Source: Alphaproteobacteria bacterium MarineAlpha3_Bin2 (lineage in GTDB: Bacteria; Pseudomonadota; Alphaproteobacteria; Rhodospirillales; Casp-alpha2). Taken from it: a stretch of 43,879 nucleotides of DNA. Position numbers and translations under genes: made by a program. Location of the stretch: contig PTLL01000012.1 of the NCBI GenBank assembly GCA_002938315.1, positions 1 to 43,879 of the forward strand. Reading direction: 5' to 3'. Of this stretch, positions 1-43,879 are shown piece by piece. A model generated the notes under the pieces. It did no database searches. It saw only the letters and a program-made list of their open reading frames with translations, and was not told the origin of the DNA. Within the stretch, counting starts at the first letter, position 1; each line of letters opens with the position of its first letter.

Positions 1-182
1 ATTAGCCCATATGCTTTGGCTCTCATGCTAATGGCTAATCGCTCAGCTTGCCTACGGCATTTTGTCCCGAGGCTTCGGGTGATCTCTTTTCGCCCAAATC
101 GCTTAACCAGAGCCGATGGAATGAATACCCGCAGGTAGTAAACACCATTGGAGCGCATTTGCAGGTTATTTGAGACGGTCAT
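1..182 (-). CDS. Site-specific integrase, N-terminal fragment cut by window edge
   Basis: An open frame reads from an ATG at 182 leftwards to the window edge without a stop, giving 60 residues that begin MTVSNNLQMRSNGVYYLRV. This opening, with a VYYLRVFIPSAL stretch followed by a basic RSLGTKCRRQAERLA segment, resembles the N-terminal arm-binding/DUF6538 region of phage-type tyrosine recombinases. A good ribosome site (AGAGGT) lies about 6 bases before the ATG. The catalytic domain, if present, lies outside the window. The gene starts about 90 bases downstream of the 3' end of a tRNA-Glu on the same strand, the usual place for an island integrase. The family call rests on N-terminal resemblance only. 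Confidence 0.7.
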   Translation of the reverse strand, partial: MTVSNNLQMRSNGVYYLRVFIPSALVKRFGRKEITRSLGTKCRRQAERLAISMRAKAYGL

Positions 183-235
183 AATAGCACCTCTTTCGTA
201 GCAGTTGTCGTAACACTGCTTCGGTGCTCATTATG

Positions 236-254
236 AAAAGCCCAGAAGTCTGGG
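236..254 (-). terminator. Probable intrinsic terminator of tRNA-Glu
   Basis: On the minus strand the arms CCCAG and CTGGG form a short hairpin with a four-base loop, followed by C and TTTT. It lies 15 bases beyond the encoded CCA of the tRNA and before the integrase start. The stem is short and the T tract only four long, so termination is plausible rather than certain. Confidence 0.45.
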
Positions 255-268
255 AATAAGTGGAGAAG

Positions 269-344
269 TGGCGTCCCCTACGGGAATCGAACCCGTGTTT
301 TCGCCGTGAGAGGGCGATGTCCTAGGCCGCTAGACGAAGGGGAC
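269..344 (-). tRNA. tRNA-Glu (anticodon CTC), CCA encoded
   Basis: Read on the minus strand, the sequence starts GTCCCCTTCGTCTAG and folds as a full cloverleaf. The acceptor stem GTCCCC pairs with GGGGAC. The anticodon stem TCGCC/GGCGA closes the seven-base loop CTCTCAC with anticodon CTC. The T arm carries GGTTCGATTCC. The discriminator G and the CCA end (269-271) are encoded. The 3' end faces an integrase gene, so the 3' half of this tRNA may serve as an attachment site. Confidence 0.95.
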
Positions 345-405
345 GTCATTATTGCCGCGGGCCTTGAGACGCCAGTCTTACCTAACCGACGGCCGCGGGC
401 AAGCC

Positions 406-1437
406 TCATGCCCCGCCGTGTTCGGCCGCCGCCGCGATGAAGCCATCGACGTCTTCTTCCGAGGTGGCGAACGAACAAACCAGCCGGATGACGTGATCGC
501 CGCCCCGTTCGTAAAACAGGTAGCCATCATTTTTGAGTCCCTCAATAACCGCTGGCGGTAGCTGTGGAAACGCGATATTGGCCTCGACGGTTTGGGTGAT
601 GGTGACCTCCGGAAGTCCGCTCAGGCCGTCGGCCAACCGTTTTGCCATGGCATTGGCGTGGGTGGCGTTCCTGAGCCACAGGTCATCGGTGAGATAGGCG
701 TCCCACTGCACCGATAACAACCGCATCTTGGAAAACAAATGGCCGCCGCGTTTGCGCCGGTAGCCGAAATCACGGGCCATGTCGGGATCGAAAATCACCA
801 CCGCCTCGGCCGTCAGTGCGCCGTTTTTGGTGGCGCCGAAGGATAAAATATCGACCCCGGCCTTCCAGCTGATCTCCGCCGCCGAACACCCCAACGCCGC
901 CACGGCGTTGGAAAACCGTGCCCCATCCATGTGCAGCTTCAGCCCGTGCGCCTTACAGACCTTGGCAATGGCCGCAATCTCATCAAGGCTATAAATGCTG
1001 CCGGTTTCCGTCGCCTGCGTGATGGAAACCGAGGCCGGCTGCACGTGGTGGACGTTGCCGACCTGGGCATCTGCGATGGCGGTCTCTAATGTTTCGGGCT
1101 TAAATTTACCGTTGTCACCGGGAAGCGTAATCAACTTGGCGCCACCGCTGTAAAATTCCGGCGCCGCCAATTCAGTATCAAAGACGTGGGCGCCGCCGTG
1201 GCAGAACACGGCACCCCAGGGTGGTGTCGTCGCCGATAACGCCAACGAGTTGGCGGCGGTACCGGTGGCGACGAAAAAGACCCCGGCCTCGGTCTCGAAA
1301 AGGGCCGCCGCCTTGGCTTCAGCGGCACGGGTAACATCGTCATTACCGTACGGCATCAAGGCGCCGGTGTTGCCGGCCTCAATGGCGGCGAGGATTTCCG
1401 GCGCGGCGCCGGTGACGTTGTCGGAAGCAAAATTCAA
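406..1437 (-). CDS. ltaE: Low-specificity L-threonine aldolase
   Basis: This 343-residue PLP enzyme should cleave L-threonine/allo-threonine to glycine and acetaldehyde in the cytoplasm. It has the fold-type I features of the family: an N-terminal FASDN substrate loop, HMDGARF with the cofactor-binding Asp at about 171, and SFGATKNG with the Schiff-base Lys at 204. Length fits the family. The start is a TTG at 1437 preceded by a strong AAGGAG seven bases upstream; there is no better in-frame start. It is the last gene of a minus-strand operon, 18 bases after the JAMM protease gene, and is followed 61 bases later by the tRNA-Glu gene. Exact stereospecificity cannot be read from sequence. Confidence 0.93.
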   Translation of the reverse strand: MNFASDNVTGAAPEILAAIEAGNTGALMPYGNDDVTRAAEAKAAALFETEAGVFFVATGTAANSLALSATTPPWGAVFCHGGAHVFDTELAAPEFYSGGAKLITLPGDNGKFKPETLETAIADAQVGNVHHVQPASVSITQATETGSIYSLDEIAAIAKVCKAHGLKLHMDGARFSNAVAALGCSAAEISWKAGVDILSFGATKNGALTAEAVVIFDPDMARDFGYRRKRGGHLFSKMRLLSVQWDAYLTDDLWLRNATHANAMAKRLADGLSGLPEVTITQTVEANIAFPQLPPAVIEGLKNDGYLFYERGGDHVIRLVCSFATSEEDVDGFIAAAAEHGGA

Positions 1438-1455
1438 GAGAGGTCTCCTTAGCGG

Positions 1456-1878
1456 TTATGAGGCTAGGGTCATATTCTGAAAATCACCGTCCGTGCTGTC
1501 AAACCGGTAGGCCGCCACGGCCCCAGCCCGGCCTGAATCGACGGCGACGATAACCCAAACATGGTCCGGATAAAAAGCCGATTGCCGGTCGCGCTCTGAG
1601 GGCTGAGCCGGGTGATCGGGATGGGAATGATAATGGCCGACGATGCGCTCAGGCCCGTCACCCAATTCCCGCATCAGGTCGAATTGTATCTTGGCATCGA
1701 CAAGGAAGCTGTCACGGGAATCGTCCTCGGTGACGTTGGGACTGGGCGCGACCTGGGTCACCAGGACGTCACCGGCGTCATTTTCGCTGCCCGTCAACAA
1801 TCCGCAGCATTCCTTCGGGTAGGCGGCTTCGGCGGCCTCGGTGATCTGGGCCAGCAGGGGGCCTGGAATATGGATCAT
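1456..1878 (-). CDS. JAMM/M67-family metallopeptidase (stand-alone JAB domain)
   Basis: The product is a 140-residue single-domain protein. It keeps the complete zinc-protease signature: an early Glu in YPKECCGLL and then HSHPDHPAQPSERD, matching H-x-H-x7-S-x2-D. Bacterial relatives cleave C-terminal extensions from ubiquitin-like sulfur carriers or cysteine-synthase intermediates, but no sulfur-carrier gene is next to it, so the substrate is unknown. Its ATG overlaps the stop of the upstream membrane-protein gene (ATGA, 1875-1878), which implies translational coupling. ltaE follows 18 bases later. The active site appears intact, so catalytic activity is likely. Confidence 0.88.
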   Translation of the reverse strand: MIHIPGPLLAQITEAAEAAYPKECCGLLTGSENDAGDVLVTQVAPSPNVTEDDSRDSFLVDAKIQFDLMRELGDGPERIVGHYHSHPDHPAQPSERDRQSAFYPDHVWVIVAVDSGRAGAVAAYRFDSTDGDFQNMTLAS

Positions 1879-2204
1879 GGAGGCGTTTCCGGGTGCGCCT
1901 TGATGGTGCCAAGCACGCGGCCCTGAACGGTGTCGACGACGATGATGCGGTTGCAGTCGCCGCTGGGGCCGATGGTCAGGTAGGCGCGATTGCCATCGGG
2001 CCGCACCCGGGCAATGACACAGCCTGTCGGCAGGTTAAGGTTGAGGTCACCAAACGGCTTGGCGGCGTCGGCGGTGGGGGCGGATGGCGTAATTAATCGC
2101 CAATCCGGATTATTGGCCTTCTGAACGAAGCCGTAGCCCAGCAAGCCGAGGCCGAGAAAAATCAACACTCCCAAACCGATGACGACGCCCTTCAGCAAAT
2201 GCAT
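1875..2204 (-). CDS. Small single-pass membrane protein, DUF6476-like
   Basis: From an ATG at 2204 with GGAG six bases upstream this encodes 109 residues. One transmembrane helix (about residues 5-27, rich in Gly, Leu and Ile) is followed by a roughly 80-residue extracytoplasmic part. That part contains LPTGCVIARVRPDGNRAYLTI and IIVVDTVQGRVLGTI, a repeated beta-strand pattern I associate with the DUF6476 proteins that sit next to rluD in many alphaproteobacteria. Function is unknown. A longer in-frame start at 2267 would run into rluD and has no ribosome site. It leads the minus-strand operon with the JAMM protease and ltaE, and diverges from rluD. Confidence 0.75.
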   Translation of the reverse strand: MHLLKGVVIGLGVLIFLGLGLLGYGFVQKANNPDWRLITPSAPTADAAKPFGDLNLNLPTGCVIARVRPDGNRAYLTIGPSGDCNRIIVVDTVQGRVLGTIKAHPETPP

Positions 2205-2248
2205 GTTATTCTCCGGTCGACCGAGACGTTGATATAAGGATATTGCGT

Positions 2249-3220
2249 GTGCGCAAAGCCACCACATACACCGCCACCGTACCTCAAGACAAGGACCGGC
2301 TCCGGCTTGACCGGTTTCTGGCGGACGCCCTGAGGGAGTTATCCAGAAACCGGCTTAAGAACCTGATCGAGGATTCCTACATAACCCGTGGCGGCGAAGT
2401 CGTCAGCGATGTCTCGGCCAAGGTCAAGACTGGGGAAATTTATGCCGTCACCGTACCGGCGGCGCGCCCGGCGATCCCTCTCCCCCAGGCGGTCCCGTTC
2501 GGCGTGGTCTATGAGGATGAGGACCTGATCGTCATCGATAAACCGGTGGGCTTGGTGGTGCATCCGGCACCCGGCCACCCAGACGGTACCCTGGTCAATG
2601 GATTGCTGGCCCATTGCGCCGGCAGCCTGTCCGGCATTGGCGGTGTTACCCGACCCGGCATCGTGCATCGGTTGGATAAGGATACCAGCGGTCTGATGGT
2701 AGCGGCCAAAAACGATACCGCCCATCAACACCTGTCCAGACAGTTGGAAACCCGTACCCTATCCCGCCGCTACAAGGCGTTGGTGTGGGGTGTGCCTGAT
2801 CCGCGCCAGGGTAAAATCGAAACCGCCATTGGCCGCAATCCCGCCAACCGCAAGAAAATGGCGGTGGTAAAAAGGGGCGGCAAGGCGGCGTTGACACATT
2901 ACCGGGTGCTCAAGCCCGCCGGCACCAAGGCCAGCCTGGTGGAGTGCCGGTTGGCAACGGGTCGCACCCATCAGATTCGGGTGCATATGGCACATTTGGG
3001 TCATTCGGTCATAGGAGACCCGCTTTACGGCGGCAGTCCGAAGCGGCGCCTGAACAATGCGCCGGATACCGTCCGCCATGCCTTAGCCGCCTTTAATCAC
3101 CAAGCATTACACGCATATTTGATCGGATTTCAGCACCCAACGGGGGGTGAAATGCTTCGCTTTGAATCAAATTTACCACTAAATTTCAGTAAAATAAGGC
3201 AATTATTGGAAGAAATTTAA
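2249..3220 (+). CDS. rluD: 23S rRNA pseudouridine synthase RluD
   Basis: The product isomerises uridines in helix 69 of 23S rRNA. An N-terminal S4 RNA-binding domain (about residues 15-65) is followed by the RluA-type catalytic domain. The signature GIVHRLDKDTSGLMV carries the catalytic Asp, at about residue 143 from the chosen start. Further family motifs are GRTHQIRVHMAHLGHSVIGDPLYG and HALHAYLIGFQHP. I place the start at GTG 2249 because AAGGA at 2236-2240 is eight bases upstream; a TTG at 2243 is only two bases from it. rpoH follows on the same strand, the usual order in this class. Length (323 aa) is normal. Confidence 0.95.
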   Translation: MRKATTYTATVPQDKDRLRLDRFLADALRELSRNRLKNLIEDSYITRGGEVVSDVSAKVKTGEIYAVTVPAARPAIPLPQAVPFGVVYEDEDLIVIDKPVGLVVHPAPGHPDGTLVNGLLAHCAGSLSGIGGVTRPGIVHRLDKDTSGLMVAAKNDTAHQHLSRQLETRTLSRRYKALVWGVPDPRQGKIETAIGRNPANRKKMAVVKRGGKAALTHYRVLKPAGTKASLVECRLATGRTHQIRVHMAHLGHSVIGDPLYGGSPKRRLNNAPDTVRHALAAFNHQALHAYLIGFQHPTGGEMLRFESNLPLNFSKIRQLLEEI

Positions 3221-3234
3221 TATAATCCATAAAC

Positions 3235-3263
3235 TTGAGTAATTTAATAAGGTATTGTAAGAT
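3235..3263 (+). promoter_or_regulatory. Candidate sigma70-type promoter for rpoH
   Basis: TTGAGT (3235-3240) and TAAGAT (3258-3263) are separated by 17 bases in an AT-rich stretch just after rluD. Transcription would begin near 3270. That places the longer ATG at 3267 upstream of or at the transcript start, and supports the internal rpoH start at 3336. The call is by eye. Confidence 0.5.
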
Positions 3264-3335
3264 TCAATGGTGGCACATCGGTGTGTTTCCATCCGGATTC
3301 CGTTACAGGAAAAATTAAAAGGAAAGACCAAGAGG

Positions 3336-4220
3336 ATGGCGAGTGGGGTTTATGAAACGGCGGTCTCACCGGAGCGTAATCTGTCCCGGTACCTTCAACA
3401 AATTCGTCAATACCCAATGCTTGAAGTCGAAGAAGAGGTCAAATTGGCGAAGCGTTGGCATGATTCCGATGATTCGGAAGCCGCCTGGCGCCTGGTCAAT
3501 AGCCATTTACGATTGGTCGCCAAAATCGCCAAGGGCTACCAGGGATACGGCTTGCCTTTGGGTGAGCTGATCAGCGAGGGCAACGTCGGCATGATGCAGG
3601 CAGTCAAGCGCTTCGACCCTGACCGGGGATTCCGATTTTCCACTTATGCCATGTGGTGGATTCGGGCCGCTATACAGGAGTACATTTTGCATTCCTGGTC
3701 ATTGGTCAAAATGGGGACCACGGCGGCACAAAAAAAACTGTTTTTCAACCTCCGCAAATTGAAGGCACAAATCACCGCCGCCGAAGAGGGCGACCTGCAT
3801 CCGGAAAACGTCACCAAGATCGCCGAACGGCTTAAGGTGCCGGAAGCCGAAGTCATCAACATGAACCGCCGCCTGGCCGGCCCCGATCAATCTCTGAATG
3901 CGCCGCTGCGCGAAGAAGGGGAGGGAGAATGGTTGGATTGGTTGGTTTCCAATGACGATAACCAGGAAAAGGTCCTTGGTGAGATTCAGGAGATGAGCAG
4001 CCGCCGGCAGTTGCTGGACACGGCCTTAGATGGGCTGTCGAGCCGCGAACGCCATATCATTTCCGAACGTCGGTTGAGAGAGGCGCCGGCAACCTTGCAG
4101 GTATTAAGCGAACAGTATGGAATTTCGCGTGAACGGGTTCGCCAGATCGAAGTGCGGGCTTTTGAAAAAATTCGAAAATCAGTGAAAAACGCGGTCATTG
4201 ACCGCCACATCAATTACTGA
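3336..4220 (+). CDS. rpoH: Heat-shock sigma factor RpoH (sigma 32)
   Basis: This alternative sigma factor directs RNA polymerase to chaperone and protease promoters. The order of regions is complete: NLSRYLQQIRQYPMLEVEEE (region 1.2), region 2 with GNVGMMQAVKRFDPDRGFRFSTYAMWWIRAAIQ, the RpoH-box-like AQKKLFFNLRKLK, and region 4 with YGISRERVRQIEVRAFEKIR. From the ATG at 3336 it is 294 residues, the usual length. The frame is open back to an ATG at 3267, but those 23 residues do not look like the family and a candidate promoter overlaps them. It overlaps the convergent downstream gene by seven bases. Many alphaproteobacteria carry more than one rpoH; this window shows one. Confidence 0.95.
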   Translation: MASGVYETAVSPERNLSRYLQQIRQYPMLEVEEEVKLAKRWHDSDDSEAAWRLVNSHLRLVAKIAKGYQGYGLPLGELISEGNVGMMQAVKRFDPDRGFRFSTYAMWWIRAAIQEYILHSWSLVKMGTTAAQKKLFFNLRKLKAQITAAEEGDLHPENVTKIAERLKVPEAEVINMNRRLAGPDQSLNAPLREEGEGEWLDWLVSNDDNQEKVLGEIQEMSSRRQLLDTALDGLSSRERHIISERRLREAPATLQVLSEQYGISRERVRQIEVRAFEKIRKSVKNAVIDRHINY

Positions 4221-4771
4221 TTCGGTTGCTGTTGTGGCGGGACGCCAGGACCCGCTGGGTTCATCGGGTCCAGGTCGTCGATGGCACAGGCAACATTTCC
4301 CCCCCATTCCTCGATGATCGATTTTTGCGTCACCCTAAGTTCTTCTAACCGGCGATCCGACATTGCCGAAAGGAATGTGGTGATCACCGGCGGCAATGCA
4401 AAGTAAACCATGTATCCGAAAGTGGCGGACCCGTAGATGACGAACAGGTCAAAAACGTTGGTCAATATCTCTATTGCCGCGTCAATACTGTGAATATCGA
4501 ACCAGATCTCCATGAGATACGGAAACACCCCGGAGAAATTAAACCCGATGACGCAGAAGGTGGCATATTTCTGCTCCGAGCGGTCAATTATCCAGGCGAC
4601 GATCGACGGCAATAATCCGAATAAAACAAGCATCACCGTCGGCAGCGAAATCATCATCGCCGTGCCAAGGATTAAGCCTCCCCAAATCAGCACGCGCAGG
4701 CCCTGGCCCTGTCCTGCCGACTGGGGGGTGGTGGCGGGGCTTGAGCCCGGAGGTAAGGGGGAAATTGCCAT
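4214..4771 (-). CDS. Multi-pass membrane protein of unknown function
   Basis: About 185 residues from the ATG at 4771; a TTG at 4822 would add 17 residues. Neither start has a clear ribosome site. After a Pro/Gly/Gln-rich N-terminus it has three or four hydrophobic segments: LRVLIWGGLILGTAMMISLP and its continuation, YATFCVIGFNFSGVFPYLM, and IYGSATFGYMVYFALPP. A soluble tail follows with RRLEELRVTQKSIIEEWG and a Pro-rich end. No family was recognised. The tail RRLEELRVTQK might be cytoplasmic and coiled. It is convergent with rpoH, overlapping its 3' end, and is upstream of purA on the same strand, separated by about 110 bases with a GC hairpin. Confidence 0.7.
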   Translation of the reverse strand: MAISPLPPGSSPATTPQSAGQGQGLRVLIWGGLILGTAMMISLPTVMLVLFGLLPSIVAWIIDRSEQKYATFCVIGFNFSGVFPYLMEIWFDIHSIDAAIEILTNVFDLFVIYGSATFGYMVYFALPPVITTFLSAMSDRRLEELRVTQKSIIEEWGGNVACAIDDLDPMNPAGPGVPPQQQPNQ

Positions 4772-4858
4772 ATTTTTAAAGCATTTCAGTGATGAACAAG
4801 ACGGATATGACGAAATTCTCAAGTTTAAGCGTAAAATTGAGGTTTTTTAGCCATTTTT

Positions 4859-4879
4859 GGGGGTTTCAACCCCCTTTTT
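4859..4879 (+). terminator. GC hairpin with T tract, reads as a plus-strand terminator
   Basis: GGGGG (4859-4863) and CCCCC (4870-4874) enclose the loop TTTCAA and are followed by five T residues. The T tract makes it a terminator only for plus-strand transcription, yet both flanking genes are on the minus strand. It could stop rpoH read-through across the antisense gene. On the minus strand it is a hairpin followed by an A tract. Confidence 0.5.
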
Positions 4880-4883
4880 ACAG

Positions 4884-6176
4884 TTAATCGGCGAACGGGT
4901 CGTGGACCAGGATCACATCTTCGCGTTTTGGGCTGGTCGATAATAAGGCCACCGGAGCGTCAATAATCTCTTCGATGCGGCGAATATATTTAATCGCCGT
5001 TGCCGGCAAATCGGCCCAGGACCTGGCGCCTTGGGTGCTTTTAGTCCACCCCTCCATGACCTCATAGATGGGCGCGGCCTTTGCTTGTCGAATCAACGAG
5101 GCAGGTAGGTGATCAAATTTTTCGCCGTCGATCATGTACCCGGTGCAGACTTTGAGCTCTTCCATTCCATCCAGGATATCCAGCTTGGTCAAGGCGATCC
5201 CGTTAATGCCGTTGATCTTGACCGATTGGCGGACCAAAACGCCGTCAAACCAGCCGCAACGCCTGGGGCGGCCGGTGGTAGTGCCGAATTCCTTGCCGCG
5301 TTCGCCGAGACCGCGGCCGACGTCGTCGGTCAGTTCGCTGGGGAAGGGCCCACTGCCAACACGAGTGGTATAGGCCTTGGTAATGCCGAGGACATAATCG
5401 ATGGCGCCCGGCCCCTGGCCTGACCCAACGGCGGCCTGGGCGGCGACCGTGTTCGATGAGGTGACAAACGGATAGGTGCCGTGGTCAATATCCAGCATGG
5501 TTCCTTGTGCGCCTTCGAACAGGATGCGCTTACCATCTCTGCGGGCGTCGTCCAGGGTCTGCCAGACAACGCCGGTAAATGGCAAAATTTTCGGTGCGAT
5601 CTCCTCCAGGCTTTTCTTTAAGGCGTCCGCGTCAATTTCCACCTCCCCCATGCCACGTTGCAGCGCATTGTGGTGGAGCAACAGCTTGTCAATCCTTTCC
5701 ATCAACACGTCACTCTCACCGAGATCTCCAACGCGAATGGCGCGCCTGGCAACCTTATCTTCATAAGCCGGGCCAATGCCGCGGCCGGTGGTGCCGATCT
5801 TGGCCTTACCGAGCGCCCTTTCTCTGGCCGCATCGAGTTCCTTGTGCAGGGGCAGGATCAGAATTGCATTTTCAGCGATTCGGAGGTTGTCCGGCGTTAC
5901 CGTCACGCCTTGGCCCTTGAGCGTATCTACCTCCTCCAAAAACGCCCACGGGTCGATGACGACACCATTCCCGATGATCGATAATTTTTCCGGCCTGACC
6001 ACGCCTGATGGCAGCAGGTGCAGTTTGTAGGTGACGCCGTCGATGACCAGGGTGTGGCCAGCGTTATTTCCGCCTTGGAACCGGACGACCACATCGGCCC
6101 GTTCCGACAACCAGTCAACAATTTTTCCCTTTCCTTCGTCGCCCCATTGCGACCCGATTACGACGGCATTTGCCAT
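4884..6176 (-). CDS. purA: Adenylosuccinate synthetase
   Basis: The enzyme uses GTP to join IMP and aspartate into adenylosuccinate, the first committed step to AMP. The 430-residue protein starts with the glycine-rich GTP loop [11 protein letters not shown] (catalytic Asp13). It has NNAGHT with His41, the IMP-binding [14 protein letters not shown], and the late GVVWQTLDD and [13 protein letters not shown] motifs. ATG 6176 is preceded by AAGGAATAGG. hisZ ends seven bases upstream on the same strand, and this pairing is common in alphaproteobacteria. All landmark residues are present, so it should be functional. Confidence 0.97.
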
Positions 6177-6182
6177 GTCAGC

Positions 6183-7376
6183 CTATTCCTTGTTGGATTT
6201 ATTGATTTTGCGAACCTTGCCGCCGTCCAGCACATGGCTGCATCCTACCCGTGCGGCCTCGGCTTCGCCATCGCCACATTCCTCCAGTCCGGCGACAGTG
6301 ATCCAGCCTTCGGCCCTGAGGCCGGCGGCATCCTCTGCCGTCGTTTGTATCGGCAGGAAAACGCGGGATCGAAGCTCCGGCGCGGGAACGGCACGTAGGA
6401 CCGTATCCATGAACAACGTGAACCCGGTCGCCGGCTCGCTATCGCTCCCGGCACCACCATTGGCCTGATAGCGCCCCCCGTTGCCCAGTTCCCCTCTGAC
6501 GCCTTTCGCAAAAAACGTAAAAGTGACACCGGAGTGGTATTCAAATCCCCGGTTTTCAACCGGATCGATGGTCAGGGTCAGGTCAGGCAAAGCGGCCTGT
6601 ACCCGATCAACGACATCGTTTAGCAGTTTCATTCCGGCCTGGGCGGCGCCTTTGAGGCCAAGGCTACCGAGTGTCTTCAATGTACCGGACGCGGGCCCTG
6701 CTGCGGCCAACATGGCGGCCAGTGGCCCCGTGGTGTCTTCACCTAATTCATCACTAAATTCAGCAATGGCAGCGGCATCTTTGCGATCTAGCGCTTGGCG
6801 CAACCGTGTCTGCAGGTCCGCATCGCCGCCTTCGCCGGCCGGGCCGCCCCGGCAAAAGTCAGGCACCAACGTCGGCAAGCCAAGATCGCAGGATAAATCC
6901 GTGACGCCGAGACGACCCAGGGCATCTGCGGCCATGACGATGACCTCGGTGTCTGCGGCGGCGCCATCCGCGCCGATTAATTCGGCGCCGGCCTGGTTGA
7001 ATTGGCGTTCCGGTCGAAGGTGCGATCCGCGTACGCGTAAAACCTGCCCGGCATAGCTGAGACGTAGCGGACGCGGGGCGTTGATCAGGCGCGTAGAGGC
7101 GATTCGGGCGATTTGGGGCGTCATATCGGCACGCACTCCCATCATTTTTTGCGATACCGGATCCATGAGCCGAAAGGTTTGTTCGGCCAGCCCTGCGCCA
7201 ATACCGGTCAGCAGGCTTTCCTCGAATTCTATCAGGGGCGGTTCAACGCGGTCGTACCCGTGGCCTGCAAAATCGGCCAGCAGTCGATCCAGCACCGATG
7301 CCTCGAAGGCGGCGTCAGGGGCCAGCACATCGGACATTCCGGCTGGTAATAGGGCCTTGTCTGCTTTGTTGGTCAT
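6183..7376 (-). CDS. hisZ: ATP phosphoribosyltransferase regulatory subunit HisZ
   Basis: HisZ is a catalytically inactive relative of histidyl-tRNA synthetase that forms the hetero-octameric ATP phosphoribosyltransferase with short-form HisG, the first step of histidine synthesis. The 397-residue protein has the class II synthetase-like core: YDRVEPPLIEFEESLL, the motif-2-like MMGVRADMTPQIARI, LRLSYAGQVLRV, and a degenerate C-terminal part with GFEYHSGVTFTFF. It lacks the C-terminal anticodon-binding domain expected in HisS. hisG is not in the window. It is the upstream partner of purA, separated by only six bases, so the two are probably co-transcribed. Confidence 0.92.
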   Translation of the reverse strand: MTNKADKALLPAGMSDVLAPDAAFEASVLDRLLADFAGHGYDRVEPPLIEFEESLLTGIGAGLAEQTFRLMDPVSQKMMGVRADMTPQIARIASTRLINAPRPLRLSYAGQVLRVRGSHLRPERQFNQAGAELIGADGAAADTEVIVMAADALGRLGVTDLSCDLGLPTLVPDFCRGGPAGEGGDADLQTRLRQALDRKDAAAIAEFSDELGEDTTGPLAAMLAAAGPASGTLKTLGSLGLKGAAQAGMKLLNDVVDRVQAALPDLTLTIDPVENRGFEYHSGVTFTFFAKGVRGELGNGGRYQANGGAGSDSEPATGFTLFMDTVLRAVPAPELRSRVFLPIQTTAEDAAGLRAEGWITVAGLEECGDGEAEAARVGCSHVLDGGKVRKINKSNKE

Positions 7377-7470
7377 CGTTGGAAACTGTTCGGATCAAGA
7401 GCCAAAAAAATTCAGCCGGAACCTAACAGATCGCCTCCGGCTTCACCAGACCCGCGGCGGAGTTGACTAC

Positions 7471-8556
7471 TCAGCCGGTGATCGTGGTTTGATATATAAT
7501 CCCGGCGGCGAGCGAACCCGTCAACGATATCACCAGATACCAGGAGAACACTTGCCCCCGGACCAAGGCGAAAACCGCCATGGCGGCGGGAATGGAAGTT
7601 ACCCCCCCGGCGACCATGAACGACAGCGCCGCCCCTTCGGCCATGCCCATATCGATCAACCCGGCCATCAGCGGGATCGCGGCGAAACCGTTCATATAGG
7701 CCGGAATACCGGCGGCCACGGCGGCGGGAATGGTCCACCAGGAGTCGCCTCCAAGCCATTCGGCGACCAGGGAAGCGGGAATATAGGCAACCATCAGGCT
7801 TTCGATGGTGAACGCCAGGGTCAGCCACTTACCCAGGAACCAGCCATTTTCGCCAAGGGAATGAGTAAATTTGCGGCGACGGGGGGCTTCCTTCCAGAAC
7901 CGCCACAGTACCCCGTTGCCGGCTTTTTTTTCGGAGGAACAGGACGATTCGCAACGGTTACCGACACCGGCGCTCAATGGATTATGAAACCAACCGATCC
8001 GAACGGCGGCCAAGGTGGCGAATCCGCCGATCAGGCCAATTCCGAAAGCAGCCAGGGTTTTGGCGACGGTAAATGGTAGGCCCAGTGCGGCGGCGCTGAG
8101 GATAAACATCTCCGGATCCATCAACGGCGACGAAATCCAAAACGCCATTACCGGGGCCAAGGGGACGCCGGCGCCAAGTAGGCCGGCGACGATAGGAATA
8201 ACCCCGCACGAGCAAAACGGTGACAGGCTTCCGAACAGAGCGGCGGCGGTAATGGTGGCCACCGGTTTGCCGGAAAAAATGCGCTGGATCAGCTTTTCCG
8301 ATCCGGTCGCCTGTGCATAGGCAGCAACGGCGATGGAAAACAATAGGAACGGGGAAATCTGGACCAAAGCTCCGGCGACGAATTTCAAGCTTTCCGGAAC
8401 CTTGTCCGGTGCAAGCAGGGACAGACCCAGGTAAAGCGCCGCCATTGCCCACACCACCTTGTCGATTCCGGCAAACCGTTCCTGGAGGGTCGGAAGAAAT
8501 GGTTGAGGAGGGGAGGAGGTTTGGATTTTTACCTCGGATTCGGAGTGCCCATCCAT
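7471..8556 (-). CDS. ArsP/DUF318-type permease, putative metalloid efflux
   Basis: This is a 361-residue membrane protein with about eight to ten hydrophobic segments. It carries the two family hallmarks: SPFCSCGVIPI, with paired cysteines in an inverted half, and SSPLMDPEMF. A second copy of the fold appears near the C-terminus (GIPAYMNGFAAIPLMAGL). A loop with CESSCSSEKK (about residues 203-212) is cysteine-rich. ArsP proteins export trivalent organoarsenicals in studied bacteria; some relatives have other substrates. The gene begins three bases after an ArsR-type repressor whose C-terminal Cys pair fits As(III) sensing, which supports a metalloid role. The substrate is inferred. Confidence 0.82.
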   Translation of the reverse strand: MDGHSESEVKIQTSSPPQPFLPTLQERFAGIDKVVWAMAALYLGLSLLAPDKVPESLKFVAGALVQISPFLLFSIAVAAYAQATGSEKLIQRIFSGKPVATITAAALFGSLSPFCSCGVIPIVAGLLGAGVPLAPVMAFWISSPLMDPEMFILSAAALGLPFTVAKTLAAFGIGLIGGFATLAAVRIGWFHNPLSAGVGNRCESSCSSEKKAGNGVLWRFWKEAPRRRKFTHSLGENGWFLGKWLTLAFTIESLMVAYIPASLVAEWLGGDSWWTIPAAVAAGIPAYMNGFAAIPLMAGLIDMGMAEGAALSFMVAGGVTSIPAAMAVFALVRGQVFSWYLVISLTGSLAAGIIYQTTITG

Positions 8557-8559
8557 GGT

Positions 8560-8880
8560 TTAGGCGGCCGTGGTATCGGCGTAATCCGCGGTATCGAAAC
8601 CGGTGCAGCATTCGGCGGTCAGAAAGGTGATCAGATCATCCATGATGCCGGGGCGGGTAGAACAATGCAATTGCCGACCCTGGCGGCGTTGTTCGACCAA
8701 ACCGGTCCAGGACAGCCTGGCGATATGGTGCGACAGGGTGGATGCCGGAATTTGCAGTCGGCGCTGGATGTCACCGACCACCATGCCGTCGGGCCCGGCC
8801 TTGACCAGCAAGCGAAACACCGATAGCCGCGTCGGGCTACCCAGTTCGGACAAACATTTAGCGGCGATTTCCTCGTTCAT
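8560..8880 (-). CDS. ArsR-family metalloid-responsive repressor
   Basis: A winged-helix regulator of 106 residues from ATG 8880. The core reads LGSPTRLSVFRLLV, then the recognition helix region IPASTLSHHIARL and the wing VEQRRQGRQLHCS. It lacks the classical ELCVCDL metal site (here MVVGDI) but has a vicinal Cys pair, TAECCTGF, near the C-terminus, as in ArsR proteins that bind As(III) through C-terminal cysteines. A GTG at 8904 would add eight residues, but it would lie only a few bases from the likely transcript start. The permease gene follows three bases downstream. The palindrome at 8918-8933 is the likely operator. Confidence 0.85.
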   Translation of the reverse strand: MNEEIAAKCLSELGSPTRLSVFRLLVKAGPDGMVVGDIQRRLQIPASTLSHHIARLSWTGLVEQRRQGRQLHCSTRPGIMDDLITFLTAECCTGFDTADYADTTAA

Positions 8881-8917
8881 GAGAGCACTATATCCCAGGG
8901 CCACCCTTAAATAAACT

Positions 8918-8933
8918 ATATTTCTAGAAATAT
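8918..8933 (-). promoter_or_regulatory. Palindromic operator overlapping the arsR promoter
   Basis: ATATTTCTAGAAATAT is a perfect 16-base palindrome. A TATAGT -10-like hexamer (complement of 8915-8920) overlaps its edge, so binding would block initiation of the arsR-permease transcript. A related half-site, ATATTAGAAAT, lies just upstream at 8937-8947. Position and symmetry fit an ArsR dimer site. The promoter's -35 is weak. Confidence 0.6.
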
Positions 8934-9033
8934 CGAAATATTAGAAATGTGCAGCCGTCAAGGCGCGAGGCGCCGTAAGGGTCATCGGCGTTGGGAGCGA
9001 CGATTCAAGCGAAGTGGGATGTAAAAGAACGCC

Positions 9034-9636
9034 CTATGGCACCAGGGGAAACGGTTCTTGCTTTATGGTTTGTCCGAGACCGTCAACAATGACGGGAATC
9101 ATTGCCCGGGTCATTCGGCGGTCACTGCCGCTAGCGGTGTCGGCGCTGCTCCACCCCTGCCAGTGGCGCTTGCCGTTGGTCTTGTTGTCGATGGTGACAT
9201 CAATACGGAAACTGCTTGGCGTTACCGTCCGGGTGGCTTCCTTGCGGTCAGGGTTAAGGAGTCCGCCGCGGGCTGAATTAAAAAGGTTTAACCGGACCCT
9301 CGGCGCGTCGGTGCCCGTTTGATCATGGTTGTTGCTGAGTTCGACAAACCGGTTGGGGCCGCCGCCGACCCAAGACCCTACCGAATCCCTGGTTTCAAAG
9401 GTCATAATTAGGTCTGCGTCTTTGCTGACCGTATATCCCTTACGTTGCAGGGAGCGTTCGAAGTCCTTTTGCAGGATGAGGTTGCGGTCGGAATTATCCA
9501 GCGGACGCACTAAAATTGCCGACCCCGCCGGCACCGGCCGGAAGGAAACCGCATTCATCAAGCCTTCGGCGTGGACTGCCGCCGTCGTCGAAATCCAGAC
9601 AGAGACCAAGGCGATAAGGAAAGTAACGCTTCTCAC
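9034..9636 (-). CDS. Exported protein of unknown function
   Basis: This encodes 200 residues from a GTG at 9636 with GGGAG ten bases upstream. The first 23 residues form a Sec-type signal peptide ending at VHA, followed by a mature part of about 175 residues. It contains ILVRPLDNSDRNLILQKDFE and KDADLIMTFETRDS, a layout seen in periplasmic or outer-membrane-associated beta proteins such as DUF4136-type families, but I cannot assign it. Residues from GSWVGGGPN to the end are polar and lack motifs I know. It is a single gene on the minus strand, ending about 150 bases from arsR. No partner is evident. Confidence 0.72.
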   Translation of the reverse strand: MRSVTFLIALVSVWISTTAAVHAEGLMNAVSFRPVPAGSAILVRPLDNSDRNLILQKDFERSLQRKGYTVSKDADLIMTFETRDSVGSWVGGGPNRFVELSNNHDQTGTDAPRVRLNLFNSARGGLLNPDRKEATRTVTPSSFRIDVTIDNKTNGKRHWQGWSSADTASGSDRRMTRAMIPVIVDGLGQTIKQEPFPLVP

Positions 9637-9852
9637 GACAATTATACTCCCGAGATAAAGATCCCCCGCGGTCAGGTAAGCCCACAGGTAGGGGATATTA
9701 ACTGCCTATTTTATAACAGCTTATGGAATAGAGGAAACCCTCTTTCCTGTACGGCCTGAAAAGGCTTGTTTCCATGGGATTAGCCCTTCTTTATTGGCGT
9801 GGTAATAAGGACCCTACGCCATCTTGAAACCGAAATTGAGTGTTAGACGTAT

Positions 9853-11487
9853 ATGCAGGACACGTCGAAAGTAGTATTCACACCGGGTTTTTTACCTCGG
9901 TGGTCCCTGGCCGTTTTGCCCATTGGTTACATGGTCATGGCGTTTTGGGTGCGGGCGCAAGGCGGCCCGGCATGGCTGTGGTTTAATCTGGACCCCGATT
10001 ATTTTTACCTTATAGATTCGCTAAATATCATTAACCTGACGACGCCGGGCCACGTTTACCATCCGGGAACGACGGTCCAGTGGCTTGGTGCCTTAATCTT
10101 GAAGATCAACCAATGGGGCGCATCCACCGACGCCCTTACGGCCAATGTCCTGGCCAGTCCGGAATCTTCCTTGTCGTTGATATCGACGGTGTTCATCTTC
10201 ATCAACGGTGCCTGCGCCTTGATGGTAGGGGTCGTGGGTTTAAGGGTATTCGGAGGCGTGGTTGCAGCCTGGTTCCTGCAAATGGCGCCGGTCATGTCCA
10301 TGGTCATTTTTAAGCACAGTTATCACGTCAAGCCAGAAGCACTGTTGCTGGCGACGGGGCTGTTGCTGGCCGCGGTTTCGGTGTTGTCTCTGTCGCCGGG
10401 GTTGTTGGCGCGTCGGCGGTGGCGTTTCGCCATCGCTTTTGGCGTCATCGCCGGATTCGGGGTGGCGACGAAAATCACCGCCTTCCCGGTTTTTCTATTG
10501 CCGTTATTCGTGTTGGCGGGGGCAGGCGAAAACATTGGGGATGGTTTGAAGGCGATGGCCTTATACGGCGTCGCCGCGCTGGCGGCGCTGATCGTCTTCA
10601 CCCTGCCGGCGGTGGGTGCCTATGATGTCTTTTTCGACTGGATGATGACCGTTTCCCAGGGCAACAGTGCCTACGGAGGGACGGTGCCGGTTGACCAAGT
10701 GGCTGCCTATCCCTTGCAGGTTCTCAAGCTGTTCAAGCGCCCGGCCTTTCACGTGGTCTTTATTCTCGGCGTGGTGGCGGTGATTTTCGCGGTTCGCCGC
10801 CGGACCGGGCCTGCGCCCGAAATCTGGCTATTGGCGGGCATCGTGGTATCGCAATTCGCCCATGCCCTATTGGTCGCCAAGCAGGCCAACGCGATTTACA
10901 TGATCCCGTCCTTTGTGCTGATCCCGTTGGCCTTCGTTTTGGTTTGGCGATTGGGTGAAGCGTTGTTGTCCAGATCCCTCGGCCCCGGCGTCGCCGTATT
11001 ATTGGCCGCTTTGGTAGCGGCGCAGGGCATCGGGGTTTCAAAGTTGGTCCGGGAAACGGCGGCAAACCGTGACCAGGCACTGTCCGTGAATATGGATCTT
11101 TTTAAAGGCTGTGCCCGGGTCTATTCCTATGCGGCATCCAGTGAACTTTATGCCCTGATGTTGGCAGATTACGTCACCGGCAGTCGTTTCGGCGGCTTGC
11201 TGGGTAAAATGATTGCGCCCGGCGACTATTGGCTGGAACACTGGTGGGATCAACACCGGATGGTATTTCGAGACTGGCGCGGGCCAAAAGACATGTCGAA
11301 GGTTCTCAAGGGATATCCCTGTGCCGTCTACCGGGCGACCGATTGGGCAACCATCGAACGCCTAATGCCGCAGGTTATGTCCGGGTCGGCGATAAAAAAA
11401 ATATGCAAGGCCGGGCCTGAAACCATCGCCACCCACGGCATCGATTGTGACGGGAAACCGCTTCAACCTGAATCATTAAAACCATGA
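9853..11487 (+). CDS. Multi-pass membrane glycosyltransferase, GT-C/GT39-like
   Basis: The product is a 544-residue protein with about ten transmembrane helices and an acidic motif, NLDPDYFYLIDS, in the first extracytoplasmic loop after helix 1. This matches the Asp-containing loop of GT-C enzymes that take sugars from polyprenyl phosphates. PGHVYHPGTTVQWLG follows in the same loop. The last 170 residues are soluble and less conserved, with EHWWDQHRMVFRDWRG. Donor and acceptor are unknown; cell-envelope glycan or lipid modification is an inference. Its TGA overlaps the ATG of the gamma-glutamyltranspeptidase gene (11484-11487), so the two are probably translated as a unit. The start ATG at 9853 has only a weak ribosome site. 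Confidence 0.72.
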   Translation: MQDTSKVVFTPGFLPRWSLAVLPIGYMVMAFWVRAQGGPAWLWFNLDPDYFYLIDSLNIINLTTPGHVYHPGTTVQWLGALILKINQWGASTDALTANVLASPESSLSLISTVFIFINGACALMVGVVGLRVFGGVVAAWFLQMAPVMSMVIFKHSYHVKPEALLLATGLLLAAVSVLSLSPGLLARRRWRFAIAFGVIAGFGVATKITAFPVFLLPLFVLAGAGENIGDGLKAMALYGVAALAALIVFTLPAVGAYDVFFDWMMTVSQGNSAYGGTVPVDQVAAYPLQVLKLFKRPAFHVVFILGVVAVIFAVRRRTGPAPEIWLLAGIVVSQFAHALLVAKQANAIYMIPSFVLIPLAFVLVWRLGEALLSRSLGPGVAVLLAALVAAQGIGVSKLVRETAANRDQALSVNMDLFKGCARVYSYAASSELYALMLADYVTGSRFGGLLGKMIAPGDYWLEHWWDQHRMVFRDWRGPKDMSKVLKGYPCAVYRATDWATIERLMPQVMSGSAIKKICKAGPETIATHGIDCDGKPLQPESLKP

Positions 11488-13061
11488 GTCCCAAAGGCAC
11501 AAAGGGCATCGTCGCCGCTGGTCATCCTGAAACCACGCGCGCCGCCGCCATCATTTTGGAAGAGGGCGGCAACGCCTTTGACGCCGTGTTGGCTGCGATT
11601 TTTGCGGCCTCGGTGGTCGAACCGGTTTTGTGTTCGCTCGGCGGCGGTGGGTTTTTGCTGGCCCGCCCTGGCGAAAAGGCAGATGTCGGCGGGGACGCGG
11701 TGTTGTACGATTTCTTTGCCCAAACGCCGAAACAAAAAGCGCCCGAAGCGGGCCTGGATTTCTATCCCATTGACGCCGATTTCGGCACCGTGACCCAGGA
11801 ATTTCACATCGGCATGGCATCCATGGCGACGCCGGGAACGGTCAGGGGGTTGTTCCATATCCATCGCGATCTTTGCACCATGCCCATGCCCCGGATTGTG
11901 GAGCCGGCGGTGGCCTTGGCCAGTGACGGCTTTACTGTCAATCAATTGCAGGCGTACCTGTTTCAGGTGGTCGGGCCGATCTATATGTCTTCGGCGGCCA
12001 GCCGCGATATCTTCGCCGGCACCGCCAATCCGGATGCACCGAAAGCCGAAGGCGAGACCATGACCAACCCGGATTTCGCCGATACCCTGGACGCCCTGGC
12101 CCGGGAAGGCGAAGACCTGTTCTACCGGGGCGAAATTGCCTCGGCCATCGCCGGCGATTGCTTGTCAGGGGGTGGCCTGTTATCGATCGCCGATTTTGAA
12201 GAATATCGGGCCCATCAGCGCCACCCCCTTAGCGTCGATTACCGGGGGATGCGCATGTATACCAATCCGCCACCGTCCTCCGGCGGTATCCTGATCGCCT
12301 TTGCCTTGGAATTGCTGAAGGGCATGGACATGCGGGGATTAAGCTTCGGCACGCCAGCGTACCTTGAGCGTTTGGCGAAGGTAATGGAATTGACCAACAA
12401 AGCCAGGATCGAAAGCGGCATTCACGAAACAACCGGGTCCTTGTTGGACCCTGATTTCCTCGCCATCTACAAGTCTGAGATTTTAGACAAGCCCCAGGTT
12501 CATCGCGGCACCACACATGTCAGCATTATCGATGCCGCCGGCAACGCCGCCTCATTGACGGTGTCCAACGGCGAGGGGGCGGGATATATCGCCCCCGGCA
12601 CCGGGATCATGCTCAACAACATGCTGGGGGAAGAAGACATCAATCCGGCTGGGTTTCACCACTGGCCGGAGGACACACGGATTTGTTCGATGATGGCGCC
12701 GTCGTTGGCGGTGGAGCCCGGCGGCGGCCTGATCGCATTCGGGTCTGGCGGCTCCAACCGGCTCAGGACCGCCATTCTTCAGGTGGTGGTCAACCTGTTG
12801 GATTTTGCCATGTCTGTCGAAGACGCCGTCAATGCGCCCCGGGTGCATTTTGAAGGCGGGCTTTTAAATATTGAAAATGGCTTTGATGATGAGGTTACCG
12901 CCCGGCTGGTCGCCGATTTTGCCGAGACAGAATGCTGGAACGAACAAAACCTGTTTTTCGGAGGCGTCCATGTTGCCCGCCTAAAAAGGTCGCCTGGGGG
13001 CGGAAAAGTCTTTGACGGTGCCGGCGATCCGCGCCGGGGAGGCGCCGTCGAAATAGTATAA
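11484..13061 (+). CDS. Gamma-glutamyltranspeptidase family Ntn-hydrolase
   Basis: This 525-residue member of the GGT family is made as a precursor that cuts itself before a catalytic threonine. Here the site is RGTTHVSIID with Thr343 as the expected nucleophile. Other family landmarks are GHPETTRAAAIILEEGGNAFDA near the start, PPPSSGGI (about residues 262-269), and LNNMLGEEDINP and GSGGSNRLRTAI in the small subunit. There is no signal peptide, unlike E. coli GGT, so it may act in the cytoplasm on gamma-glutamyl compounds. It overlaps the upstream glycosyltransferase gene by four bases. The symbol ggt is withheld because substrate and location differ from the classical enzyme. Confidence 0.88.
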   Translation: MSPKGTKGIVAAGHPETTRAAAIILEEGGNAFDAVLAAIFAASVVEPVLCSLGGGGFLLARPGEKADVGGDAVLYDFFAQTPKQKAPEAGLDFYPIDADFGTVTQEFHIGMASMATPGTVRGLFHIHRDLCTMPMPRIVEPAVALASDGFTVNQLQAYLFQVVGPIYMSSAASRDIFAGTANPDAPKAEGETMTNPDFADTLDALAREGEDLFYRGEIASAIAGDCLSGGGLLSIADFEEYRAHQRHPLSVDYRGMRMYTNPPPSSGGILIAFALELLKGMDMRGLSFGTPAYLERLAKVMELTNKARIESGIHETTGSLLDPDFLAIYKSEILDKPQVHRGTTHVSIIDAAGNAASLTVSNGEGAGYIAPGTGIMLNNMLGEEDINPAGFHHWPEDTRICSMMAPSLAVEPGGGLIAFGSGGSNRLRTAILQVVVNLLDFAMSVEDAVNAPRVHFEGGLLNIENGFDDEVTARLVADFAETECWNEQNLFFGGVHVARLKRSPGGGKVFDGAGDPRRGGAVEIV

Positions 13062-13187
13062 TCCGGCATCTCTAACGGAACAAAAGGCTTGGTCTCGTCT
13101 TTCACGGGGAAAAGCACTACTATCCGGACGAAATAATAAACGAAAACAATAAGACCAAGTACTCTTAGGGGGCGGGAGCCAAAGACA

Positions 13188-13931
13188 ATGCCCGATAATG
13201 TTTTGGAAGACCTTTCCAACATCGACCTGATGGTGGAACTAGAGCTTGGCGAGCGTGAGAAAATCGAAGCTTCCTGCAGCTTTAAACACTACGATGAACA
13301 AGAACAGATTATTGATCGTCAAAGCGAAACCACGGACGTGTTTTTTATCGTTCAGGGGACAGTCCGGGTCGTCAATTACTCTCTTTCCGGGCGCGAAATT
13401 ACCCTCGATGACTTAACGCAAGGGTATTATTTCGGCGAATTGGCAGCCCTTGACGGCGCCCCACGGTCAGCCAGTGTCATGGCCCTTTCCGATTGCCTGG
13501 TGGCGGCCATGCCCCAGGAACAGTTCCTGGCTTTATTGGAAAATCATTCTTCCATATCCCTGAAGGTGATGAAGTCATTGGCTGGTATTGTCCGGGCCTC
13601 TACGGATCGGATCATGGATTTAAGCACACTCGCCGCCAACAACAGGGTCCAGGCGGATTTATTAAGGTTGGCAAGAAACCATATGGACGATGGCAATAGG
13701 GCCGAAATATCTCCAATTCCCCTACACAGTGATATCGCCAGCCGCGCCTCGACCACCCGTGAGACCGTCGCTAGGGTCTTAAATGACCCTGCCCGGCGCG
13801 ATGTCGTGGAGCGCCAAAAAGAGTGTCTTGTGGTCCTAGATATGGAAATCTTAAGCAATATGGTTGAGAAAGTCCGGGGCAATAACCCCGCACAATTCCC
13901 GCCATCGGCCGGTTCCCCAGTTGTTTTATGA
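13188..13931 (+). CDS. Crp/Fnr-family transcription regulator
   Basis: A 247-residue regulator with an N-terminal cyclic-nucleotide-binding beta-roll (about residues 15-130; FFIVQGTVRVV, GYYFGELAALDGAPRSASVMAL). A long dimer helix and a C-terminal winged helix follow (about 150-225; HSDIASRASTTRETVARVLND). The phosphate-binding-cassette-like GELAALDGAPRSA keeps the Glu and the Arg-Ser-Ala that contact cAMP in CRP, so cAMP or another nucleotide is a possible ligand. Cysteine spacing typical of the Fnr iron-sulfur cluster is absent. GGGAG lies about ten bases before the ATG. The gene stands alone, followed by a small membrane peptide gene. Targets are unknown. Confidence 0.9.
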   Translation: MPDNVLEDLSNIDLMVELELGEREKIEASCSFKHYDEQEQIIDRQSETTDVFFIVQGTVRVVNYSLSGREITLDDLTQGYYFGELAALDGAPRSASVMALSDCLVAAMPQEQFLALLENHSSISLKVMKSLAGIVRASTDRIMDLSTLAANNRVQADLLRLARNHMDDGNRAEISPIPLHSDIASRASTTRETVARVLNDPARRDVVERQKECLVVLDMEILSNMVEKVRGNNPAQFPPSAGSPVVL

Positions 13932-13996
13932 CCTGTGACGACGGTCACTTTCGCCGCGTCCAAATTGTGGGAAACTTCTATCCAGGGTAAAGGAGA

Positions 13997-14098
13997 ATGA
14001 TGAAGACCACGTTAAAAGCATTCGGCGTAGCGGTGTCCCTCACTTTTATCTTAATAGCAATGATGCCTTCGGGATCGGTTATTACCGGAGGGTTCTAA
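13997..14098 (+). CDS. Small membrane peptide, 33 residues
   Basis: A short frame beginning ATGATGAAG encodes a Lys-containing N-terminus, one hydrophobic helix (about residues 8-24, FGVAVSLTFILIAMMP) and a tail ending GSVITGGF. It has the best ribosome site in the neighbourhood (AAAGGAGA) placed directly before the first ATG and about five bases before the second ATG, which may be the true start. A strong terminator follows 55 bases after its stop. It lies 65 bases downstream of the Crp/Fnr gene on the same strand. No family was recognised. It could equally be a short exported leader or a chance frame, but the combination of signals favours a real gene. Confidence 0.55.
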   Translation: MMKTTLKAFGVAVSLTFILIAMMPSGSVITGGF

Positions 14099-14153
14099 GC
14101 TAACGCCTTGGAAAAGGTGAGGATGAATACACCTATATTCAACAATGACGTTC

Positions 14154-14182
14154 GGGTCGCCAAAAAGGCGGCCCTTTTTTTT
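14154..14182 (+). terminator. Strong intrinsic terminator
   Basis: GGGTCGCC and GGCGGCCC form an eight-pair stem (one T-G wobble) around the loop AAAAA, followed by eight T residues. It closes the Crp/Fnr and small-peptide transcript and isolates it from the divK leader. Confidence 0.9.
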
Positions 14183-14193
14183 AATTCTGTCAT

Positions 14194-14222
14194 TTGACTT
14201 GCAAACCGGAATGCAGCATCAT
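14194..14222 (+). promoter_or_regulatory. Candidate divK promoter
   Basis: TTGACT (14194-14199) is followed after 17 bases by CATCAT (14217-14222), a fair -35 with a weak -10. Transcription would start near 14229, exactly where the first leader hairpin begins. No TTAA-N7-TTAA CtrA box was seen here. Confidence 0.4.
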
Positions 14223-14228
14223 TTTTAA

Positions 14229-14297
14229 ATCAAAGGGTTTATGACCCTTCTGATGTCCACTTTAGCCAACAAAAGAACAGCGGGTGTTCTTTTGTTG
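14229..14297 (+). promoter_or_regulatory. Two strong hairpins in the divK leader
   Basis: The first hairpin (14229-14254) pairs ATCAAAGGGT with ACCCTT-c-TGAT around the loop TTATG: ten pairs with one bulge. The second (14267-14297) is a perfect 13-base inverted repeat, CAACAAAAGAACA and TGTTCTTTTGTTG, around GCGGG. No T tract follows the second hairpin, so it is not an ordinary terminator. The divK ribosome site starts 25 bases further on. The leader could control stability or translation of divK, or act as a site for a dimeric protein. Function is inferred. Confidence 0.6.
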
Positions 14298-14332
14298 CCT
14301 TAAAATCGGGGACTTGAGGTTAAGGAAATTTT

Positions 14333-14698
14333 GTGGCGAAAACCATCCTGATCGTTGAAGACAACGATTTGAATATGAAGCTGTTCAATGACCTGCTTCA
14401 GGCTCATGGCTATGAAACCGTGCAGACCATGGATGGTCGGGATGTGCTTGAGTTGGCACGCGAACATAGCCCCGATTTGATCATCATGGATATTCAATTG
14501 CCTGAAATTTCGGGCTTGGAAGTCACCAAGATGTTGAAGGCCGATGACGATTTAAAGGGTATTCCCGTCATCGCGGTGACGGCTTTCGCCATGAAGGGCG
14601 ACGAAGTGAAAATTCGCGAGGGCGGGTGTGAAGGGTACATTGCCAAACCGATTTCGGTTCCGACCTTTCTTGAAACGGTTGCTAAGTTTCTAAATTAA
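14333..14698 (+). CDS. divK: Cell-cycle response regulator DivK
   Basis: A single-domain receiver of 121 residues, closely like Caulobacter DivK in wording: [14 protein letters not shown], the phosphoacceptor Asp53 in [15 protein letters not shown], the switch Thr in [10 protein letters not shown], and the conserved Lys in GYIAKPIS. In Caulobacter DivK is phosphorylated by DivJ, dephosphorylated by PleC, and signals to the CtrA pathway at the poles. Here partner kinases are not in the window. The start is GTG at 14333 with AAGGAAA six bases upstream. pleD follows 30 bases later, the classical pair. Confidence 0.95.
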
Positions 14699-14728
14699 AA
14701 CATTTTTTGAGCTTATCAGGGATTATCC

Positions 14729-16135
14729 ATGTCGGCGCGCATCCTTATCGTCGACGACACGCCATCCAGCATCAAGATGCTGGCGGCAAAGCTTTCCAAT
14801 GAATATTACGAAGTATTAACCGCGGGTGACGGTCCGGCGGCCCTGGAAGCGGTTGAACGCGATGCCCCGGATATTGTCCTGTTGGATGTTATGATGCCCG
14901 GAATGGATGGTTTCGAGGTCTGCCGGCGAATTAAGGGAAGCCCCCAAAACACGCATATTCCCGTGGTCATGGTGACGGCGCTGGGCAACAATGAGGACCG
15001 CGTTAAGGGTCTTGAGGCCGGCGCCGATGATTTCCTGACCAAACCGGTTGATGATACGACCTTGTTCGCCCGCATCCGTTCATTGGTCCGCTTGAAACAT
15101 ATGTTGGAACAATGGCGCCTGCGTGGGGCGACCTCTGAAAAGTTGGGGTTCGTGACTGAGGCCATTGACGTTCTGGACAGCGGTACCGGCGCCGATATTG
15201 TCCTTGTCGACGACAGCACGATCCAGAGAGAGCAAATTATCCAATTCCTTGGCGCCGATAACGACCGGGTGACGGTGATTGATGATTACGAGGCCTCGGG
15301 GAAGGTCGTCGATCTGGGCGGTGATGTCGTTGTCATTAGCCTGAGCACCGACTCCGACGCGCCACTTCGCATGGCGTCACGTCTTCGCTCCCTGGACCCG
15401 ACCCGCCAGGTTCCCATCCTGTTGATCGGGGATCCGGAGGACCAGGACCTATTCATCAAGGCCTTGGAATTGGGCATAAACGATTACATCATGCGGCCCC
15501 TGGATGAACTGGAACTCCTCGCCCGGGTCCGCACCCAAGTCCGGCGCAAGCGATATCAGGACCGGTTGCACGAGGATTTTTTCCAGCACTTGTCCATGGC
15601 CCTCACCGACAGCCTGACCGGGCTTCATAATCGGCGGTATCTATCGACCCACTTGGATTCGGTAATGGAACGGATGCGCGAAAGCGAAAAACCGGTGTCC
15701 TTGCTAATGATTGATGTCGATCATTTCAAGCAGATCAACGATACCTACGGCCATAGCGTCGGCGATGAAGTACTGAATGAAATCGGTCAGCGAATATTAC
15801 GCAATATCCGCGGTTTCGATTTAGCGGCGCGGTACGGCGGAGAAGAATTTACCGTGGTCATGCCCGATACCCCGATCGAAGTCGCCTTGGGCGTTGCCGA
15901 CCGGTTATGTGAAAAGATGGCCAATGAGCCAATAAGTGTTTCCGGGTCCAAGGACAAAATTGTGGTGACGCTCAGCATTGGTGTCTCGGTCAGTCAGGGG
16001 TTCGATGAAACCGCCGAGAATTTGCTGAAACAAGCGGACGATTTCATGTATCAGGCTAAAAAAGAGGGACGTAATCAAGTCATTCCGACGCCACCGAAAT
16101 CGGCAAAGGGCGCCGTCGAGGCCTTGCCCGGTTAA
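14729..16135 (+). CDS. pleD: Diguanylate cyclase PleD
   Basis: PleD makes c-di-GMP from two GTP. The 468-residue protein has a first receiver (1-120, phosphoacceptor Asp53 in LLDVMMPGMDG) and a second receiver (about 155-280) in which the acceptor position reads VVVISLSTDSD and is not a normal Asp site. A GGDEF domain follows (about 300-455). The active-site motif is GGEEF at 370-374, and RGFD at 361-364 is an intact RxxD product-inhibition site. This is the Caulobacter PleD architecture, where the second receiver is a dimerisation adaptor. It should be activated by phosphorylation at the differentiating pole and is co-transcribed with divK. Confidence 0.96.
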   Translation: MSARILIVDDTPSSIKMLAAKLSNEYYEVLTAGDGPAALEAVERDAPDIVLLDVMMPGMDGFEVCRRIKGSPQNTHIPVVMVTALGNNEDRVKGLEAGADDFLTKPVDDTTLFARIRSLVRLKHMLEQWRLRGATSEKLGFVTEAIDVLDSGTGADIVLVDDSTIQREQIIQFLGADNDRVTVIDDYEASGKVVDLGGDVVVISLSTDSDAPLRMASRLRSLDPTRQVPILLIGDPEDQDLFIKALELGINDYIMRPLDELELLARVRTQVRRKRYQDRLHEDFFQHLSMALTDSLTGLHNRRYLSTHLDSVMERMRESEKPVSLLMIDVDHFKQINDTYGHSVGDEVLNEIGQRILRNIRGFDLAARYGGEEFTVVMPDTPIEVALGVADRLCEKMANEPISVSGSKDKIVVTLSIGVSVSQGFDETAENLLKQADDFMYQAKKEGRNQVIPTPPKSAKGAVEALPG

Positions 16136-16197
16136 CGCTTCGCTGGCCCCAGTTAACGCTTCGGTGAGGCGGAAAAGGGATATAAATACCCCGCGTA

Positions 16198-16365
16198 TTA
16201 TTTGATTTTGGCTTCCTTGAACATGACGTGCTTACGGATGACCGGATCGTATTTCCGAAATTCCATTTTCTCCGTCAAATTACGCGGGTTCTTCTTGGTC
16301 ACGTAATAGAACCCGGTATCGGCGGTGCTGACCAGCTTGATCAGTAATGTGGTGGGTTTCGCCAT
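16198..16365 (-). CDS. rpmG: 50S ribosomal protein L33
   Basis: A 55-residue basic protein starting [19 protein letters not shown] and ending VMFKEAKIK. It contains [23 protein letters not shown], the L33 core. The CxxC pairs of the zinc-binding form are absent, so this is the zinc-independent version usual in alphaproteobacteria. The ATG at 16365 follows AAGAGA. It is convergent with pleD and downstream of the S41 protease in the opposite direction of reading, about 140 bases from that gene's stop. Confidence 0.95.
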
Positions 16366-16505
16366 CGTCCGTATCTCTTAAGTTTGGACCCTTGCGGATC
16401 GTTGAAGGGCCTCTTTAAGGCCCCTTTGCAAGCACGTTTGAGCGCGCACAATACAATTCATCCGCACCCTGTCAAGTGGCGTGCCGTGTTTAGATCCGGC
16501 GGCAA

Positions 16506-18095
16506 TCATTTATGGGCCTGATGGGTGTCCGCCGTCAGGTTCAGGGCCCGGACAAACAGGGCGGGATCGTTGATCAGTTGGTGGGCGATCTTTGCTTCCA
16601 GGTCGTTGCCGCGGGGTTGAGAGGGGCACGAATCGCGAAGCCGGGCACGAATGGATTCGGTCTGTAAACCGGGGGTGCGCCAAGCCACCAGCGTGTCTTG
16701 GGTTTTCGAGCGGTTGTTCAGCACCTGTCTAATAATTTCCTTAGCCTTATCCTGGGCACCACCTTTGGCGTTGGATGTGCAAATCGCCGGACGCACGCCC
16801 AAGCCATGAAAGGTGTATCCCGACGGCGCCACCAAGCGCGACCAGGTCAGGGTGATCTCGCCGTCATTGGGAAGCCGGAGCACGGTTTGCACGGATCCCT
16901 TGCCGAATGACGAGGTGCCGATAACGACGGCACGATCACGGTCCTGAAGCGCGGCGGCGACGATTTCGGCCGCCGAAGCAGATTTTCCATCGACCAGAAC
17001 GACAACGGGAAGCCCGAACGCCAAGTCACGTCCACCGGCTTCATAATAATGAATGCTGTCGGCATGGCGGCCCCGGGTGCTAATAATTTGCCCCTGGGTC
17101 AACAAGAGATCGGAGACCTTGACCGATTGTTTCAATAACCCGCCGGGGTTGCCGCGCAGGTCCAAAACCAGGCCTTTCATGGAATCGCCGAGCGAGGTGC
17201 GGGCCAGTTCCAATTTCTCCGCCAGGGACCGGGCCGTGTCCTGATTGAAGCTCTTGACCTTGATGGAAACGATGTCGTCCACAATTTTGTGGGTAATCGT
17301 GACCGGGAAGATGTGGGCGCGATTCATGGCGACGGTCAACGGCGCAGTCGTGCTTGGACGTAACAGGGTTAATTGAATCCGGGAATAGGTGGGGCCGCGC
17401 AGGATTTTGGAAATTTCATTTCTTTTTAGACCTTTTAAGGGGACACCGTCGGCATGGGTCAGGCGGTCTCCCTTGGCAAGGCCGGCGTAGTCGGCGGGGG
17501 TATCAGGCAAAATGTCGATCAGCACCGGAAGCCCGTCGGAAATCCGGTAGCGGATGCCGATGCCGCCGTAACCGTCTCTCTTACTACGGTTTTTCTGAGC
17601 CTCATCGGCGCCGGCGTAGCGCGAAAAAATATCGAGATTGGACAGCACCCCATCGAAAATGGCTTCGTAGACGGCTTCCATATGGGCGGCCATCAATTCT
17701 GTCGAGGCTTGCCTGGCGGCAATGATGATTTCGGTAGTCAGATTGGCCCAGCCGTTGACATCATCGGACGGCGGGGCCATCAGGCGGGTCACCTCATGGC
17801 CATCGGCCAATAACACCACCATGCCGCCGGTGCTGGATACGGTCAGCCCTGGGTCGATGGCCCCGAGGCCACGAATGCCTTCGATGGCGATGTCTTCGGC
17901 GAGTACCGGGTCGATATATTTATCGGTGATGCTGCTGTACCCGGCGGCAAAAACCTCGGCCGCCTGGATTCGGGAAAAGACCGTCTTCTCGGCGGCGGGC
18001 ATCTTGATTATCGGTGCGCAGGCGGCGAGCAACAAAACCGCCAGCCCGCAAAAAACGGTCAACAAGGTCCGCGCATAACGGTGGTGAAGGTTCAT
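16506..18095 (-). CDS. S41 C-terminal-processing protease, lipoprotein
   Basis: A 529-residue periplasmic serine protease. A signal peptide ends in the lipobox LAAC (Cys26), so it is probably lipid-anchored. A helical N-terminal part (about 40-170) precedes a PDZ domain (about 176-250; GYGGIGIRYRI, DYAGLAKGDRL). The protease core follows with LDLRGNPGGLL, KSASAAEI (Ser374) and SFGKGSVQ (Lys399); the 25-residue spacing matches the Ser-Lys dyad of CtpB/Prc. The last 100 residues are family-poor. Substrates may be envelope proteins or cell-wall enzymes; this is inferred. It is a single gene between rpmG and rnr, with a separate upstream region of 85 bases. Confidence 0.88.
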   Translation of the reverse strand: MNLHHRYARTLLTVFCGLAVLLLAACAPIIKMPAAEKTVFSRIQAAEVFAAGYSSITDKYIDPVLAEDIAIEGIRGLGAIDPGLTVSSTGGMVVLLADGHEVTRLMAPPSDDVNGWANLTTEIIIAARQASTELMAAHMEAVYEAIFDGVLSNLDIFSRYAGADEAQKNRSKRDGYGGIGIRYRISDGLPVLIDILPDTPADYAGLAKGDRLTHADGVPLKGLKRNEISKILRGPTYSRIQLTLLRPSTTAPLTVAMNRAHIFPVTITHKIVDDIVSIKVKSFNQDTARSLAEKLELARTSLGDSMKGLVLDLRGNPGGLLKQSVKVSDLLLTQGQIISTRGRHADSIHYYEAGGRDLAFGLPVVVLVDGKSASAAEIVAAALQDRDRAVVIGTSSFGKGSVQTVLRLPNDGEITLTWSRLVAPSGYTFHGLGVRPAICTSNAKGGAQDKAKEIIRQVLNNRSKTQDTLVAWRTPGLQTESIRARLRDSCPSQPRGNDLEAKIAHQLINDPALFVRALNLTADTHQAHK

Positions 18096-18180
18096 GGCCG
18101 CGTTTTCATGCCTGGTTAGGCTAAAGGTTTCTCAATAAGCCGATTGTCTATGAACCCAGTATACAATAACCGCCCCGGAG

Positions 18181-20481
18181 TCACCTTTTTGCTTTATTTT
18201 TCCGCTTCTTTCCCCTTCCGTGCTTGGCTTTCGCGGGCTTCCCCCTGGGTTGACGCGGTGCACGAGAATCCTCCGAATTGGCCAGGGCGAAGATCATGCC
18301 GCCGGAAACCGGGTTGGCTTCTTTCAAGGTAATCTCGACGTTTTGGCCGAGCCGGTATTCAAGGCCGCTTCGCCGGCCTCGGAGAGAATGACGATCTTCG
18401 TCATGCACGAAATAGTCTTCGCCCAGGGTGCGGATGGGGATTAGGCCGTCGGCGCCGGTTTCTTCCAGTGTCACGAATAATCCGAAGCGGGTGACTCCGT
18501 TGATGCGGCCGCCGAAACGGGCGCCAATCCGTTGTTCCAGGTAAGCGGCGGTAAAACGGTCGACGGCGGAACGCTCGGCACCGGCGGCGCGGCGTTCGGT
18601 TTCCGACAAGTGCTTTCCGACCTCGGTCATGTCGCGGGGGGATTTCCCCAAGCCGCCTTGGCCGAGGCCACCGGCATCGATCAGCGCGCGGTGCACCAAC
18701 AGGTCGGCATAACGGCGGATCGGCGAGGTGAAATGGCAATACCTTCTTAGCGCCAGGCCGAAATGGCCGAGGTTGTCGGGGCCGTATTCGGCTTGGGCTT
18801 GCGAACGAAGCACCATCATGTTGACCATTGGCGCATGTGGGGTGTCCGCGGTTTTTTTGAGAATTGAATTAAAGCGTTTCGGCGAGGCGACGCCGCCCTT
18901 GGCGAATTTGATGGCGATGCTGGCGAGCACCTCGCGCAGCGCGTCCAACTTTTCGGTCGAGGGCTCATCATGAACTCGATACAGGAATTCCCGGCGCGCC
19001 TTTTGCAAAGTTTCGGCGGCGGCGACGTTGGCGGCGATCATGAACTCCTCGATCAATTTGTGGGAATCCAGGCGTTGCCGGTTGGCGATGGCTTCGACGC
19101 GGCCGTCCTTGGCCAGCCGGATGACCCGTTCCGGCATCTCCAATTCGAGGACGCCGCGCGTTTCGCGATCCTTGAGCAATGCTTGATACGCCCCATAAAG
19201 CGGCTCGATCACGGATTGCAGCAATGGCTTGGTGACCTTATCGGGATGGCCGTCCTTGGCCGATTGAATCTGCTCATAGGTCAGTCTCGCTTTTGATCGC
19301 ATCAACCCGCGCTTGAATTGGTGCCGGATCAGTTTTCCCGAGGCGTCAATCCAAAGATGCACCGCCATGCAGGGTCTGTCCTCATCAGGGACCAGCGAAC
19401 ACCAGCCGTTGGACAAGGCTTCCGGCAGCATCGGCACCACCCTATCGGGGAAATAAACCGAATTGCCCCGTTCATAAGCTCCCACATCCAGCCCGTCGCC
19501 AGGGCGCACATACCAGGACACATCGGCGATGGCGACCAACAGATGCCATCCGCCAGTATTGTTCTTGTCCCGGTCGGGTTCCGCCCACACCGCGTCATCG
19601 AAATCACGGGCATCGGCGCCGTCAATGGTGACCAGGGGGATATCACGGAAATCGTCACGGCCCTTGGCCGGGGCCGGCCCTGCCGTTTCCGCCAATTTGA
19701 GGGCGTCGTTACTGAATCGGGTTGGCAGGCCGTAATCGGCGATGGCAATCATCGAGGCGGTGGCGGCGCCGTCACTTCCGTCAGCGGCGACACGCTCGAC
19801 AATTCTGGCCCGGCGCAGGCCCAATTTCCGGCCCGCCACCGGCTCGGCGCGGACCAGGTCACCGGGCTTCGCGTCCAGGGTGTCCTGGTCGTCGATGACA
19901 AATTCCCCTTTCGATCGTCGGTCCGTGGGGCTGAGCCGGCCTTGGCCACCGACAATTCCGAAAATCCCCAGGACCTGATCGGGGGCGGCGGCGATGGTGC
20001 GGATAACCCGGGCCTCATAAGCGCCGTCGCCGGTGGCGCTGAGGCGCGCCAGCACGCGGTCGCCAGGGCCGGGTTGTGGCTGTCGGCGAGGGTCTAGGAC
20101 CATGTAAATCTTGGGCGGTGGGTCGTCGCTCTCCCAGGTCACGGGCCGGGCCATCATTTCGCCGTCCCTATCGGGGCCGGTGGCTTGAATCACGGTCACC
20201 GACGCCAGCGTTCCCGGTTTACGGACCCGCTTGCCACGGTCTTTCTGGAGGGATCCGGATTGCTGCATTTCCCGCAGCACCTTTTTCAAGGTCATTTTTT
20301 GGCGCGCATTGAGCTTGAAGGCGCGGGCGATTTCGCGCTTGCCGACGCGCCCAGAGCTTTGTTCTACGAATTTCAGGATGTCTTCGTTGCTGGGGAAGGG
20401 GGCCGTCTTGGCCGGTTTCTTCGGGACAGATTTCTTCAGCGTGGCTTTTGTTTTGGTTTTTTTTCTAGGAGGTTTGGTCAA
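18181..20481 (-). CDS. rnr: Ribonuclease R
   Basis: A 766-residue 3'-to-5' exoribonuclease that degrades structured RNA. It has an N-terminal winged helix (about 25-80), cold-shock-like RNA-binding domains (to about 250), and the RNB catalytic domain with IDGADARDFDDAVW near 290-305 (metal-binding Asp residues). Later come SPIRRYADLLVHRAL and a C-terminal S1 domain (GRINGVTRFGLFVTLEE, about 640-720). The tail is very Lys/Arg-rich. The start appears to be TTG at 20481, five bases after the topA stop; its ribosome site is weak. The topA-rnr linkage is common in alphaproteobacteria and suggests one transcript. Confidence 0.95.
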   Translation of the reverse strand: MTKPPRKKTKTKATLKKSVPKKPAKTAPFPSNEDILKFVEQSSGRVGKREIARAFKLNARQKMTLKKVLREMQQSGSLQKDRGKRVRKPGTLASVTVIQATGPDRDGEMMARPVTWESDDPPPKIYMVLDPRRQPQPGPGDRVLARLSATGDGAYEARVIRTIAAAPDQVLGIFGIVGGQGRLSPTDRRSKGEFVIDDQDTLDAKPGDLVRAEPVAGRKLGLRRARIVERVAADGSDGAATASMIAIADYGLPTRFSNDALKLAETAGPAPAKGRDDFRDIPLVTIDGADARDFDDAVWAEPDRDKNNTGGWHLLVAIADVSWYVRPGDGLDVGAYERGNSVYFPDRVVPMLPEALSNGWCSLVPDEDRPCMAVHLWIDASGKLIRHQFKRGLMRSKARLTYEQIQSAKDGHPDKVTKPLLQSVIEPLYGAYQALLKDRETRGVLELEMPERVIRLAKDGRVEAIANRQRLDSHKLIEEFMIAANVAAAETLQKARREFLYRVHDEPSTEKLDALREVLASIAIKFAKGGVASPKRFNSILKKTADTPHAPMVNMMVLRSQAQAEYGPDNLGHFGLALRRYCHFTSPIRRYADLLVHRALIDAGGLGQGGLGKSPRDMTEVGKHLSETERRAAGAERSAVDRFTAAYLEQRIGARFGGRINGVTRFGLFVTLEETGADGLIPIRTLGEDYFVHDEDRHSLRGRRSGLEYRLGQNVEITLKEANPVSGGMIFALANSEDSRAPRQPRGKPAKAKHGRGKKRKNKAKR

Positions 20482-20486
20482 GGTTT

Positions 20487-23135
20487 CTATTCGTTTGCGG
20501 CTTCTGGTGCAGTTTCAGACGGGGCTGGGGGGTTGGATTTTTTAGCGGCGGGTTTCTTTTTCTTCGTCGCCTTTTTCTTTTTCGGTTTCGCCGCTTTTTT
20601 AACGCCCTTGCCGTTTTTCTTGGCTTTCGCGTCCAACAGTTCCAGGGCTTGCTCTAAGGTGACGGAGTCGGGGTCGGTGCCTTTCGGTAAGGTCGCCATC
20701 AGCTTGCCGTGCTGCACGAACGGCCCCCATCGGCCGACCTTCTGGACCACCGGCTTTTTGTCCTTCGGATGGCTTCCTAATTCCTTGGGCGGCGCTTTCC
20801 GTGGCACATCGGCCAACAGGTGAGAAGCCCGGTTTAAGCCGATGGTCAGGACGTCATCGCCTTCTTTCAAAGATACATAGGTGCCGCCGACCTTGATGAA
20901 GGGGCCGAACCGACCGAAGCCGGCGGTAATCATATCGCCGGTTTCCTCATCAATGCCGACATCCCGGGGCAGGCTCAGCAGCCCCAGTGCGATTTCCAGA
21001 TCGACATCGACCGGGTTTGACGATTTCGGGATCGACGCCCGTTTCGGTTTGATCTTCTTCTTGCCCTCAAGGGCCTCTTCACCCCGTTGCACATAAAACC
21101 CGTACGGACCCTTGCGGAGACTAATCAAGTCGCCGGTATCCGGGTCCGGGCCCAGTTCCTTCGGCCCACTGGCGAGAAGCGCCTCGTCACCACCGTTGCC
21201 GTTGGTGACCTCCAACGGCCGGGTAAATTTGCATTCGGGATAATTATTGCAGCCGATGAAAGCGCCGAACTTACCGAGTTTCAGGTTCAGCCGTCCGTCG
21301 TCACAGGACGGGCATTTGCGGGGATCGGAACCGTCTTCGCCGGGACGGAAGAAATGCGGCCCCAACAGTTCGTCCAGCTTGTCGAGGACTTCCGACACGC
21401 GCAGGTCCTTGGTCTCGTCGATGGCGTTGTTGAAGGCGTCCCAAAATTCGTGCAATACCGCTTTCCAGTCGACGCGGCCACTGGAAATGTCATCCAGCTT
21501 GTCTTCCAGATCGGCGGTAAAATCGTATTCCACGTAGCGGTGGAAATAACTTTCCAGGAAGGCCGTCACCAACCGCCCGCGATCGACGGGCTCGAACCGG
21601 CGCTTGTCCAGAATGACGTAGTTGCGTTCCTGAAGCACCGAAATGATGCTGGCGTAGGTGGATGGGCGGCCGATGCCCAATTCCTCAAGCCTTTTGACCA
21701 GGCTGGCCTCGGTAAAGCGCGGTGGCGGCTGGGTGAAATGCTGGTCCGGGGTGACGGCAATGCGTTCCAGCGCCTGGCCTTCGGCCAAGGGCGGCAGAAT
21801 CTTTTCGTCGTCTTTGTCATCCAGGTCATCCTTGCCTTCCCGATACAGCCTGTAAAAACCATCGAACACCACGGTTGAGCCGGTCGCCCGGAAGATTACC
21901 TGGCCGTCCCCTCCGCCTTCACCAGAGCCGATGTCGGCGGCGACCTGGTCGAGCACGGCGGATTCCATCTGGCTGGCGATGGTGCGGTTCCAGATCAGCT
22001 GATAGAGACTCTTCTGTTCGGGATCCAAGTGTGCCTCGACGTCCTTGGGGCGTCGCATGACATCCGTGGGGCGGATCGCTTCGTGGGCTTCCTGGGCGTT
22101 CTTGGCCTTCGATTTATACGCGCGCGGGCTACCCGGTACATAGTCGCTGCCGTATTCCCGACCGATCAGGGACCGGCACCCGCCGATGGCTTCATTGGAA
22201 ATAAAGACGCCGTCGGTCCGCATATAGGTGATCAGGCCGACCGTTTCGCCGCCGAGCGAAATGCCTTCGTAGAGGCGCTGCGCCACCTGCATGGTGCGCT
22301 TGGCGGTCATGCGCAGCTTGCGGGACGCTTCTTGTTGCAAGGTAGAGGTGGTAAACGGTGCCGCCGGGTGCCGCCGGGCCTGTTTCTTCTCGACCGAGCT
22401 GACGGAAAAATCGCGGCTGAGGGCGGCATCGACGGCGGCGGTGGCGGCGGCCTCATTGCCTAAGTCCATCTTGCCAAGCTTGTCGCCGTTCAAGTGGGTC
22501 AACGCCGCATTGACGGTGTCGCCGGCCGGCGTCTTGAAATCGGCCTGGATGGACCAGTATTCCTTGGGATCAAAATTCTCGATATTGGTCTCGCGCTCGC
22601 AGATCAGGCGAAGCGCGACTGATTGCACACGGCCGGCGGACTTGCTGCCCGGGAGCTTCCGCCACAACACCGGCGACAGGGTGAATCCGACAAGATAATC
22701 CAAGGCCCGGCGCGCCATATAGGCATCGATTAATTCGGTATCAAGATCGCGGGGGTGCTTGAAGGCTTCCAAGATCGCGGACTTGGTGATTTCGTTAAAG
22801 ACAACGCGCTTGACGGTGACGTTGTTCAGCTTTTTCTGTTCGTCCAAAATTTCCCGCACGTGCCATGAAATGGCTTCGCCTTCGCGGTCCGGGTCAGTGG
22901 CCAGGTAGAGGTGATCGGCCCCCTTCAGCGCCTTCGATATTTCCTTAAGGTGCTTTTGCGCCCGGTCATCGATTTCCCAATCCATTTCGAAGTCGGCATC
23001 GGGGCGCACGGAGCCGTTCTTGGACGGCAGATCGCGGACATGGCCATAACTGGCCAGCACGGTGTACTCCGTGCCCAGATATTTATTGATGGTTTTAGCC
23101 TTGGCCGGGCTCTCGACAATGACAACGCTAGACAT
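20487..23135 (-). CDS. topA: DNA topoisomerase I
   Basis: This enzyme relaxes negative supercoils through a 5'-phosphotyrosine intermediate. The 882-residue protein starts with the TOPRIM domain (VVIVESPAKAKTINKYLG; DPDREGE at 81-87) and has the catalytic Tyr304 in GLITYMRTDGV. A single CPSC...CNNYPEC zinc ribbon lies near 607-635. Repeated domains follow in which cysteines are lost (GPYGFYVQRGEE, GRFGPFIKVGGTY, GRWGPFVQHGKLM). The tail is a Lys/Ala-rich stretch typical of alphaproteobacterial TopA. GGAG precedes the ATG by five bases. It is preceded by the dprA remnant, 18 bases upstream, and followed by rnr. Confidence 0.97.
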   Translation of the reverse strand: MSSVVIVESPAKAKTINKYLGTEYTVLASYGHVRDLPSKNGSVRPDADFEMDWEIDDRAQKHLKEISKALKGADHLYLATDPDREGEAISWHVREILDEQKKLNNVTVKRVVFNEITKSAILEAFKHPRDLDTELIDAYMARRALDYLVGFTLSPVLWRKLPGSKSAGRVQSVALRLICERETNIENFDPKEYWSIQADFKTPAGDTVNAALTHLNGDKLGKMDLGNEAAATAAVDAALSRDFSVSSVEKKQARRHPAAPFTTSTLQQEASRKLRMTAKRTMQVAQRLYEGISLGGETVGLITYMRTDGVFISNEAIGGCRSLIGREYGSDYVPGSPRAYKSKAKNAQEAHEAIRPTDVMRRPKDVEAHLDPEQKSLYQLIWNRTIASQMESAVLDQVAADIGSGEGGGDGQVIFRATGSTVVFDGFYRLYREGKDDLDDKDDEKILPPLAEGQALERIAVTPDQHFTQPPPRFTEASLVKRLEELGIGRPSTYASIISVLQERNYVILDKRRFEPVDRGRLVTAFLESYFHRYVEYDFTADLEDKLDDISSGRVDWKAVLHEFWDAFNNAIDETKDLRVSEVLDKLDELLGPHFFRPGEDGSDPRKCPSCDDGRLNLKLGKFGAFIGCNNYPECKFTRPLEVTNGNGGDEALLASGPKELGPDPDTGDLISLRKGPYGFYVQRGEEALEGKKKIKPKRASIPKSSNPVDVDLEIALGLLSLPRDVGIDEETGDMITAGFGRFGPFIKVGGTYVSLKEGDDVLTIGLNRASHLLADVPRKAPPKELGSHPKDKKPVVQKVGRWGPFVQHGKLMATLPKGTDPDSVTLEQALELLDAKAKKNGKGVKKAAKPKKKKATKKKKPAAKKSNPPAPSETAPEAANE

Positions 23136-23153
23136 GGTTCTCCGTAGGGTTTT

Positions 23154-24220
23154 TTACTTTTTTATCAGCGAAACCTGATTGCCCGGATGACGTTCTAAAC
23201 GACCCGCCAACTCCAATTCCAGGAGCACCCAGGACACGACGGGGGGGAGGAGCATTGGCAGTTACGAATGATTTCGTCAACTAAAGTCGGCGCTGGACTC
23301 AAACTTTTTTCAACCTCCCCCCGCGCCGGGCCGAGCTCATCCAGCGTTGGCGGTTCCAGAGAAATTCTTTTAAAATCAATATCTTCCATGTCTTTTAAAG
23401 GCGCCCTTTCGGCGTCATTCAGGGCCTGGAGGACATCATCGGCCGATTCCGTCAGAATTGCCCCTTGGCGGATAAGATGGTTGGTTCCCTTCGCCCGCGG
23501 GTCGACGGCGGCGCCGGGAACGGCAAAGACCTCGCGGTTTTGTTCCAGGGCCATTCTGGCGGTGATCAACGAGCCGGACCGGGGGCTGGCCTCGACGACG
23601 ACAACGCCCCTGGCGATCCCCGAAATCAGACGGTTGCGACGCGGGAAATGGCGGGCTTGCGGCTGGGTGCCGGCGGCGACTTCGGAAATGATCGCGCCTT
23701 GCTCTTTAATCTTGTCATAGAGACCTGCGTTTTCCTTCGGGTAGACCACATCGATGCCGCGGGCCAAACCGGATACCACCAACAAACCGCCCGCGCCCAA
23801 ATCCCGGGCGATCCGTTCTGCGAAGTTCAGGCCGTTGGCGGACGCATTGCGGGCGCCGACGACGGCGATGGCTTTTTTGGTCAACAAATGGCGGTTGCCG
23901 AGCACGCTGATCAACGGCGGCGCGTCTTCGATATAGGCCAACAGCGGCGGGTAGGCGGGCTCCCCCCTGGTGATGAGCTCGGCACCAATCTTGTTCAGGG
24001 ATTCGATTTCGCGCTCGGCGTTGGCCTTGGCCCCGACCTGCAGTTTTTTTTGAGCGTCCGCCCTGCCGTGCCAGGTCCGGCAGCCCTTTCAGGGCCGCAC
24101 CGGCGGTGCCGAACCGCTCCAACAATTGGTAGAACGTGATCGGGCCGACATTGTCGGATCGGATCAGGCGCAACCAGTCGAGCCTGTCATCGGCGCTAAG
24201 TGTTTGGACACGGGGTTCAT
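23154..24220 (-). pseudogene. dprA: dprA (smf), degraded by indels and an internal deletion
   Basis: DprA loads RecA on incoming single-stranded DNA. Reading frames together restore a DprA-like protein, but four lesions are visible. (1) The best ATG (24220) is out of frame with NVGPITFYQLLERFG; one more C in the C4 run at 24212-24215 would join them. (2) The A8 run (24044-24051) shifts the frame after GGRSKK; seven A would continue to LQVGAKANAE. (3) SGLARGID is joined directly to VVYPKEN near 23750-23757, dropping about 22 residues normally present in the Rossmann core, in frame. (4) A C7 run (23241-23247) throws the winged-helix C-terminus out of frame; the shifted frame reads VVSWVLLELELAGRLERHPG. 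Unless these are sequencing errors, the gene is dead. It lies between topA and an efflux pair. Confidence 0.85.
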
Positions 24221-24300
24221 TCTTGGCGGACGCAACCTAAAAAGTTCAAGTTCTGTTCTATTGCAGGCCATGGTTGCCGCGCAAGGGGGATTTATCAAAC

Positions 24301-25845
24301 CTACTTCGTCCGTTTAAGCATCCAGGCCGGGATCAGGGCGGCGATGAAGACCATGGATATTACCAAAAAGGCGTCCTGGAAGCCGAAGGTCTGGGCCTGG
24401 GTGTGGATGACCGCGCTGAGGAAATCATAAGCGCCGGCTTGGCTGGCGGCATCCGGCAACCCGGATTCCGATAACAACCGTTCGACCTTGCCGAGCATCT
24501 CCCGGGTCAGGCTGTTGGCCGAGGTCTGGGTCGCGGCCAGGGCGTCGGCGTGATAGGCGGTGCGGTATTCCATCACCACGACGACGAGGTTGATGCCGAA
24601 GGCGCCGCCCAATTGGCGGGTGAAGTTGTAAGCGCCCGCCGCCTTATTGATCCGGTCCGGCGGAATGCCCCGCATCGCCGCCGCCCCCATGTTCGGCATT
24701 ACCAGGCCCAGTCCTAAGCGGCTGAACACGGCGAACACGGCGACCATCACGAACGGTGTATTAACGTCGCCGCCGGACATCAAATAGGTGGCCAAGGCGA
24801 ACAAGGCGACGCCGGTCATGATCGGGTAATGGGGCGGCACCCGGTCGGCGAGCTTGCCGGCAAACGGAATCATCATCATCAGCAACAGCCCCGCCGGCAT
24901 TAGCACCATCCCCGCCTTGGTCGGGGTAAAGCCCTGGATGGTCTGGGCGAACACGGGGATCGCATAATTGGTGGCGAAGTTGCCGGCGCCAAAGACAAAG
25001 GCGATGACCATGGCGGCGGCGAAGCGGGGATTGAGGAAAAAGGAAAGGTCCAGCAACGGCGCCTTGGCGTGGGCCTGCCAATAGACGAAGGCGGTGGCGG
25101 CGATGATGCCGATAGTGAACAACCCCAAAATGCCGTCGGACCCCCAGCCCCAGCGATGGCCATTGCCGATACCGGTCATCAGGCAGATCAGCCCGGTCGC
25201 TAAAAGCACGTACCCGGTCCAATCGAATGCCGGCAGCCGGCGCGAAAATTTCTTCGACGGCATGAACACCACTCCCATTGCGAAGGAGATCGCCACCAAG
25301 GGCATCGGCACCAGGAAAATGTGCCGCCAGGATAAAGCGTCAATGGTGAAGCCACCGACCAGGGGGCCCAGGCTCGGCGATAAGGTCACGCCCATGCCGT
25401 AGAGCCCCATGGCGAAGCCCCGGCGTTCCGGCGGGAACACCAAAATAATTGTCGCCATCACCAGGGGCTGAATGATACCGGCGGAAAACCCCTGCATGAT
25501 CCGCCCGACGATCAGCATTTCGATGCTGATACTGACGGCGCATACCGCGGACCCGATGGAAAAGATAATCAGGGTTAGGGTATAGGCCAGCCGCTGGCCG
25601 AAGGCGGAGACCATCCACGAATTCAGCAACTGGCTGGCGACCATAGTGGCGACAAACGCCGTCGCCGCCCATTGCGCCATGTCCTGGCCGACGCCATAGG
25701 CGCCCATGATCGACGGCACCGCGACGTTAACCATGGTCGCCGACAGCACCATGGTCATGGCGCCGAGCATACCGGCGGAGGCGACTAGCCAGCGATAGGC
25801 CGGGCCATAGCGTTGAAACTGTTGTTCAAGGGTTGCGGATGTCAA
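24301..25845 (-). CDS. DHA2-family MFS multidrug efflux permease, EmrB-like
   Basis: A 514-residue inner-membrane proton-coupled exporter with about 14 transmembrane helices. Family motifs include VNVAVPSIMGAYG in helix 1, the motif-A-like QLLNSWMVSAFGQRL, GLYGMGVTLSPSLGPLVGGF (motif C) and NFTRQLGGAFGINLV near helix 11. It probably forms a tripartite pump with the membrane-fusion protein encoded just upstream, whose reading frame overlaps this start by 20 bases. The start is TTG at 25845, because an in-frame stop lies six codons above it. No outer-membrane TolC-like gene is in the window. Substrates cannot be read from sequence. Confidence 0.92.
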   Translation of the reverse strand: MTSATLEQQFQRYGPAYRWLVASAGMLGAMTMVLSATMVNVAVPSIMGAYGVGQDMAQWAATAFVATMVASQLLNSWMVSAFGQRLAYTLTLIIFSIGSAVCAVSISIEMLIVGRIMQGFSAGIIQPLVMATIILVFPPERRGFAMGLYGMGVTLSPSLGPLVGGFTIDALSWRHIFLVPMPLVAISFAMGVVFMPSKKFSRRLPAFDWTGYVLLATGLICLMTGIGNGHRWGWGSDGILGLFTIGIIAATAFVYWQAHAKAPLLDLSFFLNPRFAAAMVIAFVFGAGNFATNYAIPVFAQTIQGFTPTKAGMVLMPAGLLLMMMIPFAGKLADRVPPHYPIMTGVALFALATYLMSGGDVNTPFVMVAVFAVFSRLGLGLVMPNMGAAAMRGIPPDRINKAAGAYNFTRQLGGAFGINLVVVVMEYRTAYHADALAATQTSANSLTREMLGKVERLLSESGLPDAASQAGAYDFLSAVIHTQAQTFGFQDAFLVISMVFIAALIPAWMLKRTK

Positions 25846-27001
25846 TGTTGACTTCGACCATCATGCCCGGACGCAGCAGGCCGTCTTTCTGTTGGAGGGC
25901 GATGCGTACCGGTAGGCGTTGGGTGATTTTGGTAAAATTGCCGCTCGGGTTGGGCGACGGCAGCAAGGCGAATTCGCTGGTGGTGGCGTTGCCGATGCTC
26001 AATACCCGGCCTTCGAAGGCGATATCCGGATAGGCATCGACACCCAGTTCGACCCGTTGCCCGATTTTCAGTTTGCGGATCTGGGTTTCCTTGATATTGG
26101 CCTCGATCCAGATTTTGTCGGGGTCGTGAACCAGCGCCAGGCGTTGGCCCGGCGTGACGTATTCCCCGACCTTGACGAAGGTCTTGTCGACGACGCCGTT
26201 CACGGGGCTTTTAATGGTGCGGTCGGCGAGGTCCAGTTTTTGGTGCTCCAGTCGAGCCATCATTTCGGCCTTGCGGTGTTTGAGGATGGATATTTCCCCG
26301 TCCAGCACATCCAGCTTCGTCCGTTCCGCCCCGGCTTCCTTGAGCTTCGCCTGGGCCGCCTTCAAATCGGCGACGGCCATGCGGTTTTCACGGTCAATCT
26401 GTTGCAGGGCGGTATCGGCTTGGTCCAATTGGCGGCGTGAGAAGACCTTGCGGTCGAACAGCGATTTCGCCCGCTGCAGCTCCCGTTTTGCCAGATCCAG
26501 TTGCGGTTGTAATGACGACACCGTGACTTGTGCGGATTCCAATTGCGAACGCTCGGAAGAATACAGGCTGGCGGTCTGCTCATCGACCAGCCGGCGTTCG
26601 GCGGCAAGGCGGCTGCGTTCGGCCTCAATCCCCGATATTTGTGCCTTCAATTCGACGACCCGTAATTTTGATTCACGGGAATCGATGGCCGCCAAGACGT
26701 TGCCGGCGGCGATTGTGCTACCTTCGGTAATGCCTAAGGATGTCACCCAACCGTCAACACGGCTGGAGACGACAATCAAATCGGCCTGGATGCGGGAATC
26801 TTCTGTATAGACGTAATCGATCCGGCTGGTGACCTCGCGGCCACCGTAATAAACGGCGACGCTCAGGATGGCGACAATGAGGACCAGCCGCAACAGCTTG
26901 CGAGAAGGGCGGTCCTGCGCAAATTCCGTTGCCTCGGCGGTCACCGGTTTTTCCGCTTCCGTCAGGGTCTTTTTATTCTTTGGGTCGGTACCGTCGGGCA
27001 T
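25826..27001 (-). CDS. HlyD-family membrane-fusion protein, EmrA-like
   Basis: A 391-residue periplasmic adaptor. It has a cytoplasmic N-terminus, one membrane helix (about 36-54, LLRLVLIVAILSVAVYYGG), a split lipoyl domain and a long coiled coil (about 110-230) full of QLxxAxxxL repeats. A beta-barrel domain follows with PGQRLALVHDPDKIWIEANIKETQ and the EmrA-type ALLPSPNPSGNFTKITQRLPVRI. It should link the EmrB-like permease to an outer-membrane channel. I use the ATG at 27001, the first in frame after the upstream region; the open frame runs on to 27424 but that part lies antisense to plsY. Confidence 0.92.
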   Translation of the reverse strand: MPDGTDPKNKKTLTEAEKPVTAEATEFAQDRPSRKLLRLVLIVAILSVAVYYGGREVTSRIDYVYTEDSRIQADLIVVSSRVDGWVTSLGITEGSTIAAGNVLAAIDSRESKLRVVELKAQISGIEAERSRLAAERRLVDEQTASLYSSERSQLESAQVTVSSLQPQLDLAKRELQRAKSLFDRKVFSRRQLDQADTALQQIDRENRMAVADLKAAQAKLKEAGAERTKLDVLDGEISILKHRKAEMMARLEHQKLDLADRTIKSPVNGVVDKTFVKVGEYVTPGQRLALVHDPDKIWIEANIKETQIRKLKIGQRVELGVDAYPDIAFEGRVLSIGNATTSEFALLPSPNPSGNFTKITQRLPVRIALQQKDGLLRPGMMVEVNIDIRNP

Positions 27002-27037
27002 GAAGGGGTACGTCCATATATATACAACTATCCGGCA

Positions 27038-27051
27038 GGCCCTTAAGGGCC
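27038..27051 (-). promoter_or_regulatory. Perfect palindrome upstream of the efflux pair
   Basis: GGCCCTTAAGGGCC is a 14-base perfect palindrome, 37 bases before the EmrA-like ATG, within a region holding TATACA- and TATATA-like hexamers on the same strand. It could be the operator of a local or distant repressor. No regulator gene adjoins the pair, so this is inferred from position alone. Confidence 0.4.
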
Positions 27052-27129
27052 GCGAGGATTGTATACACTTTAACAGGAATTTTGCGTCGAGGAAATAATG
27101 GCGGAAATTTTGGCAGATAAAGGCGCTAC

Positions 27130-27735
27130 CTAACCGCTGATTTTCGGTTCCTCGCCCTTGAGCATGCGGCGGATATTGGCGTAGTGGCGAATGATCGACA
27201 GCAGCGCCAAAATTGCGGCGGCCACGGCCACCGGTTTGTTGTCCATGCCATAGGCGTAGACCGGGGATGCCGCCAGCGCCACCAAGGCGGCCAGCGACGA
27301 GATCCTGAGCGTACCGGCGACCAGCAACCAAGTAGCGCAGGCGGCGACGCCGACCGGCCAAAAAGCGACCAATAAAATGCCCAAGGTCGTCGCCACCCCT
27401 TTGCCGCCCTTGAATTTCAACCACACCGGAAAATTATGGCCTAGGACCGCCGCGATCCCCGCGATCAGCCCGGAACCGGATCCCCATCCCAGGCCCCATT
27501 CACCGGCGACGAAGGCCAAAGCCAACGCCCCCTTGCCGCCGTCCAGCACCAAGGTCGCCGCGGCCAGGGTTTTGGAGCCGGTGCGCAGCACGTTGGTGGC
27601 GCCGATGTTGCCGGAACCGATTTCCCGCACATCGCCTAAACCGGCGAGTCGCGTCAGCACCAATCCGAAGGGAATGGAACCGATGGCGTAGCCAACCGCA
27701 ATGGCGGCCAGGAAGAAATGCCAAAGGCTGTCCAT
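27130..27735 (-). CDS. plsY: Glycerol-3-phosphate acyltransferase PlsY
   Basis: PlsY transfers an acyl group from acyl-phosphate to glycerol-3-phosphate at the inner membrane, the first step of phospholipid synthesis. The 201-residue protein has five to seven hydrophobic segments and the family motifs GSIPFGLVL, REIGSGNIGATNVLRTG, GHNFPVWLKFKGGKGVATTLG and RHYANIRRMLKGEEPK. It starts three bases after the pyrC' stop and probably belongs to the pyrB-pyrC'-plsY transcript. In many relatives dprA and topA follow directly; here an efflux pair intervenes. Confidence 0.95.
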   Translation of the reverse strand: MDSLWHFFLAAIAVGYAIGSIPFGLVLTRLAGLGDVREIGSGNIGATNVLRTGSKTLAAATLVLDGGKGALALAFVAGEWGLGWGSGSGLIAGIAAVLGHNFPVWLKFKGGKGVATTLGILLVAFWPVGVAACATWLLVAGTLRISSLAALVALAASPVYAYGMDNKPVAVAAAILALLSIIRHYANIRRMLKGEEPKISG

Positions 27736-27738
27736 GAG

Positions 27739-29034
27739 TTATTCGCCCGGTTCGAACACGGTGCGGCCATCGACCACGCACAGCAGCACGCGGCCCTGAA
27801 CCGGGCGGCCGTCGAAGGGGGAATTCTTAGCCTTGCCGCCGAGCGCGTCGGCGTCCACCTTCCAGCCTTGTTCCGGGTCGAACAGCACCAAATCGGCGGG
27901 GCGGCCTGCAATCAACGCGCCGGCGTCTAAGCCCATCAGCCCGGCCGGGGCCGAGGTAATCAGCTTGAGTACGTCCAGAAGCCCCATATGGCCGTTGTGG
28001 TGAAGTTCCAGCGCCACCGCCAGCAATGTACTTAACCCCATGCCGCCCGGGGCGGCTTGCTCAAAGGGCAGGCGTTTGGATTCCTCGTCCCGGGGCGTGT
28101 GATCCGACGCAATGGCATCGATGGTGCCGTCGGCCAGACCCTGGACCACGGCTTGGCGGTCATCCTCGGCGCGTAACGGCGGCGACAGCTTGGCAAAGGT
28201 GCGGTAATCGCCGATGGCGGCTTCGTTCAAGGCAAAATAGGGCGGCGCCGTGTCACAGGTCACGTTGATGCCGCGCCCCTTGGCCCGGCGAATGGCGTCA
28301 ATGCTCTCGGCGGTTGAGACATGGGCGATATGCAGCCGTCCACCGGTCATTTCGGCCAGGCGCACATCGCGCTCGATCATAATCACCTCGGCCTCCGGCG
28401 GAATCCCGAACAGGCCCAGCCGCGTCGCCGTTTCACCGGCATTCATAACGCCGTCGGCGGTCAGCGACGGTTCTTCCGGGTGTTGGACAATCATCAGCCC
28501 GAAGGTGGCGGCATAGCTCAATGCCCGGGCCATCACCTGGGCATCGGCGACGGCCTTGGTGCCGTCGGTAAAGGCGACCGCGCCGGCTTCCGCCAACAGT
28601 CCCAGTTCGGCCAGTTCTCTGCCCTGCAAACCCTTGGTCACGGCGCCGTAGGGATAGACCTTGACCAGCCCCAGTTTGCGGGCGCGGCGGGCGACGAATT
28701 CAACTACCGTCATGTCGTCGATAACGGGGTCGGTGTTGGGAAGGCAGACCGCCGAGGTCACGCCACCGGAAACGGCGGCCTCAGCGGTCGAGGCCAAATC
28801 GCCGATTTCGATCCGCATGTCCACCAGCCCCGGGCTTAAGCATTTGCCGCCGCAATCGACCACCTTGGCGCCTTTGGGCGCGTCTTTTTTCTTGGCCAGT
28901 CCGGGACCGACGTCGGTGATGATTTCACCCTCCGTCAGCAGCCCGCCGATTGTGTCCAGTCCGCTCGCCGGGTCGAGCAGGCGGGCATTGATATAGGCAA
29001 CAGTACCGGAAGATTTTTCGTTGTTCGCCGCCAT
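27739..29034 (-). CDS. Dihydroorotase-like protein, probably inactive (PyrC'/PyrX type)
   Basis: This 431-residue amidohydrolase-fold protein aligns in wording with type I dihydroorotases (VCLPNTDPVIDD, VTCDTAPPYFALNE, DAIASDHTPRDEESK). However, the metal-binding HxH after GLVDM is replaced by Arg-Ile-Glu (residues 74-76). IVQHPEE and HIAHVST keep other histidines. Loss of the first metal ligands argues against catalysis. Noncatalytic PyrC' proteins are known to hold ATCase together in pseudomonads, and its start overlaps the pyrB stop by one base, which fits a structural role with PyrB. An active dihydroorotase should then be encoded elsewhere in the genome. Length is normal for the family. 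Confidence 0.88.
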   Translation of the reverse strand: MAANNEKSSGTVAYINARLLDPASGLDTIGGLLTEGEIITDVGPGLAKKKDAPKGAKVVDCGGKCLSPGLVDMRIEIGDLASTAEAAVSGGVTSAVCLPNTDPVIDDMTVVEFVARRARKLGLVKVYPYGAVTKGLQGRELAELGLLAEAGAVAFTDGTKAVADAQVMARALSYAATFGLMIVQHPEEPSLTADGVMNAGETATRLGLFGIPPEAEVIMIERDVRLAEMTGGRLHIAHVSTAESIDAIRRAKGRGINVTCDTAPPYFALNEAAIGDYRTFAKLSPPLRAEDDRQAVVQGLADGTIDAIASDHTPRDEESKRLPFEQAAPGGMGLSTLLAVALELHHNGHMGLLDVLKLITSAPAGLMGLDAGALIAGRPADLVLFDPEQGWKVDADALGGKAKNSPFDGRPVQGRVLLCVVDGRTVFEPGE

Positions 29035-29996
29035 CAGCCGTCTCCCTCGCTGGAATCTAAGACGAGAAGCTCCAGCACCGCCATGCGTACGGCGACGCCC
29101 ATCTCGACTTGTTCGCGGATGACGCTGCGCCCGACATCGTCGGCGACATCGGTGTCGATTTCAACGCCCCGGTTCATGGGGCCGGGGTGCATGATCAAGG
29201 CGTCTTCCTTGGCATGGCCAAGCTTTTCGTAATCGAGGCCGAAAAAGTGGAAATATTCGCGGACGCTGGGCAGGAAGTTGCCGTTCATGCGTTCGCGCTG
29301 CAACCGCAACATCATGACGATGTCACAGTCTTTGAGGCCGTCGTTCATGTCGTGGAAGACCTCAACGCCCAGTCGTTCGACCTCGGGCGGCACCAGGGTC
29401 TTGGGCGCGATCAAGCGGACCCGCGCGCCCATGGTATTGAGAAGGTGAATGTTCGAGCGCGCCACGCGGCTGTGCAGGATGTCACCGCAGATGGCGACCT
29501 GAAGGCCGCTCAGGTGGCCACGACGCCGCCGGATGGTGAGCGCGTCCAGCAACGCCTGGGTCGGGTGTTCGTGGCTGCCGTCGCCGCCGTTAATGACGGC
29601 GCAGTTGACCTTTTCCGACAGCAGCTTGACGGCGCCGGAATGGGGGTGGCGTACGACCAGAACGTCCGGATGCATGGCGTTCAGGGTCATCGCCGTATCG
29701 ATCAGGGTCTCGCCCTTTTTGACCGAGCTGGTGGCCACCGACATGTTAATGATGTCGCCGCCCAAGCGCTTGCCGGCCAGTTCGAACGAGGTCCGGGTGC
29801 GGGTCGAATCTTCGAAAAATAGGTTGATGATGGTACGGCCGTGCAAAACCGGGCTGGTTTTGTCGGCTCGGCGGTTTTGATCGACGTAGGATTCTGAACG
29901 GTCCAGTAAAATGGATATTTCTTCCGGCGAAAGACCTTCAATGCCGAGCAGATGACGATGGGGAAATTGGACCTTGTCCTTACCATCTTGCTTCAT
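29034..29996 (-). CDS. pyrB: Aspartate carbamoyltransferase catalytic subunit
   Basis: This enzyme joins carbamoyl phosphate and aspartate, the second step of pyrimidine synthesis. The 320-residue protein carries the carbamoyl-phosphate site [15 protein letters not shown] (STRTR at 64-68), the [12 protein letters not shown] loop, [14 protein letters not shown], and the late [12 protein letters not shown]. The protein is the size of PyrB that works with a PyrC-like partner. No regulatory PyrI gene is seen. Its stop overlaps the pyrC' start. It diverges from the sulfotransferase remnant across 77 bases. Confidence 0.96.
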
Positions 29997-30073
29997 AAGC
30001 CGGAAATATATGAACTTAACCCCCGCGGTGCAAGCATTGGCCTAAATGTTGTGTCCCTATAGAGTACCGGCCC

Positions 30074-30921
30074 ATGGAGGAGTACCGAAAAACCCACGAA
30101 CGCCTGGTTCGGGTGTTCGACAAGGAAATCGTTTTCATCATCGGCGCGACCCGGTGGGGAACGGCCTGGTTGCAGCAATGCCTGGATGCCCACCCGGAAA
30201 TTTGCTGCAAGGGTGAAGGCCACTTTACCGACAGCCTGTTCCCGCTGTTGGCGGGGGCCTTCGATGCCTATAACGCCCAGTCCGAAGTGGTCGGCAACCG
30301 TTTGCAGAATTCGGGCTTGCCGGGCAATGCCGCCGGGTTCACCGTCGATGACGTCCATCACCTGATGACCGCCGCCATTGGCCTGATGTTCAGCCGCTGG
30401 GCGGGGGACGGGCAGGTCAAGGTGATCGCCGAAAAAACACCCGAACATATCGTCTCGCTGGACAAGCTGGCTCAATCGGTGCCGTCCATGAAAATCATCC
30501 ATGTTTATCGCGACGCCCGCGACGAAGCGGTGGCGGTGTGGGAATTCAACCAGGGCATCAGCCAGGGCGCATTCCAGCAGAAATATCCCCAGTTCGGAGA
30601 GTACGCCAAGGCTTTGCCGCCAATTGGCGCCAAAGCATTTCCGCCACCCGGACGTTTGAGCGCACCCATAAGGGCCGATGTTGCCATATCCGCGCCGAAG
30701 GCTTCCAGGGCGAGGAGGTGCAATCGCTTCGCCCGCTGTTGAACTTCCTTGGCGTGGATGATAGCGAGACCATCATCGAGAACTGCGCCGACATTGCCTG
30801 GGAGGCGGTGCCCCTGGATGTTGATCCCGGTACTTGGAAGAAGAAATTCGATGCCGACGGTAGGCAATTCTATCAACGCGAATGCGGTGAGCTGCTAAAG
30901 TTGCTGGGCTATGAGGTGTAG
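30074..30921 (+). pseudogene. Sulfotransferase with a single frameshift
   Basis: The N-terminal frame (30074 onward) reads FIIGATRWGTAWLQQCLDAHPEI, the 5'-phosphosulfate-binding loop. It continues to KIIHVYRDARDEAVAVWEF, the 3'-phosphate-binding motif of PAPS-dependent sulfotransferases. Near 30613-30615 the frame is lost at a T3 run; with four T the reading would pass from EYAKA into AANWRQSISATRTFERTH and on to the stop at 30921. The shifted part is undamaged and ends with GELLKLLGYEV, so this is a single lesion: a recent mutation or a base-calling error. If intact it would be about 282 residues. It abuts the YnfA-like gene (TAG then ATG). Confidence 0.75.
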
Positions 30922-31248
30922 ATGAAATCGCTGATCCTCTATATCGCCGCGGCGGGCGCTGAAATCGCCGGCTGTTTCGCCTTCTGGGCCTGGCTGAAGC
31001 TGGGCAAGAGCGGCCTTTGGCTCATTCCCGGCGTCGCCGCCCTGGTGCTCTTCGCTTTTCTGCTGACCAGGATCGATAGCCTGTTCGCCGGGCGCGCTTT
31101 CGCCGCTTACGGCGGCGTTTATATCGCCGCCTCGCTGGTGTGGCTGTGGGCGGTCGAAGGCGCCCGGCCCGACCGCTGGGACGCCATCGGCGCGGTGATC
31201 TGCCTGATCGGCGCCGCCGTCATTCTATTCGGGCCCCGGGCCGCCTAG
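30922..31248 (+). CDS. YnfA/UPF0060-family small membrane protein
   Basis: A 108-residue protein with four hydrophobic helices. It has the family wording [56 protein letters not shown] and [20 protein letters not shown]0060 proteins resemble small multidrug-resistance transporters in size and topology, but their substrate is not settled. The ATG follows the sulfotransferase stop codon without a gap, so its translation probably depends on that upstream frame, which would be altered by the frameshift. Confidence 0.9.
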
Positions 31249-31264
31249 GAAGTGGCGTAGGGGC

Positions 31265-32203
31265 TTACCTCACCGTCAGCATGATCACCACCGGCAGGGT
31301 GACGGCGGCGGCGATGGTGCTGGCGGTGATGATGCCGGCCATCAAGGGACCGTCGCCGCCCAATTGGCGCGCCATTACATAGGACGCCCCCGCCACCGGC
31401 AGCGCCATGAACAGCACCGCGACGCTCAACGCCGTGCCGTCGACGCCGAAGGTTACACAGGCGGCGTAGGTGACGGCGGGGGTGATCAGCAATTTCACAA
31501 ACGACGTGCCGAAGACGAATGCTTTCGATTTCATGACGTTGTTGAAATCGAGCCCGGATCCGGCGGCCATCAACCCCAGGGGCAGGGAAGCGGCGCCGAG
31601 GTTCTCAAGAATCGGCCCGATCACCGGTGGCAAGCCGGTGCCGGTTAGGTTCAGTCCGCCGCCGGCAAGACAGGCCAGTATGATCGGGTTTTTTAGCGCC
31701 AAGCCGACGACGCCCCCCCATCCGGGCTGGGCGCCGTTCTCGTGAACCTTGGCCCATCGGATCAAGACGGCGAGGCTGAAGAAATTAGCGATCGGAATGA
31801 CCGCCAACAGGGCGGCGGCGAACAGCGCCAGTCCGGTGTCGCCGAAAAGGGCATAGGCGGTGGGGATGCCGACGAAGGTAGTGGGCCGGATCGCCCCTTG
31901 GAAAACCGACGTAAAGCCGGGGCCGCTTAATCCAGCTTTGTGTAGTCCCGGTCTTCCCATCACTACCAGGCCGGAAATAATCAGCGTCGCCGTGATCAAG
32001 GCCGCCGCCATCGGCAATAGATCGGCGCCGGCGGTCTGGGCGCCACCGATCTTGGTCACCAGCAGCGACGGAAACAGGATGTAAAAGGTCAATTTTTCGG
32101 CCGGCTCCCAGAATGCATCGGTCACGAACCCGCGCCGCTTCAGCCCATAGCCGATGACGATCATCCCGAATACCGGGGCCAGGGCGAATAGGGCTGAGCT
32201 CAT
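31265..32203 (-). CDS. AEC-family (auxin efflux carrier-like) transporter
   Basis: A 312-residue protein with about ten transmembrane helices in two similar halves. It has IVIGYGLKRRGFV at the start, LPSLLVTKIGGAQ, RPTTFVGIPTAYALFGD and NPIILACLAGGGLNLTGTGLPP. This pattern fits the AEC/BART superfamily; bacterial members move small carboxylates such as malate or malonate. The ATG overlaps the ruvX stop in an ATGA, so it is translationally coupled to ruvX. The substrate is unknown. It is convergent with the YnfA-like gene. Confidence 0.87.
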   Translation of the reverse strand: MSSALFALAPVFGMIVIGYGLKRRGFVTDAFWEPAEKLTFYILFPSLLVTKIGGAQTAGADLLPMAAALITATLIISGLVVMGRPGLHKAGLSGPGFTSVFQGAIRPTTFVGIPTAYALFGDTGLALFAAALLAVIPIANFFSLAVLIRWAKVHENGAQPGWGGVVGLALKNPIILACLAGGGLNLTGTGLPPVIGPILENLGAASLPLGLMAAGSGLDFNNVMKSKAFVFGTSFVKLLITPAVTYAACVTFGVDGTALSVAVLFMALPVAGASYVMARQLGGDGPLMAGIITASTIAAAVTLPVVIMLTVR

Positions 32204-32676
32204 CCGGCGTTCGCTGTTTTGATGAAATCCAACGCCCCTTGCAGGATGTAGGCGGCGGCCATTTTATCGACGACCTCGGCGCGGCGTTTGCGGGTCATGT
32301 CGGCCTCGTCAATGAGGACGCGTTGGACGGCGGATGTCGACAGCCGTTCGTCCCAAAAGGCGATCGGAATATCCATCTTCCCCAGCAGGTTGTCGGCGAA
32401 CTGCCGCACCGATTGGCAGCTTGGTCCTTCGGTGCCGTCCATCTGCACCGGCAGCCCTAAGACCAGCCCGCCGATTCCCACTGTTTCGATGATTTCGGCC
32501 AGGCGTTCGGCATCGGCGGTGAATTTTGTCCGCCGGATGGTTTCCATGGGCGTCGCCAGCATGGCCAGAACGTCAGACAGCGCCAAGCCGATGGTCTTGG
32601 CGCCAATATCAAGCCCCAACAGGCGTTGACCGGGCTTCAGCAGGCCTAAGATCGCGTTGATTTCCGTAACCGCCAC
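32200..32676 (-). CDS. ruvX: Putative pre-16S rRNA nuclease / Holliday junction resolvase-fold protein YqgF
   Basis: A 158-residue RNase H-fold nuclease of the YqgF family. It has the first acidic strand GLDIGAKTIGLALSD, GLPVQMDGTEGPSCQSV, FWDERLSTSAV and the last Asp in VDKMAAAYILQ. In E. coli the protein takes part in the final 5' processing of 16S rRNA; the resolvase role is by fold. The start is a GTG at 32676 with AAAGGA eight bases upstream. The AEC transporter follows with a four-base overlap. Confidence 0.93.
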   Translation of the reverse strand: MAVTEINAILGLLKPGQRLLGLDIGAKTIGLALSDVLAMLATPMETIRRTKFTADAERLAEIIETVGIGGLVLGLPVQMDGTEGPSCQSVRQFADNLLGKMDIPIAFWDERLSTSAVQRVLIDEADMTRKRRAEVVDKMAAAYILQGALDFIKTANAG

Positions 32677-32815
32677 CCTGAATTTCCTTTGTTATCGAAC
32701 TCAAAAAAACCTGCTTCCTCAAAAGACAGTGGAGGCAACGCGCCACGTTGGCTATCATAGCTTTAGCCTCTGTTATACCTAATTTTAAGCGCCGGGGGGG
32801 CTTAGGCTGCTCTTA

Positions 32816-33700
32816 ATGATGATGGCTAGCAACCGACACGGTTCTCGGATGGTTTACGCCTTGGGCGTTTGCGCAGCCGTTTTGGTAGCGGCTTTTTCCG
32901 GTGGCGCTTTCGCGGCTGAAAAAAAAGACGTGATGTTTCGGGGCGTCAAGATCAAACCCCAGGTCGGCACCTATATCGTCTTGAAGGACGTCAGGATCCG
33001 TTCCGCACCCAAGACCAAATCCAAGAAGGTCGGCCTGTTCAAGGCTGGCAGCCGCATTCATGTGGTTGGCCGGGCCGCCTTCGCCTGGGTGGCGGTGCGC
33101 GAAAATGGCAAGGACGTCGGCTTTGTCTATGACCAGGTATTGTTGCCACTGATCGACGGCACCCTGGAAAACGAATTGACCGGCAAGGCCGCCAGTGGGG
33201 TGAAGGGCGGCGCCACGTGTGACTACACCATCAGCTTCGAGGGCAAAAGCGCGGTCGAGGGCCATATCTTCGAGATCGCCGATTACGATGTCTTGTGGGA
33301 CTGCCGGACGGGGGCCCGCAAGGTCAAATTCCGCACGCCCATGTTCATCACCGAGGCGCCCTATCAAATGGGGCCAAAGCGGATTTTTCAGATCAACATC
33401 GACATCCTGGACCTGGACGGCGGCTACGAAGAAATCTTTTCGACGACGATCCTTTTTAACCTGGACAAGGACCGCATTGTTTTTGACGGCGTCAACATCG
33501 AAAAATACGGAAAAATTCCCAAAACCAAAATTGCCAAGGTCACTTCCGTTCCTGAGGCCTTGACCGCGACCGTCGAAATGGCGATCCAGGCCTGGAACAA
33601 GGCCGCGTGGACCGATCTCATCAAAAACATGCCTAAGTATCCGGACCCCCTGCCGGTGACAAAAAAATCGGCGAAGCCCGTCGGTGCCAGCGGCCAATAG
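32816..33700 (+). CDS. Exported protein with a bacterial SH3-like domain
   Basis: A 294-residue protein from a triple ATG. A Sec signal peptide ends at GAFA (about residue 33). An SH3b-type domain follows (about 45-110; GTYIVLKDVRIRSAPKTKSKK, GSRIHVVGRAAFAWVAVREN, KDVGFVYDQVL). The remainder, with GATCDYTISFEGKSAVEGH and VLWDCRTGARKVKFRTPMF, has two cysteines about 45 residues apart that could form a disulfide bond. SH3b domains usually bind cell-wall peptides; the function here is unknown. It is a single gene upstream of gatC with about 75 bases between them. Confidence 0.78.
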   Translation: MMMASNRHGSRMVYALGVCAAVLVAAFSGGAFAAEKKDVMFRGVKIKPQVGTYIVLKDVRIRSAPKTKSKKVGLFKAGSRIHVVGRAAFAWVAVRENGKDVGFVYDQVLLPLIDGTLENELTGKAASGVKGGATCDYTISFEGKSAVEGHIFEIADYDVLWDCRTGARKVKFRTPMFITEAPYQMGPKRIFQINIDILDLDGGYEEIFSTTILFNLDKDRIVFDGVNIEKYGKIPKTKIAKVTSVPEALTATVEMAIQAWNKAAWTDLIKNMPKYPDPLPVTKKSAKPVGASGQ

Positions 33701-33776
33701 ACTGGGGCGGCGCTCGACCGCGTCTTGAAACCGGATGGACGCCGGGCTACCTTCCCGCCCGCAATTGGAGCCGCCG

Positions 33777-34088
33777 ATGTCCCTGGATAAAAACGACGTT
33801 AAAAAAATCGCTTTCCTGGCCCGGATCCGGGTGCCGGAGGAAGCCCTGGAACCCTTGGCCGGGGAGCTGTCGAACATTATCGGCTGGGTGGAGCAATTAA
33901 GCGAGGTCGAGACCGAAGGGGTCGCGCCGATGACGTCGGTCGCCGATATGACCTGGCCTAGGCGCGCCGATACGGTTTCCGACGGCGATTGCGCCGCCGA
34001 TGTTCTCGCCAATGCCACCGACCCCGAAATTCCTTCAGGCGACGCGAACGTAGGTGGTTTTTACACCGTTCCCAAGGTGGTGGAATGA
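33777..34088 (+). CDS. gatC: Asp/Glu-tRNA amidotransferase subunit C
   Basis: GatC holds GatA and GatB together in the complex that converts misacylated Glu-tRNA(Gln) and Asp-tRNA(Asn). The 103-residue protein begins [17 protein letters not shown] and contains [19 protein letters not shown] and [12 protein letters not shown], the GatC pattern. The ATG at 33777 has GGAG eight bases upstream; the frame extends to 33735 but without a ribosome site. Its stop overlaps the gatA start (ATGA). Confidence 0.95.
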
Positions 34089-35572
34089 GCACCCCCGCGC
34101 CCACGGAACTGACAGACCTGACCATCACCGCCGCCGCCGACGGCATGGCCAAGGGCGACTTTAGCTCGGAAGAATTGACCCAGGCCCACTTAGGCGCCAT
34201 GGAAATCGCCGCCGGCCTCAACGCCTTTATCACCCCGACGCCGGACTTGGCCCTTGAGCGGGCCAAGGAATCCGATGCCAGGCGTGCTACAGGTGACGCT
34301 CAAGGGCCCATGGACGGCATCCCGATCGCGGTGAAGGATTTGTTTTGCACCGATGGCGTTTTGACGACGGCCGGATCACACATCCTCGATGGTTTCAAGC
34401 CGCCCTACGAATCCACCGTCACCACCAATTTGCGCGACGCCGGCGCGGTCATGCTGGGCAAAACCAACCTGGATGAATTCGCCATGGGCTCCGCCAACGT
34501 CACCTCTTATTACGGGCCGGTGAAAAACCCGTGGAAAGGAAACGACGGCAAGGACCTTGTGCCGGGGGGTTCTTCCGGAGGGTCCGCCGCCGCCGTCGCC
34601 GCCCGTATCGCCCTTGGCGCCACCGGCACCGATACCGGCGGCTCCATCCGCCAACCGGCATCGTTTTCCGGCATCGTCGGGTTGAAGCCTACCTATGGCC
34701 GCTGTTCGCGCTGGGGCATCGTCGCCTTCGCCTCAAGCCTGGATCAGGCCGGACCGCTGACCCGTTCCGTCGCCGACGCCGCCCATATGCTCGGCGCCAT
34801 GGCCGGTCACGATCCGAAAGATTCCACCTCCGCGCCGATACCAGTTCCCGATTTCGCCGCTGGGCTCGATGCCGGGGTCAAGGGGTTGAAGGTCGGAATC
34901 CCCAAGGAATACACGCTGGACGGCATGCCACCGGAAATCGAGGCGTTGTGGACCCAGGGCATGGACTGGCTGAAAGACCAAGGTTGCGAATGCGTCGAGG
35001 TCTCCCTGCCGCATACCAAATATGCGCTACCGGCCTATTACATCGTCGCTCCCGCCGAGGCATCTTCCAATCTGGCGCGGTATGACGGGGTCCGCTATGG
35101 CCTCAGCCTCGACGGCGATAGCCTGGATGAGATGTACGAAGCGACCCGCGGCGAAGGCTTTGGCGATGAAGTCCGCCGCCGCGTGCTGATCGGCACCTAT
35201 GTCCTGTCGGCGGGGTATTACGACGCCTATTACATCAAGGCACAGCGGGTCCGCACCTTGATCGCGGATGACTTCCGCAAGGTCTTCGAGGATGTCGATG
35301 TGCTGTTGACGCCAACGGCGCCCAGCGCCGCCTTTGCCATCGGCGAAAAAATGGACGACCCGGTCGCCATGTACCTCAACGATGTCTTCACCGTGCCGGC
35401 GTCGATGGCAGGGCTGCCGGCGATTTCGGTGCCGGCGGGGCTCGACGCCAATGGCCTGCCGCTGGGGTTGCATTTGATCGCCAAGCCGTTCGACGAGGAA
35501 ACGCTGCTGCGCGTGGCACAGTCCCTGGAAGACGCCGCCGGGTTTACCGCCCGACCGGGGGCCACCCCATGA
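34085..35572 (+). CDS. gatA: Asp/Glu-tRNA amidotransferase subunit A
   Basis: GatA is the amidase subunit that releases ammonia from glutamine. The 495-residue protein has the full amidase signature: catalytic Lys84 in IAVKD, the cis-Ser163 in [19 protein letters not shown], and the nucleophile Ser187 in [35 protein letters not shown] follows. The start ATG overlaps the gatC stop and the stop overlaps the gatB ATG, so all three subunits are translated as a unit. A longer frame upstream (to 33989) is shadow within gatC. Confidence 0.97.
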
Positions 35573-37029
35573 GCTATATCATCGAGGGAAAAACCGGCGA
35601 TTGGGAGGTTGTTATCGGGTTGGAAATCCATGCCCAGATTATTTCCCAGTCGAAATTATTTTCCGGTGCGGCGACGGCGTTTGGTGCCGGGCCGAACACG
35701 CAAGTATCCCTGGTTGATGCGGCGATGCCGGGGATGCTGCCGGTGATAAATGAGGAATGCGTTCGCCAGGCGGTTAAAACCGGCCTTGGGCTGAAGGCTA
35801 AAATAAATTTGCATTCGGTGTTCGAACGCAAAAACTATTTTTATGCCGACTTGCCCCAGGGCTATCAAATTTCCCAATACGCCGAACCGGTGGTCGGTGA
35901 GGGTACGGTGGTCCTGGACATGCCGGATGGGGGATCACGGGAAATCGGCATCGAACGCCTGCACATGGAACAGGATGCCGGAAAATCCATGCACGACCAG
36001 GACCCGAAGCGCACCTTCGTCGATCTCAACCGTTCCGGCGTCGCGTTGATGGAGATCGTCTCCAAACCCGACCTGCGCACGCCTGAAGAAGCCGGTATCT
36101 ACCTACGCAAGGTGCGTTCCATCGTGCGGTACCTGGGCACCTGTGACGGCAACATGGAGGAGGGCTCCATGCGCGCCGATGTCAATGTGTCGGTGCGCAA
36201 AACTGGCGAGACGGAATTGCGCACCCGCACCGAGATCAAGAACCTCAATTCCGTTCGTTTCGTCATGAAGGCCATCGAGCATGAGGCCCAACGCCAGGTG
36301 CAGGCGTACGATAACGGCGAAGAGGTGGTCCAGGAAACCCGGCTGTACGATTCCCAAAAAGGCGAAACCCGGTCCATGCGGTCCAAGGAATTCGCCCACG
36401 ATTACCGCTATTTCCCCGACCCCGACCTGTTGCCCGTGGAACTGACAGAGGACGAGGTCGAGGCGATCCGTGCCTCGCTGCCGGAACTGCCCGATGAAAC
36501 CAAACAACGCTTAATGGATGATTTTGGTCTCACGCCCTATGACGCCGGCGTGCTGGTGGCGGAAAAGGAAACGGTGGCATTTTTTGAGGCGGTGGTAGAG
36601 GAGTGCGGCGATCCCAAACTTGCTGCCAATTGGGTCATTAATCAGATGCCTCGTGAGCTAAAAAGATCGGGTAAATCGATAGAAAACAGTCCCGTAAGCC
36701 CACAAAATTTCGGAAAGCTGCTTAATTTTGTTTTGAATGATACCGTTTCCACTTCCGCGGCAAATACGGTTATTGGAATCATGTACGTGGATGGTGATGA
36801 CCCCGTTGCAATTATCAAAGACAAGGGCCTGGAACAGATCACCGATAGCGGCGAAATTGAAGCCGCCGTGGATCAGGTGATTGCCGGAAACCCGGACCAG
36901 GTCGCCGACTTCCAGGGCGGCAACGAAAAAGCCATCGGCTGGTTCGTCGGCCAGGTGATGAAATCCACCGGCGGCAAGGCCAACCCGAAAATGGTCAATG
37001 AACTGCTGAGGACAAAGCTGAAGGGGTAA
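35569..37029 (+). CDS. gatB: Asp/Glu-tRNA amidotransferase subunit B
   Basis: GatB binds the misacylated tRNA and activates it with ATP before amidation. The 486-residue protein contains [56 protein letters not shown], and the C-terminal helical/YqeY-like region ending in [18 protein letters not shown]. The ATGA overlap with gatA implies coupled translation. A GNAT gene follows 22 bases later on the same strand and may share the transcript. Confidence 0.97.
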
Positions 37030-37051
37030 TTCCCTTGTCTAGACTTATCCC

Positions 37052-37585
37052 ATGATGGAATCGCTCATTATTCGTCCCTTCCACCCTGCAGATCAGGACC
37101 GCGTCAGTGCTATCTTTATCGAATGGAACCGGCATATCGCGAACCCCGACAATGCCGCCGCCTTCGATGCCCACATCGAAAGGGTCATGGACGAAGAAAT
37201 CTTGCGGATCCCGGACTACTATCAACATACGCTCGGCAGCGGTTTCTGGGTTGCCGATTTATCCGGCGCGGTCGTCGGCATGGCCGGGATCGAGCGTCTG
37301 AACGAGGCCGAGGCCGAGGTCCGGCGCATGTATGTGGACACCGATTACCGCCGCCGGGGCATCGGCGTGCGGCTGTTGTCTCATCTCGAGGATTTCTGCA
37401 TTGAGGAAGGCTACCGGCGCATTCTACTCAGCACGTCGGAGGTGCAGGAAGCGGCCCTGATGCTATATAAGGCGCAAGGCTACCAGTTGGTTCGCGAAGA
37501 AGTGGCCGAGGAACAGTCCAACCGCACCATCGGCGGCGGCATCAAGAGGTTTCATTTCGAAAAGGATCTTCCGGCCGGGGATTAA
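37052..37585 (+). CDS. GNAT-family N-acetyltransferase
   Basis: A 177-residue acyl-CoA-dependent acetyltransferase. Motif A is clear: VRRMYVDTDYRRRGIGVRLL (about residues 90-109), and it contains the R-x-x-G-x-G CoA loop. Before it are the beta strands GFWVADLSGAVVGMAGIERL, and after it LSTSEVQEAALMLYKAQGYQL, the usual helix-strand end. The substrate is not evident. It follows gatB by 22 bases, perhaps co-transcribed, and converges with the VOC gene. Confidence 0.88.
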   Translation: MMESLIIRPFHPADQDRVSAIFIEWNRHIANPDNAAAFDAHIERVMDEEILRIPDYYQHTLGSGFWVADLSGAVVGMAGIERLNEAEAEVRRMYVDTDYRRRGIGVRLLSHLEDFCIEEGYRRILLSTSEVQEAALMLYKAQGYQLVREEVAEEQSNRTIGGGIKRFHFEKDLPAGD

Positions 37586-37597
37586 CCGCCGCCGCAA

Positions 37598-38014
37598 TCA
37601 GCTCTCACCGTAGTAGTTGATTTCAAGGGTGACGCCGTTGGGGTCTTCCAGAAAAACCTGAAACAGGTTCAAGTCGGGGACTTTCCTTTCCCGGTAGGGC
37701 AGGTTTTTCTTTTTCAACAGCGCTATAAGGGCTTCCGGGTCAACGGAATTGAAGGTGATATGATCGATGGCGCCGGTCCCATCCGTGTCGTTTGAACCCT
37801 TTTCGCCCAAATATTCGGCCAGTCCATCCGGGTTGTCGGGGTCGATGCCGACAAGGTGAACCACCGGCTTGCCTTCCACATAGAGCCAGTGGCCACTGAA
37901 ATTGAATGACGGCCGCTCACCGTCCTCCATGCCCAGGATATCGACATAAAAATCCCTGGTTTCCTCTAATTTCTCGGTGCGAATGGAGCAATGATGCAAT
38001 TCCGTTAACGGCAT
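37598..38014 (-). CDS. VOC-superfamily (glyoxalase-like) protein
   Basis: A 138-residue protein with two beta-alpha-beta-beta-beta units. It starts PLTELHHCSIRTEKLEETRDFYVDILGM, has HLVGIDP and GAIDHITFNSVDPEAL, and ends VFLEDPNGVTLEINYYG. His in LHHCSI, His in DHITF and Glu in LEINY fall where metal ligands sit in glyoxalase/bleomycin-resistance/dioxygenase enzymes. The reaction is unknown. I use ATG 38014 because AGAGG lies six bases upstream; an in-frame TTG at 38047 has no ribosome site. Confidence 0.85.
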   Translation of the reverse strand: MPLTELHHCSIRTEKLEETRDFYVDILGMEDGERPSFNFSGHWLYVEGKPVVHLVGIDPDNPDGLAEYLGEKGSNDTDGTGAIDHITFNSVDPEALIALLKKKNLPYRERKVPDLNLFQVFLEDPNGVTLEINYYGES

Positions 38015-38083
38015 TGGGGCCTCTGTTTTTTTAGGGTCGGGGGTCAACGGTCTAAATTGATCGTTTTTTAAGTTACCTTCGTT

Positions 38084-39907
<1,824 letters not shown>

Positions 39908-39921
39908 GTGCCTAATCTAAG

Positions 39922-39962
39922 CAATCGGCCCCCCCGGAACAATAACGGGAACAAGCCGATTG
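39922..39962. repeat. Inverted repeat between recQ and a receiver gene
   Basis: CAATCGGC (39922-39929) and GCCGATTG (39955-39962) are exact inverted copies around a 25-base loop that can itself pair CCCG with CGGG. It lies between the recQ start and the 3' end of the upstream receiver gene, both on the minus strand. No T tract follows, so its role as a terminator or regulator is uncertain. Confidence 0.35.
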
Positions 39963-39984
39963 GCCGGACAAAACGGAAAAGACG

Positions 39985-40374
39985 CTAATGGACGGTGAAA
40001 GGGGCGGGCCCGAACATGTCAGCGACGGTCTTGATGGAGTTCGGAACGGCGATGGGCTTGGACAGGAAGTCGTCAAACCCATGGCGCAGGTATTCTTCCT
40101 TTTTCATATTGTCGTCAAGCGAGGTGACGGCGACGACCGGAATATCCTTCAAGCGTTCATCATTCTTCAGCTGCTTGACGATGTCGAAGGAAGAGGTAAA
40201 CGGCAGCCGCATATCCATAATGATCAGATCCGGGTGGGTGATGCGGGCAATCTCCAGGGCTGCTTTTCCATCACGGGCCCTTAAGGTAGAGAAGCCGAGG
40301 TTTTCCAGAATGTCCTTGAAAAGTTTCATGTGAAGAACGTCGTCTTCGATAATCATCACCGTTTTGTTTGCCAT
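39985..40374 (-). CDS. DivK-like single-domain response regulator (paralog)
   Basis: A 129-residue lone receiver from ATG 40374, which has GGGGAA about seven bases upstream; a further ATG at 40380 abuts that site. The opening VMIIEDDVLHMKLFKDILENLGF parallels DivK, and the acceptor Asp in IIMDMRLPFTSSFDIV, the Thr in VAVTSLDDN and the Lys in DFLSKPIAVP are all present. It differs from the divK product in the loop after the acceptor (no PEISGLEV) and has a short C-terminal extension GPAPFTVH. It may compete for DivJ/PleC-type kinases or serve another pathway. It lies upstream of recQ on the same strand. Confidence 0.9.
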   Translation of the reverse strand: MANKTVMIIEDDVLHMKLFKDILENLGFSTLRARDGKAALEIARITHPDLIIMDMRLPFTSSFDIVKQLKNDERLKDIPVVAVTSLDDNMKKEEYLRHGFDDFLSKPIAVPNSIKTVADMFGPAPFTVH

Positions 40375-40499
40375 TAGCATTTCCCCGCAAGAGTATGGAT
40401 GTCAGTGACACCATTTCTACGCCAGCCATGTGAAAGCTGTATAAAGTGGATGTGAACAGGGTGTAACTGCGTGTGAAAAACTGAAAAGGACCCGAATAC

Positions 40500-41381
40500 A
40501 TGACCGACACCATTGCCGTCCTGATGCCCGGCGATATGGGCCACGCCACCGGCGCGGTGTTGATCCAACATGGCCACGATGTCATCACCTGCCTGGATGG
40601 GCGCAGCGACCATACTAAGGAGTTAGCCGCGAGCGCGGGCTTTCGTGATGTCGGTACCCTGGATGCCATCGTCAGTGAGGCCGATCTGGTGCTGTCCATT
40701 CTGCCGCCGGCTGCGGCCTTGGGCCAAGCCACTGACGTCGCGGGGGCTATGGACCGAACCGGGGCCAAGCCGGTCTATGTGGATTGCAACGCCATTTCAC
40801 CGATGACGACCCGGGATATTGCCGCCGTTATTGAGGCCGCAGGTGCCCCTTACATCGACGCCGGCATTATCGGCCTTGCGCCCGGTCACGGACCGGGCCC
40901 CCGTTTTTATGTCTCTGGTGCCGATACCGGGCCGATGCAGGCGCTGGACGGGAAGGGGTTTGTGGTCAAGACCATCGGTTCGGAACCGGGCCCGGCGTCG
41001 GGCATAAAAATGTGCTATGCGGGGCTGACCAAGGGCACATTTACCCTGCAAACCGCCGTCCTGCTTGCCGCCGAGGCGCAAGGGTTAACGGCGGACCTGC
41101 GTGAAGAGTTTGAATTCAGCCAAGGCCCCACCCTTGCCGCCATGGAATCCCGCATTCCTAAAATCCCCGCCGATTCCGAACGCTGGATCGGTGAAATGGA
41201 GGAAGTTGCCAAGACCTTCGCCGAGCAGGGGGTGACGCCGGGTTACCACGAAGGCGCGGCGGCTATTTTCAGGATCCTGGCCCAAACGCCATTCGCCGCC
41301 GAAACCCGGGCGACCCTGGACCCCAATAGGACGATGGAGGAAACGGTGCGCGCGGCCGCCAAATTTTTGGAGAAACCCTAA
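40500..41381 (+). CDS. NAD(P)-dependent dehydrogenase, 6PGDH/HIBADH-like with DUF1932-type C-terminus
   Basis: A 293-residue two-domain protein. The N-terminal Rossmann fold starts IAVLMPGDMGHATGAVL, with a dinucleotide-binding loop in which one Gly is replaced (PGDMGHA); VLSILPPAAA and VYVDCNAISPMTT follow. The helical C-terminal half, SGIKMCYAGLTKGTFTLQTAVLLAAEA, keeps the Lys of the beta-hydroxyacid dehydrogenase family and matches the DUF1932 style. The substrate is probably a small hydroxyacid or phosphorylated sugar acid; I cannot name it. It starts with ATG 40500, with AAAAGGA about nine bases upstream. Confidence 0.82.
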   Translation: MTDTIAVLMPGDMGHATGAVLIQHGHDVITCLDGRSDHTKELAASAGFRDVGTLDAIVSEADLVLSILPPAAALGQATDVAGAMDRTGAKPVYVDCNAISPMTTRDIAAVIEAAGAPYIDAGIIGLAPGHGPGPRFYVSGADTGPMQALDGKGFVVKTIGSEPGPASGIKMCYAGLTKGTFTLQTAVLLAAEAQGLTADLREEFEFSQGPTLAAMESRIPKIPADSERWIGEMEEVAKTFAEQGVTPGYHEGAAAIFRILAQTPFAAETRATLDPNRTMEETVRAAAKFLEKP

Positions 41382-41399
41382 CGGCTTTTTCGGCCCGGT

Positions 41400-41585
41400 T
41401 TATTCCTTTGGCGGTGGCGGCGTGATGATCTTAGGCTCATGCTCGCGGCGCTCCGGCCCGCCAATTTCAGCCTTCTTGGCGCGGCGGCGGTCGGGGCCGG
41501 CAAATTGTTCCGCCTCGACGAAGCCGCGCGGGTCTTCCAAGACGTGGCGGATTCGTTTTTCCAACGCCGCCGCCGAAATAGGCAT
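41400..41585 (-). CDS. Small basic protein with a GPDRRR motif
   Basis: A 61-residue frame from an ATG preceded by AAAAGG. It has a short helix (AAALEKRIRHVLED) followed by DPRGFVEAEQFAGPDRRRAKK, a second half-copy GPERREHEP, and a Pro-rich end. The GPDRRR segment resembles C-terminal tails that I recall on some alphaproteobacterial receiver-domain proteins, here without the receiver domain. It may be a free-standing version or the end of a lost gene, because the frame closes only nine codons upstream. Convergent with the dehydrogenase gene. Function unknown. Confidence 0.55.
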   Translation of the reverse strand: MPISAAALEKRIRHVLEDPRGFVEAEQFAGPDRRRAKKAEIGGPERREHEPKIITPPPPKE

Positions 41586-41901
41586 TAAGCCTTTTTTGGG
41601 GGTGGGAAGCTAAGGTCTAATCCGATAATTCCCAAGTTACCCTCGAAAGCGGACTCTTTGCCACACCCTTAATTATTTCCGCTTTACCCCCGAAAGCGGA
41701 CATCTTTGGGGTAGTCGTAAAGAGTCTGCTTTTGACCCATAGCGGACATCGCCTGGATATTCTGAACACCTTGTTCCTCTCCGCGTATCTGTATCAGTCG
41801 ATCATTGAAGTGTTGAGATTATTCGCAAAATTTCATGAATGATGTTTCTTTGTTCGTTATTCTAATTTGACGGCAATTGGGGAAGCACCGGAGCAACCGT
41901 C
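41586..41901. other. Gene-free stretch with hairpin repeats
   Basis: No convincing gene lies in these 316 bases. The left third holds alternating direct and inverted copies of an AAAGCGGAC element, listed separately. The right part (about 41752-41901) is AT-richer and would contain the promoter of the RidA-like gene; GGGAAGCACCGGAG lies 11 bases or more before its ATG. A short minus-strand frame over the repeats (starting MSAMGQKQT) is the kind of spurious ORF such repeats give. Confidence 0.6.
41644..41749. repeat. Cluster of AAAGCGGAC hairpin repeats
   Basis: Three plus-oriented copies, CGAAAGCGGACTCTTTG (41644-41660), CGAAAGCGGACATCTTTGG (41691-41709) and ATAGCGGACAT (41739-41749), alternate with minus-oriented copies at 41678-41685 (TCCGCTTT) and 41719-41733. 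The arrangement makes hairpins at 41678-41700 (TCCGCTTT/AAAGCGGA, eight pairs, loop ACCCCCG) and 41725-41746 (six pairs with one wobble). They look like members of a small dispersed intergenic repeat family. Confidence 0.7.
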
Positions 41902-42666
41902 ATGGTAGAGACAGCGGAATTCGCTGCAGGCAACTACCGATATATTCGTGGGCCATTCCAGTACTCGGGCGGGGTGGCAGCGGAACCAGGGTTTGCAATT
42001 GAACGGGTGCGCTTCTCGCGGCCGTTGCCCATGGTGGAAGGCTTTAGCGCGATTGAGGCCTACTTGACGGCGCAGAGTCGGCCGTTCACGTCTTTTTGTG
42101 CTTGCGAGCTTCGCTCACCGGCCCCTTTCACCGAGGCGGAATTTATTGCTTTCAATCGTGTCTACGTCGGTACGCTAGAACGCTGGGGCATTTACCGTGA
42201 CGAGGAGAATCCTGTCGCTCGATCGAATGTTTGCCAGGAAATTGACCCACCTCCGGAACCGAGCTTTGAGGCCTTCTGCTATACGGTGCCTGCGCCCTTC
42301 GCTGCTCAGAAACACGCTGCAAAAAGTTTTATCATTTCTGGCTCTGGCGAAACACCCGAGGGTCAGGGAAGCTATGAGGAGCGGACCATTCGGCTTGGCG
42401 AAACATCGCCTGAGGCGATGCGAGAGAAGGCTTGCTTTGTGCTGGATGTGATGGAAAGTCGGATGGCTGCCCTTGGCGTAGGCTGGGCGGAGGTAAGCGC
42501 GACCCAAGTGTATACGGTCTACGATATCTATCCCTTCCTTGCTGACGAGATCGTGAGTCGGGGAGCGGCCCCTAGGGGGATCACTTGGTACTACGCTCGC
42601 CCTCCGATCAAAGGACTCGATTTCGAGATGGACGTGCGCTGTGTTCCGATTGAGCGGTTGTTATAG
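41902..42666 (+). CDS. RidA/YjgF-like protein of 254 residues
   Basis: The C-terminal half (about residues 135-250) reads KSFIISGSGETPEG, then EKACFVLDVMESRMAALGVGWAEVSATQVYTVYD and VRCVPIERLL. This is the strand-helix layout of the RidA/YjgF fold: an SG strand, a long helix with ARL-type packing, and a VT-Q-VY strand. The N-terminal half (GPFQYSGGVAAEPGFAIERVRF) may be a degenerate second unit. RidA proteins deaminate reactive enamines/imines; the arginine that does this in classical RidA is not obvious, so activity is uncertain. It is bordered on both sides by copies of the same hairpin repeat, and is convergent with the decarboxylase-like gene. Confidence 0.65.
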   Translation: MVETAEFAAGNYRYIRGPFQYSGGVAAEPGFAIERVRFSRPLPMVEGFSAIEAYLTAQSRPFTSFCACELRSPAPFTEAEFIAFNRVYVGTLERWGIYRDEENPVARSNVCQEIDPPPEPSFEAFCYTVPAPFAAQKHAAKSFIISGSGETPEGQGSYEERTIRLGETSPEAMREKACFVLDVMESRMAALGVGWAEVSATQVYTVYDIYPFLADEIVSRGAAPRGITWYYARPPIKGLDFEMDVRCVPIERLL

Positions 42667-42738
42667 CTAAGAACGAGGGCATCGACTGAGCCACGTTGGG
42701 CACGTCTAATATGCCTGTTGCGTCAAGGAAAGGAACCG

Positions 42739-42760
42739 TCCGCTTCTAACCCGAAGCGGA
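42739..42760. repeat. Further copy of the GCGGA hairpin repeat
   Basis: TCCGCTTC (42739-42746) and GAAGCGGA (42753-42760) pair perfectly around TAACCC. The arms and the C-rich loop match the hairpins at 41678-41700 and 41725-41746, so the RidA-like gene is flanked by copies of one repeat family. Confidence 0.65.
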
Positions 42761-42814
42761 AATGCATTTGTGAATGGTGGCTGGGGGCAAGCATCGTATG
42801 GCTGCTCAGTCGCT

Positions 42815-43810
42815 TCAATCAAGAACAGACGGGTGAAACAATTCCTCCACCGCAAGCGGGCGTGCAGCCAAGTGTTGGGCGAAGGACTGCTTGCACAACC
42901 ACTCCAGCTCGGCCCGATTGGCGGGGACGCCGTAGGGCCAATAGTTTGGCCCCATGAGCGCCCGCGTCTCTTCGAAGTCGGCATGCAGCCACGGAAGCGA
43001 CAAGCGGTTGGCGGAGCCTAAACAAACCTCTTCCAATCGCTTCATGGCCAAGTCACGGGCGGCGGTGAAAGCATTGAGAAGACGCTCCGCCAACCATGGG
43101 TGCTCCTCCAAAAGTGACGTGCGGATGCCGACCAAGTGCATGATCGGAAAAAAACCCGTATTGCGGTAATAGGCCCGTTCCTGCTCTTCGTAGTCCTCGA
43201 ACAAACGCCGGACGCGCGGATCTCCCTCCAGATGGGCACGTGGCGGCTTCGGTGCGAGGATGGCGTCAATTTCACCGCCGAGCAGCAAGTCGTTAAGATT
43301 GCTTCCTTCTGAGATGGGCTGGACGTCGAACTCCGGCGGCAGGTCGAGCGGTAGTCGTTCCGTGCGGGCACCACTGTCAAGCACCCCGGTCCTGTAAATG
43401 AGGCGGCTAATGTCGACACCGTATTCGTCGGAAAGGATGCCGCGCATCCACAGTGCCGCCGTCATCTGGTATTCGGGGACTCCAACCGCGTGCCCTTCCA
43501 GGTCAGTGGGTTCCCTGATGCCAGCGTCGGCGCGAATGAAGATGCCGCCGTGGCGGAAGGCGCGTGACAGAAACACCGGGATCGCCGTGTAGGCGCACGT
43601 TTCCGTTGACACCTGCATCAAATAGCTGCTGAGCGACATCTCCGTGACATCGAATCGAGCTTCACCGACGGCCAGGGGAAATAATGTCGACGGCGGCATG
43701 GCTTGGCATTCGAGGTTGCAACCGGGCACCTCTATACGCCCGTCGAGGAGGGCTTGGGCCCGGTCGTAATCCCAGCATGCCAAGCTCAGATGCCGATTTG
43801 GATCGCTCAT
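42815..43810 (-). CDS. 4,5-dihydroxyphthalate decarboxylase-like / periplasmic-binding-fold protein
   Basis: A 331-residue protein from ATG 43810, where GAAAGGA lies six bases upstream; the frame continues 12 codons further without a better site. It begins LSLACWDYDRAQALLDGRI and contains RFDVTEMSLSSYLM, IPVFLSRAFRHGGIFIRADAGI and DLEGHAVGVPEYQMTAALWMRGIL. These are the hallmarks of the Pht5-like branch of type 2 periplasmic-binding folds. The absence of a signal peptide argues for a cytoplasmic enzyme rather than an ABC-transporter binding protein. Genuine Pht5 acts in phthalate degradation, but no other aromatic-pathway gene is near, so the substrate is unknown. Confidence 0.78.
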   Translation of the reverse strand: MSDPNRHLSLACWDYDRAQALLDGRIEVPGCNLECQAMPPSTLFPLAVGEARFDVTEMSLSSYLMQVSTETCAYTAIPVFLSRAFRHGGIFIRADAGIREPTDLEGHAVGVPEYQMTAALWMRGILSDEYGVDISRLIYRTGVLDSGARTERLPLDLPPEFDVQPISEGSNLNDLLLGGEIDAILAPKPPRAHLEGDPRVRRLFEDYEEQERAYYRNTGFFPIMHLVGIRTSLLEEHPWLAERLLNAFTAARDLAMKRLEEVCLGSANRLSLPWLHADFEETRALMGPNYWPYGVPANRAELEWLCKQSFAQHLAARPLAVEELFHPSVLD

Positions 43811-43879
43811 TGGGGTTCCTTTCGCAATGACGGAGACATGGCTCAAGAATCTTAAGTCGGGGTGCGGCGCGGCGCAACG

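Follow-up and report, generated by a model that had tools for sequence, protein, structure and literature searches.

The DNA considered here, called the window, is a stretch of 43,879 nucleotides that forms contig C24 of the draft genome (G000) of an uncultured alphaproteobacterium. The genome consists of 2,272,903 bases in 123 contigs, with a completeness of 97.08% and a contamination of 0.13%. On the minus strand, the genes follow each other in the order plsY, an HlyD-type gene, an MFS transporter gene, a remnant of dprA, topA, rnr, and an S41 peptidase gene. The MFS transporter gene (24301-25845, minus strand), which is the upstream neighbor of dprA, and topA (20487-23135, minus strand) are both whole. 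Each has a family match and a single frame. The original prediction had described topA, rnr, and plsY as intact flanks. All three have family matches and lie in single frames, but plsY (27130-27735) is not adjacent to dprA, since the MFS and HlyD-type genes intervene.

The remnant of dprA, a helper gene in DNA uptake, occupies 23157-24242 on the minus strand, between the MFS transporter gene and topA. When it is compared by tblastn with the protein of the intact relative G004, it falls into three pieces (24242-24057, 24064-23219, and 23246-23157) in three different frames. The PF02481 profile (DNA_processg_A) is matched in two stretches, at 3-87 and 110-209, both within one open frame of 297 residues. 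At the same site, G004 has a whole dprA frame of 385 residues, with 80.5% identity over the aligned part. Alignment with close relatives had been proposed as a check of the damage, and it bears the damage out: the gene is whole in G003-G009.

In the sequence as assembled, two of the frame changes are located at homopolymer runs. The first is at a run of eight A (24044-24051, minus strand), as seen in the base alignment and by tblastn. The second is at a run of seven C (23241-23247, minus strand), placed by base alignment; the relative G001 likewise loses its frame at this run. At this 3' run, the remnant and G004 differ by more than run length. A third run-length frameshift had been proposed at a run of four C (24212-24215), where the start of the gene is too divergent for a cause to be assigned. 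The start (24173-24220, minus strand) is damaged nonetheless. The ATG at 24220 is in a different frame from the conserved N-terminal residues, and the first start-type codon in the frame of those residues is a TTG at 24173, with no in-frame ATG or GTG. This start lesion is real, and its nature is uncertain.

The fourth lesion is an in-frame deletion in the core of the gene, between the segments coding for SGLARGID and VVYPKEN (junction at 23747-23759, minus strand). It was initially put at 22 residues. The base alignment confirms the deletion and gives its size as 63 nucleotides, or 21 codons, with 63 gap positions against G004; the missing segment is present without gaps in the ten relatives shown, G004 included. 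In an alignment with the R. palustris DprA of solved structure (3maj_A, E 5.1e-102), the missing residues fall on conserved positions. They presumably form part of the Rossmann fold. Near-identical copies of GGCATCGACG, spaced 63 nucleotides apart, flank the segment in G005, G020, and other relatives, so it was probably lost by deletion between short direct repeats. The proposal that the deletion joined two similar sites coding for GID or GVD is thus borne out, with GID/GGID-coding copies as the bounds.

A functional DprA should match PF02481, possess a single open frame with a start codon, and have an unbroken core (GID...GGxD). The remnant has the first of these features and lacks the other two. 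From its sequence, a working DprA protein is not to be expected. The remnant contains no nonsense codon downstream of the presumed start, which counts against a loss of the gene. On balance, dprA in G000 is most likely a pseudogene, real and recent.

The damage had been thought to be local. It is not, for three other genes of DNA uptake are broken or gone elsewhere in the genome. In comEC, on contig C80, the Competence domain is split over two frames, and comparison with the 728-residue protein of G004 places the frame change at a T run around residue 294. The comF gene, on contig C69, lies in three frames and has several gaps relative to G004. Since all comF matches fall below the NCBIfam cut-off (0 of 61 genomes above it), they were judged on E-value and coverage. 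For comM there is no match in G000. The gene is matched in eight of the ten genomes of the genus and absent from G000 and G001. On contig C97 of G000, stretches matching both sides of the comM region of G004 lie 98 nucleotides apart, with no N between them.

Some further differences are seen around comM. A repeat-rich gene beside it in G004 is much shorter or different in G000. Also beside comM in G004 (L046, 5732-5996) is what looks like a small mobile element, a repeat about 263 bases long whose inverted ends measure about 37 bases. G004 has several more copies of it; in G000 there is one, partial, on contig C47.

The four uptake genes are found on four contigs, so a single local accident is no explanation. 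Genes with other roles are kept. The control radA, which has a role in repair, is full length in G000. Within the window, 28 genes could be set against G004 or G003, after manual selection of the real frame at every locus, and 26 of them lie in a single frame. The exceptions are dprA and a sulfotransferase-family gene (about 30049-30921, plus strand), which loses its frame near 30612 in the window and is whole in G004 and G003. This unrelated broken gene indicates that general erosion contributes.

The same loss recurs among relatives. A search for dprA, comEC, comM, and comF covered 61 genomes, namely G000 and 60 relatives in its order, of which 34 have a completeness of at least 90% and a contamination of at most 5%. 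Five of the 34 lack an intact dprA (G000, G017, G019, G025, and G030), and the identical five lack an intact comEC (Fisher p 3.6e-6 over the 34 genomes, uncorrected for kinship). All five have no comM match and only weak or partial comF matches. Three genomes were counted as intact despite small defects: G018 has one TGA in its comEC match, G054 has a partial comEC profile, and in G059 dprA is split at contig ends. Among the 34 there are also some further misses: G013 and G053 have no comM, the comM match of G059 contains a stop, and comF is weak in G037.

The five genomes belong to five genera (g1, g9, g11, g5, and g3), and both dprA and comEC are whole in other members of g1, g9, g5, and g3. 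This pattern of loss is repeated in three less complete genomes, G021, G035, and G036, the first of which has just a lower-scoring PF02481 match. In G030 and G035, fragments of dprA and comF containing stops are left over, and these two genomes are apparently related to each other, their decay being older and further gone. At their dprA sites (L037 and L038), the stop-bearing fragments stand before an intact topA. Other less complete genomes do not fit joint loss: dprA alone is missing in G002, G047, and G048, and comEC is missing in G012, G029, and G056. These misses may be assembly gaps.

The control radA is full length in G001, G017, G025, G030, G035, and G036. In G019 it is only weakly matched, so the loss there reaches beyond uptake genes. 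G001, which is 86% complete, has no match for comEC, comM, or comF, and its contig ends short of the comM site. The end of its dprA lies at a contig edge (contig C58, L023 about 380-524) and is out of frame at the C run noted in the window, whereas G007 and G008, close relatives of it, have whole copies. G001 is thus no more than suggestive of a second loss in the genus. Taken together, natural transformation is, as judged by gene content, lost jointly and repeatedly in several genera of one family, and this is a known kind of event.

The age of the decay can be approached through substitutions, polarized between the branches of G000 and G004. In dprA, there are nine amino-acid and 19 silent changes on the G000 branch, compared with ten and 14 on that of G004. 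The corresponding counts are 19 and 27 versus nine and 21 in comEC, ten and 13 versus nine and six in comF, 13 and 34 versus seven and 32 in the MFS transporter gene, and 14 and 54 versus 21 and 49 in topA. A neighbor of comF (comF_nbA), meant as a control, has no countable sites. Relaxed selection is not seen in dprA, where amino-acid changes are not in excess on the G000 branch; comEC alone leans that way. The lack of an excess means either that the loss is recent or that the lesions are partly artefact. We read it as a recent loss.

The best explanation, to which we give a probability of roughly 85%, is that the lineage has lost natural transformation, with dprA a recent pseudogene decaying together with a broken comEC, a broken comF, and a deleted comM. 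In this model, selection for DNA uptake would first have lapsed. Slippage in homopolymer runs and the deletion of a segment lying between short direct repeats could then have become fixed, and the 3' end of dprA may have been spared because it carries the promoter of topA. The observations behind the model are the lesions as assembled, the whole copies in close relatives, and the joint absence across several genera. The earlier interpretation survives as far as it took dprA for a true pseudogene that had suffered a deletion at two similar sites. It does not survive in confining the damage to one place.

Another model is general genome reduction, in which the uptake genes were lost merely as part of a random erosion of nonessential genes. 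G000 measures 2.27 Mb, and the completeness-corrected genome size of the five losers is smaller than that of 13 family members that keep the genes (p 0.003, from rounded sizes and uncorrected for kinship). The broken sulfotransferase-family gene fits this model as well. Against it, four of four tested uptake genes in G000 are struck while 26 of 28 compared window genes are whole, and the loss is joint in five genera. As the whole explanation, reduction is doubtful, at something like one chance in several. It is compatible with the loss of uptake and not opposed to it.

Errors of sequencing or assembly could also make a whole dprA look broken, through miscalled run lengths and a collapsed repeat. 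This artefact had been named at the outset as the alternative. The frame changes in dprA and comEC do occur at or beside runs, dprA has no relaxed substitution pattern, and the assembly is a draft in 123 contigs. Errors of this kind would have to concentrate in one pathway across several contigs, whereas the 26 in-frame window genes are undisturbed in a stretch with 21 homopolymer runs of at least seven. Moreover, comM is gone although both of its flanks lie on one contig, and comF and the core of dprA are altered by longer gaps and not by runs. Artefact is therefore unlikely. Finally, phase variation, with the C run toggling dprA on and off, could be imagined, since several relatives have a long run there and both G000 and G001 are out of frame at it. 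It is scarcely credible because the partner uptake genes are broken too and because all ten relatives shown conserve the residues that the core deletion takes out, so that no run length restores a whole protein.

One part of the pseudogene has not followed the decay attributed to the loss of uptake. The final 100 or so nucleotides of dprA are hardly changed. Among codons for the same residue, G000 and G004 differ silently in 74 of 234 within codons 30-330, in two of 18 within codons 331-350, and in three of 32 within codons 351-383. In the six intact genomes of the genus, alignment columns that are invariant in residue are invariant in codon as well in 11 of 18 cases within codons 345-369, compared with 37 of 185 elsewhere (p 4e-4, for a range chosen post hoc, after the alignment had been viewed).

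This region contains a motif of 32 nucleotides, TTGAC-N17-CCAATGCTCC (23249-23280, minus strand), located inside the 3' end of dprA and 113 nucleotides before the ATG of topA. The common form of the motif is TTGAC-N16/17-CCAANTCTCC. The copy in G000 has one mismatch to it, which is the same in the intact G003, G004, and G006. With up to two mismatches and within 300 nucleotides, the motif is present before topA in all 36 relatives searched, which are ones with the topA start covered and are not a random draw from the 60 relatives (a 37th, G043, was left out because its start is not covered). The reversed motif, used as a control, has no match in 19,404 positions. In 22 of the 36 loci the motif lies within the dprA frame, where it codes for VDE..R.CQ.S or nearly so. 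In seven it lies past the dprA stop, including that of the broken dprA of G035. The remaining seven have no intact dprA in the stretch; they are six losers and G011, whose dprA is further away.

A search for the exact pattern finds matches in 47 of the 61 genomes, many of them not near topA. Both exact matches in G000 are away from topA, because its topA copy has the one mismatch. Across 289 genomes of the class, a stricter form of the motif gives three exact matches, two of which are in or between dprA and topA. The distribution over the 36 loci and the 289 genomes indicates that the motif is associated with topA and belongs chiefly to the order.

The motif may be a promoter of the sigma-70 type. 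The layout is TTGAC, a spacer of 17-18 nucleotides, and AANTCT, placed 50-163 nucleotides before topA, whether or not dprA is there. The first box fits TTGACA, and the second does not fit TATAAT. We consider 23249-23280 a probable topA promoter that shares its DNA with codons of dprA. No topA promoter within dprA is described in the titles and abstracts found in the open-access literature. If the motif is a promoter, dprA and topA share DNA, and that end would be needed even after the death of dprA.

Alternately, the motif may be a binding site for a regulator or part of a leader RNA of topA. The departure of the second box from TATAAT would suit such a role, as would a generic promoter scan of 23100-23400, which does not call the motif and reports a single site, on the plus strand. 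Conservation also extends beyond the motif, to about codon 369. The TTGAC box, the spacing of 17-18 nucleotides, and the distance to topA suit a promoter instead, and Rfam gives no match over 22500-24700 up to an E of 1. A regulator site or leader RNA is a less probable alternative to the promoter.

The position of the motif may have shaped how dprA dies. In sisters of the losers in g3, g5, and g9, the motif is outside dprA, and in the losers of these genera dprA has vanished or crumbled. In G000, and perhaps in G001, the motif is inside dprA and the end of the gene remains. These are few cases. One reading is that a topA promoter lies in the winged-helix codons of dprA across much of the order, fixing the residues VDE..R.CQ.S and influencing the death of the gene; on the sequence evidence we give this joint reading an even chance. 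If it is true, a dprA with the promoter outside it can be erased, whereas with the promoter inside it the last 100 or so nucleotides of the dead gene must stay. Such an overlap of one gene's control site with the coding end of another would account for the unchanged part of the dead dprA.

The loss of uptake, with its dprA pseudogene, is of an ordinary kind and its details are well resolved; the finding that most deserves pursuit is the probable control site of topA within dprA. What the case adds to the published ones is the joint damage to all four uptake genes, with parallels in several genera. One lineage is caught with its broken genes still readable, so the order and cause of the loss become testable.

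Related systems are known. In Rhodobacter capsulatus, uptake from the gene transfer agent (GTA) by recipient cells involves ComEC, ComF, ComM, and DprA acting together (PMC10883770). R. capsulatus has a GTA, whereas the GTA marker PF13547 has no match in any of the 61 genomes here. Loss of a GTA within the group thus fails to explain the pattern, and it is ruled out as the cause.

ComEC has been lost in some endosymbionts and intracellular bacteria whose relatives keep it (PMC6299819). As in the family of G000, a whole uptake gene is gone in some lineages and kept by their relatives. There the loss is reported mainly for host-bound bacteria and for ComEC; here four uptake genes are lost together, across several genera within a single family of Alphaproteobacteria.

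Other examples involve mobile elements. In Piscirickettsia salmonis, such elements interrupt comEC, while dprA and comM are described as intact (PMC12955456). The likeness lies in a broken uptake gene, there across a whole species; unlike P. salmonis, G000 shows no insertion and has all four genes damaged. In Acinetobacter baumannii strains, comM is inactivated mostly by insertion of mobile elements (PMC11472951). Here too an uptake gene is lost in a group whose other members retain it, but in G000 comM is deleted and the other genes carry small lesions.
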